Of a stretch of DNA of 46,352 nt, positions 1 through 46,352 are shown in pieces (the stretch's first letter is position 1; each line of letters opens with the position of its first letter). The notes below the pieces were generated by a model that was given only the letters and a program-made list of their open reading frames with translations, was not told where the DNA came from and did no database searches. The translations under genes were made by a program, and so were the position numbers. Source of the stretch: Saccharospirillaceae bacterium (GTDB lineage Bacteria; Pseudomonadota; Gammaproteobacteria; Pseudomonadales; Oceanobacteraceae). The stretch covers positions 1-46,352 of the forward strand of contig JAJOJJ010000021.1 in the NCBI GenBank assembly GCA_021208685.1, in the 5' to 3' direction.

Positions 1-52
1 AATCATTGCCGTTGGCTGGATGAAGCCGGACGCGCCGAAAAGAGAGGATCGG

Positions 53-93
53 AAGGAGATACCTCTCCTTGCAGGGGGCCAGGGGCTTGCCCC
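53..93. repeat. Two small inverted repeats in the left-edge intergenic region
   Basis: Two adjacent short hairpins are visible. AAGGAGA (53-59) pairs with TCTCCTT (64-70) across a four-base loop, and GGGGC (82-86) pairs with GCCCC (89-93) across TT. Neither is followed by a convincing T run. They lie downstream of the last gene of the minus-strand chemotaxis operon and could be part of a repetitive extragenic palindrome, but one copy in one window cannot show that. The 72-codon plus-strand reading frame across this region has no recognisable product. Confidence 0.4.
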
Positions 94-138
94 GGAAAGG
101 CGTTTCAGATTGAAAAACAGTCGTCGACTAATGCTGCC

Positions 139-167
139 GTTTGGAGTGACACGATGTCACTCCAAAC
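139..167. repeat. Perfect 13-bp inverted repeat
   Basis: The arm GTTTGGAGTGACA (139-151) is perfectly complementary to TGTCACTCCAAAC (155-167), with only CGA between them. The structure is symmetric, so it would fold on either strand. No T run follows on either side, so it is not a standard intrinsic terminator. It could be a repetitive palindrome, a transcript-end stabiliser or a protein-binding site. Confidence 0.6.
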
Positions 168-173
168 TGTGGG

Positions 174-202
174 ACAGCAGTGGACCCGCAGGCTGTTTTT
201 TA
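174..202 (+). terminator. Possible plus-strand terminator
   Basis: ACAGC (174-178) can pair with GCTGT (192-196), with a further TG/CA pairing inside, and six T residues follow (196-201). This looks like a modest intrinsic terminator on the plus strand. It would suit a plus-strand gene outside the window that converges on the chemotaxis operon. The stem is short, so confidence is limited. Confidence 0.35.
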
Positions 203-252
203 TGCCGACACGATGCAATGCGCGGTAAAAGCCGTTAATCAATAAAGAGCTT

Positions 253-636
253 TCAATGTGCCGCCTGACGTTTCAGTGAAACAATTAATTCTGCTTCACC
301 GCGTGCAACGCCACAACTGTCGACCAGATCACTGGCTGTCGCGCCTAATCCAACCAGACGCGACGCCTGTTGAAACGTTGCCTCATCGGTTGTTGGCAGT
401 ACGACTTTACGTTCCGCATGCTGCAGGCGTCCATCCATCTGCTTAAGCTTGCGTCCCATACCGATGGTACTTTTGCTCATTGCCTGATGCGCTTGTTGTA
501 AGCTGCCAATTGCCTGATCCAGACGATTGGCATCCTGATTTTGCTGCCGCTTCAGCGACCACATAAATGCGCCGACCAACAGCAGCAAACCCATATTCCC
601 CATCAATAACCAGTGCATCAGTGACAAAGACGCCAT
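253..636 (-). CDS. DUF2802 family membrane-anchored protein, last gene of the chemotaxis operon
   Basis: This 127-residue protein has one N-terminal membrane segment (about residues 8-27), then a probable coiled coil rich in Gln and Lys (about 30-75). A conserved C-terminal part contains a GLGATASDLVDSCGVARGEAELI-type helix pair. From memory this matches the DUF2802 proteins that follow cheW at the end of the polar flagellar and chemotaxis locus in Pseudomonas (PA1465) and relatives. Its function is not established. The start has a good ribosome site (GGAGT ten bases upstream) and lies nine bases after the cheW stop, so it is the distal gene of the operon. The C-terminal part looks like a small helix-turn-helix-like domain, but that is inference. 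Confidence 0.8.
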   Translation of the reverse strand: MASLSLMHWLLMGNMGLLLLVGAFMWSLKRQQNQDANRLDQAIGSLQQAHQAMSKSTIGMGRKLKQMDGRLQHAERKVVLPTTDEATFQQASRLVGLGATASDLVDSCGVARGEAELIVSLKRQAAH

Positions 637-645
637 GACAGACTC

Positions 646-1128
646 CTATAAACCCTGGATTTCTGTCCACTCCTCATCGGTCATCAGTTTCTCCAGATCC
701 ACCAGAATCAGCAGTTCATCATTTTTATGACAAACCCCCTGGATGAATTTGGCGCTTTCCTCATTGCCGACGTTCGGGGTGGTTTCAATTTCTGACTGAC
801 GCAGATATACCACTTCAGCCACCGCATCGACGAGGATTCCGACCACCTGACCTTCCGCTTCGATAATAACGATACGCGTCTGATCTGTGGTGTCAGCGGT
901 TGGCAAGCCAAAACGGAGTCGGGTATCGATCACCGTGACGACATTGCCACGCAGGTTAATAATGCCAAGTACGTACATAGGAGCACCCGGAACCGGTGCA
1001 ATCTCGCTGTAACGCAAGACTTCCTGCACCTGCATCACGTTGATTCCATACGTCTCATTTTCCAGACGGAAAGTTACCCATTGCAGGACGGGATCTTCCG
1101 CACCTTTATTTCCGGCAATCGCTGACAT
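646..1128 (-). CDS. cheW: Chemotaxis adaptor CheW (F6 array)
   Basis: CheW is the cytoplasmic adaptor joining chemoreceptors to the kinase CheA. The 160 residues are a single CheW domain: WVTFRLENETYGINV at about 18-32, the VPGAPMYVLGIINLRGNVVTVID signature at about 46-68, and the second subdomain ending in ILVDLEKLM. The length is typical. A strong GAGGATG ribosome site precedes the ATG. It is separated from parP by 168 bases without a gene, the largest gap in this operon. I found no convincing promoter there, although it has AT-rich stretches (for example CTATAGTTA on the minus strand near 1190). The adjacent parP/parC genes and the cheYZAB genes upstream identify it as part of the swimming chemotaxis system. 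Confidence 0.95.
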   Translation of the reverse strand: MSAIAGNKGAEDPVLQWVTFRLENETYGINVMQVQEVLRYSEIAPVPGAPMYVLGIINLRGNVVTVIDTRLRFGLPTADTTDQTRIVIIEAEGQVVGILVDAVAEVVYLRQSEIETTPNVGNEESAKFIQGVCHKNDELLILVDLEKLMTDEEWTEIQGL

Positions 1129-1296
1129 AAAACATCCTCGCTAAGAAAGGCCGATGCCTGACTGTGTCAAAAAACATGACGAACCTCTCTTAACTATAGA
1201 ACAGAGCACAAAGTGTACCAGTTAAAAAAAGGAATTTTTCAGGGTCTTACAGGGATATTTAATGATTAAAAAAGCACTTCACTGAGAACCTTCAGA

Positions 1297-2172
1297 TCAG
1301 GCCTGACGGACTTTTCGACGATTCTCATCCAACAGATTCAGTATCCCCGGTACATCCAGTAAAGCACACATTTCAGAGATTACCGTACCGGCAAGCCAAG
1401 GCCTTTTACTGCCTTCACCGCGCCATTTAATCGAGTCATGAACCAGGGTAACGGTGTCGCAGATTTCCTGACAAGCCAGCGCCCATGGCGAGCGATCCAG
1501 CTGGATAAAGAATCTGTAACCGGCATCATTCAGCCGGATATTACGCTCCGGCATAATCAGCTGGGCGCTATCAATAATCGTGAGCTTTGACGTATCGCCC
1601 TGCCAGACACCTAATGACCAGCTGGCCTGACCAAACAAAGGGGTTACCTTATCGGTGACATTATGGACTCCGCCCAGCAATGGCAGAGGTATCGCCAGTT
1701 TAAGGCCGGCCACTTTAAAAATCAGACAATCAATCCCCTGACTGGATTGCCAGTTAAGCGCTGCCGTTTTTACCGTGGCTGCAGTCAATTCATTGACATC
1801 ATCGCCATCAGACGCTGGAACTTCATGCGCATCTGACGGTATTTCGACATTGTCAGTGACCGCAACCGCAGGCATTTCCGGCAACGGAGACGGAGGAATG
1901 ATGTCGGGATAAGCGATTTTCAACGCAGCGGAAGAATCTGGCTGATCGAAACGGGGAAGAGTGCGTACGTCCGTCACTCTGGCCGGAACCGTTTGCCCGG
2001 TCATCGCCGGGCCAACAGACGCTGTTTGCACCCTCCCGGCTGGCGCCGGTTCAGACCTGATGACCGATATCGGAGCCGTTTCCGTGGCACTGACCAGGAG
2101 CTGATCAAGATAATCCTGAAGTACAAAATCGACCTGATTGGTCAGGCCTGTTTCAGGTTTTATATCAGCCAT
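1297..2172 (-). CDS. parP: ParP-like protein with C-terminal CheW-like domain
   Basis: The preferred ATG (2172) gives 291 residues. The N-terminal two thirds is low-complexity, rich in Pro, Ala and Asp, and carries a short QDYLDQLL motif at about residues 19-26. From about residue 146 there is a CheW-like domain (IDCLIFKVAGLKLAIPLPLL through LDVPGILNLLDE). In Vibrio, ParP has this layout: it binds the ATPase ParC and inserts into the array through its CheW-like AIF domain, tying CheA to the pole. Location between parC and cheW fits. The start overlaps the end of the preceding small gene (ATGGCTGA), which implies translational coupling. A start seven codons further upstream (2193) is possible but less likely. 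Confidence 0.85.
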   Translation of the reverse strand: MADIKPETGLTNQVDFVLQDYLDQLLVSATETAPISVIRSEPAPAGRVQTASVGPAMTGQTVPARVTDVRTLPRFDQPDSSAALKIAYPDIIPPSPLPEMPAVAVTDNVEIPSDAHEVPASDGDDVNELTAATVKTAALNWQSSQGIDCLIFKVAGLKLAIPLPLLGGVHNVTDKVTPLFGQASWSLGVWQGDTSKLTIIDSAQLIMPERNIRLNDAGYRFFIQLDRSPWALACQEICDTVTLVHDSIKWRGEGSKRPWLAGTVISEMCALLDVPGILNLLDENRRKVRQA

Positions 2173-2515
2173 GCAGAGCAGCCTCCGCGACAACAGGAAG
2201 GCAGGCTGCCAGCATGCAGCGCCGCAGCGAAGAATCCGGCAGGCGCCCTATCATACCGAGTGCAATAAAAAGCTGCGTACGCTGTACCGCTGCCTCACCC
2301 TGACCGAGAGGGCGTATAAGAACAGGGGCATAGCCGGGTTTCAGTGTGCTGCTGGCCAGCGCTTCTTGCAGACAATGAGGGCTGACGGCAGAACTCAGTA
2401 ATGCATCCCAATTCACGCCCTGATCGGCAACCTCCCCGTCAGACGCCAACAGGTGATCCAGATAATCATCCAGCGGATTGACCGTTGCCGAGACCTGCCG
2501 GATAGCGCTAGCCAC
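2165..2515 (-). CDS. Unrecognised small protein encoded between parC and parP
   Basis: I do not recognise this protein. With a GTG start at 2515 it has 116 residues. Both ends are coupled to its neighbours: the start lies just before the parC stop (2508-2510), and the stop overlaps the parP ATG. Near the N terminus it carries DDYLDHLL (about 16-23), closely matching QDYLDQLL at the same place in ParP, and the DNA is also similar there. The rest is mostly helical in appearance, with no Walker, CheW or membrane signature. An upstream ATG at 2542 would extend it nine residues and overlap parC further. It may be a ParC-binding helper or a degenerate ParP-like piece. The coupled overlaps argue that it is translated. 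Confidence 0.65.
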   Translation of the reverse strand: MASAIRQVSATVNPLDDYLDHLLASDGEVADQGVNWDALLSSAVSPHCLQEALASSTLKPGYAPVLIRPLGQGEAAVQRTQLFIALGMIGRLPDSSLRRCMLAACLPVVAEAALHG

Positions 2516-3290
2516 GACCAGTATCCGCCACGTCAATTTCACTCAACAAATGCCGGTAAGCACGCACTCCTCGGCCTTGCTCATCCATCTGATGGGGGAA
2601 TACCCCCTCATGACTGGCGTCACGCAAGCGGGTATCCACAGGAATAGCCTCCTGCCACAACGAATCCTGATACAGGCGGCGCATCTCTTTCAGCGTGGTA
2701 ACCGAGGCCAGCGTTCGCCGGTCAAACAAGGTCGGCACGATCAGAAAGGGCAGATTCCGGTTCTGCGAGCGCATCACCATTTTCAGCGTATGAATCATTC
2801 TCTCCAGCCCTTTCATCGCCAGATGTTCCGTCTGGGTAGGAATCACCAGCCGCTGACAGGCGGCCAGAGCGTTAACCAGCAGCACCCCCAGAATCGGCGG
2901 GGTATCCAGCAGGGCGTAATCATAGTCATCCCATAACTGAGCGAGAGAGCGGGCAAGAACCAACCCCATGCCATCCTGGCCACTGACCTGACGCTCCAGG
3001 GTGGCAAGTGAGGTGGTTGCCGGTAATAAAGACACATCAGGCAGACTGGTGGGTTTAATAACCGTTTGAATAAAGGCTTTGTCTTTGTATCGCTGTTCAA
3101 AAAACAGATGATAAAGACTGCGTTCAAGATTGTCCGGGTTCTGCCGGAAATAGCTCGTCAATGAACCATGAGGATCAAGATCCACGAGCAGCACCCGCTT
3201 ACCCTGCTCGGCCAATAAGCCACCCAGCGCAACCACACTGGTTGTCTTGCCGACACCGCCTTTCTGATTTGCTATGGACCAAATCCGCAC
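2508..3290 (-). CDS. parC: ParC, ParA-like ATPase positioning chemotaxis arrays
   Basis: This is a ParA/MinD-type P-loop ATPase of 260 residues. The deviant Walker A motif KGGVGKT lies at about residues 10-16, Walker B-type VLLVDLDPHGSL follows near 40, and a second conserved DTPP segment is near 125. In Vibrio, ParC recruits chemotaxis arrays to the old pole through ParP, and in Pseudomonas the equivalent gene (PA1462) also follows motD. The GTG at 3290 gives MRIWSIANQKGG, matching homologues, and has an AGGGTG ribosome site. The longer ATG version (3362) has no ribosome site and adds an unconserved 24-residue leader. About 90 bases separate it from motD. The older annotation 'Soj' for this family is misleading here. 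Confidence 0.9.
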   Translation of the reverse strand: MRIWSIANQKGGVGKTTSVVALGGLLAEQGKRVLLVDLDPHGSLTSYFRQNPDNLERSLYHLFFEQRYKDKAFIQTVIKPTSLPDVSLLPATTSLATLERQVSGQDGMGLVLARSLAQLWDDYDYALLDTPPILGVLLVNALAACQRLVIPTQTEHLAMKGLERMIHTLKMVMRSQNRNLPFLIVPTLFDRRTLASVTTLKEMRRLYQDSLWQEAIPVDTRLRDASHEGVFPHQMDEQGRGVRAYRHLLSEIDVADTGRG

Positions 3291-3381
3291 GAGTTTCACC
3301 CTGTTTCCAATAAACACGTGACCCGCCAGAGGCCACCCAAAACACTTTCCGCCATTGGACATTGATTAAGCAAAAAGCATG

Positions 3382-4074
3382 TCAATTACGTGCCGTTGGG
3401 CGAGACCAGGGCGCAGCGTCACTCGTTTGCGTCATAAAAATAACGACCCGCCGGTTCTCTGCCCGCGCCTCGTCAGTGTCTTCCGCTTTCAGTGGGTGGT
3501 AATACGAAAGCCCCACCGCCGCCATTCGCTGCGGCGCCACACCATACAACACCAGATTCTGTACGACCGACGCCGCACGCAATGCCGATATTTCCCAATT
3601 GGTAATGCCTCTCGCTGGCGTATCATCGGAATGCCCCTGAACATTGATTGGAAACGGAAAGTCCTTCAGTTCAGCGGCAATGGCCTGCATCAGCGGCAAC
3701 GCTTCGTCACGTATGCGCGTCTCACCACGGGCAAATAAAAGATCCGCATTCAGCGATACGGTAATCCAGTCTTTATCCCCTTCGATTCTTATATCGTCCG
3801 ATTCCGGAATAAATTGAGCGACCTGACGAATATCGGCCAGCAATGGTAATAAACCATTACCGTCTTCAAGCGGGGTGGAGAGTGTCGGGGGGGTAATGGG
3901 CTCCGGTGGCAGCAGGGTAGAGAAAATACCTTCCAACTCGGCACGGATCGCCGAACCGTCCTCCTCGTCCACCAGCTGTACCGCATACAGCATGATAAAA
4001 AAGACGCACAGCAAGGTCATAAAGTCTGCGTAAGAAACCAACCAGCGATGCGGATCCGGGCCAGTGCGCCTCAC
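3382..4074 (-). CDS. motD: Flagellar motor stator subunit MotD (MotB family)
   Basis: MotD is a MotB-type stator subunit that anchors the proton channel to peptidoglycan. The 230-residue protein has one N-terminal membrane helix (about 15-32) containing the conserved proton-carrying Asp in SYADFMTLL (Asp17). A linker follows, then an OmpA-like peptidoglycan-binding domain (VQGHSDDTPARG and NWEISALRAASVVQNL). It starts at GTG overlapping the motC stop by four bases, so the two are translationally coupled. In Pseudomonas, MotCD is the second stator set, needed for swarming and encoded in the che operon, while MotAB lies elsewhere. The context here is the same. Confidence 0.95.
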   Translation of the reverse strand: MRRTGPDPHRWLVSYADFMTLLCVFFIMLYAVQLVDEEDGSAIRAELEGIFSTLLPPEPITPPTLSTPLEDGNGLLPLLADIRQVAQFIPESDDIRIEGDKDWITVSLNADLLFARGETRIRDEALPLMQAIAAELKDFPFPINVQGHSDDTPARGITNWEISALRAASVVQNLVLYGVAPQRMAAVGLSYYHPLKAEDTDEARAENRRVVIFMTQTSDAAPWSRPTARN

Positions 4075-4811
4075 AACACAATCCCTTGCATCCGATAGCG
4101 CAATGCCATGGGATTAACGCCATGGCGTAATGCGACCACCCCCAGCATCAGGGCTTCATAGTAACGGCTGCGCACGGCCAGACGCTGACGCAGGGTGCTG
4201 CTTAGCGGAATGACAATCAGGTTGGCACTGGCAACGCCATAAAAGGTTGCCACAAAGGCCGTCGCAATGCCGGCCGCCAGCGCTTCTGGCTGCTTAATAC
4301 TGGAAAGCACCTGCATCAGCCCCAGCACCGCCCCGACAATGCCAAGTGTCGGCAGATAACCGGCCAGATTATCCAGCACGCGGAGCAAGTCCTGATCGCG
4401 CTCTTCCCGGCTCTTCATTTCAAGCTGCAGCGCAGACTGCATGGCATCGACATCATTGCCATCCGCCAATAACAGTAAGGCTTTACGGAATAATGGGTCA
4501 GCTTCCGATGCGGCTACTTTTTCAAGAGCCAGCGGACCGTCGCGCCGCAAAGCATGACCACTGGTAGCCAGTTTACTGAGCAGCGAGTCAAGCGAGTATT
4601 GGGGAGGGGCAACCAGCCAAAGCAACAGTTCTCCCAGAGGACGGTATTGGCTGACCGGCAGCTGCGCCAGCGTAGCCAATAAAGCACCACCGAATACAAT
4701 CAGCGCCGCCGGAGGATTCCACAGGGCAGTAAGACTTCCGCCCTCAAGAGAGAAACCGGTCAGTACGGCAATCACTGCCAGCAAGACAGTGACTAACGCC
4801 CAGCGATCCAC
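4071..4811 (-). CDS. motC: Flagellar motor stator subunit MotC (MotA family)
   Basis: MotC is the MotA-like channel subunit of the stator. The 246 residues contain two N-terminal membrane helices (about 5-25 and 31-50), a cytoplasmic loop rich in charged residues, and two C-terminal helices (about 145-170 and 180-205) with the MotA/TolQ/ExbB pattern GYLPTLGIVGAVLGLMQVL. The start is a GTG that overlaps the cheB stop by one base (TAGTG). The stop overlaps motD. Length and context match MotC of Pseudomonas. Ion specificity cannot be told from the sequence by eye, though the neighbouring MotD and family suggest protons. Confidence 0.95.
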   Translation of the reverse strand: MDRWALVTVLLAVIAVLTGFSLEGGSLTALWNPPAALIVFGGALLATLAQLPVSQYRPLGELLLWLVAPPQYSLDSLLSKLATSGHALRRDGPLALEKVAASEADPLFRKALLLLADGNDVDAMQSALQLEMKSREERDQDLLRVLDNLAGYLPTLGIVGAVLGLMQVLSSIKQPEALAAGIATAFVATFYGVASANLIVIPLSSTLRQRLAVRSRYYEALMLGVVALRHGVNPMALRYRMQGIVL

Positions 4812-5830
4812 TAGCTGACCTCTTCAACAAGCCTCGGCCCGATATCTTTCAGGGGCAACACATCATCGCTCAACCCTTCCTTGATAACAGCCAGCGGCAT
4901 GCCAAAAATAACGCAGCTTTCTTCATCCTGAGCCCAGACACTCGCCCCGCTTTGTTTGAGTAAACGCGCGCCCTCACGACCATCGGCTCCCATTCCGGTC
5001 AGCACGATAGCCAGTGTCTTGTTGCCATAGTGTTTGGCCGCTGAAGCAAAAGCGATATCGACACTGGGACGATAATTCACCCGCTCATCGCTTTCGCGGA
5101 TATGAATCACGCCCCCCGCCCGACGGTCAACCATCAGCTGCATACCACCGGGTGCCACATAAACATGGCCGGATTCGATTTTATCGCCATCGGCCGCTTC
5201 TTTAACAATCAGAGGGCTGAGGGAATTCAGTCGTTCAGCAAAGGCTTTGGTAAATGAGCCAGGCATATGCTGAACAATAATGATGGGCGTTTTAAAACTG
5301 CCGGGAATGGTTTTAAACAGCGTTTGCAGTGCTGCTGGCCCGCCGGTAGATGTTCCGATAACAACCAGTTCCGTCTGGGTCAGACGACCCCGAACCGCAG
5401 GACGCGCAACGCGCGCAGGGGCAACCTTGGACTGACTGCGGGCAACGGCGGCAATTTTATCGGTCAGCGCACGTTTAATCTGAATGGCATCTTTTGCAAT
5501 CTGATCAAAATTCTTCGGCAGAAAATCCAGTGCCCCGGCATCCAGAGCGTCCAGTGTCACCCGCGCCCCCTCAAAGGTAAGCGAGGAGAACATCAGCACC
5601 GGTACCGGACGCCGCTGCATAATATTACGCACAGCCGTGATGCCATCCATAACCGGCATCTCGTAATCCATCGTAATGACATCCGGCTTCAGAGATTCGT
5701 TCATTTCAATCGCTTCAAGTCCGTTCGAAGCAACACCGACCACTTCCATCCGGCCATCGGCATTAATAATGTCGGTTACCCTGCGGCGAAAAAATCCCGA
5801 GTCATCGACAACCAGAACACGAATACTCAT
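4811..5830 (-). CDS. cheB: Chemotaxis methylesterase CheB (F6 system)
   Basis: CheB removes methyl groups from receptor glutamates and deamidates glutamines, giving adaptation. The 339 residues comprise an N-terminal receiver domain (acidic pair VVDDSG near residue 9, phospho-acceptor in ITMDYEMP near 55) and a C-terminal methylesterase domain. The catalytic Ser lies in VVIGTSTGGPAALQ, the His in IIIVQHMPGSF and the Asp in LTGMGADGREGA. It lies 31 bases after cheA and is joined to motC. No cheR lies in this operon, so the partner methyltransferase must be encoded elsewhere or supplied by the cheR at 26111-26968. Confidence 0.96.
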   Translation of the reverse strand: MSIRVLVVDDSGFFRRRVTDIINADGRMEVVGVASNGLEAIEMNESLKPDVITMDYEMPVMDGITAVRNIMQRRPVPVLMFSSLTFEGARVTLDALDAGALDFLPKNFDQIAKDAIQIKRALTDKIAAVARSQSKVAPARVARPAVRGRLTQTELVVIGTSTGGPAALQTLFKTIPGSFKTPIIIVQHMPGSFTKAFAERLNSLSPLIVKEAADGDKIESGHVYVAPGGMQLMVDRRAGGVIHIRESDERVNYRPSVDIAFASAAKHYGNKTLAIVLTGMGADGREGARLLKQSGASVWAQDEESCVIFGMPLAVIKEGLSDDVLPLKDIGPRLVEEVS

Positions 5831-5861
5831 GAAATCAGCTCTTCCTTAGTCGTGGGATGAT

Positions 5862-8102
5862 TTATGCGGCTGTCGATTGCCTGGATGAGGCATAACGGGT
5901 CAGCATGCTGGGTATATCAAGAATCAGCGCAATTCTTCCATCACCGGTAATCGTTGCTCCCGCCATACCTGCGGTACCGTGCAACATTTTACCCAAAGGT
6001 TTGATGACCACCTCCTCCTGACCGATAAGCTGATCAACAACGAACCCCACACGTTTGGTTCCGACAGAGACCACCACAACATGCGCTGTTTCATCAGCTT
6101 TTGCATGAGCCTCACCTTTAATCAGCCAACGCTTGAGATGAAACAGTGGGATCGGTTTTTCCCGCACCACCACCACTTCCTGACCATCCACGATGTTGGT
6201 TTTGGTGAGATCCAGGTGGAAAATTTCATTCACACTGACCAACGGGAAAGCGAATGCCTGATTTTTCAGCATCACCATCAACGTCGGCATAATGGCCAGA
6301 GTCAGAGGCACCTTAATGCGAATACCGGTACCGACACCAGGCCGTGATTCAATACTAATGGTACCGTTCAGCTGGGATATTTTGGTTTTAACAACATCCA
6401 TGCCCACGCCACGGCCAGAGACATCCGATATTTGCTCTTTTGTTGAAAAGCCGGGGGCAAAAATCAGATTAAAACATTCATTTTCCGTCAGACGATCCGC
6501 TGCATCCTGATCCATTACGCCTTTTTCTACCGCTTTACGGCGCAATACATCAGCATCCATACCGCCACCATCATCCTGAATAATCAACAGAATGTGATCG
6601 CCTTCCTGCTCGGCAGAAAGAACGACAGTGCCGACTCTTGGCTTGCCATTTTTTTCACGGACATCGGGCATTTCAACACCGTGATCAACGGCGTTACGCA
6701 CAAGGTGAACCAGCGGATCGGCCAGAGCCTCAACCAGGTTTTTATCCAGATCGGTTTCTTCGCCACGTAATTCAAGATTAATTTCTTTTTTAAGCTGGCG
6801 AGCAAGATCACGAACCACGCGCGGGAAACGGCCAAACACTTTTTTAATTGGCTGCATCCGGGTTTTCATGACCGAGGCCTGCAGATCGCCGGTCACAACA
6901 TCCAGATTGGCAACGGCCTTAGCCATTGATTCATCCGTGCTTTTCAGCCCCAGACGAACCAATCGGTTGCGCACCAGCACCAGCTCACCAACCATATTCA
7001 TAATGTCATCAAGACGTTTGGTATCAACGCGCACCGTCGCCTCAGACGCTGCGGCATCTTTATCCGGACGCTTAGCCTCTTCGGCCATCGCAGCTCTGGC
7101 GACGGGAGCCGTGTTGCTTTCCGGTTTGGCCGCTGGCTTGGGCGCAGGTCTGGGCTTAGCCTCGGCTGCCGGGCTGGCATCCGTCGCAGCAACAACCGCT
7201 GGGGCGGCTTCAGCCGCTGGTTCAACCGGCGCAGCGGTTTGTCCCTCGGCAACACTGGAGTGTTTACCTTTACCATGCAGCCGATCGAGTAACTCCTCAA
7301 ATTCAGAGTCACTGATCAGGTCATCGCCGTCAGCGGACACGGCACTGGCGGCCACTTCCGGCTTCGCACTTTCCGCTTTTTTATTGTCGTCCGGCTGGGC
7401 TGTGGCGATCTTACCCTTGCCGTGTATCTGATCCAGCAGCGCTTCAAATTCATCTTCAGTGATCTCATCACTGGAGGCATCAACGCTGTCAGAACCAATA
7501 TCAAAGAAGTCATCTGCGGCAGCCGCTTCGGGCGCAGAAGCCGGTGCTGCTGTGGCTTTTTCCTCATCCAGCGCATCGAGCAGCTGTTCAAATTCGTCGT
7601 CGGTAATATCGCCATTATCGTCAGCGGCAACAGCGTCTTGCGGTTCAGAGTCTGACGGTGCCGGTTCATCGGCAGCCGCATCAGGTTCACCGGCCTGCAC
7701 TTCGTCTTCTGATTCAGGCCGCGCCAGCAAGTGCAGACGTTCAATTAATTCAGGATCCGCCTCGTCGGGCGCCGCTCCTGAGCGCACGCTCTCAAACATT
7801 TCATTAACACTGTCGAGAGCCTGCAGCACCACATCCATAAGATCGGAGTTAACCGTGCGATGTCCGTTGCGCAGTGTGTCGAAAACGTTTTCGGCGGCAT
7901 GACAGCAGTTCACCAGAGGATTAAGTTGCAAAAATCCAGCACCACCTTTTACCGTGTGGAAACCACGGAAGATGGCATTCAGCAGGTCTTTATCATGTGG
8001 GCGTTGTTCAAGATCGACCAGTTGTTCAGAGAGCAGCTCAAGAATTTCCCCGGCTTCAACCAAAAAATCCTGGAGAATCTCTTCATCAGCATCGAAACTC
8101 AT
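5862..8102 (-). CDS. cheA: Chemotaxis histidine kinase CheA (F6 system)
   Basis: CheA autophosphorylates and passes phosphate to CheY and CheB. The 746 residues begin with the P1 Hpt domain, with His49 in RGFHTVKGGAGFL. A long, acidic, Ala/Pro-rich linker (about 130-345) carries three copies of a short E-F-E-x-L-L-D motif. Then follow the dimerisation domain (MNMVGELVLVRNRLV), the HATPase domain (HLVRNAVDHGVE, DDGGGM, GRGVGMDVV) and the CheW-like P5 domain. The linker motifs resemble the LID segment that binds ParP in Vibrio CheA, and parP is encoded in the same operon. It lies 12 bases downstream of cheZ. The long plus-strand frames opposite the linker are artefacts of its composition. Confidence 0.97.
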   Translation of the reverse strand: MSFDADEEILQDFLVEAGEILELLSEQLVDLEQRPHDKDLLNAIFRGFHTVKGGAGFLQLNPLVNCCHAAENVFDTLRNGHRTVNSDLMDVVLQALDSVNEMFESVRSGAAPDEADPELIERLHLLARPESEDEVQAGEPDAAADEPAPSDSEPQDAVAADDNGDITDDEFEQLLDALDEEKATAAPASAPEAAAADDFFDIGSDSVDASSDEITEDEFEALLDQIHGKGKIATAQPDDNKKAESAKPEVAASAVSADGDDLISDSEFEELLDRLHGKGKHSSVAEGQTAAPVEPAAEAAPAVVAATDASPAAEAKPRPAPKPAAKPESNTAPVARAAMAEEAKRPDKDAAASEATVRVDTKRLDDIMNMVGELVLVRNRLVRLGLKSTDESMAKAVANLDVVTGDLQASVMKTRMQPIKKVFGRFPRVVRDLARQLKKEINLELRGEETDLDKNLVEALADPLVHLVRNAVDHGVEMPDVREKNGKPRVGTVVLSAEQEGDHILLIIQDDGGGMDADVLRRKAVEKGVMDQDAADRLTENECFNLIFAPGFSTKEQISDVSGRGVGMDVVKTKISQLNGTISIESRPGVGTGIRIKVPLTLAIMPTLMVMLKNQAFAFPLVSVNEIFHLDLTKTNIVDGQEVVVVREKPIPLFHLKRWLIKGEAHAKADETAHVVVVSVGTKRVGFVVDQLIGQEEVVIKPLGKMLHGTAGMAGATITGDGRIALILDIPSMLTRYASSRQSTAA
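7263..7607 (-). repeat. Three copies of an acidic E-F-E-x-L-L-D motif in the CheA linker
   Basis: Within CheA, residues 166-178 (ITDDEFEQLLDAL), 214-231 (ITEDEFEALLDQIHGKGK) and 263-280 (ISDSEFEELLDRLHGKGK) are copies of one motif separated by 30 to 36 residues of Ala/Pro/Asp-rich spacer. The second and third also share the HGKGK tail, which the first has lost. In Vibrio the related linker segment, called LID, recruits CheA to ParP at the pole. Three copies would allow multivalent binding; this is inference. Confidence 0.8.
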
Positions 8103-8114
8103 CCGTTAGCTCCT

Positions 8115-8891
8115 TTAAAAACCAAGACTGGACAGTAAGTCATCAACATCATCCTGGCTGGCAACTACGTCTTCACTGGACTTATTAATCTGCGGTCCCT
8201 CCGCAGCGATATTTGCGCCTTCCATCGGCGTTTCTGCCGAATCCATATCGGTATGAACAATTCCGGTAATCGAATCAACGTTTCCAGCCATGGCAACAAG
8301 CTGAACCAGCCGACTCTCGACATCCGTTACCAGTGCAGCCACTTTATGAATGACCTGACCGGTTAAATCCTGAAAGTCCTGCGCCAGTACGATGTCGGAC
8401 AGCTGTCCCTGCAAACGCCGGGACTGGCTCGCACTGTCGAGCAGAAACTGGTTTATATCTTTGGTTAAATTCCGGAATTCATCCGGTTTTAATTCTTTAT
8501 TCAGAAAACGCTGCCACTCAACCGATAATGCACTGGCTCTGTCATGGATATCGGCCGCTAAAGGCATTCCTGCATCCGCCAGATCCATCGTACGGTTGGC
8601 CGATTTATCGGTCATTTCCAATACATAGGCCAGCTTATCGCTTGCATGATCGATCTCCGATGCAGCCCCCACGGAATCAACCCGCAGATTTTTAATCGCT
8701 TCATGCAGAGCGCGGGTCAGTCGGCCGATTTCGTTGTACAGCGTACGGTCTCTAACCTCATTGAGATTATTAACCAACGCTACCGCCTTGCTGAGATCAC
8801 CGAGTTCCAGCTGCCTGAGCATGCTTTCTGCAAGGTTTTTGATTTCAGTGCCGACAGCGCTGATATCGGTATCCAGATTGATCCCGGCCAT
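8115..8891 (-). CDS. cheZ: CheY-P phosphatase CheZ
   Basis: CheZ dephosphorylates CheY-P and terminates the signal. The 258-residue product (ATG at 8891) is almost all helix. The conserved catalytic segment SDIVLAQDFQDLTGQVIHKV lies in the middle, with the Gln of AQDFQDLTGQ expected to be catalytic. The C terminus, DDVDDLLSSLGF, is the tail that binds CheY. The ATG at 8891 has an AGGAAG ribosome site eight bases upstream. The longer reading frame begins with TTG codons and is less likely. The 16-base gap to cheY shows one transcript. CheZ is a mark of beta- and gammaproteobacterial F6-type systems. Confidence 0.95.
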   Translation of the reverse strand: MAGINLDTDISAVGTEIKNLAESMLRQLELGDLSKAVALVNNLNEVRDRTLYNEIGRLTRALHEAIKNLRVDSVGAASEIDHASDKLAYVLEMTDKSANRTMDLADAGMPLAADIHDRASALSVEWQRFLNKELKPDEFRNLTKDINQFLLDSASQSRRLQGQLSDIVLAQDFQDLTGQVIHKVAALVTDVESRLVQLVAMAGNVDSITGIVHTDMDSAETPMEGANIAAEGPQINKSSEDVVASQDDVDDLLSSLGF

Positions 8892-8907
8892 CAAGTTGTC
8901 TTCCTGG

Positions 8908-9294
8908 TTAACCTTCGACACGTTCAAAGATCTTGTCGATCTTTTCTTTCAGCACCGCGGCCGTAAAGGGCTTTACGACGTAACCGTTAACCCCTGCCTG
9001 AGCAGCGGCAACAATCTGGTCGCGCTTGGCTTCCGCTGTCACCATCAGTACCGGCAGACTTTTCAGGCGATCATCGGCTCTGACTTTCTTGAGCAGGTCG
9101 AGACCTGTCATGCCAGGCATGTTCCAGTCCGTCACTAAGAAGTCGAAGTCACCATTCTGCAGCATGGGAAGTGCTGTTGTGCCGTCATCAGCCTCCTGGG
9201 TATTTGTGAACCCCAGGTCGCGTAACAGATTTTTGACGATTCGTCTCATCGTTGAAAAATCATCAACGATCAGAATTTTCATGTTTTTGTCCAA
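8908..9294 (-). CDS. cheY: Chemotaxis response regulator CheY (F6 system)
   Basis: CheY-P binds FliM and changes motor rotation. It is a stand-alone receiver domain with the acidic pair VDDF (Asp11, Asp12), phospho-acceptor Asp56 in VTDWNMPGM, the Thr in MVTAEAKRD and the Lys in GYVVKPF, very close to Pseudomonas and Vibrio CheY. A GGAGG ribosome site lies five bases from a TTG codon (9294) that gives [12 protein letters not shown]; Vibrio CheY3 also carries [11 protein letters not shown]. The ATG at 9282 is 17 bases away from the same site, too far to be ideal, so I prefer the TTG start. The 123-base gap to fliA probably holds the promoter, but I could not identify it with confidence. Confidence 0.95.
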
Positions 9295-9417
9295 AACGAC
9301 CTCCAGTAATCGACTCTCTATATTCCAAGTCGTTCCTAAGGTTTAGTGTAGACACAGTTATCGCTTTATCCAGAAACAAAGCAGCCAGAAAAGATTTTTT
9401 TCAATAACAGGAAGGAG

Positions 9418-10149
9418 TTAGGACAACCAGCCGCCAAGACGCGCACGCAGGCGATGAGCCGCCTGACTGTGAAGCTGGCTCACCCGTGATTCGCTGACAC
9501 CCAAAACGGCGCCAATTTCTTTCAGATTGAGTTCTTCGTCGTAGTAAAGCGCAAGCACCAGCTGTTCCCTTTCGGGCAAATGACGGATTGCGTCGGCCAG
9601 TTGACGCTGAAAGGAATCCCGTTCAATACCATCCAGAGGGTTGGGTGATTCTTCTTCGAATACATCAAAACCGGCTTCGCTTTTTTCCACCACCTCTTCA
9701 AAACTGAATAAGCGGCAACCGGCACTGTCCTGCAGAATGGTGTGGTATTCGTCCTGACTGATGCCGAGAAAATCTGCCACTTCACTGTCTTCGGCATCAC
9801 GGCCTTTTTCACTTTCTATCTGTTTGATGGCATCACTGATGCGACGGGAATTACGGTGAACAGAGCGCGGAGCCCAATCGCCTTTACGGATTTCGTCCAG
9901 CATCGCACCACGGATACGGATACCCGCATAGGTTTCGAAGCTGGCACCTTTTCCGCCATCGTATTTACGCGCAGCCTCCAGCAAACCAATCATGCCGGAC
10001 TGAATCAGGTCATCAAGCTGGACACTGTCAGGCAAGCGGCCAATGAGGTGGTGAGCGATGCGTTTTACCAGCGTCGCGTGGTCACGCACCAGCTGTTCAT
10101 AATCGTGTTTTTGTACGTCGGAATACACCAGACAACTTCCTGCTGACAC
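9418..10149 (-). CDS. fliA: Flagellar sigma factor FliA (sigma-28)
   Basis: FliA directs RNA polymerase to late flagellar and chemotaxis genes and is held inactive by FlgM. The 243 residues show region 2 (DDLIQSGMIGLLEAARKYD, FETYAGIRIRGAMLDEIR), region 3 and region 4 (LPEREQLVLALYY, then the helix-turn-helix LNLKEIGAVLGVSESRVSQL). The start is GTG at 10149; the resulting MSAGSCLVY resembles the N terminus of Pseudomonas FliA, and GGGG lies upstream. A second GTG seven codons in (10128) has an AGGAAG site and is an alternative. It follows fleN by three bases. flgM is not in the window. Confidence 0.96.
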   Translation of the reverse strand: MSAGSCLVYSDVQKHDYEQLVRDHATLVKRIAHHLIGRLPDSVQLDDLIQSGMIGLLEAARKYDGGKGASFETYAGIRIRGAMLDEIRKGDWAPRSVHRNSRRISDAIKQIESEKGRDAEDSEVADFLGISQDEYHTILQDSAGCRLFSFEEVVEKSEAGFDVFEEESPNPLDGIERDSFQRQLADAIRHLPEREQLVLALYYDEELNLKEIGAVLGVSESRVSQLHSQAAHRLRARLGGWLS

Positions 10150-10152
10150 TCG

Positions 10153-10971
10153 TTATGCCCCGGCTTCCTGAACCAACCGATCGACGAAAAATTCCAGATG
10201 CCCCCGGGGTGTGGAAGGCAGTGGCCATGAATCAACTTTTTTAGCCAGGGCACGGAATGCGGTGGCTGCTTTTGAACGCGGGTAGGCGTCAATTACGGCT
10301 TTCTGACGCTGCACCGCTCTCTTCAGCGCATCATCCTGCGGAATGGCACCGACATACTGCATAGCCACTTCCAGGAACCGATCCGTTACTTTGGTGAGCT
10401 TGGCGAATAACGCATTACCTTCCTGCGGCGTGCGAACCATGTTGGCGACAATACGGAAACGGAATAAACCGTAATCGCGATTCAGCAGTTTGATCTGGGC
10501 ATAGGCATCCGTAATAGAGGTTGGCTCATCCGTCACCACCATCAGGACTTCCTGTGCCGCACGGACAAAACTCATCACGCTGTCGGAAATACCGGCCGCT
10601 GTATCAATAATAAGTACATCAATATCATCACCGATATCACTGAATGCCTGGATAAGACCAGCATGTTCCAGCGCGTTAAGCTGCGATAACTTCTGTGTTC
10701 CGGATGAGGCTGGCACAACCCGGATACCGCCCGGCCCTTTAACCATAACGTCGCGCAGATCACACTCTCCGGTGAGCACATTCTCAATGGTTTTATTCGA
10801 GCTGATGCCCAACAGAATGTCGATGTTGGCAAGGCCAAGATCGGCATCCAGCACAACCACTCTGCGCCCCATTTCTGCCAGGGCAATGGCCAGATTGACT
10901 GAGACATTGCTCTTGCCGACACCACCTTTACCGCCGGTGACCGCGATGACCTGCACAGGATGCCTTGCCAT
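10153..10971 (-). CDS. fleN: Flagellar number regulator FleN (FlhG)
   Basis: FleN is a MinD-family ATPase that limits the number of polar flagella, in Pseudomonas by binding FleQ and holding back its activity. The 272 residues begin with the deviant Walker A motif TGGKGGVGKSNVSVNLA (about 12-28), followed by VVLDADLGLANIDILLG and DVLIIDTAAGI, all typical of the family. It sits between flhF and fliA with gaps of six and three bases, the usual order in polar flagellates. A C-terminal membrane-targeting helix is plausible but not obvious by eye. Confidence 0.95.
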   Translation of the reverse strand: MARHPVQVIAVTGGKGGVGKSNVSVNLAIALAEMGRRVVVLDADLGLANIDILLGISSNKTIENVLTGECDLRDVMVKGPGGIRVVPASSGTQKLSQLNALEHAGLIQAFSDIGDDIDVLIIDTAAGISDSVMSFVRAAQEVLMVVTDEPTSITDAYAQIKLLNRDYGLFRFRIVANMVRTPQEGNALFAKLTKVTDRFLEVAMQYVGAIPQDDALKRAVQRQKAVIDAYPRSKAATAFRALAKKVDSWPLPSTPRGHLEFFVDRLVQEAGA

Positions 10972-10977
10972 TAGTCG

Positions 10978-12384
10978 TTATACTCCGTGTTGAATACTGG
11001 AATGCTGAGTGGCGAAGCTCATGGCTTCGGCGGCCTGCCAGCGGGTACGAGCCATACGTGCCATCTGCTCCGCCAGTTTCACCAGTTTGTCAGCATCCGG
11101 ATAATGCACATCATCAGGGATGTGCGGACCATCAGTCACCAGAGTCACCGGCAACTGAGTCAGTGCCGAGATGCTCATCGCAGGCCCAAGACTGAAACAC
11201 TCATCCAGCTTGGTAAATACACAACCCGCCAACCCTGCCGCTTTAAAATGTTCGTAATTTTCCTGCAGGCAACGTCCCTGACTGGTCAGGGGTAATACCA
11301 ACAGCTTTTTCAGACGCGTACCGGCTTGTTTAAGCATAGACAATTGCACAGAAAAATGTGGGTCCTGACTGGCCAGCCCGGCACTGTCGACCAGCACCAG
11401 TTTTTTATCGCGCACGCTGTCCAGTGTTTTATTCAGGTCACCGTTGACCGGCACAATGTGCAGCGTGACACCCAGAATCCGCGAAAATGTCCGCAACTGA
11501 TCGTGCGCGGCCACCCGGTAGTTATCGAGGGTAATCAAGGCGACCGACTCAGCACCGTGACGAATGACAAATTGCGCGGCCAGCTTGCCGATGGTCGTGG
11601 TTTTACCGGCACCTGTCGGGCCAACCAACGCATAGATTCCACCGCGATCGAGCAACCCATTCGGCGCGACCGGTAAATCAGCAGCAATCAGCTTTAACGC
11701 TTTATTCCAGGCATCTTCCAGAGAAACGTCTGCACCAATACGACTGGTCACTCTGTCGGCCCAGGCGGCTTCCAGTCCGACATCCTGACAACGCTGCCAC
11801 AACTGCGATTGTTGCCAGGTCAGTGGCCGACGGGTATCCCAGGCACTGCCCTGATGGCTGACCATCCAGTCTTTCAGTTCCCGCAATTCGCCGCTCATCT
11901 GCTGAATAACGCTGTTGTACAAGGCTTCGTCCTGTCCCGAGCGGCGTTGCAGTATTGCGTCTTCCGCAGCATTCCGGGCGGTTGCTTCCGTGGTTACGGT
12001 TGCGGTCATTGGATCTGCGCTGCGACGGCTGAAATCATCGTTTTTCAGACCACTCAACACCGCCGACAGGGAATCCTTGCTGGACACATCCCCCTGTCCG
12101 GCAAATGCCAGACGCTCCTCGTAGCGCTCATCACGCTTTTTAGTGGCTGCCGGAGCCGCCCGGGAAGCGGCTTTTGCCTCTTCAAGTTCTTGCTGAAGTT
12201 GTAACTGCCGCTCAATTTCAGAACGTTCCTGCTCATGCCCTGGCTGGTAATCCAGCGCAGCGACCACCTCAAAGCCAGCGGACACTTTTTTGCTCGACAG
12301 AATGACCGCATCCGCTCCCAGCGCCTGAGTGACCAGACGCAGAGCCTGCTGCATGTTAGCGGCGGTGAAGCGTTTCACTTTCAT
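10978..12384 (-). CDS. flhF: Flagellar placement GTPase FlhF
   Basis: FlhF is an SRP-type GTPase that marks the pole for flagellar assembly. With the ATG at 12384 (MKVKRFTAANMQQAL, like other FlhF proteins) it has 468 residues: the N-terminal B domain with a variable charged linker, the N domain, and the G domain from about 250. The G1 motif GPTGAGKT is at about 255-262, then the conserved ALITLDNYRVAAHDQL, VLVDSAGL and VFTKLDE motifs. A GAGTG ribosome site precedes this ATG; an upstream ATG three codons earlier is less likely. It follows flhA by 26 bases and overlaps no gene. Confidence 0.95.
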   Translation of the reverse strand: MKVKRFTAANMQQALRLVTQALGADAVILSSKKVSAGFEVVAALDYQPGHEQERSEIERQLQLQQELEEAKAASRAAPAATKKRDERYEERLAFAGQGDVSSKDSLSAVLSGLKNDDFSRRSADPMTATVTTEATARNAAEDAILQRRSGQDEALYNSVIQQMSGELRELKDWMVSHQGSAWDTRRPLTWQQSQLWQRCQDVGLEAAWADRVTSRIGADVSLEDAWNKALKLIAADLPVAPNGLLDRGGIYALVGPTGAGKTTTIGKLAAQFVIRHGAESVALITLDNYRVAAHDQLRTFSRILGVTLHIVPVNGDLNKTLDSVRDKKLVLVDSAGLASQDPHFSVQLSMLKQAGTRLKKLLVLPLTSQGRCLQENYEHFKAAGLAGCVFTKLDECFSLGPAMSISALTQLPVTLVTDGPHIPDDVHYPDADKLVKLAEQMARMARTRWQAAEAMSFATQHSSIQHGV

Positions 12385-12410
12385 AGTCAGCACTCGCTAT
12401 CGTAAGAACC

Positions 12411-14609
12411 CTATTTGCCACCGATGCTGGCAACAATGGTGATGCTCTTGTTATCCGGAACTTCCTGATACGCCAACACATGCAGTTGTTCGATGCTGTT
12501 GCGTACAAATTGTGCCATGGCCGCCCGCAGCTGGCTGGTCACCAGCAATACGGCCGGATTGCCTGCCATCTCTTGCGCCTGAACCGCTTCAGCCAATGAG
12601 CGCTGTAACGTATCGGCCATGCCGGGCTCCAGTACCAGACCGTATTGTCCGGCCTGTTGCCCGCTCTGCTGAAGGGTCTTAAGCAACAACTGTTCCAACC
12701 CCGGATCAAGGGTCATGACCACCAGTTCATCCGCATGACCAAAGATGTTCTGGACGATCATACGGCTCAGTGCGAGACGCGCAGCGGCTGTCATCGCGGC
12801 GGTATCTTGACTCGCACTGCCGCTATTCGCCAAAGACTCGGCAATGGAACGCATATCCCGGATAGGCACATGCTCACGCAGCAGGTTTTGCAGTACGGCC
12901 AGTAACTGAGTGATGTTGAGCGTGTTGGGCACCAACTCTTCGGCCAGCTTGGGTGATGCCTTGGCCAGCATATCGACCAATTGCTGAACGTCCTCATGAC
13001 CCAGCAACTCATGTGCGTGTCGCTGCAACTTCTGATTAAGATGTGTGGCCACCACCGTACTGGCATCCACCACGGTATAGCCAAGTGTCTGGGCACGGTC
13101 TTTTTGCGTGGCATCAATCCAGAAAGCATCCAGACCAAACGCCGGATCTTTGGCTGCAAGACCTTCGATTTTGCCGAATACCTGACCCGGATTAATGGCC
13201 ATCTCCCGCTCCGGGTATATTTCGGCTTCCGCCAGAGTGACTCCCATGAGCGTTATTCGGTATTGATTGGGCAACAGATCCAGATTGTCGCGGATGTGTA
13301 CAGAGGGCATCAGGAAGCCCATTTCCTGAGATAATTTGCGCCGCACGCCTTTAATACGGCTGAGCAGCTGGCCACCCTGATTTTTATCCACCAGGGGAAT
13401 CAGACGATAGCCCACTTCAAGACCAACCCGGTCAACCGGCTCAACATCGTCCCAGCCCAGCTCTTTGACCTCCATGTGTTTAATGGCTGCTTCAGCTTTT
13501 TCTTTCGGAGCCGCCAGAGCATTGCCACTGCCAGCCGGCAATGCCGCAGCGGCTTTCGGCTGAGCACCCATTCGCTGGGCAATGGCATCCCCCAGCTTGC
13601 CGCCGTCCTTACGCCAATGAATAAAGTAGGCAACACCGGCAGCAATAAAGGCCGCGCTGAGAAACACACCATGCGGCATGCCCGGAACAATCCCCATCAT
13701 AAACATCAGGCCTGCCGCCACGCCCAGAGCACGGGACGAGGCAAACATCTGACCAAAGACCTGTTGCCCCATATCCTCATCACCACCGTTACGGGTGACC
13801 ATAATGGCGGTTGCGGTGGACAGCAGCAGTGACGGAATCTGAGCAACCAGGCCATCACCAATGGCCAGCAGGGTATAAGCCGATACCGCGTCACCAAAAC
13901 TCAGTCCGTGCTGAGCCATACCGATACCAAAGCCACCGACGACGTTAATAATCAGAATTAAAATACCGGCAACCGCATCGCCTTTAACGAATTTACTGGC
14001 ACCGTCCATGGAGCCATAAAAATCCGCTTCTGCCGCAATCTCAGCACGACGGGTTTTCGCCTGATCGGCGTCAATGAGTCCGGCATTCAGGTCAGCATCA
14101 ATGGCCATCTGCTTTCCGGGCATCGCATCCAGGGTAAAACGGGCACTGACCTCAGACACCCGGCCTGCACCTTTGGTCACAACCACAAAGTTAATGATCA
14201 TCAGAATCATGAAGACCACCAGACCCACGGCATAATTGCCGCCGATCAGTACTTCACCAAAAGCCTCAATCACCTTACCCGCCGAGTCACCACCTTCGTG
14301 GCCATACAGCAATACCACCCGAGTAGATGCCACGTTCAGAGCAAGGCGCAGCAAGGTAGCAACCAGCAGGATGGTAGGAAAAATAGCAAAATCCAATGGT
14401 CGTCTGGCGTAAACACTGACCAGCAATACGACAATGGACAAAGCAATATTAAAGGTAAAAAAAGTGTCCAGTAAAAATGGGGGCAGTGGCAGTGTCATCA
14501 TGCCAAGCAAGACCAGCAGCATGACAGGAATACTTAAATTTCCCTGCGCAAGCAGTGACATACCACCTTTAAGCTGACCCAGCACCTGTTCTTTGGAGGC
14601 TACTGCCAT
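12411..14609 (-). CDS. flhA: Flagellar export gate protein FlhA
   Basis: FlhA is the large inner-membrane component of the flagellar type III export gate. The product (732 residues) has about eight N-terminal membrane helices, beginning with IPVMLLVLLGMMTLPLPPFLLD. The conserved FHIPEP-region cytoplasmic loop contains GKQMAIDADLNAGLID. The large cytosolic C-terminal domain runs from about residue 350. The reading frame opens further upstream at a GTG (14648), but that codon lies beside the -12 element of a sigma-54-like promoter and upstream of its expected start point. I therefore chose the ATG at 14609 (MAVASKEQVLGQL). It is the first gene of a flhA-flhF-fleN-fliA unit. Confidence 0.96.
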   Translation of the reverse strand: MAVASKEQVLGQLKGGMSLLAQGNLSIPVMLLVLLGMMTLPLPPFLLDTFFTFNIALSIVVLLVSVYARRPLDFAIFPTILLVATLLRLALNVASTRVVLLYGHEGGDSAGKVIEAFGEVLIGGNYAVGLVVFMILMIINFVVVTKGAGRVSEVSARFTLDAMPGKQMAIDADLNAGLIDADQAKTRRAEIAAEADFYGSMDGASKFVKGDAVAGILILIINVVGGFGIGMAQHGLSFGDAVSAYTLLAIGDGLVAQIPSLLLSTATAIMVTRNGGDEDMGQQVFGQMFASSRALGVAAGLMFMMGIVPGMPHGVFLSAAFIAAGVAYFIHWRKDGGKLGDAIAQRMGAQPKAAAALPAGSGNALAAPKEKAEAAIKHMEVKELGWDDVEPVDRVGLEVGYRLIPLVDKNQGGQLLSRIKGVRRKLSQEMGFLMPSVHIRDNLDLLPNQYRITLMGVTLAEAEIYPEREMAINPGQVFGKIEGLAAKDPAFGLDAFWIDATQKDRAQTLGYTVVDASTVVATHLNQKLQRHAHELLGHEDVQQLVDMLAKASPKLAEELVPNTLNITQLLAVLQNLLREHVPIRDMRSIAESLANSGSASQDTAAMTAAARLALSRMIVQNIFGHADELVVMTLDPGLEQLLLKTLQQSGQQAGQYGLVLEPGMADTLQRSLAEAVQAQEMAGNPAVLLVTSQLRAAMAQFVRNSIEQLHVLAYQEVPDNKSITIVASIGGK

Positions 14610-14648
14610 GACAACATCCGTCAGAAAAACATCATTGGATGAGGTCAC

Positions 14649-14664
14649 TGCAAAAAGCTTTCCT
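14649..14664 (-). promoter_or_regulatory. Sigma-54-like promoter of flhA
   Basis: On the minus strand the sequence AGGAAAGCTTTTTGCA has GG and GC separated by exactly ten bases and a full TTGCA -12 element; the -24 half is only a partial match to TGGCACG. Expected transcription start is near 14638, about 30 bases before the flhA ATG. In Pseudomonas flhA is a FleQ and sigma-54 target. No clear FleQ box was seen in the leader. Confidence 0.65.
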
Positions 14665-14692
14665 ATTTTCAGCCCGGCGGAAAAATATTCAT

Positions 14693-14714
14693 AAAAAAGC
14701 CGGTAAAAACCGGC
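14693..14714 (-). terminator. Intrinsic terminator downstream of flhB
   Basis: On the minus strand GCCGGT and ACCGGC form a perfect six-pair stem around a four-base loop, followed at once by six T residues. It lies ten bases after the flhB stop and separates the fliL-to-flhB unit from the sigma-54-like flhA promoter. Confidence 0.9.
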
Positions 14715-14723
14715 ACGGAAAAA

Positions 14724-15866
14724 TTATTTCGGATCAGGATCCACGCGAAGATCACGTGGAATCGGCATATCGGGTTTACGTTCTGGCTTCGGCCCACGAC
14801 CTTTAACATACAGGTCCATCTGATAAATGTATGCCAGCACCTGAGCCACGGCGACATACAGACCTTCCGGAATTTCTTCGCCAATTTTTCCGTGAGTGTA
14901 CAGAGCTCGCGCCAATGGTGGCGCCTGCATTTGTGCCACGTTATGTTCCTTGGCAATTTCCCGGATTTTCATCGCGACCTGATCACTGCCTTTGGCTACC
15001 AGAGTGGGTGCCCGCATCAGCTCCGAATCATAGCGCAACGCCACAGCAAAGTGGGTTGGGTTGGTAATAACCACATCCGCCGTTGGTACATCCGCCATCA
15101 TGCGTCGTTGCGATGCCTCACGCTGTAACTGACGAATACGCCCCTTCACTTCAGGACGACCTTCGCTTTCTTTATATTCGTCTTTAATTTCCTGCAGTGT
15201 CATACGCAGCTTTTTGGTGTGGCTGTATATTTGCCAGGGAACATCGGCTATCGCAATAACAACCGTTGAGAGACACAGGAAAATGATGCTCCATATAATA
15301 ATATGCACAGCGCCGCGCACAGCAGGTTCGGTATCTTTATGCTGCAGCAGCATGGTTTCTTCAAAATACGCCGACAATACAAGCCAGGCCATCAGGCCAA
15401 CCACCAGAACTTTGGCCCAGGATTTCACCAGCTCGACGAATGAATTCATTGAAAACATGCGTTTGAGGCCGCTGAGCGGATTCAGACGATCCATTTTCGG
15501 TGCCAGGGCTTTGGTAGAGAATATCCAGCCACCAATCCCCAAAGGACCCAGCAGCGCTGCCAGCAACACCAATAACAGCCAGGGTGCAAGAGCCAGAGTC
15601 GCCTGCCACAATGACGCCCCCAGATGAGCATACATAATGCTCTGATCGAAGGCGGCTTCCCGTTCCAGTGAAAAACTGAAACGCGCAATATGGGTTACAT
15701 GCTCGACCATCCATGATCCGAATGCCAACAACCCTAAGGCACCCAACAGCAATACCATGGTGGTATTTAATTCTTTTGAGCGGGGAGTCTGGCCCTCTTC
15801 ACGCGCTTTTTCCAACCTTCGCGCGGTGGGCTCTTCACTCTTTTCCTGGCCGGAATCTTCCGCCAT
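14724..15866 (-). CDS. flhB: Flagellar export switch protein FlhB
   Basis: FlhB is the inner-membrane export protein that switches substrate specificity from rod/hook to filament after self-cleavage. The 380 residues have the conserved N terminus (GQEKSEEPTARRLEKAREEG), four membrane helices between about residues 36 and 210, and the cytosolic domain with the autocleavage motif NPTH at 269-272. The start ATG is two bases from the fliR stop. A C-terminal basic and Pro-rich tail (about 360-380) is typical. It is the last gene before a strong terminator. Confidence 0.96.
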   Translation of the reverse strand: MAEDSGQEKSEEPTARRLEKAREEGQTPRSKELNTTMVLLLGALGLLAFGSWMVEHVTHIARFSFSLEREAAFDQSIMYAHLGASLWQATLALAPWLLLVLLAALLGPLGIGGWIFSTKALAPKMDRLNPLSGLKRMFSMNSFVELVKSWAKVLVVGLMAWLVLSAYFEETMLLQHKDTEPAVRGAVHIIIWSIIFLCLSTVVIAIADVPWQIYSHTKKLRMTLQEIKDEYKESEGRPEVKGRIRQLQREASQRRMMADVPTADVVITNPTHFAVALRYDSELMRAPTLVAKGSDQVAMKIREIAKEHNVAQMQAPPLARALYTHGKIGEEIPEGLYVAVAQVLAYIYQMDLYVKGRGPKPERKPDMPIPRDLRVDPDPK

Positions 15867-15867
15867 C

Positions 15868-16647
15868 TCAGGGCATCTCCGTCAATTTTTTGATAAATTC
15901 AAACAAGGTATCCATGTATCCTTGAAAACTTTGTGCCATTTCTCCCATGCTCAGCCATAAAATAAATAAACCGACGATCATCGTGACCGGAAAACCCAGC
16001 GCAAAAATATTCAATTGTGGTGCTGCGCGGGTCATAACGCCAAAGGCGAGGTTGACAATGAGCAGTGCCGTCATCGCCGGCAGTGATATCACCAGTGCGG
16101 CAGCAAACATCCAGCCACTCCAGGTAACAACGAGCCCAAGCTCCTGTTCTGTCCAACCTTCAAAACCAACCGGCATGGTATAAAAACTGTCAATCAGAAT
16201 TTCAATCAACACCAGATGTCCGTTTAATGACAAAAACACCAGGCTGACCATAAATAATAACCACTGACTGATCACCACCACCGATGCCCCCTGCGAGGGA
16301 TCAACGGTTGTTGCAATCCCCAAACCGGTCTGCATGGCAATCAGCTGCCCGGCGATCACAAATACCTGCGTCAGCAATTCCACAACAAAACCAAGCAGAA
16401 TGCCGATCAGCAATTGCTGCAGAATAATAATCAGAGAAGCCAGCGATAATGCATCGACTTTAACAAACGGCGGCAGAACAGGAACCACCACCAGCGTCAC
16501 AGTAACCGCCAGTATCAGGCGTATCCGTTGCGATACCATGCGCGTACCGATCAATGGCATCACCATGAGCAATCCGGCAATACGTGCAAAGGGATAGATA
16601 TACCGGCTTACCCAGTGACTGACGTCGAGTGCATCCAGTTCCAGCAC
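15868..16647 (-). CDS. fliR: Flagellar export gate protein FliR
   Basis: FliR forms the core export channel with FliP and FliQ in the basal body. The 259-residue product is a polytopic membrane protein with about six hydrophobic segments and the family signature around FARIAGLLMVMPLIG near the N terminus. It starts with GTG three bases after the fliQ stop and ends directly before flhB, so the fliP-Q-R-flhB order is the standard one. Length is normal for the family. Confidence 0.95.
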   Translation of the reverse strand: MLELDALDVSHWVSRYIYPFARIAGLLMVMPLIGTRMVSQRIRLILAVTVTLVVVPVLPPFVKVDALSLASLIIILQQLLIGILLGFVVELLTQVFVIAGQLIAMQTGLGIATTVDPSQGASVVVISQWLLFMVSLVFLSLNGHLVLIEILIDSFYTMPVGFEGWTEQELGLVVTWSGWMFAAALVISLPAMTALLIVNLAFGVMTRAAPQLNIFALGFPVTMIVGLFILWLSMGEMAQSFQGYMDTLFEFIKKLTEMP

Positions 16648-16650
16648 AGG

Positions 16651-16920
16651 CTATCCGATAATAAAGGGAATATTGGTGAAAATCTCTTTGGTGAAATCGA
16701 GCACTGCATTCACCGCCCAGGGGCCAAAAGCAATAATCGCCAACAGAGTAACAACCAATCGGGGAAGAAAACTCAGCGTTTGTTCGTTGATTTGCGTCGC
16801 CGCCTGAAAAGTGCTGACAACCAAACCCACGATCAAACTGGGAATGATCATGGCAACAACAATGGCCAGAACCAGATAAAGAGCATGCGTAAATAAATCG
16901 CCAATTTCTGCCGGAGTCAT
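16651..16920 (-). CDS. fliQ: Flagellar export gate protein FliQ
   Basis: FliQ is a small export-gate subunit with two membrane helices (about 15-38 and 50-75 here). The 89 residues starting MTPAEIGDLFTHALYL match the family in length and in the segment LIVGLVVSTFQAATQINEQTLSFLPR. A longer frame upstream would add 20 unconserved residues and overlap fliP, so the ATG at 16920 is chosen; AAGGAC lies upstream. Confidence 0.95.
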   Translation of the reverse strand: MTPAEIGDLFTHALYLVLAIVVAMIIPSLIVGLVVSTFQAATQINEQTLSFLPRLVVTLLAIIAFGPWAVNAVLDFTKEIFTNIPFIIG

Positions 16921-16931
16921 ACTGCCAGTCC

Positions 16932-17702
16932 TTATAGTGTTCCGAAACTGCTTGCCATCGTTCCCATAATCAATACCCAACCATCAATAAGAACAAACAA
17001 CATAATTTTGAACGGCAGCGAAATGATAATGGGTGACAGCATCATCATACCCATCGCCATCAGGATACTGGCGACCACCAGATCAATAATCAGAAAGGGA
17101 ATAAAGATCAGAAAGCCGATCTGAAAAGCCGTTTTCAGCTCACTGGTAATAAATGCCGGAATCAGAATGTGTATCGGTGTTTCTTCCGGGCCTGCGATAT
17201 CATCACGACCACTGATGCGCATAAACATTTGCAGGTCGTTCTCCCGGGTCTGCATCAGCATGAACTCGTGCAGGGGTTTGATTGCACGCTCTGCGGCTTC
17301 GAGAGGCGTAATGGTTTCGGCCAGATAGGGCTGAACAGCTTCAGCATTAATGGTGCGGAAAATAGGCATCATGATAAAAATGGTCAGAAACAGCGACAGT
17401 CCGAGCAGAACCTGATTGGAAGGCGTCTGTTGCAAACCAATCGCCTGGCGAAGAATGGCCATCACCACAATAATCCGGGTAAAGGATGTCATCATGATCA
17501 GCAATGACGGCAAAACCGACAACATTGTCATGATGGCAAGTATCTGAATGGTGACGCTGTATTCGCCGCCACTGTCGGTCGATTTATAAACGACCGCCGG
17601 AATTCCCAGATACGATGGCTGCGGATCAGCCGCTACCCCCAACAGCGGAAACAGTAACAGTCCGCTGCCAAACAGTATTTTTATCATTATGTGCAGATTC
17701 AT
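16932..17702 (-). CDS. fliP: Flagellar export gate protein FliP
   Basis: FliP is the main subunit of the export channel. The 256-residue precursor has a cleavable-type signal peptide (about residues 1-25, ending near VAADPQ). A membrane helix around 50-75 includes the signature [43 protein letters not shown], and further helices near 185-215 and 220-245 contain the second family signature [22 protein letters not shown]. The ATG overlaps the fliO stop (ATGA). Length and order are standard. Confidence 0.96.
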
Positions 17703-18118
17703 GAGCGTACCGCTTTTTTCAGTAATTCCTGAAAGCTGACGGTTTTTCCACTTTCTGCTGACGGCAGTGGATCATCCAGCTCCGCTAACGTTGTGATTTG
17801 CTGAGGCGTAATACCAACCAGAAGCTGTTTACTGCCGACCTGAATAACGGCGATTTTCTCCTTCATTCCCAGAGGCAACACAGCAACCATTGTTAATTTG
17901 CCGCTGTTTCCTGTTAACCGTTGCCCCTGAGTTTTATTAACCAGCCAGGCCAGCAACAGAATAATGCCGATAATCAACAGAAGAAAAACAGCCACTCTCC
18001 CCGCCGCCGATAACGGGTCCGGCGCTGCCGGCAACGCAGTATCCGCCAGTGAGACACTGCTGATCAGCAGTGCCACCGGCAAAGCCAGTGTTTTAACGCA
18101 GACGCTGGATACGTTCAC
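17699..18118 (-). CDS. fliO: Flagellar assembly membrane protein FliO
   Basis: FliO assists assembly of the FliP ring. The 139-residue product has an N-terminal hydrophobic stretch that may be a signal peptide (about 9-25). A single membrane helix follows (about 41-62, [20 protein letters not shown]), then a cytosolic domain with the family pattern [37 protein letters not shown]. It starts at GTG, 26 bases inside the end of fliN, and overlaps fliP by four bases. The strong overlaps suggest coupled translation. Confidence 0.92.
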
Positions 18119-18608
18119 TCTGACTCACCACATCCGTCAGACGGATACCAAATTTATCGTTCACCATCACAACTTCACCGTGCGCAATCAGAGTGCCATT
18201 GACCATGACATCCAGTGGCTCTCCTGCCAGGCGATCCAATTCAACAACAGAGCCCTGATTTAATTGCAGTAAATTGCGGATAGGAATTTGTGTTGCTCCG
18301 ACCTCCATGGATATTCTCACCGGAATATCAAGGATGACATCCAGTTCCGGGCCGATACCTGTGTTTTCTCCCGGTTTACTGTCATCGTGTAATTCATCCA
18401 GCTCGATCTGACGGATATCCGCTCCGGCAGAGTCAGAATCATCCACGGTTTCTCCGGCTTCCTCCATGGCGGCTGCCCATTCATCGGCCAATCCGGCTTC
18501 ATCATCACCGGCTTCACTGACACCAGCCGCCACCTCATTGGCAAGAGAGTCTGCATCCAGTCCGGATGATTCATCACCCGGCAGATCTTTATCGTTTTCA
18601 TCACTCAT
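18093..18608 (-). CDS. fliN: Flagellar motor switch protein FliN
   Basis: FliN forms the bottom of the C-ring with FliM, binding CheY-P and the export ATPase complex. The C-terminal SpoA domain (about 95-168) contains LDVILDIPVRISMEVG, IRNLLQLNQGSVVELDRLAGEPLDVMVNGTLIAHGEVVMVNDKFGIRLTDV, all canonical. The 171-residue protein has a long acidic N-terminal extension (about 1-85) rich in Asp, Glu and Ala, so it is longer than Escherichia coli FliN. GGGAG precedes the ATG. It lies 12 bases after fliM. Confidence 0.96.
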   Translation of the reverse strand: MSDENDKDLPGDESSGLDADSLANEVAAGVSEAGDDEAGLADEWAAAMEEAGETVDDSDSAGADIRQIELDELHDDSKPGENTGIGPELDVILDIPVRISMEVGATQIPIRNLLQLNQGSVVELDRLAGEPLDVMVNGTLIAHGEVVMVNDKFGIRLTDVVSQSERIQRLR

Positions 18609-18620
18609 ACGTCTCTCCCG

Positions 18621-19589
18621 TCAGCGCCGTCTGCTTTTTAACTGATCGATTATTTTTACCGCCAGATTTTCATCTGAAATGCCCATTTTCCCGCGGAATA
18701 TCGGTACGCCATTCGCCTGCAATATAAATTCATCAGGCAAATCAACCGGAATAATATCACCCGCTTTTAATGCCGCGACTTCACGCAGGGTGATATAGCG
18801 ATCAACCAGGGTTCCGTGAATTGGTACACGTGCATCCAGAATATCTTCGCGCAGTGACTGCAACCAACGCTCATCAACATCATCCACATCACTTTGTACA
18901 CCGGCATCCAGTACCTCACGGATCGGTTCAATCATGGAATAAGGAATGGTCAGATGGAGGTCACCACCGCCGCCATCCAGCTCAATGTGAAACGTACTGA
19001 CAACCACCACTTCACTGGGGCTTACAATATTGGCCATCGCCGGGTTGACTTCTGAGCCTACATATTCAAATTCAAGCTTCATAACCGGCCCCCAGGCCTC
19101 GATCATGTCACTGAACATCTGACTTAATACCAGCTGCACCACACGCACTTCTGTTGGCGTAAATTCCCGGCCTTCAATTTTTGCATGACGACCATCACCA
19201 CCAAAAAAATTATCAACCAGTTTAAAGACCAGCTTGGCATCCATAATAAATAACGCGGTACCGCGTAACGGTCGCATTTTTACAAGATTCAGACTGGTGG
19301 GAACGTATAACGTATGTACGTACTCACCAAACTTCATAATTTGTACGCCACCGGATGCAACATCGGCACTGCGGCGTAAAAAGTTAAACATGCTGATGCG
19401 GGTGTAGCGTGCAAAGCGTTCGTTAATCATTTCCAGTGTTGGCATACGACCGCGTACGATGCGGTCGTTACTGGTCAGGTCATAGGCTTTGACCCCTGTG
19501 GCATCGATGTCGTCTTCAGGTTCAATATCACCTTCGTCGACACCATGCAGTAACGCATCAATTTCATCTTGCGACAGTAAATCTTGCAC
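18621..19589 (-). CDS. fliM: Flagellar motor switch protein FliM
   Basis: FliM is the C-ring protein that receives CheY-P. The N-terminal CheY-binding peptide DLLSQDEIDALLHG is present at residues 3-16. The middle domain contains GRMPTLEMINERFARYTR and a C-terminal SpoA domain ends in GISDENLAVKIID. The length is 322 residues, as usual. It begins with GTG preceded by an AGGGAC ribosome site. It lies 12 bases after fliL and 12 bases before fliN, in one transcript. Confidence 0.97.
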   Translation of the reverse strand: MQDLLSQDEIDALLHGVDEGDIEPEDDIDATGVKAYDLTSNDRIVRGRMPTLEMINERFARYTRISMFNFLRRSADVASGGVQIMKFGEYVHTLYVPTSLNLVKMRPLRGTALFIMDAKLVFKLVDNFFGGDGRHAKIEGREFTPTEVRVVQLVLSQMFSDMIEAWGPVMKLEFEYVGSEVNPAMANIVSPSEVVVVSTFHIELDGGGGDLHLTIPYSMIEPIREVLDAGVQSDVDDVDERWLQSLREDILDARVPIHGTLVDRYITLREVAALKAGDIIPVDLPDEFILQANGVPIFRGKMGISDENLAVKIIDQLKSRRR

Positions 19590-19601
19590 GCTATGTGTCC
19601 C

Positions 19602-20132
19602 TTACTGCATTACAAAATTGGTGAACAAAAGAGCCTCAACGCCTTCAACACCGGATTCACGCTGTACAATCTGGCGAACTTGCTGCAACAGTAATTCCTG
19701 TAATTCAACGCGTCCTTCAGCGGTACGCAGACGATCAAAATTCTGCTCGCCAATGACCCGGATAATATCGTTGCGGATCATGGGTTCATGCAGAGTCAGT
19801 GCATCCACAACGGTTTGCTTACGCGTCATGATGTCAATACTCGCCTGTAAAAAGCGCTGCCGCGAACCCACCTGAAAACTCACGACAAATTCAGGTTTAA
19901 GAATCACATACTGGGCTGGTAATAATGGTTCCTCTTCGACCACAGCTTCTTTGTCAGCGGTTTCTTCATCGCTGCTGTCACCCCCCACCAGAAATAATGT
20001 GGCTCCGACGGCAACGGCAATTAACAGCACAATGCCGACGATAATCAGAATAAGCTTTTTCTTACCACCCCCGGACGATGCTTCGCCAGCGGCTTTGCCA
20101 TCATCCAATTTCAAATCCTGTTCTGCTGCCAT
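19602..20132 (-). CDS. fliL: Flagellar basal body-associated protein FliL
   Basis: FliL is a single-pass inner-membrane protein that surrounds and stabilises stators. The 176 residues have a short charged cytoplasmic tail, a membrane helix at about 25-47 (KKLILIIVGIVLLIAVAVGATLFL) and a periplasmic domain with the family pattern YVILKPEFVVSF and a C terminus ending LLFTNFVMQ. Length is normal. It is first in the fliL-M-N-O-P-Q-R-flhB unit, just behind a good sigma-54 promoter. Confidence 0.93.
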   Translation of the reverse strand: MAAEQDLKLDDGKAAGEASSGGGKKKLILIIVGIVLLIAVAVGATLFLVGGDSSDEETADKEAVVEEEPLLPAQYVILKPEFVVSFQVGSRQRFLQASIDIMTRKQTVVDALTLHEPMIRNDIIRVIGEQNFDRLRTAEGRVELQELLLQQVRQIVQRESGVEGVEALLFTNFVMQ

Positions 20133-20155
20133 GTCGGAAAATCTCCCCAGTAGAT

Positions 20156-20169
20156 GTCAATTTAGCAAT
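20156..20169 (-). promoter_or_regulatory. Partial FleQ-box match overlapping the fliL promoter
   Basis: The minus strand reads ATTGCTAAATTGAC here. The right nine bases, TAAATTGAC, match the published FleQ consensus GTCAATAAATTGAC perfectly; the left half is poor. It overlaps the -12 element and the region before the expected start, so it might serve repression or be accidental. Confidence 0.4.
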
Positions 20170-20179
20170 AGCTGTGCCA
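20164..20179 (-). promoter_or_regulatory. Sigma-54 promoter of the fliL operon
   Basis: The minus strand reads TGGCACAGCTATTGCT, nearly identical to the TGGCACG-N4-TTGCW consensus with GG-N10-GC spacing. The expected start is near 20153, giving a 20-base leader to the fliL ATG. FliL operons are sigma-54 and FleQ dependent in Pseudomonas. Confidence 0.88.
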
Positions 20180-20322
20180 TAGATTTTCGTCAAAAATCCA
20201 TCGCAACCCGGCCCAAAACCGGTAAAAGCTGCAGTAAGTCTAGAAGGTTCTGACACGGGTGCCGGAATTACGGCGATATCAGGAGGGGGATTGCCTGCCG
20301 TCATCAGGACAACAGGAAAGAT

Positions 20323-20343
20323 CCGGCTGCAGGCTGCAGCCGG
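20323..20343 (-). terminator. Strong hairpin between fliK and fliL
   Basis: CCGGCTGCA (20323-20331) and TGCAGCCGG (20335-20343) form a perfect nine-pair stem with a three-base loop, 33 bases beyond the fliK stop. The following minus-strand tail (ATCTTTCC) is only weakly T-rich, so termination may be partial. It would separate fliK from the fliL promoter. Confidence 0.55.
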
Positions 20344-20375
20344 TTTGACGGAAATCCGTGTCGCTACTCAGGGCG

Positions 20376-21704
20376 TCAGGCGAAGGTATCCAGCAGATTG
20401 TGACGACTCATCTGCGGTTGTGGTTTGTCCTCTGTCGGCGAATCCTCAGCCAACAAGTCACCACCGGCTGTGGATGCCCCCTGACCATCACCCGGCTGAC
20501 CCGAACCACTGCCTCCCTGACCACGCTCACTGACATCAAATCCCGCAAGGGTCATTCCCTGTGCGGCAAGGGCGTCACGCAGACGCTGGGCATTGGCTTC
20601 CAGAACATCACGGACATGAGCATGCTGAGCCTGCACCTGCACCGTAGCCTGATCCTGGCTGACGTGTAATTTAATTTCGAGACTGCCCAGTTCCGGAGGG
20701 TCCAGCTGGATCCGCGCTTTTTGCACATCGTCAGCCACCATGGTCATGATCCTTGCTCCGAGAGCACTTCCCCATTCACGGCGGTCCTGACCGAATTCGA
20801 GCTTATCTTTACTCAGCTGCAGATTCTGCGCTTGCCGTTCCGTCTCGGTCAGGGGTTCACCATGGCTGTCCGTTATCCATTGACCGGCTTCACTGCTGGC
20901 ATCGACCGGGGTTGCCGTTACCGGTGGCTGCGCTGAGGATGCGGTCGCGGCATTCGCTCCCGCCGCATTCGCCGGCATCATCATCTGCGGTCCCTGCTGG
21001 TTGATTCCCTTGGGCGTGAGTGTGTTTTCCTCAACAGGCAGCAGGAAGTCTGTCACTTCAACGGTTACCGGGGCATCGTCAGGCGTACGGTCAGCATGGG
21101 AAACCAGTGACTCTGCGCCGCTGTTCTTCGCCCGGTCAGGTTTACCCGGTGCGGTATGGATTACTGCCGGCGTCACCGTCCCCTGAGTGCTCATATCATC
21201 CACCGGGCGCACAGCAGCCGGGGCTTTGATCGGTTCGGGCTGAATGGGGACAGCAAGCCATGGCAGCACAGGAGACGCTTCACTATCACTATCGTCAGGG
21301 ATTTCTGCCGTATCCGTTTCGTCACCGGGCACAACCGCCAGCGCGGTTACATTCTCCGTCAGCCCCGGCGACGATGGCGCCATGTCGGTCGTCTGGGCGG
21401 CCATTTCAAGGCCAATATGTATTTGCCCTAACAGATCCTTAACATCTGCCGCGTCTTCCGGCAGTAATGGCGGCATTGCAAGCGGCAACCTTTGTTGCTC
21501 CGGCGGCAATGTCTGTGCGGCAACCGCTGTTGGCGGAAGTAAAGCCAGCGGCCCTTGTTCGTTCACTGGCATCAACCGTGAAAGTAAGGATGAGAAACCC
21601 GTGCCTTCGGTGTCGCCGCCAGGGCCAGAAAGACCGCTGTCGGTGGCCATACCCAGCGACAGCAGAATATTTGTTGCGTTGGACGTTGATCCCGTCGCGT
21701 TCAT
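20376..21704 (-). CDS. fliK: Flagellar hook-length control protein FliK
   Basis: FliK is the secreted ruler that sets hook length and triggers the FlhB switch. The 442-residue product has a long low-complexity N-terminal and middle part rich in Pro, Ala, Thr and Asp. The conserved C-terminal hook-length domain (about 310-400) contains WGSALGARIMTMVADDVQKARIQLDPPELGSLEIKLHV. A Gly/Ser-rich tail follows. The ATG at 21704 is preceded by GGAG; a second ATG four codons upstream (21716) lacks as good a site. It lies behind a sigma-54-like promoter that separates it from hptB. Confidence 0.9.
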   Translation of the reverse strand: MNATGSTSNATNILLSLGMATDSGLSGPGGDTEGTGFSSLLSRLMPVNEQGPLALLPPTAVAAQTLPPEQQRLPLAMPPLLPEDAADVKDLLGQIHIGLEMAAQTTDMAPSSPGLTENVTALAVVPGDETDTAEIPDDSDSEASPVLPWLAVPIQPEPIKAPAAVRPVDDMSTQGTVTPAVIHTAPGKPDRAKNSGAESLVSHADRTPDDAPVTVEVTDFLLPVEENTLTPKGINQQGPQMMMPANAAGANAATASSAQPPVTATPVDASSEAGQWITDSHGEPLTETERQAQNLQLSKDKLEFGQDRREWGSALGARIMTMVADDVQKARIQLDPPELGSLEIKLHVSQDQATVQVQAQHAHVRDVLEANAQRLRDALAAQGMTLAGFDVSERGQGGSGSGQPGDGQGASTAGGDLLAEDSPTEDKPQPQMSRHNLLDTFA

Positions 21705-21749
21705 TCCAATCTCCATAACCGATGCCCAAAAAGCTTACCCATAGCTATA

Positions 21750-21765
21750 GGCAAAGCACGGGCCA
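21750..21765 (-). promoter_or_regulatory. Sigma-54-like promoter of fliK
   Basis: The minus strand reads TGGCCCGTGCTTTGCC: TGGC and CG of the -24 element and TTGC of the -12 element match, with GG-N10-GC spacing. The expected start is near 21739, about 35 bases before the preferred fliK ATG. Confidence 0.7.
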
Positions 21766-21837
21766 GATTTAAGAACGGAGCAGAAAGGAATTCATTGCGA
21801 AGAGCGGCGCTGCGCACCCGACGCAGCCTTATGAGAA

Positions 21838-22182
21838 TTACAGCATGCCCTGCAGCAGGGTTTCGACTTCGAGATACTCTGCCTCAATGGCAGCAATCAG
21901 GGCATCAGCACCGGCCAGCAGCTCTTCCCGGCCTGCCATTTCCAGCTGGTAACACAGTTTTGCCAGCACATTGGCACTGATGTTACTGCTTGCGCCTTTA
22001 AAGCTGTGCGCCAGTTCGCGTAACTGTTTGGCATCCTGCTGCTGCAGCGCCTGAGTCAGTAATGGCAGGCGTTGCCGTGAATCTTCGATATAGACCTGCA
22101 TCAGGTCAGAAAATTCATCATCCATAACTTCCCGGAGCATATCCAGTGACTCAAGGTCAAAGTGCTCTGCCAGCGACATCAT
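21838..22182 (-). CDS. hptB: Histidine phosphotransfer protein, HptB-like
   Basis: This is a stand-alone Hpt domain of 114 residues with phospho-accepting His59 in LAHSFKGASSNI. In Pseudomonas HptB takes phosphate from hybrid sensor kinases and passes it to the response regulator HsbR, steering swarming and biofilm choice. Here it is translationally coupled to the HsbR-like gene: its ATG overlaps the stop (ATATGATG) and a GGGAG site lies just upstream. A longer frame starting at 22209 would overlap the partner further and is less likely. The gene name rests on context and family similarity. Confidence 0.85.
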   Translation of the reverse strand: MMSLAEHFDLESLDMLREVMDDEFSDLMQVYIEDSRQRLPLLTQALQQQDAKQLRELAHSFKGASSNISANVLAKLCYQLEMAGREELLAGADALIAAIEAEYLEVETLLQGML

Positions 22183-23897
22183 ATTCTCCCATCCAGTGTT
22201 TGCGGCCATCGTATCACCGCTTCAACGATATTGCCCCTGCCCTGATATTCCAGCGATTCACAAATCTGACTGACCAGTGGAATACCCCGGCCACTGTATT
22301 GAGCCGGGGTCGATTCTCTCCGCTCAGTTAACAGCGGTGCAAAATCAAAACCCGGGCCACTGTCTTCTACCCGCAAAACCAGTCGGCCGCTGCGGCCATC
22401 GCCACTGTGCTGCATGTGCACAATCACGTGTCCTTCTGTCAGCGCGGCCAGCCGCGCTTCACGCTCCTGATAATATTGCATAAACCCATCAGAAGAGCGC
22501 TTCAGTTCCGATTTCAGCCCCAGGACTCCGTGCTCAAAAGCATTCGAGAATAATTCGGCCATGACCGTATACAGTTGCCCGCCCATAACCCGTAATCCGG
22601 GAACTTCCATCATGATGTGAATCATCAGGGGTAACGGATTAAAATTTTTCAGCGTTTCCGGCCCAAGATGATACGACATCTGCCAGTCGGTCGGACCGGA
22701 TAACGGCCCGGAAGTGAGCTGCAGTGCAATATCCTCCAGCTCATATTCTTCAATCATGCGCAGTTCAAGCAATGTGGTATCGTCATCACGTGCACTGTCG
22801 GCAATAAAATCCGCCAGAGCATGCTGAATGTCATCGAACACATGCTGCGGATCGTCCGCTGCGGTGAATACGCGGCGTAAGCGATCTTCGCCAAACATTT
22901 CCCCGTGCGGATTGCGCGCTTCAATAATGCCATCCGACCAGACAAACAGGCGGTCACCACTGCCCATCGGAAATTCCGTCAAGGTATCGTTAAACTTCTC
23001 GTTACTCAGCACCCCGAGGGGTAAATGCTTTGATTTCAGGCTTTCAACATGGCCGCTGTCACCACGCAGCATATAACAATCGGGTACTCCCCCCATCCAG
23101 ACGCTGGCGGATTTCCGGTCAAAATTCAGATCCACAACCACCGCACAGCAAAAAAAGCCAACCGGTAAAATACCTTTCAGCTTGAGATTTATTTCCCGCA
23201 GAATATCGCGCAGGGCAAAGCCTTTTGCCGTCATCCCATAGAAAATCTCTGCCAGTGGCATTGCGCCAATCGCTGCCGGTAAACCATGGCCGGTGAAATC
23301 CCCCAGCAATACATGCATTCCCCCTGCCGGTTTACGGGCGGCAAGCAATACATCGCCATTAAAAACCGCCAGAGGTGAAAGCATATAGCGAATATTAGGG
23401 GCTGAAAGGCAACCGGCATGAGCGACGTTGTCAAACACCGCCTTGGCGACGTGCTGCTCATGCAGCAGATGTTCATTATTACTGGCAATGGTATCGCGCT
23501 GGCGCTGAACGGTGCGGTGCATTTCGCGCATGCGGTAAAAGGAGCTGATTTTTGCCTGCAGAATAATGTGGTTATAAGGCTTACTGAGAAAGTCATCTCC
23601 TCCTGATTCCAGACAGTCTGCGAGACTCTGTGCATCGGTCAGAGAGGTCAGAAAGATGACGGGAACAAAATCCTCACCGGCATCCGCTTTAATACGACGC
23701 GCGGCCTCACGCCCGTCCATGACCGGCATCATGACATCCATTAGGATGATGTCAGGGCGGTGCTGGTCAAATGCCTGAATGGCTTCAAGGCCATTCTCGG
23801 CTTCCATTACCTGAAAGCCCTGATTACGCACTATGCGCGAAAGCACCATGCGGTCAATCTGATTATCATCCGCAATCAGGACTTTGATAGCATCCAT
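22179..23897 (-). CDS. hsbR: HsbR-like response regulator with PP2C phosphatase and anti-sigma-type kinase domain
   Basis: The 572-residue protein has three parts. The receiver domain (1-120) has its acceptor Asp in IILMDVMMPVMDG. The PP2C/SpoIIE phosphatase domain (about 170-380) has metal-site motifs GDVLLA, LLGDFTGHGLPAAIG, FVWSDGIIEA and DDTTLLEL. A C-terminal HATPase domain (about 430-570) carries ELFSNAFEHGVLGL, VEDSGPGF and YSGRGIPLV. This is the architecture of Pseudomonas HsbR, which both phosphorylates and dephosphorylates the anti-sigma antagonist HsbA depending on its own phosphorylation. All key motifs are intact. It lies between hsbA-like and hptB-like genes, making a complete partner-switch set. 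Confidence 0.87.
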   Translation of the reverse strand: MDAIKVLIADDNQIDRMVLSRIVRNQGFQVMEAENGLEAIQAFDQHRPDIILMDVMMPVMDGREAARRIKADAGEDFVPVIFLTSLTDAQSLADCLESGGDDFLSKPYNHIILQAKISSFYRMREMHRTVQRQRDTIASNNEHLLHEQHVAKAVFDNVAHAGCLSAPNIRYMLSPLAVFNGDVLLAARKPAGGMHVLLGDFTGHGLPAAIGAMPLAEIFYGMTAKGFALRDILREINLKLKGILPVGFFCCAVVVDLNFDRKSASVWMGGVPDCYMLRGDSGHVESLKSKHLPLGVLSNEKFNDTLTEFPMGSGDRLFVWSDGIIEARNPHGEMFGEDRLRRVFTAADDPQHVFDDIQHALADFIADSARDDDTTLLELRMIEEYELEDIALQLTSGPLSGPTDWQMSYHLGPETLKNFNPLPLMIHIMMEVPGLRVMGGQLYTVMAELFSNAFEHGVLGLKSELKRSSDGFMQYYQEREARLAALTEGHVIVHMQHSGDGRSGRLVLRVEDSGPGFDFAPLLTERRESTPAQYSGRGIPLVSQICESLEYQGRGNIVEAVIRWPQTLDGRI

Positions 23898-23908
23898 GCA
23901 ATCGGTAC

Positions 23909-24214
23909 TTATTCTATTTTGAACAATTGTTCGAAGTTGGAAATTGTCAGTATTTTACGGACATCCTGATTGCAGTTAACAATACGCACATCGGCACCAT
24001 CGCCACCGGCATGATCGCGCAGCAACAGCAGCATCCCCAGAGCCGAACTGTCGAGATAAGAGGTTCCCCCCAGATCCACGATATAGCTTTTTACATCCGC
24101 AGCCATGCTTTCGTAAGCATCGCGGAACTCCTGATGAGCACTGAAATCGAAGCGCCCGTCTACTTTAATCGTCAGTTCCCGCCCATTCCCTGCGAGAGAT
24201 GCTTTTACAGTCAT
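23909..24214 (-). CDS. hsbA: STAS-domain anti-anti-sigma factor, HsbA-like
   Basis: This is a 101-residue STAS protein with the phosphorylation motif YLDSSALGML; the first Ser is residue 56, the same number as the regulatory Ser of Pseudomonas HsbA. Unphosphorylated HsbA binds FlgM and frees FliA, while phosphorylated HsbA works with a diguanylate cyclase to favour biofilm. GGAG lies eight bases before the ATG. It is followed after 11 bases by the HsbR-like gene. The 200 bases upstream, between this gene and cheB, have no gene. They hold a 12-base palindrome TAATAATTATTA (24233-24244) just ahead of the ribosome site, of unknown role. Confidence 0.87.
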   Translation of the reverse strand: MTVKASLAGNGRELTIKVDGRFDFSAHQEFRDAYESMAADVKSYIVDLGGTSYLDSSALGMLLLLRDHAGGDGADVRIVNCNQDVRKILTISNFEQLFKIE

Positions 24215-24414
24215 CTGCTTTTCTCCAACGGATAATAATTATTACGGCAACCCGGCGGGACCATTCCACTTCTGACACGGCATATCACAAGTACCGCCCC
24301 CGGGTGACACACTCTTTGTCCGAGCATGCAACAAGACTGAATGATTTTGTAACGATCAGGCCTGTCCATCAATAGGTTTAGCACAAAGCTGCTTTTTGTC
24401 ACTGTAGGCTATGG

Positions 24415-25452
24415 TCAGACTGCGGCTGCCAGCATCAACTCGGTTATCTTGCTCAATGGCGCAATTTTATCAACAGCACCAAGGTCTGCGGCTGCTTTAG
24501 GCATGCCCCAGACAACACTGCTTGCTTCGTCCTGCGCCAGCGTGTAAGCCCCCGCATTATGCAAACGCTGCATCGCCTTTGCGCCATCAGCCCCCATCCC
24601 CGTCAACATGACAGCGACCAATCGCCTGCAATCAAATACTTCAGCCAGATCATCAAACATCACCTCAACCGATGGCCGGTGACGGTTCACTTTTTCACCC
24701 TGATCCAGCACACAAAAGTAACTCTGTCCCTCGCGCCGAAAGCGCAGATGATAATCACCATGAGCGATAATCGCGCGCCCCGGGCGAACCTCAAGACCAT
24801 TGCAGGCTTCGAGCACTTCAATGGCCATGCTGCGGTCAAGCCGCATGGCAAGCGATGCACTGAAAACCGCCGGGATATGCTGCGTGATCACAATCGGGGG
24901 ACAATGTGCAGGCAAACGGCTCAAGACATCACGTATCGCTTCCGTACCACCGGTTGATGAGCCAATCGCAATCCAGCGACGATACTGAACGGAAGTGTCG
25001 GCCACCGGTAAGGGTCTTAATACTTTGGCGGAGCTGAGTGGCTGAACTCTGGCATGAGCGGCCATTCGTACTTTTTCGGTCAGTGCGGATGCAAACGCCA
25101 GAAAACTCTGCTCATTCTGAGCCTGGGGTTTGGTAATGTAATCAACGGCCCCCATTTCAAGGGCATCCAGCGTTGCCGGTGCTCCGGCCTCCGTTAATGT
25201 TGAGACCATAACAACCGGCATGGGTCGCAAACGCATCAGGTTATTCAGAAACTGCAGACCATTCATGCGCGGCATTTCAACATCCAGTGTCAGTACATCC
25301 GGGTTCAGCTGTTTAATTTTATCCCGGGCGATGAACGGATCGGCTGCCATACCGATAACTTCGATATCGTCCGTTGCATCAAACACCTCTTTCAACATTT
25401 TCCGGATAAGTACGGAATCGTCGATAATCAGCAATCTGATCTTCTTGCTCAT
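24415..25452 (-). CDS. cheB: Chemotaxis methylesterase CheB (second, F7-type operon)
   Basis: This second CheB has 345 residues: receiver domain (IIDDSVLIRKM at about 8-18, acceptor in LTLDVEMPRMNG near 56) and methylesterase domain with catalytic Ser in AIGSSTGGTEAI, His in IVITQHIPAVFS and Asp in LTGMGADGAKAM. It is the last gene of the che operon that starts at 32749. It is clearly diverged from the CheB at 4811-5830, so it is a separate system and not a recent duplicate. It follows cheD by eight bases. Confidence 0.95.
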   Translation of the reverse strand: MSKKIRLLIIDDSVLIRKMLKEVFDATDDIEVIGMAADPFIARDKIKQLNPDVLTLDVEMPRMNGLQFLNNLMRLRPMPVVMVSTLTEAGAPATLDALEMGAVDYITKPQAQNEQSFLAFASALTEKVRMAAHARVQPLSSAKVLRPLPVADTSVQYRRWIAIGSSTGGTEAIRDVLSRLPAHCPPIVITQHIPAVFSASLAMRLDRSMAIEVLEACNGLEVRPGRAIIAHGDYHLRFRREGQSYFCVLDQGEKVNRHRPSVEVMFDDLAEVFDCRRLVAVMLTGMGADGAKAMQRLHNAGAYTLAQDEASSVVWGMPKAAADLGAVDKIAPLSKITELMLAAAV

Positions 25453-25460
25453 AAAACCTC

Positions 25461-26114
25461 TCAGAACAGATCAATGGTGCCGGCATCGGAAACCGCCGGC
25501 TGAGATACCGACCTCTGATACGCTGCCTCACGAACAATAAGGGTATCATTCTGAAGCTGTTTAATACGGCGGACTTTAACCGAGCCGGTGTCAGGAAAAT
25601 AAAGCACCTTACGGGCAACAGCATCACCCACATCCGCAGCACACACTGTAATATTTTCATTCGCCAGATAACTGTATGCAAACAGAATATTCCGCTGGCC
25701 GATATCGCTCATTGAAGCAATCATCTGGCCACCACCAAACAGCTTAACCTCAAGATTTTCACGCCGTCCGCCACGTTTAAGAATTTCATTGATCAGATAT
25801 TCCATCGCCCAGTTACCATATCGTGATGCATGCGTTGAGGGATTGCTGCCCCAGACATCAGAAGAGTGATCTCCCTGTTCCGGCAACATAAAATGATTCA
25901 TTCCTCCAATGCCCTTAACACGGTCACGAATGCAGGCAGCAATGCACGAACCAAGTACCGTCACAATCATTTCGCCATGAGCAGAGACATAAAACTCACC
26001 GGGGAGAATTTTGGCAGCCCAGGTCTGATGAACATTATCCCAATAACGATTTACATGCTCAAAGCCAGCACTGACAGGGGGCTGAACTGAACGTCCGGGC
26101 TGAATTGTCGTCAT
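25461..26114 (-). CDS. cheD: Receptor glutamine deamidase CheD
   Basis: CheD deamidates glutamines in chemoreceptors and can be controlled by CheY-P. The 217-residue product has the catalytic Cys in VTVLGSCIAACIRD (Cys57), His in GGMNHFMLPEQ (His74), and the following conserved RYGNWAMEYLINEILKRGG and VKLFGGGQM segments. Its start overlaps the cheR stop (ATGA). The order cheR-cheD-cheB is the same as in the Pseudomonas che2 system. A short C-terminal tail ends in IDLF. Confidence 0.95.
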   Translation of the reverse strand: MTTIQPGRSVQPPVSAGFEHVNRYWDNVHQTWAAKILPGEFYVSAHGEMIVTVLGSCIAACIRDRVKGIGGMNHFMLPEQGDHSSDVWGSNPSTHASRYGNWAMEYLINEILKRGGRRENLEVKLFGGGQMIASMSDIGQRNILFAYSYLANENITVCAADVGDAVARKVLYFPDTGSVKVRRIKQLQNDTLIVREAAYQRSVSQPAVSDAGTIDLF

Positions 26115-26968
26115 TTTATTTTCCGGTAGATTGTATTACCCAGGGATTCAAACCGATCTGTCACTCCTGATAAATTTTCTGAATGCCCTATCATCAGATG
26201 CCCGCCAGCAGGCAGAAGATCTGCATACCGGTCAAAAAGGACACGCTGTGTATCTTTATTAAAATAAATAACCACATTTCTGCAAAAAATTATGTCAAAT
26301 GGTCCTTTTATCGGCCAGCTTTCAAGCAGATTAAGCCGCTTGAAATACACCAGATTCCGGATTTCATCTTTCACCTGAACAGATCGCTCATCACGGCTTT
26401 TAAGAAAGAAACGCTTAACCAGCGGCGGATATAAGCCTTCAACATCAGAGGCCGGATAAACTCCGGAGCGACCAGTATCCAGCACATTGGAATCGAGATC
26501 AGTAGCAAGAATTTTTATATCCCAATCCGATGGAAAACCAACCTGACGCAGAGTCATTGCGATTGAATAGGCTTCCTGACCAATTGAACAACCTGCAGAC
26601 CAGATACGCAGACGCTTCCTGTCTTTATTGGCAAATCTCAGTTGTGGAAACAATGTTTCTTTCAAAAAGCTGAAATGATGCTCTTCGCGGAAAAATGACG
26701 TCAGATTGGTCGTCAGCGAATTAATGAACTCGCTCGACTCCGCCTCCATATTATTTTCAAGGTAATCCAGATACTGGCGGAAATCAGAGAAACCATGCGC
26801 TCTGACCCGGCGGGCAATGCGGCTGTAAACCATATTCCGCTTATGATTTCCCAGAACAATGCCGGTCAGATTTCCGGCCAGATGGGCAATCTGGGCAAAA
26901 TCTTCGTCCGTCATCAGAAATTCACGGACTTCACCATCGCTTCCGGCCGCCGCCGTTGGAATTGTCAT
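26111..26968 (-). CDS. cheR: Chemotaxis methyltransferase CheR
   Basis: CheR methylates receptor glutamates with S-adenosylmethionine. The 285 residues include the N-terminal helical domain (AHLAGNLTGIVLGNHKRNMVYSRIARR). The catalytic domain has LTTNLTSFFREEHHF, the SAM-binding LRIWSAGCSIGQEAYSIAM, KILATDLDSNVL and FDIIFCRNVVIYFN. It is the only CheR in the window. The receptor encoded directly upstream ends in a CheR-tether-like pentapeptide, which suggests the two proteins work together. Confidence 0.96.
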   Translation of the reverse strand: MTIPTAAAGSDGEVREFLMTDEDFAQIAHLAGNLTGIVLGNHKRNMVYSRIARRVRAHGFSDFRQYLDYLENNMEAESSEFINSLTTNLTSFFREEHHFSFLKETLFPQLRFANKDRKRLRIWSAGCSIGQEAYSIAMTLRQVGFPSDWDIKILATDLDSNVLDTGRSGVYPASDVEGLYPPLVKRFFLKSRDERSVQVKDEIRNLVYFKRLNLLESWPIKGPFDIIFCRNVVIYFNKDTQRVLFDRYADLLPAGGHLMIGHSENLSGVTDRFESLGNTIYRKIK

Positions 26969-26979
26969 ATCCGCAGAAA

Positions 26980-29328
26980 TCAGAACTCAGCCCACTCAGC
27001 ATCATCGTCTTTCACCGACAAACCGCTGGTTCTCTGCCCAATGACGTGTCCGCTGCTTTTCATGGCAGACTTAGCCGCCGGCACAGAGGAGAGTGCAGGG
27101 GATGACTGGCGCTGATGCCCATCAACACTGAAAAACTCCATCATATGCAACATCGACTGTGCCTGTTCCGCCATGGCTTCACCGGCAGCCGATGCCTCTT
27201 CAACCAGCGCCGCATTCTGCTGGGTCATTTCATCCATCTGCGCGACTGCACTGTTAACCTGTTCAATACCCGACGACTGCTCTTTGGCTGCCGTGCTGAT
27301 TTCCTGAATCATCACAGACACGCGATCTACCGCCTGAATAATTTCGCTCAGTGTTTTTCCTGATTCGTTAACCAGCGATGTACCTGCGTCAACTTTATCA
27401 ACGCTGTCACGGATCAGATCTTTAATCTCTCTCGCTGCACCGGCAGAACGCTGGGCAAGATTACGGACTTCACCGGCAACGACAGCGAATCCACGTCCCT
27501 GCTCACCCGCTCTTGCCGCTTCAACAGCAGCATTCAGCGCAAGCAAGTTAGTCTGAAAAGCAATTTCATCGATGACACTGATAATGTCTGCAATTTTTTT
27601 GCTCGCTGCATTAATTTCGTCCATCGCGACAACCGCTTTACTCACCACCTCACCACCGAGCTGGGCTTTTTGCTTAGCCGAACTGGCAAGCTCATTCGCA
27701 TGCACTGAATTTTCGCTGGTTTGCTTAACAGCACTGGTCATTTCTTCCATGCTTGAAGCGGTTTCTTCAAGACTGGATGCCTGAGATTCTGTTCGCTTAC
27801 TCAGATCAGCATTACCCTGAGCAATTTCACTGGCACCGGTTGAAACCGTCGACGCGGCTTCGCGGATACGGGTAATAATATCCGTCAGACGGTCAACGGT
27901 GGCGTTAGCATCCTGTTTTAGTTTATCGAATGCGCCCTGGTACTCATCGTCTATTTTACGGGTCAGATTACCATGAGCCAGAGCGTCAAAGACCCGGATC
28001 GTATCGCTGATAACGCTGTCGGATATGGTCAATAATCGATTCAGACCTTCTCCCAGCTTGAGGAAGAAACCTGATTTTCCGTTCATCGCGATACGCCTTG
28101 ATAAATCACCAGCAGACGCAGCAGCAACAATCTGATCAATTTCCTGCTCAGCAGCGACTTCCTGTGTACGATCCTTCCATTCAACAATTGTGCCGATACG
28201 CTTACCATTCACATCAAACCAAGGCTGAGCCGTCAGTGAAAACGTAAGGTCTGAAACTGTGATTTCCGTTTTGAATGTGGATGACAATGATTCCAGAAGC
28301 TTTCTCTGATGAGCCGGACTTTTATGAAAAGTATCGATGTTGGTGCCAACCAGTGATGATGCATCAAATCCGCGAATAGCCTGACTGAGCTGGGATTGAT
28401 AAGAGGACATCATTGTTTTAACACTGTCATTCATGTATACGATATTAAAATCATTATCCGCCAGCATGACGTTGGCTTCACATAACGTCAGTGCACTGGC
28501 ACAGTTTGCACTGAACAGATTTTTCCGATCTGCCATCACTTGCGCAGTAATGTCTGATGCATATTTGACAACCTTGAAGGTTTTTCCATTCTCATCAAGG
28601 ATCGGATTGTAAGAAGCTTGCAGCCACAATTCGCTGCCATCCTTTCTCAGACGTTCGTAGGTACCGGCATCATACATACCGTTGCCAAGCTTCTCCCAGA
28701 ATGCCTTGTATTCCGGCCGTTCAGAGGCAGATGACGGTAAAAAAATCCGGTGGTGTCTGCCAACAATTTCGTCAAGACGATAGCCGGTTGCTGACAGGAA
28801 ATTATCGTTTGCAGTTAATATTTCACCCGTCGGAGTAAATTCAATAACCGCCTGACTTTTCCCGATGGCATCGATTTTTGCGCTCATTTCGCGCATGCTG
28901 TCAGCGTACTCTTTGGCGCTCTCTTTCTGTCTGGTTATATCGGAAGCATATTTTACAACTTTGTACGGCTTACCATTGCTATCCATCACCGGATTATATG
29001 AGGCCTGAATCCATATCGGTTTGCCGTCTTTACCAATACGCTGATACTCAGCCTGATGAAATTCTCCCCGTTTCAGGATACTCCAGAACTCCCGGTACTC
29101 ATTACTGTCACGATACCCAGCATCGACAAACATGCTGTGATGCTTGCCTTTTATTTCATCCAGGCGGTAACCGACAACACTCAGAAAGTTATCATTGGCA
29201 TCCTGAACAATCCCGTCCATCGAGAATTCAATTCTCGCCATACTCTTATCCAGAGAAGACTGAACAGCTTCAAGTTCTTTTTCCCGCTGACTGCGTCCAA
29301 AACTGATAAAACGGCTGAAAACGTTCAT
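26980..29328 (-). CDS. Soluble chemoreceptor with three PAS domains, HAMP and MCP signalling domain
   Basis: The 782-residue methyl-accepting protein has no membrane segment and so acts in the cytoplasm. PAS domains occupy about 25-137, 138-265 and a more divergent 270-400. A HAMP-like region spans about 400-490, and the signalling domain about 500-735 has the tip [38 protein letters not shown]. It ends in EWAEF, matching the x-W-x-x-F pentapeptide that tethers CheR in some receptors; Pseudomonas Aer2/McpB of the che2 system ends in a similar GWEEF. The first two PAS domains are clearly related to each other. The ATG at 29328 has a strong AGGAGAT site. Ligand (redox, oxygen or another) cannot be told by eye. 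Confidence 0.93.
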
Positions 29329-29371
29329 AACTATCTCCTTTAAATGCAGACCTGAAACCGACGGGATGATT

Positions 29372-29884
29372 TCAATCTGCGATATGGCCAGTATTTTCAA
29401 GACTTCCTGATATGCTGAGAAGCTCGTTCACATCCAGAAGAATGACCATTTTTTCATTTACATTAACCAGACCTTTAATAAATCCGGAGTTTTTATCTTC
29501 TGTCAGTTCCGGTGGCTTTCGGGTTGACGAACCGGAAATGGTATACACATCAGAAACAGCATCCACGACAATTCCCATAACACGCTCGCCATGTTCACGT
29601 TCGATCTTAAGTATGATGACGACCGTAACCGGGCTGTACTCAACGCTGGACAAACCAAAGCGTATGCGCAAATCCATAATAGGGACAATGGTTCCGCGCA
29701 GATTGATGACTCCACGAATATAGTCAGGAGCATTAGGAATCAGTGTTGATTCTTCCCAGCCGCGAATTTCCTGAACAGCCAGAATATCAACACCATATTC
29801 TTCATCAGACATCATAAACGTCAGATACTGCTGTTCATCGGCATCGGCTGACTCATTTTTTCCTGTTATTGCTAGCGCTTCCAT
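29372..29884 (-). CDS. cheW: Chemotaxis adaptor CheW (F7-type operon)
   Basis: This is a single CheW domain of 170 residues with [21 protein letters not shown] near the N terminus, the signature [24 protein letters not shown] at about 50-73, and [12 protein letters not shown] near 100. It follows cheA by eight bases and precedes the receptor gene by 43. It is distinct from the CheW at 646-1128. Confidence 0.95.
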
Positions 29885-29892
29885 AGAGTTCC

Positions 29893-32049
29893 CTATGCAG
29901 CCTGCTCTGAACGAGACTGCCCTTTTCCAGATTTTTCCAAGTTTTTACCGACATCGGACACATCGATGATCAGCGCCACCGTGCCATCACCAAGAATGGT
30001 CGCACCTGAAATCCCGGCAACCCGCTGGTAATTTTGTTCCAGACTTTTGATAACGACCTGTTGCTGACCGAGCAAGTCATCGACAACGATACCAACTTTC
30101 TCATTATCGCCTTCCACCACGACCAGCATCGGGTTTTCAAACTCTTCATCATTACTGCGGAGATTAAAGAATTCATCAAGACGAATAATCGGAATGTATT
30201 CATCACGCAGTTTCATAACATACTGACTGCCTGTTACATGGTTCAGCGAACGCTTCTGAAGCTGAATTGACTCAACAATTGAAACCAGCGGGAATATATA
30301 CGTCTCATTTTTTACTTTAACCAACTGACCATCAAGAATGGCCAGAGTAAGAGGCAGCCGGATAATAAATGTTGACCCTTTTCCGCGCACCGACTTCACT
30401 TCGATATTGCCATTTAATTCGGCAATATTACGCCGGACGACATCCATACCTACGCCACGCCCGGAGATATCGCTGACGACGTCAGCCGTTGAAAATCCGG
30501 GCAAAAATATCAGCTGATGTATTTCTTCGCTGCTCAGTTCCTGAGTTTCAGGAACCAGACCCTTTTGCCGGGCTTTATGCAGAATTCGTTCTTCATTGAG
30601 ACCGGCGCCGTCATCTTTCACTTCGATCACAATATTCCCGCCCTGATGATAGGCATTCAGGGTAATGGTGCCTTCCGCCGATTTTCCGCTGGCCAGACGT
30701 TGCTCCGTGGTTTCCAGTCCGTGATCCAGCGAATTCCGCACAAGGTGTACCAGCGGATCACCGATCTTTTCCATCACCGTTTTATCCAGCTCGGTATTCT
30801 CGCCAAGCATGACCAGATTGACCTGCTTTCCAAGCTGGCTGCCCAGATCACGCACCAGACGCGGAAAGCGGCTGAAGGCAAAACTGATGGGCATCATGCG
30901 GATTTTCATCACACTTTCCTGCAACTCGCGGGTATTCTGTTCCAGCTGGGTCAGACCTTCCTGTAACCGTATCAGACGGCTCATATCAAAATCCTGACCC
31001 AGTTCACCCAGCATCGACTGGGTAATAACCAACTCGCCTACCATGTTAATAAGGCTATCGACTTTATCGATGGAAACCCGGATTGAGGAGGGCTCGCTCG
31101 ACCTGGCCGTGCGCGCAGATACCGATGGTTTGCTCTTTTGAGCAGCGGCAATTTCAAGCGCTTCTGATATTTTTTCCGGAATCAGCGTGGCTGTTCGTCC
31201 GCTATCTATCTCTGCCGGAGGAATGCCGTTTTCACGCTCAGCGGCTGATTTCTGCTCCGCTCCGGTCCTGATTTCAGGTGTGTCATCATGCGTGTTTTTC
31301 AGGGGCGCAGCACACAGCGGCTGATAATCAATATGACAGTCGTCTGCTACCCATTCAAAGACGCTGGCGATGTCATCACGGCTGACGTTGCTACGGATTT
31401 CAAGAATCCAGCTGAGGTAGCAATTTTCGGGAGTCAGGCTGGTAAATTCCGGTAAATTGTCCGTAACCGGAATCACCGTCAGATAATCGGCACCCACCAG
31501 CTCCTGTAATTCCCGCAGCATACGGAATGGCTCATTGCCGGTTTGTAAAATATCTTCGGATGGATTGAAGATGATGCGCCAGCCGCTTTCAGTCACGTCA
31601 GCGGTTGTGGTGTTGCCGGTGTCTGAGGGTAAATCCTGTTCTGCTGAATCGGCAGCGGATGTGCCTTGAAGAATGTTTTCAAAACTGCCTTTTAGGGTGG
31701 CAGCTCTTTCCATGTCAGGTTCCGATCCGGCCTGAATACTGCTCAGCATGGCTCGCAGACAGTCAACGGATTGCAGAAATAAATCGATGTAGCTCCGTTG
31801 CATGGTGCGGGTGCCGCTGCGGATTTCATCAAGCAATGTTTCCAGAACGTGGGTAAATTCTGAAACCTGCATAAATCCAAAGGTACCTGCTCCACCTTTT
31901 ATTGAATGTGCGGCACGAAAAATGGTGTTAACACTTTCAGCATCGACTTCCTGCGGTTGCAGTTCAAGTAACTGGCTTTCCATCACATCCAGACCTTCAA
32001 AGCTTTCTTCGAAGAAAATCTGGTGAAACTGCGAAAGATCAATGCTCAT
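29893..32049 (-). CDS. cheA: Chemotaxis histidine kinase CheA (F7-type operon)
   Basis: This second CheA has 718 residues: Hpt domain with His48 in RAAHSIKGGAGTFGF, a middle region (about 145-275) that looks like a folded P2-type or accessory domain, the dimerisation domain (INMVGELVITQSML), the HATPase domain (HLVRNSLDHGLE, DDGAGL, GRGVGMDVV) and the CheW-like C-terminal domain. It lacks the E-F-E-x-L-L-D motifs seen in the other CheA, so it is unlikely to be placed by ParP in the same way. It lies four bases after cheY and eight before cheW. Confidence 0.96.
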   Translation of the reverse strand: MSIDLSQFHQIFFEESFEGLDVMESQLLELQPQEVDAESVNTIFRAAHSIKGGAGTFGFMQVSEFTHVLETLLDEIRSGTRTMQRSYIDLFLQSVDCLRAMLSSIQAGSEPDMERAATLKGSFENILQGTSAADSAEQDLPSDTGNTTTADVTESGWRIIFNPSEDILQTGNEPFRMLRELQELVGADYLTVIPVTDNLPEFTSLTPENCYLSWILEIRSNVSRDDIASVFEWVADDCHIDYQPLCAAPLKNTHDDTPEIRTGAEQKSAAERENGIPPAEIDSGRTATLIPEKISEALEIAAAQKSKPSVSARTARSSEPSSIRVSIDKVDSLINMVGELVITQSMLGELGQDFDMSRLIRLQEGLTQLEQNTRELQESVMKIRMMPISFAFSRFPRLVRDLGSQLGKQVNLVMLGENTELDKTVMEKIGDPLVHLVRNSLDHGLETTEQRLASGKSAEGTITLNAYHQGGNIVIEVKDDGAGLNEERILHKARQKGLVPETQELSSEEIHQLIFLPGFSTADVVSDISGRGVGMDVVRRNIAELNGNIEVKSVRGKGSTFIIRLPLTLAILDGQLVKVKNETYIFPLVSIVESIQLQKRSLNHVTGSQYVMKLRDEYIPIIRLDEFFNLRSNDEEFENPMLVVVEGDNEKVGIVVDDLLGQQQVVIKSLEQNYQRVAGISGATILGDGTVALIIDVSDVGKNLEKSGKGQSRSEQAA

Positions 32050-32053
32050 AAGG

Positions 32054-32416
32054 TTACCCCAGAACGCGTTTAATCGTACTCAGCAGCTGTTCCGGATTAA
32101 AAGGTTTTACAATCCACCCTGTTGCTCCGGCCTGCTTTCCCTGTGCTTTCACATCACCTGCCGATTCTGTCGTCAGCATAAGCACTGGCACAAACTTGTA
32201 ATCGGCCAGCTGACGTAATTCCTTAACCAATTCAATACCATTCATATTGGGCATGTTCACATCGGACAAAACCAAGTCGTATTTCTTCTTACTTGCCAGC
32301 TCCAGCGCCTGGACACCATCGTTCGCTTCCTGTACGTCATGACCAGCACCACGAAGCGTGAAGGACACCATTTGTCGCATGGATGCAGAGTCATCGACAG
32401 CTAGAATACTCGCCAT
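32054..32416 (-). CDS. cheY: Response regulator CheY (F7-type operon)
   Basis: This is a single receiver domain of 120 residues with AVDDSASMRQ, acceptor Asp52 in VLSDVNMPNMNG, Thr in VLMLTTESAGD and Lys in GWIVKPFNPEQ. It is first of the core kinase genes, four bases before cheA. The sequence is closer to CheY-type regulators paired with alternative chemosensory systems than to the motor CheY at 8908-9294, which carries the longer conserved N-terminal [14 protein letters not shown] block. Its output is therefore uncertain. Confidence 0.94.
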   Translation of the reverse strand: MASILAVDDSASMRQMVSFTLRGAGHDVQEANDGVQALELASKKKYDLVLSDVNMPNMNGIELVKELRQLADYKFVPVLMLTTESAGDVKAQGKQAGATGWIVKPFNPEQLLSTIKRVLG

Positions 32417-32467
32417 TTTTACAGCTCCTGTTGTTCAAAAATGTGTATCGGATATCCGGATGACGGT

Positions 32468-32749
32468 TCAGTCAGAAAGATTCAGTGCATCCGTCAAACC
32501 AAGGTAAGCAGAGACTTCTCTTACCGTGTCGCTGGCACTTTGCCAGTGAATTTTATGGCCGGTTTTTTCCAGTGTTTTTTGTAAGGTCAGCAATAATTGC
32601 AGGCCTGCGGTATCGCAATACTGCACCCGGTCGGCAATCAGGGTGATATCTCCTGCCGTCGCTAACGCCTGCTCGGCATTGGCATAGAGCATTTCGACAT
32701 GTTCAATACTGAGGCGCTCACCGCATTCGATCATGGCGTTATCCGTCAT
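32468..32749 (-). CDS. STAS-domain protein at the head of the F7-type operon
   Basis: This is a 93-residue STAS domain with the core RVQYCDTAGLQLLLTLQKTLEKTG. The usual D-S-[AS]-G phosphorylation motif reads D-T-A-G here, with Thr in place of Ser. Such small STAS proteins often precede F7-type che genes, but their role in chemotaxis is not well settled. It lies 51 bases ahead of cheY and is likely the first gene of the operon. An AGGGTTG ribosome-like site lies upstream. It is not the same protein as the HsbA-like STAS at 23909-24214. Confidence 0.88.
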   Translation of the reverse strand: MTDNAMIECGERLSIEHVEMLYANAEQALATAGDITLIADRVQYCDTAGLQLLLTLQKTLEKTGHKIHWQSASDTVREVSAYLGLTDALNLSD

Positions 32750-33056
32750 TGCACAACCCTGCTGAATATCTGATTACTAAGACTAGACGCTGATCACAAA
32801 GCTGCTAGTCCTCTGAAACATTCCGTGCTCTGGGGTATCGTCGCGCCCGCTGTGCCGGTGGAATAGTGTGTGCCGGAAAGCCGCCAGGATGGGTGCCCCT
32901 ATATTTTTGATGGTGCCAGACTGCAGACGGCACTCTTTTTAATCGGCACTCTTTGTGGAGTTAATCGTCATCTGCCGGGAAAATGCTGAGGGGAAACCGT
33001 AAAAAACAGGACTTTAGTATCAGAGATTTGTGATCCGCACTGCGGCAAGGATGATG
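32750..33056. other. 307-base intergenic region between fliJ and the inserted che operon
   Basis: No gene is seen here. The minus strand carries AAAGAGTGCCG twice (plus-strand copies 32928-32938 and 32944-32954). One copy is followed by ATTA, giving GCCGATTA (32940-32947 on the plus strand), seven of eight to the sigma-28 -10 element. However, no TAAAG lies at the right spacing. A TGGCACC element on the minus strand near 32915 lacks a -12 GC. No clear terminator for fliJ was found. The operon promoter probably lies here but I cannot fix it. Confidence 0.5.
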
Positions 33057-33512
33057 TCAGGGGCGGGAGTTGCGAAAAGCGGCACGATTGGCCCACTCAT
33101 CGGATTGTTTCTGCAGTTCTTTGTCGGCGAGCTGATCGTGTTCGTGATCCAGCCGGTCCATCAGTCCGGATAATGCTTTCACTTTACCGTGCTGCTCCAG
33201 ATACTGATTCCGCGCTGCCGCGACGCGCTCCTGCAAGAGTTTAATCTGTTCATTCTGGGTTTTCAGTGCGGCCTCTATCTGGCCAATAAAGCCCAGTGTG
33301 TTGTGCAAAAATCCTGAACTCAGCGGCTGACCACCGGGCACGGAAAGCTGCTGCTGATACTCGTTGGCATAGCTCTTCAGCTGTTCCCGCTGCGCGTCTT
33401 CCTGGTGAAGTTTCTGTTGCAGCCTGCCCCACTCCTGCAGTGCCTGCTGCTCGGCTTTTTCTGCCATATCCAGCAGAATCTGTAACCGCCGGGCGCGCGG
33501 ATGTCTTCTCAT
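33057..33512 (-). CDS. fliJ: Flagellar export chaperone FliJ
   Basis: FliJ is a small coiled-coil protein that escorts chaperone-substrate complexes and couples FliI to FlhA. The 151 residues are nearly all amphipathic helix rich in Gln, Lys and Glu, forming two antiparallel coiled-coil halves. The length is typical. The ATG overlaps the fliI stop by four bases. Sequence conservation in this family is low, so identity rests on length, composition and the fliI-fliJ order. Confidence 0.9.
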
Positions 33513-34846
33513 GATTTAGCCTGAGGCGGAGAAGGGATGACATCGTTAAGTCGCTGCTCACTGGCGGCCATATCAGCTCCCTCGTGCAAGCCCTGACGCA
33601 ACATAGCTTTTATTTTCGGCAGGCGTTCAATGGCCACATCCAGCAGGTTATCGCTGCCCGGCTGATAGGCGCCAACACTGATCAGATCCTGATTCTGCCG
33701 GTAATGAGACATCAGTTGTTTGCATAACTGCGCTTTACGCAGCCATTGCTCGCTGACAATCTGCGGCATCACCCGGCTGACGGATGCTTCAACATCAATG
33801 GCCGGATAATGGCCTTCTTCCGCCAATTTACGCGACAGCACGATATGACCATCCAGAATCGCCCGGCTGGCATCCGCAATGGGGTCCTGCATGTCATCAC
33901 CTTCACTCAGCACGGTATAAAACGCGGTAATAGAGCCGCCGCCTTCCTGACCATTACCGGTACGTTCAACCAGCTTGGGTAATTTGTTAAACACCGAAGG
34001 CGGATAGCCCTTGGTCGCCGGCGGCTCTCCCACCGCCAGGGCAATTTCACGCTGCGCCTGAGCATAGCGGGTCAGTGAATCCATCAGGAGTAATACATTC
34101 TGCCCCTGATCACGGAAGTATTCGGCGATGGAGGTGCAGTATTGGGCAGCGCGGAGGCGCATTAAGGGTGAATCATCCGCGGGTGAGGCAACCACGACGG
34201 AGCGGTTCAGTCCTTCTTCGCCAAGAATTTCGTCAATAAATTCTTTGACTTCACGGCCACGCTCACCAATCAGCCCAACCACGATGATGTCGGCCCGGGT
34301 AAAACGCGTCATCATTCCCAGCAATACGCTCTTACCCACGCCGGAACCGGCAAACAGACCGATACGCTGACCACGGCCAACCGTCAGTAAGGCATTGATG
34401 GCACGGATACCAACATCCAGGGTTTCACGGATGGGGGCACGATGCAGCGGGTTGATCGGGCGTCCCTGCAGGTTGCCCTGATCAACGTCCTGCAGCGCCC
34501 CTTTCTGATCCAGTGGCCGTCCGGTGCCATCCAGCACCCGGCCAAGCAGGTTAAACCCCACCGGCACATCGGCAGCAACCGACAAGGGCCATACCCGCGC
34601 GCCTGCACGCAGACCATCGACCTGTTCTATCGGCATCAGGAAAATGCGCTCCCGGTCAAAGCCAACCACTTCGGCTTCGATGTCCTCAGCCTGCTGGCGC
34701 TCAACCATACAACGGTCGCCTACCCGGACATTCAGACCCACCGCTTCCAGCGTCAGGCCAACCATACGGATCAGACGTCCGGCGACTTTGGGGTGATACG
34801 GCTTATCCGGCAGCTGGATAAGCTGCCAACGCTCACTCAGGCTCAT
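33509..34846 (-). CDS. fliI: Flagellar export ATPase FliI
   Basis: FliI is the F1-like ATPase that powers flagellar export. The 445-residue product has the Walker A motif AGSGVGKS at about 166-173, [14 protein letters not shown] near 194, Walker B region [37 protein letters not shown] and the family C terminus. The ATG at 34846 overlaps the last 14 bases of fliH. A TTG at 34861 would add five residues, but I judge the ATG better. Confidence 0.96.
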
Positions 34847-35867
34847 GTCCGTCACCCGCAACCTCGTTATCAGGCCCGTCGTTATCCGTCAGAAGCGGAT
34901 CGGGTGCCGGTGCGTCATTGCCATACTCCGCCGGGACAGGTTCTGCCGCAGAATCGGCTGGCGAATCCATATCGGTATCCGTCACCGCAGCACTGGCAAC
35001 GGATTCCGGTTCCTGCCACCCGGCTTGCTCATGGTCATCGGGAAAACTGGCGGCACGGTGCATCAGTTGCGGTAACACACTGTCGAGTAACTGATTGAGG
35101 TGATCGGCAGAAGAGTATTCCACCAGTGAGTGTTCACTCTCGATACGGCAGCTGCCAGCCGGGAGTTTACCGTCAATGTTGTAATGCAATTCCTGGCCAG
35201 TGACGTCCAGACTGGCCTGCAGATGGCGGGCATCATCCGGACCAACAAACACGTTGATCTCTTCCTCGCCTGACGGTAATTCGGCGAGCGCATGCTGCAC
35301 AAAGCGGTGAATATTCACAGCGCCATCGGCCAGCTGCGAGCCAATAACCCGTTCGCACATTCCGGCGACCAGAGCGGCCAGTACCTCTGGCAACTGCTGG
35401 TCACGCTCGGTAAGGCTGCCATGTAATTGCTTAACCACGCGTTCCAGCCGTCCAACCACGGCATTGATATCGGCCTGACCTTTACGCTTGCCATCCGCCT
35501 CACCGGCGGCGAAACCGTCTTCGCGCCCTGCAGCGTGGCCCTCCTCAAAGGCTGCTTTATAACCTTCGGCATGGCCAGCCTCATAGCCTTCACGCTGCCC
35601 TTGCTGCCGCCCTTCGATCAGGCCTTGCTCCAGCCCGGCGTTGTAGGCCTCACAGCGGATATTTTCCAACTCTTCAGCGGTCGGCAGGCTGACGTTAACG
35701 GCGTTGTTATCGTTGCCGTCGTGCTCTTTTGCAGCCTTATCCGCCGCTTCTTTCTCAACGATCCAGGCCGGTGGCTCGGTCCAGAACGGCAGACGCCAGG
35801 GTTTTACCTCTCTGGCTTCTTTCGCAGGTATGGGCGGAAGATGGTGCTTCTGATGCAGTTCCGTCAT
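34833..35867 (-). CDS. fliH: Flagellar export regulator FliH, with a long acidic C-terminal tail
   Basis: FliH binds and restrains FliI and brings it to the C-ring. The protein is 344 residues, longer than the usual 230 to 270. An N-terminal basic/Pro-rich part carries the two conserved Trp residues ([11 protein letters not shown]) that contact FlhA and FliN. A run of GxxxG repeats (about 75-130, [18 protein letters not shown] and onward) is typical of FliH. The conserved stalk domain spans about 140-275. From about 285 there is an unusual acidic, Asp/Ala/Pro-rich tail of some 60 residues. The fliI start lies inside this tail. Start is directly after the fliG stop. Confidence 0.93.
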
Positions 35868-35868
35868 G

Positions 35869-36903
35869 TTACATCATGGCCTCGCCACCGCCGCCGAGAA
35901 CCATTTCACCGGCATCGGCCAGACGTCGGGCAATGGTAAGGATTTCTTTCTGCGCCCCTTCCACTTCGCTGACTTTGACCGGCCCTTTGGCGTCGAGGTC
36001 ATCACGCAGCAGCTCGGCGGCCCGTTTCGACATATTTTTGAAGATTTTTTCCTGCACCAGCGGATCGGCGCCTTTCAGGGCGACAACCAGAAGGTCGGTG
36101 GAGACTTCCCGCATCAGGGCCTGAATACCGCGATCGTCAACGTCCACCAGGTTGTCAAAGACAAACATGAGATCCTGAATCTGAATGCCCAGATCTTCAT
36201 CAACTTCTTTGATTTGTTCGAGCAGTTCCGATGCCATCGTGCTGTCAACAAAGTTAACGATATTGGCTGCCGTTTTAACGCCCCCGATGCTGGTTGTCTG
36301 GGCACCGGCTTTGCCTGAGAACTGCCGCTCAAGAATATCGTTCAGTTCATGCAGCGCCGCTGGCTGTACGGCCTCCAGCGCGGCCACACGCATGATGATG
36401 TCGAGGCGGACTTTTTCATCAAAATTAGAGAGGATTTCAGCCGACTGATCCGCATCCAGATACGACACCACAATGGCCTGAATCTGAGGGTGCTCGTGGC
36501 GGATAAGATCGGCCACCTGACGTGATTCCATCCATTTCAGAGAATCCAGACCCGTGGTGTTGCCACCCAGCAGAATGCGGTCGATCAGTGCGCCGGCTTT
36601 ATCGTTACCCAATGCCTGGGTCAGCATATTGCGGATGTAGTTATCAGACCCAAGCCCCATACCGGTCTGGCCACTGACGGCCTCGAGAAACTCGGCAACA
36701 ACCCCTTCAACCTGAGATTGATTGATGTTGTTCAGGCTTGCCATGGCCGTGCCGACACGCTGGACTTCTTTTGGCCCCATGTGCTTCAGAATTTCGGCGG
36801 CATCTTTTTCGCCCAGACTCATCAGCAGAATGGCTGCACGGTCTAACCTCGGGAGTTTTGCCAGACCACCATCAGCATCGCCCGGTGTATTTTCATTTGC
36901 CAT
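35869..36903 (-). CDS. fliG: Flagellar motor switch protein FliG
   Basis: FliG transmits torque and switches rotation in the C-ring. The 344 residues have the N-terminal domain binding FliF (KLPRLDRAAILLMSLGEKDAAEILKHM), the armadillo middle domain with the EHPQ motif (IRHEHPQIQAIVVSYL), and the C-terminal torque domain with the charged helix LKGADPLVQEKIFKNMSKRAAELLRDDLDAKGPVK. Its start overlaps the end of fliF by 11 bases. Confidence 0.97.
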   Translation of the reverse strand: MANENTPGDADGGLAKLPRLDRAAILLMSLGEKDAAEILKHMGPKEVQRVGTAMASLNNINQSQVEGVVAEFLEAVSGQTGMGLGSDNYIRNMLTQALGNDKAGALIDRILLGGNTTGLDSLKWMESRQVADLIRHEHPQIQAIVVSYLDADQSAEILSNFDEKVRLDIIMRVAALEAVQPAALHELNDILERQFSGKAGAQTTSIGGVKTAANIVNFVDSTMASELLEQIKEVDEDLGIQIQDLMFVFDNLVDVDDRGIQALMREVSTDLLVVALKGADPLVQEKIFKNMSKRAAELLRDDLDAKGPVKVSEVEGAQKEILTIARRLADAGEMVLGGGGEAMM

Positions 36904-38578
36904 GATCTTCGTTCACCCACTTGATTACGACCTGAGCTACCCGGGCAGGATCTTCGGCAATCAGTCCTTTCAATGCATCCAGCTGGCGCTCAAAACTCTC
37001 AGAAGCTCCCGGCAGCAGGAATTCATCCATTCCCGCCAGCGTCACCTTGTCATCGTCCAAACCGGCCTCCGCGTCTTCCAGTTCGTCGAGCAGAATGGAA
37101 GCTTCGTCGCGGCCACGGTTGGCAATACTTTTGATAGTAGGCCTGATCACACCAAAGATCAGTACCAGAATAAACAGGCCGGCAAGAATTTGTTTCATGA
37201 TTTCCCAGAACCATGGCTGCGTCCAGAAATCCGGATCGCCCAGCTCAATCTCACCTTTACCCATAAAGGGGGAATTAATCACATTAACACTGTCGCCACG
37301 GGCTGCATTAAAGCCAACCGCATCCTTCACCAGCACTTCAAGGCGCTGCAGGTCATTGTCCGTCCAGGGGGTATAAACCGTCTCGCCATCGGCGTTCAGG
37401 CTGGCCCTGTCATTGACGACCACGGCAACCGTGAGGCGGCGGATACGCCCGACCTGTTGCTGTTTGTAACTCAGCGTACGGTCGATTTCGTAATTACGGG
37501 TCGACTCGGAGCGGCGATTAACACCGGCACCACCGCCACCACCGCCATTCGCCACTTCCGGGGCATTGGCAGCCGCTGGCGGCTGATTGGATAACGCTCC
37601 GGGAATTCCGCCATTGGTTTTATCCGCATTTTCTTCATTAAGCAGTTGCTCACTGCGCAGGGCAATCAGATCCGGGTTGTACAGTTCTTCGCTCTGTTCC
37701 TGTACGGTAAAATCCACATCGGCCGATACTTCTGCTTTATAGTTTTCGCTGCCCAATACCGGCTTAAGAATATTGTTGACGGCCTGAGTAATAGAGTTCT
37801 GTACTTTTTCAGTGTATTCCAGTTGTTTATGAGCCAGCATTTCACCGCTTTGCTCTTCCGCTTTTGACAACAGGTTGCCCTGCTGATCAACCACCGAGAC
37901 ATCGGCCCGGTCCATTTCACTGACACTGGACGCCACCAGATTAATAATGGCTTCAACCTGATCGCGGGATAGATCACGACCGGCATACAATTCAACAAAA
38001 ACCGATGCCCGAGGTTTACGCTGGTCACGGACAAAAACAGATTGCTTTGGCAGGGCCAGATGAACCCGGGCATTACGCACCGCTTTAACACTGGCAATGG
38101 TACGTGCCAGCTCACCTTCCAGACCGCGACGGTAGCGGGCATTTTCAATAAACTGACTGGTGCCCAGTGTGCTGTCTTTATCCAATACCTCAAGACCAAC
38201 GGTTTTATCATCGATTAAACTGGCAGCGGCCAGTTTCAGCCGCGCTTCATGCAGATCACCGGCCTGAACCATTAATATTTGTGTGGTCGGATCAATTTCG
38301 AAGGGAATACTTTCACGCTGCAGAACTTCAATAATATCCTGCGCATTATGATCCTGAAGACGATGGATAAGCGGCTTATACGTTGGTTCGCGTGACCACA
38401 TTAAAATGGCAATCGCCAGGGCAATAACCAGAGCAATACCCGCAATCACACCGATCTGACGAACAATAGAAAGACGGTTAAAACCCGCTAAAACCGGATG
38501 ACCGGCATCGGCCGCCTCCTGTTTTAGCGGCGCGGTGATTTCCGGGTCATTGGTGCTTGCAGCGGCTGCGTTATCCAT
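36893..38578 (-). CDS. fliF: Flagellar MS-ring protein FliF
   Basis: FliF forms the MS ring in the inner membrane. The 561 residues have an N-terminal membrane helix (about 43-65, IGVIAGIALVIALAIAIL), two ring-building periplasmic domains (PTYKPLIHRLQDHNAQDIIEVLQ; LEGELARTIASVKAVRNARVHLALPKQSVFVRDQRKPRASVFVEL), a variable Gly-rich loop near 330-355, a second membrane helix (about 465-485) and the C-terminal FliG-binding segment. It is 15 bases after fliE. The long plus-strand frame opposite its end and fliG is an artefact. Confidence 0.97.
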   Translation of the reverse strand: MDNAAAASTNDPEITAPLKQEAADAGHPVLAGFNRLSIVRQIGVIAGIALVIALAIAILMWSREPTYKPLIHRLQDHNAQDIIEVLQRESIPFEIDPTTQILMVQAGDLHEARLKLAAASLIDDKTVGLEVLDKDSTLGTSQFIENARYRRGLEGELARTIASVKAVRNARVHLALPKQSVFVRDQRKPRASVFVELYAGRDLSRDQVEAIINLVASSVSEMDRADVSVVDQQGNLLSKAEEQSGEMLAHKQLEYTEKVQNSITQAVNNILKPVLGSENYKAEVSADVDFTVQEQSEELYNPDLIALRSEQLLNEENADKTNGGIPGALSNQPPAAANAPEVANGGGGGGAGVNRRSESTRNYEIDRTLSYKQQQVGRIRRLTVAVVVNDRASLNADGETVYTPWTDNDLQRLEVLVKDAVGFNAARGDSVNVINSPFMGKGEIELGDPDFWTQPWFWEIMKQILAGLFILVLIFGVIRPTIKSIANRGRDEASILLDELEDAEAGLDDDKVTLAGMDEFLLPGASESFERQLDALKGLIAEDPARVAQVVIKWVNEDHGK

Positions 38579-38593
38579 AATTCAGTACCAGAA

Positions 38594-38992
38594 TCAGACC
38601 GGCATGTTCATGACATCTTTATAGGCTTCGACCAGTTTATTACGCACCTGAGTCATAGCCTGAAAAGAAACGCTGGATTTTTGCAGTGCAATCATCACTT
38701 CCGGAAGATCAATACCAGGATCACCCTGTTCAAAACGGGTCGCCAGATTTCCGGCGACTTTCTGATTGGCGTTGACGGTATCAATCGCATTTTTAAACAT
38801 GCTCTGAAAATCCGGTACGGTATTATCGCCGCGCACAGCGGTTTCGTTATCGCTCAGACGCGCATGACGCACCTGATTCAGCGCGTCCTGAGGATTAATC
38901 GCCTGCGGGGAACTGGCATGCTGATTACGCAGCTGGCTTTTTACCTGCCGCATTTGCATCAGAACCGAATTAATATCAACGCGATCAACCAT
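38594..38992 (-). CDS. fliE: Flagellar hook-basal body protein FliE
   Basis: FliE joins the MS ring to the rod. The 132-residue product has a variable N terminus and a conserved C-terminal region (about 60-132) with FQSMFKNAIDTVNANQKVAGNLATRFEQGDPGIDLPEVMIALQKSSVSFQAMTQVRNKLVEAYKDVMNMPV, a clear match. GAGGGG precedes the ATG by five bases. It begins the fliE-F-G-H-I-J operon behind a sigma-54 promoter about 90 bases upstream. Confidence 0.95.
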   Translation of the reverse strand: MVDRVDINSVLMQMRQVKSQLRNQHASSPQAINPQDALNQVRHARLSDNETAVRGDNTVPDFQSMFKNAIDTVNANQKVAGNLATRFEQGDPGIDLPEVMIALQKSSVSFQAMTQVRNKLVEAYKDVMNMPV

Positions 38993-39066
38993 GTTTTTCC
39001 CCTCAGTACTACCATTGCAGCCAGTGTTTCATCTCGGAAATTTGACGCTTTTTGTCAGCATTCCTG

Positions 39067-39080
39067 CTCCTTTTACTGAC
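39067..39080 (-). promoter_or_regulatory. Partial FleQ-box match in the fliE leader
   Basis: The minus strand reads GTCAGTAAAAGGAG just downstream of the fliE sigma-54 promoter. Eight of the first nine bases match the FleQ consensus GTCAATAAATTGAC; the right half does not. In Pseudomonas, FleQ acts at fliE from a leader position, so the site is plausible but weak. Confidence 0.35.
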
Positions 39081-39082
39081 AG

Positions 39083-39098
39083 TGCAATTGGCTTGCCA
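39083..39098 (-). promoter_or_regulatory. Sigma-54 promoter of the fliE operon
   Basis: The minus strand reads TGGCAAGCCAATTGCA, matching TGGCACG-N4-TTGCW with one mismatch in the -24 block and an intact GG-N10-GC spacing. It lies about 90 bases before the fliE ATG and directly after fleR. Confidence 0.88.
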
Positions 39099-39121
39099 GT
39101 TAACGCCGGATTGCAGGAAAT

Positions 39122-40489
39122 TCAGGACACCAGCATTGACTCAACATCCACACCCTCATCGCGCAGCTTGGCCATTTTATAGCGCAAGGTACGCGGACTG
39201 ATGCCCAGACGATCAGCCGCCTCTTTGCGGCTTGGTTCTTCTTTAAGGGCGCGGACAATTAATTCCACCTCACGATGGCGCAGATCATTACCAAGCTCAC
39301 CGTCATCGCATGTGACTTCAGCCAGCACAGGAGCTGCAGAAACCGCGTTTTCCTGACGGTTTTTAGGCACCGGAGTCAGAATAAAATCATTGGCAAATAA
39401 TTGCGGGCCGGTTTGCATAATCAGAGCGCGCTGCATGGTGTTGTCCAATTCACGGACATTACCAGGCCAGGGGTGGTGTAATAATTTTTGCTCGGCATCA
39501 GGCATCAGCTTAGGCAGCGGACGTTTCATTTTTTTGGCGTGATGCGCCAGCAGACGTGCAGCCATTGGCAGAATGTCATCCTTGCGTTCACGCAATGGCA
39601 ACCATTGCAACGGAAATACACTCAGACGGTAATACAGATCTTCGCGGAACTTACCTTCGGCAACATAATCCGACAATTCCCGGTTGGTCGTGGCAACAAT
39701 ACGGACATCCAGATCAATCACTTTTTTGCCACCGAGACGTTCAACCTGTCGCTCCTGCAACACACGCAATAATTTTGCCTGCAAACCAAGATCCATCTCG
39801 GTAATTTCATCCAGCAATAACGTGCCTCCTTCTGCCTGTTCAAATTTTCCGGGCATCGCATTATACGCACCGGTAAACGCGCCCTTCTCATAGCCGAACA
39901 GCATAGCTTCAAGCATATTTTCCGGAATAGCCGCGCAATTAATGGCAATAAAAGGCTGATGGCGACGGCTGGATTGCTGATGAATATAACGTGCCAGCAC
40001 CTCTTTACCGGTACCGCTCTCGCCACTGATCAATACCGTTGAATCCGTCTGTGCAACACGTTGCGCCATCTGGAATAATTGCTGCGAGGCCAGTGCTTCA
40101 CAGACTGGCTCAGAATCGTCGCTCACCGGCGCATCGTTATTAAACGGACGTAACAGCGCATCCAGTTCCTGCAGTTCAAATGGTTTCATTAAGTAATCGT
40201 TGGCACCGCGCTGCATGGCTTTAACCGCCTGACCCACATCACCATAGGCCGTCATCAGCACAACCGGTAACCAGGGATGTTCTTGCTTAATGGTCTGCAA
40301 TAACGCCAGCCCGTCCATTCCCGGCATATTGATATCGGACAACACCAGATCAAGGTGCTGACTGCGGACAATGGCCATGGCTTCAATGCCATTCGGAGCT
40401 TCACACACCTCATGGCCTTTCAGCATCAGGGTATCCACAATGGCTTCACGCAGACGCAAATCATCTTCCACGACCAATAAACGCATCAT
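39122..40489 (-). CDS. fleR: Sigma-54-dependent flagellar response regulator FleR
   Basis: FleR (FlrC) activates basal body and hook genes once phosphorylated by FleS. The 455 residues have a receiver domain with acceptor Asp52 (VLSDINMPGMDG), a AAA+ domain with Walker A GESGTGKE at about 156-163 and the sigma-54 contact GAFTGA at about 203-208, and a Fis-type helix-turn-helix at the C terminus (SRKEAADRLGISPRTLRYKMAKL). A GGAGG site precedes two adjacent ATG codons; either may be used. It is 21 bases after fleS. Confidence 0.95.
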   Translation of the reverse strand: MMRLLVVEDDLRLREAIVDTLMLKGHEVCEAPNGIEAMAIVRSQHLDLVLSDINMPGMDGLALLQTIKQEHPWLPVVLMTAYGDVGQAVKAMQRGANDYLMKPFELQELDALLRPFNNDAPVSDDSEPVCEALASQQLFQMAQRVAQTDSTVLISGESGTGKEVLARYIHQQSSRRHQPFIAINCAAIPENMLEAMLFGYEKGAFTGAYNAMPGKFEQAEGGTLLLDEITEMDLGLQAKLLRVLQERQVERLGGKKVIDLDVRIVATTNRELSDYVAEGKFREDLYYRLSVFPLQWLPLRERKDDILPMAARLLAHHAKKMKRPLPKLMPDAEQKLLHHPWPGNVRELDNTMQRALIMQTGPQLFANDFILTPVPKNRQENAVSAAPVLAEVTCDDGELGNDLRHREVELIVRALKEEPSRKEAADRLGISPRTLRYKMAKLRDEGVDVESMLVS

Positions 40490-40510
40490 TATTTCCTCCG
40501 TTCTGACGGC

Positions 40511-41713
40511 TTAGACCGGCAAAATTAATTCCGCCGATACACCACCGGCAGGGCTGTCTGTTAATAAAAAGTCTGCGCGGTGAGCGCGGGCAACGGCCTG
40601 AACCACAGCAAGGCCAAGACCTGTGCCATTGGCTTTGGTGGTATAGAAAGGCTCCATAATTTTCTGCTTCTGTTCTGCGCTCATACCCGGGCCGTTATCC
40701 ATTACCTGAATGCGCACACGGCCTTCACGGGTAGCGCTGACCAGAATTTCCAGATGCACAGAGTCGTGACTGGATTCCAGAGAGTTATTGACGAGATTCA
40801 TCAGCGAACTGATTAACGCATCACGGTTGCAGACAATACGGACATGCGGAATCTGATTATTGATATGACAGGTCGCTGAATAATTTGCCAGCGGCACTTC
40901 CATCGCGGCACTGACACCCTGCATTAATTCTTCCAGAGTCACTTCATCATTCAGCGGGGCCTCGCCACGGGCGAAAATCAGCATATCGCGCACCTGATTT
41001 TCCAGATGGCGCAAGCGCTCCTGCAATTTAGCAGCAAAACGAAGGCGGTTTTCTTCGGCCAGCCCGCCGGTGCCGAGATGTCCGGCATAAAGGGTTGCGG
41101 CAGCCAATGGCGTCCGGATCTGATGGGCAAGAGAGGCGACCATTTTTCCCATGGCAGAAAGCCGTTCATGCTGGCTCAGCTGCGCCTGCAGTGCGCGGGT
41201 TTCGGTCATATCCGTGAGCAGTATCAATTGCCCCGGCTCATTGGCCATTGGTGCTGTACGCAAATGAACGCGGCGACCATCAACCAAAGAAATTTCATGG
41301 CCATCATCACTGCGCGGTTTAAAACATTTCTGAATCAGGGTGCGCCAGCGCTGACCGCACAGAGAAGCCGCTCCGGATGACGTCAGCAACAGCTCATCGG
41401 CTGCCGGATTGCTCTGGCGGACATAACCATTTTTGTCCAGCAGCAGCACACCGGCTGGTAATAATTGCAGGAGACTTTCGAGGCGGTGCGCCAGGCGTTC
41501 TTTTTCAGCCAGCTCCTGCATGCGTTGCGCCGACACGCTGGCCAGCTCACCACTGAGCTGCTCAACCTTGCTCTCCAGAAAGCTGTATGAATCCGTCAGC
41601 TGCTGAGACATCTCATTGAACAATACAAAAGCCTGGCGTAACTCGGCCTGCCCCATATGTCCGGATGCCGGAGGAAAGTTTTCGCTCACCTGACTCAACG
41701 CTGCATTTGCCAT
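40511..41713 (-). CDS. fleS: Flagellar sensor histidine kinase FleS
   Basis: FleS (FlrB) is a soluble sensor kinase that phosphorylates FleR after a basal body checkpoint. From the ATG at 41713 there are 400 residues: a coiled-coil start, a PAS domain (about 80-175, LLPAGVLLLDKNGYVRQSNPAADELL), the HisKA domain with His197 (VASLAHQIRTPLAAATLYAGHL) and the HATPase domain (SLMNLVNNSLES, DNGPGM, GTGLGLAVV). No membrane segment is seen. GAGGTG precedes the ATG. The frame continues upstream through the probable sigma-54 promoter, so the longer start is unlikely. Confidence 0.95.
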   Translation of the reverse strand: MANAALSQVSENFPPASGHMGQAELRQAFVLFNEMSQQLTDSYSFLESKVEQLSGELASVSAQRMQELAEKERLAHRLESLLQLLPAGVLLLDKNGYVRQSNPAADELLLTSSGAASLCGQRWRTLIQKCFKPRSDDGHEISLVDGRRVHLRTAPMANEPGQLILLTDMTETRALQAQLSQHERLSAMGKMVASLAHQIRTPLAAATLYAGHLGTGGLAEENRLRFAAKLQERLRHLENQVRDMLIFARGEAPLNDEVTLEELMQGVSAAMEVPLANYSATCHINNQIPHVRIVCNRDALISSLMNLVNNSLESSHDSVHLEILVSATREGRVRIQVMDNGPGMSAEQKQKIMEPFYTTKANGTGLGLAVVQAVARAHRADFLLTDSPAGGVSAELILPV

Positions 41714-41784
41714 GTTCACCTCAGTTATTTGCCGGAAAACCGACAGAAAAACAGTCTGAACATGGGTTGAGCAATTAGTATGCC

Positions 41785-41800
41785 GCTTTTCCAGCACCAA
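41785..41800 (-). promoter_or_regulatory. Candidate sigma-54 promoter of fleSR
   Basis: The minus strand reads TTGGTGCTGGAAAAGC, with GG-N10-GC spacing, but the TT before the -12 GC is AA. A competing candidate lies further upstream at 41831-41847 (TGGCGGTGTCATTGTGC), which has better -24 and TTG but lacks the -12 C. One of the two may be real; fleSR is FleQ and sigma-54 dependent in Pseudomonas. Confidence 0.35.
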
Positions 41801-41814
41801 TCCGCTGAAAATGC

Positions 41815-41828
41815 GTCAATAAACATGG
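41815..41828 (+). promoter_or_regulatory. FleQ half-box upstream of fleS
   Basis: The plus strand reads GTCAATAAACATGG. The first nine bases are identical to the left part of the FleQ consensus GTCAATAAATTGAC. It lies about 40 to 55 bases upstream of the start expected from the promoter at 41785-41800, a usual place for an activator of sigma-54. Confidence 0.45.
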
Positions 41829-41890
41829 AGCACAATGACACCGCCAATGGCTGCCCGGCACTCCGGACGCATCAGCACAACGTATCTGTA

Positions 41891-41921
41891 CAAAAAGAAA
41901 CGCCGCGCTGAGCGCGGCGTT
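41891..41921 (-). terminator. Intrinsic terminator of fleQ
   Basis: CGCCGCGC and GCGCGGCG (41901-41908 and 41912-41919) form a perfect eight-pair GC-rich stem, extended by AA/TT, around a three-base loop. The minus-strand tail is TTTCTTTTTG. It lies 28 bases after the fleQ stop and separates fleQ from fleSR. Confidence 0.92.
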
Positions 41922-41948
41922 GTGCGGGCAAGAATGGCAAACGTTCTT

Positions 41949-43409
41949 TCAGGCGAAATCTTTTTCTTTTCGCTGCAGATTATATTTGCGCATCTTCTCG
42001 ACTAAGGTCGTACGCCGGATATTCAGTTTTTCAGCGGCGCGGGCAACAATACCATTCGCATCGTCCAGTGCCTGCTGAATCAATGAACACTCCAGATCCT
42101 GTAAGTACTCGCGAAGATCCAGACCATTGACCGGTAATAATGCAGGAGAATCAATACCCGCCAGACGACCGTCATTCTGGGTTACATCCGCGATAACCGG
42201 CACCGACAAACCTTCGTCAGTATCATCAACATGACGGAATTTCTTCGGTAATTCATTGACACCAATCACACCATAAGGATGCAGAATTGCCAGTCGTTCC
42301 ACCAGATTTGCCAGCTCGCGTACGTTTCCATGCCAGTCATGACGACACAGCGACATAATGGCCGCAGAATTAAACCGGATTGAGCCGCGCTTTTCGTTTT
42401 CCAGGCGGGAAATAAGCTCATTCAGGAGTAATGGCAGGTCTTCTACGCGCTCACGCAGGGATGGCATATCAATGGGAAAGACATTCAAGCGGTAGTAAAG
42501 ATCTTCGCGGAAAGTCCCGTCTTCGATCATTTGCTCAAGATTTTTATGGGTAGCGGCAATAATACGCACATTGGCTTCAATGGTTTTATTGCTGCCAACA
42601 CGCTCGAAGGTATGTTCCTGCAGAACACGCAGTATTTTCACCTGCATATTCAGAGGCATATCGCCAATCTCATCGAGAAATAAGGTACCGCCTTCCGCCA
42701 TTTCAAAGCGACCGGGACGGCTGTTGATCGCGCCGGTAAACGCACCTTTTTCATGGCCGAACAGTTCACTTTCCAGTAATTCGGCAGGAATAGCGCCGCA
42801 ATTTACCGGCACAAAAGGTTTGTTACGACGATGGGAATGGTAATGAAGGTTGCGTGCAACCACTTCCTTACCCGTGCCGGATTCCCCCTGAATCATAACG
42901 CTGACATCTTTATCCGCCACCTGCATAATCAGTTCGCGCACGTGCTGAACCTGACGACTGGTCCCCACCAGACTGCGGAACAACTGCACTTCACGGCGCT
43001 CTCCGCGGCTGCGGTTATGCGTGTATTGTTCACGATACACCTGACAGCGATGCAGGCTGTCGAGCAGCTTGTTGTAACTCGGCGGCATATCAACATTCGC
43101 CAGAATCGCCCGGCGAACGTGTTCAGGCATGCTGTCCGGTAACGTACTGTCGCCAATAAAAAGAATCGGGATGCCTTTATCCCAGCTCAGTAAACCTTCA
43201 ATGACATCTTCCAGTGCAACGGAGTTGCTGTCACCCAGAAGGACGGCGCTGATTTCAGTACTGTCTTCGATCTTACCCTCCACCTCCCTGCGCCAGTCGG
43301 TGGTCTGAGCAACAATGGCTTCCTCACCAAGAAAGTCGAGAATCACTTTCAGGTCGTGCCGCCGCTGCGCATTATCGTCTACCAGCAGTACTTTAATTTC
43401 TCTCCACAT
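41949..43409 (-). CDS. fleQ: Master flagellar regulator FleQ
   Basis: FleQ is the sigma-54-dependent activator at the top of the polar flagellar hierarchy and, in Pseudomonas, binds cyclic di-GMP. From ATG 43409 ([15 protein letters not shown], as in Pseudomonas) it has 486 residues. The N-terminal receiver-like domain has VLLGDS where a phospho-acceptor Asp would be, so it is probably not phosphorylated in the usual way. The AAA+ domain carries Walker A GESGTGKE (about 175-182), GAFTGA (222-227) and [12 protein letters not shown]-terminal Fis-type helix ([21 protein letters not shown]) follows. An upstream ATG (43469) would add 20 unconserved residues. It ends at a strong terminator. Confidence 0.96.
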
Positions 43410-43514
43410 GGTGGTCAGCCTTTCCTTCCCAATGTGACTATCTGTCAATTCTTTTTTTTGTAACGTCATAAGATTGACTGAAACAACTTAAGTTAAGTAG
43501 TAATCTCAGACTAA

Positions 43515-43528
43515 GTCAAACTTCTGAC
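43515..43528. promoter_or_regulatory. FleQ-box-like palindrome upstream of fleQ
   Basis: The minus strand reads GTCAGAAGTTTGAC, with intact GTCA and TTGAC ends and ten of fourteen matches to GTCAATAAATTGAC. It lies about 110 bases before the fleQ ATG in the AT-rich region that should contain its promoter. This suggests autoregulation, an inference only. No -10/-35 pair could be fixed with confidence. Confidence 0.5.
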
Positions 43529-43600
43529 GTTAAATATTAATTATGTTGTTAAACGTTCACGTCGGGGGCATTTATAGCTGAATGTGTCGTCAAAAGACAA

Positions 43601-43633
43601 GGCACAATCTGCCGGGTAAGAGCAGATTGCGCC
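43601..43633 (-). terminator. Hairpin downstream of fliS
   Basis: CAATCTGC (43605-43612) and GCAGATTG (43622-43629) pair perfectly, and GGC/GCC extend the stem outward past one mismatch. The minus-strand tail TTGTCTTTTG is modestly T-rich; the plus side is followed by GGATTTTT. It is 28 bases past the fliS stop and probably ends that transcript. Confidence 0.55.
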
Positions 43634-43660
43634 GGATTTTTGTGAGGAAATGATCATATT

Positions 43661-44128
43661 TCAGACAGAAATATGGCTCTCCAGACGGGCTTCACTGACA
43701 GAAGCAAGCGCAGAAGATGGTTCAGCAGTGCCGTGCTGACTTTGCAGATATTCCTGACGAATGCCATCCCAGCCCTGCTTCACTTCCAGCAATAAGCTCA
43801 TCACTTCGTCTATCATCGCCAGATTATTCTGACTGGTTGCCTCAAGCAGGCGACGGTTCATATAGTCATAAAGACGATCAAGGTTCTGCGCCAGCTCACC
43901 GCCCGCTGAATGGTCCAGACTCCCCTGAAGGGTCTGAATAATTTCCATTACCCGCCCCAGAAGATTCGCTTTGGTATCCATTTCTTTGCGCTCAATAGCC
44001 CCTTTAGCCTGCGACATCCGCGTCAACGCAGCTTCCATTAACAGCTGTATCAGACGGTGAGGGTCTGCATCCAGAACCTCGGAAGTCACGTTCACCTGCT
44101 GATATTGCTTTGCACCGCTTTTATACAT
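43661..44128 (-). CDS. fliS: Flagellin export chaperone FliS
   Basis: FliS binds the C terminus of flagellin and keeps it from polymerising before export. The 155-residue helical protein starts at MYKSGAKQYQQVNVTSEV and contains the family pattern DADPHRLIQLLMEAALTRMSQAKGAIE and LDRLYDYMNRRLLEATSQNNLAMIDEV. The frame is open 43 codons further upstream, but AGGAG lies just before the ATG at 44128 and homologues start there. A sigma-28-like promoter lies upstream. The flagellin and fliD genes are not in the window, so fliS stands as the last or an isolated gene of the filament group. Confidence 0.95.
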   Translation of the reverse strand: MYKSGAKQYQQVNVTSEVLDADPHRLIQLLMEAALTRMSQAKGAIERKEMDTKANLLGRVMEIIQTLQGSLDHSAGGELAQNLDRLYDYMNRRLLEATSQNNLAMIDEVMSLLLEVKQGWDGIRQEYLQSQHGTAEPSSALASVSEARLESHISV

Positions 44129-44165
44129 GTCGCATCTCCTGAGTACACAAAAGCCTGTTACCTGT

Positions 44166-44192
44166 ATTACGGCAGAACGGAGAATTTCTTTA
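44166..44192 (-). promoter_or_regulatory. Sigma-28 (FliA) promoter of fliS
   Basis: The minus strand has TAAAG, 14 bases, then GCCGTAAT, close to the FliA consensus TAAAG-N15-GCCGATAA. It lies about 40 bases before the fliS ATG. This is the only sigma-28-type site in the window that has both elements. Confidence 0.65.
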
Positions 44193-44319
44193 GGCCCTGA
44201 TTCACAACGGCGGGCGATTACAGCAAACCCTCCGTTGCGTCCAAACCGGCAAGGCATCGCCGGGCGGCAACAGCCGACAGCGATGATTGCCGTTGGAGAA
44301 AAAGGAAAAATCCTTACTA

Positions 44320-44333
44320 TTCAATAAGTTAAA
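44320..44333 (+). promoter_or_regulatory. FleQ-box-like site upstream of the TPR-methyltransferase gene
   Basis: The plus strand reads TTCAATAAGTTAAA, ten of fourteen matches to the FleQ consensus GTCAATAAATTGAC. It ends three bases before the -24 element of the sigma-54-like promoter. It is AT-rich, so a chance match is possible. Confidence 0.35.
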
Positions 44334-44336
44334 AAA

Positions 44337-44352
44337 TGGCACACATTATGCT
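44337..44352 (+). promoter_or_regulatory. Sigma-54 promoter of the TPR-methyltransferase gene
   Basis: The plus strand reads TGGCACACATTATGCT: a full TGGCAC -24 block, GG-N10-GC spacing and a TGCT -12 end, one base off TTGCW. The expected start is near 44363, 30 bases before the ATG at 44393. It overlaps two in-frame ATG codons (44336, 44348), which are therefore unlikely starts. Confidence 0.75.
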
Positions 44353-44392
44353 GACCGCCGCATTGTCCGTGCATTTTTTAATGAGGCTTTTT

Positions 44393-46352
44393 ATGGCTAG
44401 CGCACAACTACAATCCGTTGCCCGTCACGCTACAGGGGAACACCGCCACCTGTACGAACTGGCAAGCAAGTTGTACAGCGATGCGGTTGCACAGCACGAT
44501 GAGCGCTTGCTGCTGGAAGCCTGCGCCCTGGCGGAAGCCGCGCAACAATTGCGCCCTGATCACCTCGCCGGATTAAACCTTCTGGCGCGTATTGAGCTCC
44601 AGCGGCAGCGGACAACAGCCGCAGAATATTGGGTTAACCGCGGTCTGAGCATCAAACCTGACAGCGCCAGCCTGTTATACAGCGCAGGTCATATTGCCCT
44701 GAGTCAGAATCAGCTGGATAACGCGGAAGAATATTTCACCCGCTCCGCCCGAATATCGCGTGTAGCAACCAGGGCCGTCAATTTTCTCGCTCACGTTAAG
44801 TTGCTGCAGGGCGATTATGTTGAGGCCTTCCGCCACTATCGCGAACTGGTAAAGACTCAGGCCCGTGACAAACAAATCCGCAGTAAATTATTTGAATCCG
44901 CCTCTCATGTTGTAGCCGACTTTTATTCGGAGGAACTTGAGCAGGATTTGTTGCGCTATCTGGACTTCACCGAGGTCGATTACAGCCAGTTACGCGGGCT
45001 GGCAACGTCTCTGCTCAAACATAAGCTGCGCTTATCGGAAGCCGGATGTCCGCTTGAGCTTGAGACCATTGCCAGTGACAATCTTTTAATAAAATGCATG
45101 AAGCGTTTCTATTTTTGTGACCCGCTGATTGAGCGCTTATTGCTGACGCTGAGACAATCTCTGCTGTTATCCTGCAGCAGCAACCTTGCCATTAAAAAGA
45201 ATTTTATTCCTCTTACCGCAGCGATTGCGGAGCAGTGTGCGCAGAATGAATACGTTTGGTACATCACTGAACAGGAAGACTCGCTGGCGCGACAACTGGA
45301 AATTCTTTGCGGAAAAATGCTCAGCATCGATGAATTAAAAGCAGATGACATTTATCCTGCCCTGCTGCTTCTGCTGATGTACAGACCCTTAAACCAATGT
45401 GATTTTTTCCAGGATTTAAGCCATAAAACATTACATTGGCCAAAAATAATGGACAACATTGTGCGTCACACGATGACTGAAACCCGCTGTCTGAATGCTG
45501 CTGTGCGCGATATTCCGACACTGGGAGAAAGCGCTGATGCGGTATCAGAAAAAGTACAGCAGCAATACAATCAGAATCCGTATCCCCGCTGGACGGACAT
45601 CGGCTACAGCCAGCCCGGTGATTATCGGGCCGCATTAAAAGCCGCATTTCCCGACTACACACTGAGCGCGGAAAAAACCGGACGGCTGAATATCCTGGTT
45701 GCAGGTTGTGGTACCGGTCGCCATGCCATTCGTCTGGCACAGTATTTCCCGGAAGTGCATGTGACGGCACTGGATCTGAGCCATACCGCGCTGGCCTACG
45801 CAAAGTATCAGGCGGATAAACGCCAAAGTCATAATATTGATTTTATTCAGGGTGACATATTGCAGGCTCATAAGCTGCAGCAGCACTTTGATATTATTGA
45901 ATGCTCCGGCGTTCTGCATCATATGCAATCACCGCAGGAAGGCCTCCGTGTCCTGGCCAATCAGCTCAAACCCGGCGGTATGATAAAAATTGCTCTTTAC
46001 AGCGCCACTGCACGAAAGCAGATCAGTCAATTACGTCAGCTCTGGGGCAATAAACTCCCGCGAATGGCGGCCGAAATCCGGCTGGTACGCGAAGCGCTTC
46101 TGCAGGGTTCCATCGCGGGGGAATGGCAGGAGATTTACAATTCGCCGGATTTTTACAGCCTAAGTGCCTGTCGCGACCTGCTGTTTCACGAGCAGGAACA
46201 TGTGTTTAATCTGCCGGAACTGGAGCGTTTTCTGGCTCAGGCAGGATTGCAATGGATGGGCATGTTGCCGCCACCGGATGCGCACAATCTGCTCAGCCTC
46301 AGCGGCAAACACAGCAGCCGCATCACAACAGCCGAGTGGCACACACTGGAGC
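44393..46352 (+). CDS. TPR-repeat protein with class I SAM-dependent methyltransferase domain (3' end beyond the window)
   Basis: This gene, the only confident plus-strand one, runs off the right edge; 653 residues are visible and no stop is reached. The first 150 or so residues are helical repeats of TPR type (for example SLLYSAGHIALSQNQLDNAEEYFTRSARIS). A middle helical region follows, with QYNQNPYPRW near residue 390, a motif I know from TPR-methyltransferases. The Rossmann methyltransferase has motif I LVAGCGTGRHAI near 436, LDLSHTALAYAKYQA, a GDI acidic step and IIECSGVLHHM. GAGG lies six bases before the ATG. Its sigma-54-like promoter and position beside fliS suggest flagellin or flagellar glycan modification. 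The substrate is unknown. Confidence 0.88.
   Translation, partial: MASAQLQSVARHATGEHRHLYELASKLYSDAVAQHDERLLLEACALAEAAQQLRPDHLAGLNLLARIELQRQRTTAAEYWVNRGLSIKPDSASLLYSAGHIALSQNQLDNAEEYFTRSARISRVATRAVNFLAHVKLLQGDYVEAFRHYRELVKTQARDKQIRSKLFESASHVVADFYSEELEQDLLRYLDFTEVDYSQLRGLATSLLKHKLRLSEAGCPLELETIASDNLLIKCMKRFYFCDPLIERLLLTLRQSLLLSCSSNLAIKKNFIPLTAAIAEQCAQNEYVWYITEQEDSLARQLEILCGKMLSIDELKADDIYPALLLLLMYRPLNQCDFFQDLSHKTLHWPKIMDNIVRHTMTETRCLNAAVRDIPTLGESADAVSEKVQQQYNQNPYPRWTDIGYSQPGDYRAALKAAFPDYTLSAEKTGRLNILVAGCGTGRHAIRLAQYFPEVHVTALDLSHTALAYAKYQADKRQSHNIDFIQGDILQAHKLQQHFDIIECSGVLHHMQSPQEGLRVLANQLKPGGMIKIALYSATARKQISQLRQLWGNKLPRMAAEIRLVREALLQGSIAGEWQEIYNSPDFYSLSACRDLLFHEQEHVFNLPELERFLAQAGLQWMGMLPPPDAHNLLSLSGKHSSRITTAEWHTLE

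Follow-up and report, generated by a model that had tools for sequence, protein, structure and literature searches.

A conserved small gene between parC and parP encodes a candidate ParC-docking adaptor for a second chemosensory array

Between parC and parP, in the chemotaxis operon of a 46,352-nucleotide stretch of DNA from a Saccharospirillaceae bacterium (the whole stretch analysed here, referred to as the window), lies a small gene whose product carries a ParP-like N-terminal motif and whose occurrence is tied to a second chemotaxis cluster. We tentatively propose, from its sequence and distribution, that the small protein may well be a bipartite adaptor, which would dock on ParC and serve the second chemosensory array.

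Position and reading frame of the small gene

The features of the main chemotaxis operon considered here are the following:

1297..2172, minus strand: parP, encoding an N-terminal motif, a variable linker and a CheW-like AIF domain
2095..2118, minus strand: motif QDYLDQLL, residues 19-26, in the ParP N terminus
2165..2515, minus strand: small gene, 116 aa, GTG start, putative ParC-docking adaptor
2171..2293, minus strand: predicted C-terminal helical hairpin of the small protein (helices 75-90 and 96-115, LPxSxL signature; pLDDT of the block 75-89)
2447..2470, minus strand: ParP-like motif DDYLDHLL near the N terminus of the small protein (residues 16-23), recognised by the ParP-N HMM and profile comparison
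2508..3293, minus strand: parC, ParA-type ATPase (the ORF as listed starts upstream, at 3362)
5862..8102, minus strand: cheA1, with three EFE[AEQ]LLD repeats between the Hpt and dimerisation domains

As read from the ORFs of the window, the small gene runs from a GTG at 2515 to a stop codon at 2165-2167 (116 codons) and overlaps each neighbour by 8 nt, the parC stop codon lying at 2508-2510 and the parP ATG at 2172. A preliminary description of this DNA had claimed that a 116-codon frame exactly fills the gap between parC and parP and overlaps both, which was borne out. The gene order on the minus strand is cheA1, cheB1 (named from its sequence, without a family search), a MotA-like gene, a MotB-like gene, parC, the small gene, parP, cheW1 and a DUF2802 gene. 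As is typical of parP, the small gene adjoins parC within the chemotaxis operon, with exceptions in three genomes (G090, G151 and G749).

Conservation and selection

A protein search gave a match in 19 of 55 genomes, the window's own included. A survey anchored on parC covered 44 genomes of the window's family (Thalassolituus/Oceanobacter/Oleispira, f1), of which 41 had a chemotaxis parC; the three omitted from the count (G058, G060 and G029) held only a distant ParA, the chemotaxis parC being absent from the assembly. Reading of the DNA behind parC revealed a frame of about 100-160 codons with the motif in this slot in 36 of the 41 genomes, so that homologues with a conserved reading frame do exist; in the other five (G004, G012, G027, G062 and G064), parP directly follows parC. 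Named loci place the family at Thalassolituus, Thalassobium, Oceanobacter, Oleispira, Oleibacter, Bacterioplanes and Parathalassolituus, and the small gene was present in 20 of the 23 assessable ones, which share species with the surveyed genomes and are not independent of them.

Pairwise comparison within a close set, comprising the window and three near relatives, gave the small gene a dN/dS of 0.04-0.13 in the four pairs out of six with estimable dS; the corresponding values were 0.14-0.19 for parP, over six pairs, and 0.002-0.012 for parC. A second set of more distant relatives gave 0.10-0.31 for the small gene in three pairs out of six. All these figures are rough because synonymous sites are near saturation. 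The small gene is thus a real, conserved gene under purifying selection. The preliminary description had taken it for a real operon gene and had suggested the comparison of dN with dS, and both the conserved slot frame and the dN/dS values agree with it. A frameshifted piece of parC or parP was rejected, as the small gene has a separate frame in each carrier read.

The ParP-like N-terminal motif

The motif of the small protein and that of ParP were said to lie at the same distance from their starts; the distances are near but not identical (residues 16-23 and 19-26, respectively). The matching DNA described in both motifs, GATTATCT-N-GATCA, was indeed present, and 18 of the 24 bases agree over the whole motif. 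When an HMM of 80 ParP N-termini was run against the 589 ORFs of the window, ParP ranked first (14.1 bits) and the small protein second (9.2 bits), followed by an ORF at 2.4 bits. With the same HMM, 43 of the 45 members of the small-protein family, which include near-identical pairs and locus L158, scored at least 5 bits, versus 14 of 9000 shuffled copies, and the best match fell on the motif in all 45. This HMM excluded the window's family, the slot carriers then known outside it (G039, G091 and G125) and L158; it included G090, whose small gene sits elsewhere. Comparison of the ParP-N and small-protein profiles by hhalign aligned the two motifs with a probability of 93.2% (P = 2.9e-7). Judged on sequence alone, the small protein has an N-terminal segment with the ParP motif, and the likeness exceeds chance.

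A segment of the Y-L-D-x-L-L type was observed near the start of ParP throughout the order and in named Alteromonas, Marinobacter, Vreelandella, Colwellia, Pseudoalteromonas and other loci, with the Tyr and the last Leu kept in at least 90% of 49 such N-termini. In an alignment of 32 small proteins (A1), the motif Tyr (Tyr18) was the sole invariant column, and Leu22, Leu40, Leu86 and Leu92 were near-invariant. The ParP peptides and the ORFs of one small-protein set had been chosen with a loose motif pattern; in slot ORF lists unfiltered by motif, the slot-filling frame of each carrier of the window's family bore the motif, including the variants YLFSMF and YINNLL.

At genome scale the signal was less sharp. 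A ParP-N profile search of the window's genome ranked ParP first (E = 0.0024) and the small protein second (E = 0.33); among 17 carriers searched, 11 yielded the small gene at an E-value of 5 or lower, and in 7 it came second to ParP, a result that weighs against the adaptor reading. No genus-wise co-variation between the ParP and small-protein motifs was detectable (867 of 5040 permutations were equally good).

In Vibrio, the N-terminal domain of ParP mediates the interaction with ParC and polar recruitment, as described in the available part of PMC5706961, which assigns ParC binding to this domain and does not name the motif itself. The preliminary description had suggested comparing the motif with the ParC-binding part of ParP; it corresponds to the motif of the very domain that binds ParC in Vibrio, according to the same partial source. 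A third component that would dock on ParC is the natural reading of this likeness.

Domains and predicted fold of the small protein

The rest of the small protein did not resemble ParP. It differs from ParP in length (116 versus 291 aa in the window) and in having neither a C-terminal CheW-like AIF domain nor a Pfam match: no match was found in Pfam at E up to 1, nor in NCBIfam or PHROGs, and 32 relatives gave no match to CheW at E up to 0.1, whereas ParP itself does match CheW. Pfam matches among the relatives were at chance level (best E = 0.043), a PDB sequence search gave a best match at E = 0.21, and a tblastn search of plasmids with the small protein gave no match. An AlphaFold model built from 20 sequences (mean pLDDT 70.5, pTM 0.43) predicted a short helix over the motif (residues 14-22) and the hairpin 75-90/96-115, the latter being better supported and the model weak outside it. 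As the best Foldseek match to this model reached only E = 2.4, we make no claim on the fold. Members found outside the slot at L119 and L120 end in a second LNDLLxLxxLxR tail, which is absent from the slot members of alignment A4.

Distribution beyond the window's family

Eleven genomes from two other families of the same order (f6 and f7) also carry the small gene, one of them weakly. It occupies the slot in f7 genomes G039 and G091 and in f6 genomes G125, G716, G644, G625, G765 and, weakly, G783 (12.6 bits), and lies outside the parC-parP slot in the f6 genomes G090, G151 and G749. Searches of the order covered 194 and then 390 genomes, matches being followed by reading of the loci. At least 32 of the 390 genomes matched, of which 13 were kept in the window's family, 2 in f7 and 7 in f6. 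Five matches proved to be ParP N-termini themselves (G054, G072, G086, G159 and G192), and five others were taken as chance (G136, G213, G615, G663 and G669), four of these loci having no parC, parP or cheW match and that of G213 being the one left unread. A class-wide search of 369 genomes listed, besides the window, two weak matches, both with internal stops and taken as chance. Since the 390-genome and class-wide searches scored the best 12 candidates per genome at most, these counts are lower bounds; the small gene of G765 was recovered solely by reading its slot.

Outside the window's family, parP directly follows parC in 39 of the 42 assessable genomes of the order survey (a paralogue, L114, and a contig end, L115, being omitted) and in 54 of 55 named loci (L134, without parC, being omitted). 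The claim of the preliminary description that other genera have no extra gene here was thus broadly right; Pseudomonas and Vibrio, the genera it had named, were not among the loci checked by name. The exception among the named loci is L158, from an Oleiphilaceae MAG, in which a 101-residue frame (2167-2469, plus strand) fills the slot and has IIEDYLDALF near its start; recognised by position and motif only, it is either a diverged member or a second origin. In a tree read without support values, the window's family and f7 grouped together with f6 not far away, which is compatible with an old origin of the small gene plus losses.

A second ParC-like ATPase (49% identity) was observed at L114 (G090:C1:168900-171700) and at G151:C26:95762-96517. 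That of G090 has no parP behind it and a further CheA nearby.

Co-occurrence with a second chemotaxis cluster

The window contains a second chemotaxis cluster, spanning 24415-32049:

29893..32049, minus strand: cheA2, without EFE[AEQ]LLD repeats
29372..29884, minus strand: cheW2
26980..29400, minus strand: mcp2, PAS-PAS-HAMP-MCP receptor with no evident transmembrane stretch, by hydropathy only
26111..26968, minus strand: cheR2
25461..26114, minus strand: cheD, the marker for the co-occurrence test
24415..25452, minus strand: cheB2

Adjoining it (22179-23897, minus strand) is a gene for a response regulator fused to a SpoIIE phosphatase and HATPase domain, relatives of which adjoin the same cluster in several families.

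The presence of the small gene follows that of this cluster in all three families, a tie that the preliminary description had missed and that sets the small gene apart from parP. The cluster was found in 47 of 47 carriers versus 1 of the 17 non-carriers examined. Within the window's family, CheD was detected in all 36 carriers, at E = 1.2e-85 or better except in G055, where a partial match close to the start of a contig reached 7.8e-28; three of the five non-carriers had none, and the other two had only a distant paralogue (36% identity, and 29% with stops). The best CheA of these five reached no more than 43% identity and the best CheR no more than 37%, versus a CheR at 53-88% in the nine carriers tested. 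Three of them have small genomes (2.8-2.9 Mb), so that their co-loss may partly reflect general reduction.

All 22 genomes of f6 were searched with CheA2, twelve of them being read after the idea of co-occurrence had been formed; G606, which has no CheA, was omitted from the count, and non-carrier status rests on slot reading. CheA2 was found at 49-67% identity in the 9 carriers, while 11 of 12 non-carriers (G038, G663, G784, G201, G785, G700, G177, G682, G786, G222 and G732) had no CheA2 above 45%. The remaining non-carrier is G781, whose CheA2-like protein (53% identity over the kinase core and 45% overall) belongs to a cluster of different gene order. The two f7 genomes examined both carry the small gene, with CheA2 identities of 65% and 58%. 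Fisher's test gave 1.3e-6 for the window's family, 3.4e-5 for f6 and 3.5e-14 together, values that assume independent genomes, which related genomes are not. The added f6 test supports the adaptor reading; G781 weighs against it.

In the three genomes with the small gene outside the slot (G090, G151 and G749), it lies 4-5 kb from cheA2. Its positions and those of cheA2 are 4245-4577 and from 8595 in locus L245, 14778-15206 and up to 10863 in L246, and 7117-7404 and from 12672 in L247. Its neighbours include an MCP gene in G090 and G151 and an ODP-family gene in G749; in the latter genome (L223, 1471-2547, minus strand), the small gene is directly behind this gene, which is on the same strand and encodes a metallo-beta-lactamase fold.

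The reverse does not hold throughout the order. Among 38 genomes of other families (including G104, whose slot was unreadable), 13 have a CheA2-like protein (at least 51% identity over the aligned part) and the small gene was not found in the slot. The cluster regions of 12 of these 13 (L233-L244, four being cut by contig ends) held no ORF resembling the small protein; three ORFs (in L238, L243 and L244) reached 4.5 bits with the motif model, one of them being CheW2. The cluster thus does not always need the small protein, which counts against the adaptor reading.

Proposed role and alternative explanations

In the mechanism that we propose, the N-terminal helix of the small protein (Y-L-D-x-L-L) would be the peptide with which ParP docks on ParC, the polar ParA-type ATPase, and the helical domain at the C terminus would recognise a component of the second system (the soluble PAS receptor, CheW2, CheA2, CheR2, CheD or CheB2). 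ParP joins the main array to ParC via its AIF domain and the LID region of CheA, as reported for Vibrio, where ParP ties the array to ParC through AIF, receptors and the LID (available parts of PMC5706961 and PMC7534058). The small protein would tie the second array to this ParC as well, and a single polar ATPase would then position two arrays. Three points are inferred: that the small protein binds ParC, which partner it has in the second array, and that it positions this array at the pole.

The LID region has been reported solely from organisms with ParC and ParP, and it binds the ParP AIF domain (PMC7534058, available part). The three CheA1 repeats, at residues about 170, 218 and 267 and with HGKGK after two of them, are perhaps such a LID region, judging by their sequence. 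CheA2 has no LID-like repeats, so the second array would need another link to ParC. The acidic LL-type helices of the LID belong to the same proposed interaction network as the small protein; unlike this AIF-binding region, the small protein is similar to the N terminus of ParP.

The main rival to the adaptor reading is a regulator of the first array, which would dock on ParC, compete or form mixed dimers with ParP and tune ParC dynamics without a cargo of its own. We regard it as rather unlikely. Motif and operon are common to the small protein and ParP, and in Vibrio the ParP N terminus, which a proline-rich linker separates from the AIF domain, mediates dimerisation (PMC5706961, available part). 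A Lys or Arg within at most 14 residues before the Tyr was found in 20 of 35 small proteins versus 96 of 108 ParPs, as a docking peptide without ATPase stimulation might look; the difference is suggestive only, since many small proteins have a shorter stretch there and the sequences compared are related to one another. Such a regulator would leave unexplained both the co-occurrence with the second cluster and the adjacency to it in three genomes.

It is improbable that the YLDxLL helix is instead a peptide for another shared partner, such as CheY. The N terminus of FliM and the C terminus of CheZ are CheY-binding peptides, and similar acidic-LL helices occur in the window's FliM (IDALLHGVD, fourth of the 589 ORFs with the ParP-N HMM) and in the CheA1 repeats. 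FliM reached only 1.9 bits, versus 9.2 for the small protein, and the ParP domain with this motif binds ParC in Vibrio (PMC5706961, as far as available).

Still less probable is a bridge from ParC to the polar landmark HubP/FimV. According to the available part of a review, ParC and HubP do not interact directly and the linking factor in Vibrio is unidentified (PMC7534058), so that a factor is missing. The presence of the small gene follows the second cluster, not ParC, and most ParC/ParP genomes from beyond the three families showed no such gene at parC-parP; its product therefore cannot be a general HubP link.

Finally, a decayed or chance partial copy of parP, raised in the preliminary description and suggested by the common motif and its agreeing bases, can be set aside: selection is purifying, not relaxed, the carriers that were read have open frames, the two alternative frames contain 4-7 stops in the four small genes tested, and the C-terminal half is conserved in alignment A1 and unlike ParP.

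Relation to known systems and significance

With ParP of Vibrio and other gammaproteobacteria, the small protein shares the YLDxLL-type motif at the N terminus and a gene directly after parC in the same operon. In Rhodobacter sphaeroides, the ParA-type ATPase PpfA and its partner, the receptor TlpT itself, position a cytoplasmic soluble-receptor array. The arrangement proposed here differs in that the partner would be a separate small protein and that ParC would be common to the main array. The roles of the other two chemotaxis systems of Vibrio cholerae are described as poorly understood, and the polar position of cluster III does not depend on clusters I and II (PMC7534058, available part). 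The accessible portion of the ParC/ParP and Thalassolituus chemotaxis literature, which leaves out some of the main ParC/ParP papers, makes no mention of a gene at this position, an absence that argues only weakly for novelty.

ParC and ParP are known so far for positioning one array. It is possible, and we hold this slightly less firmly than the adaptor role itself, that ParC serves two arrays via two adaptors with a common docking peptide, one of them being ParP, for the membrane array, and the other the small protein, for the soluble-receptor array. If true, this would show one ATPase handling two cargos, with Tyr18, Leu22 and Leu23 as testable residues, and a docking peptide common to two adaptors would amount to a portable ParC-targeting signal.
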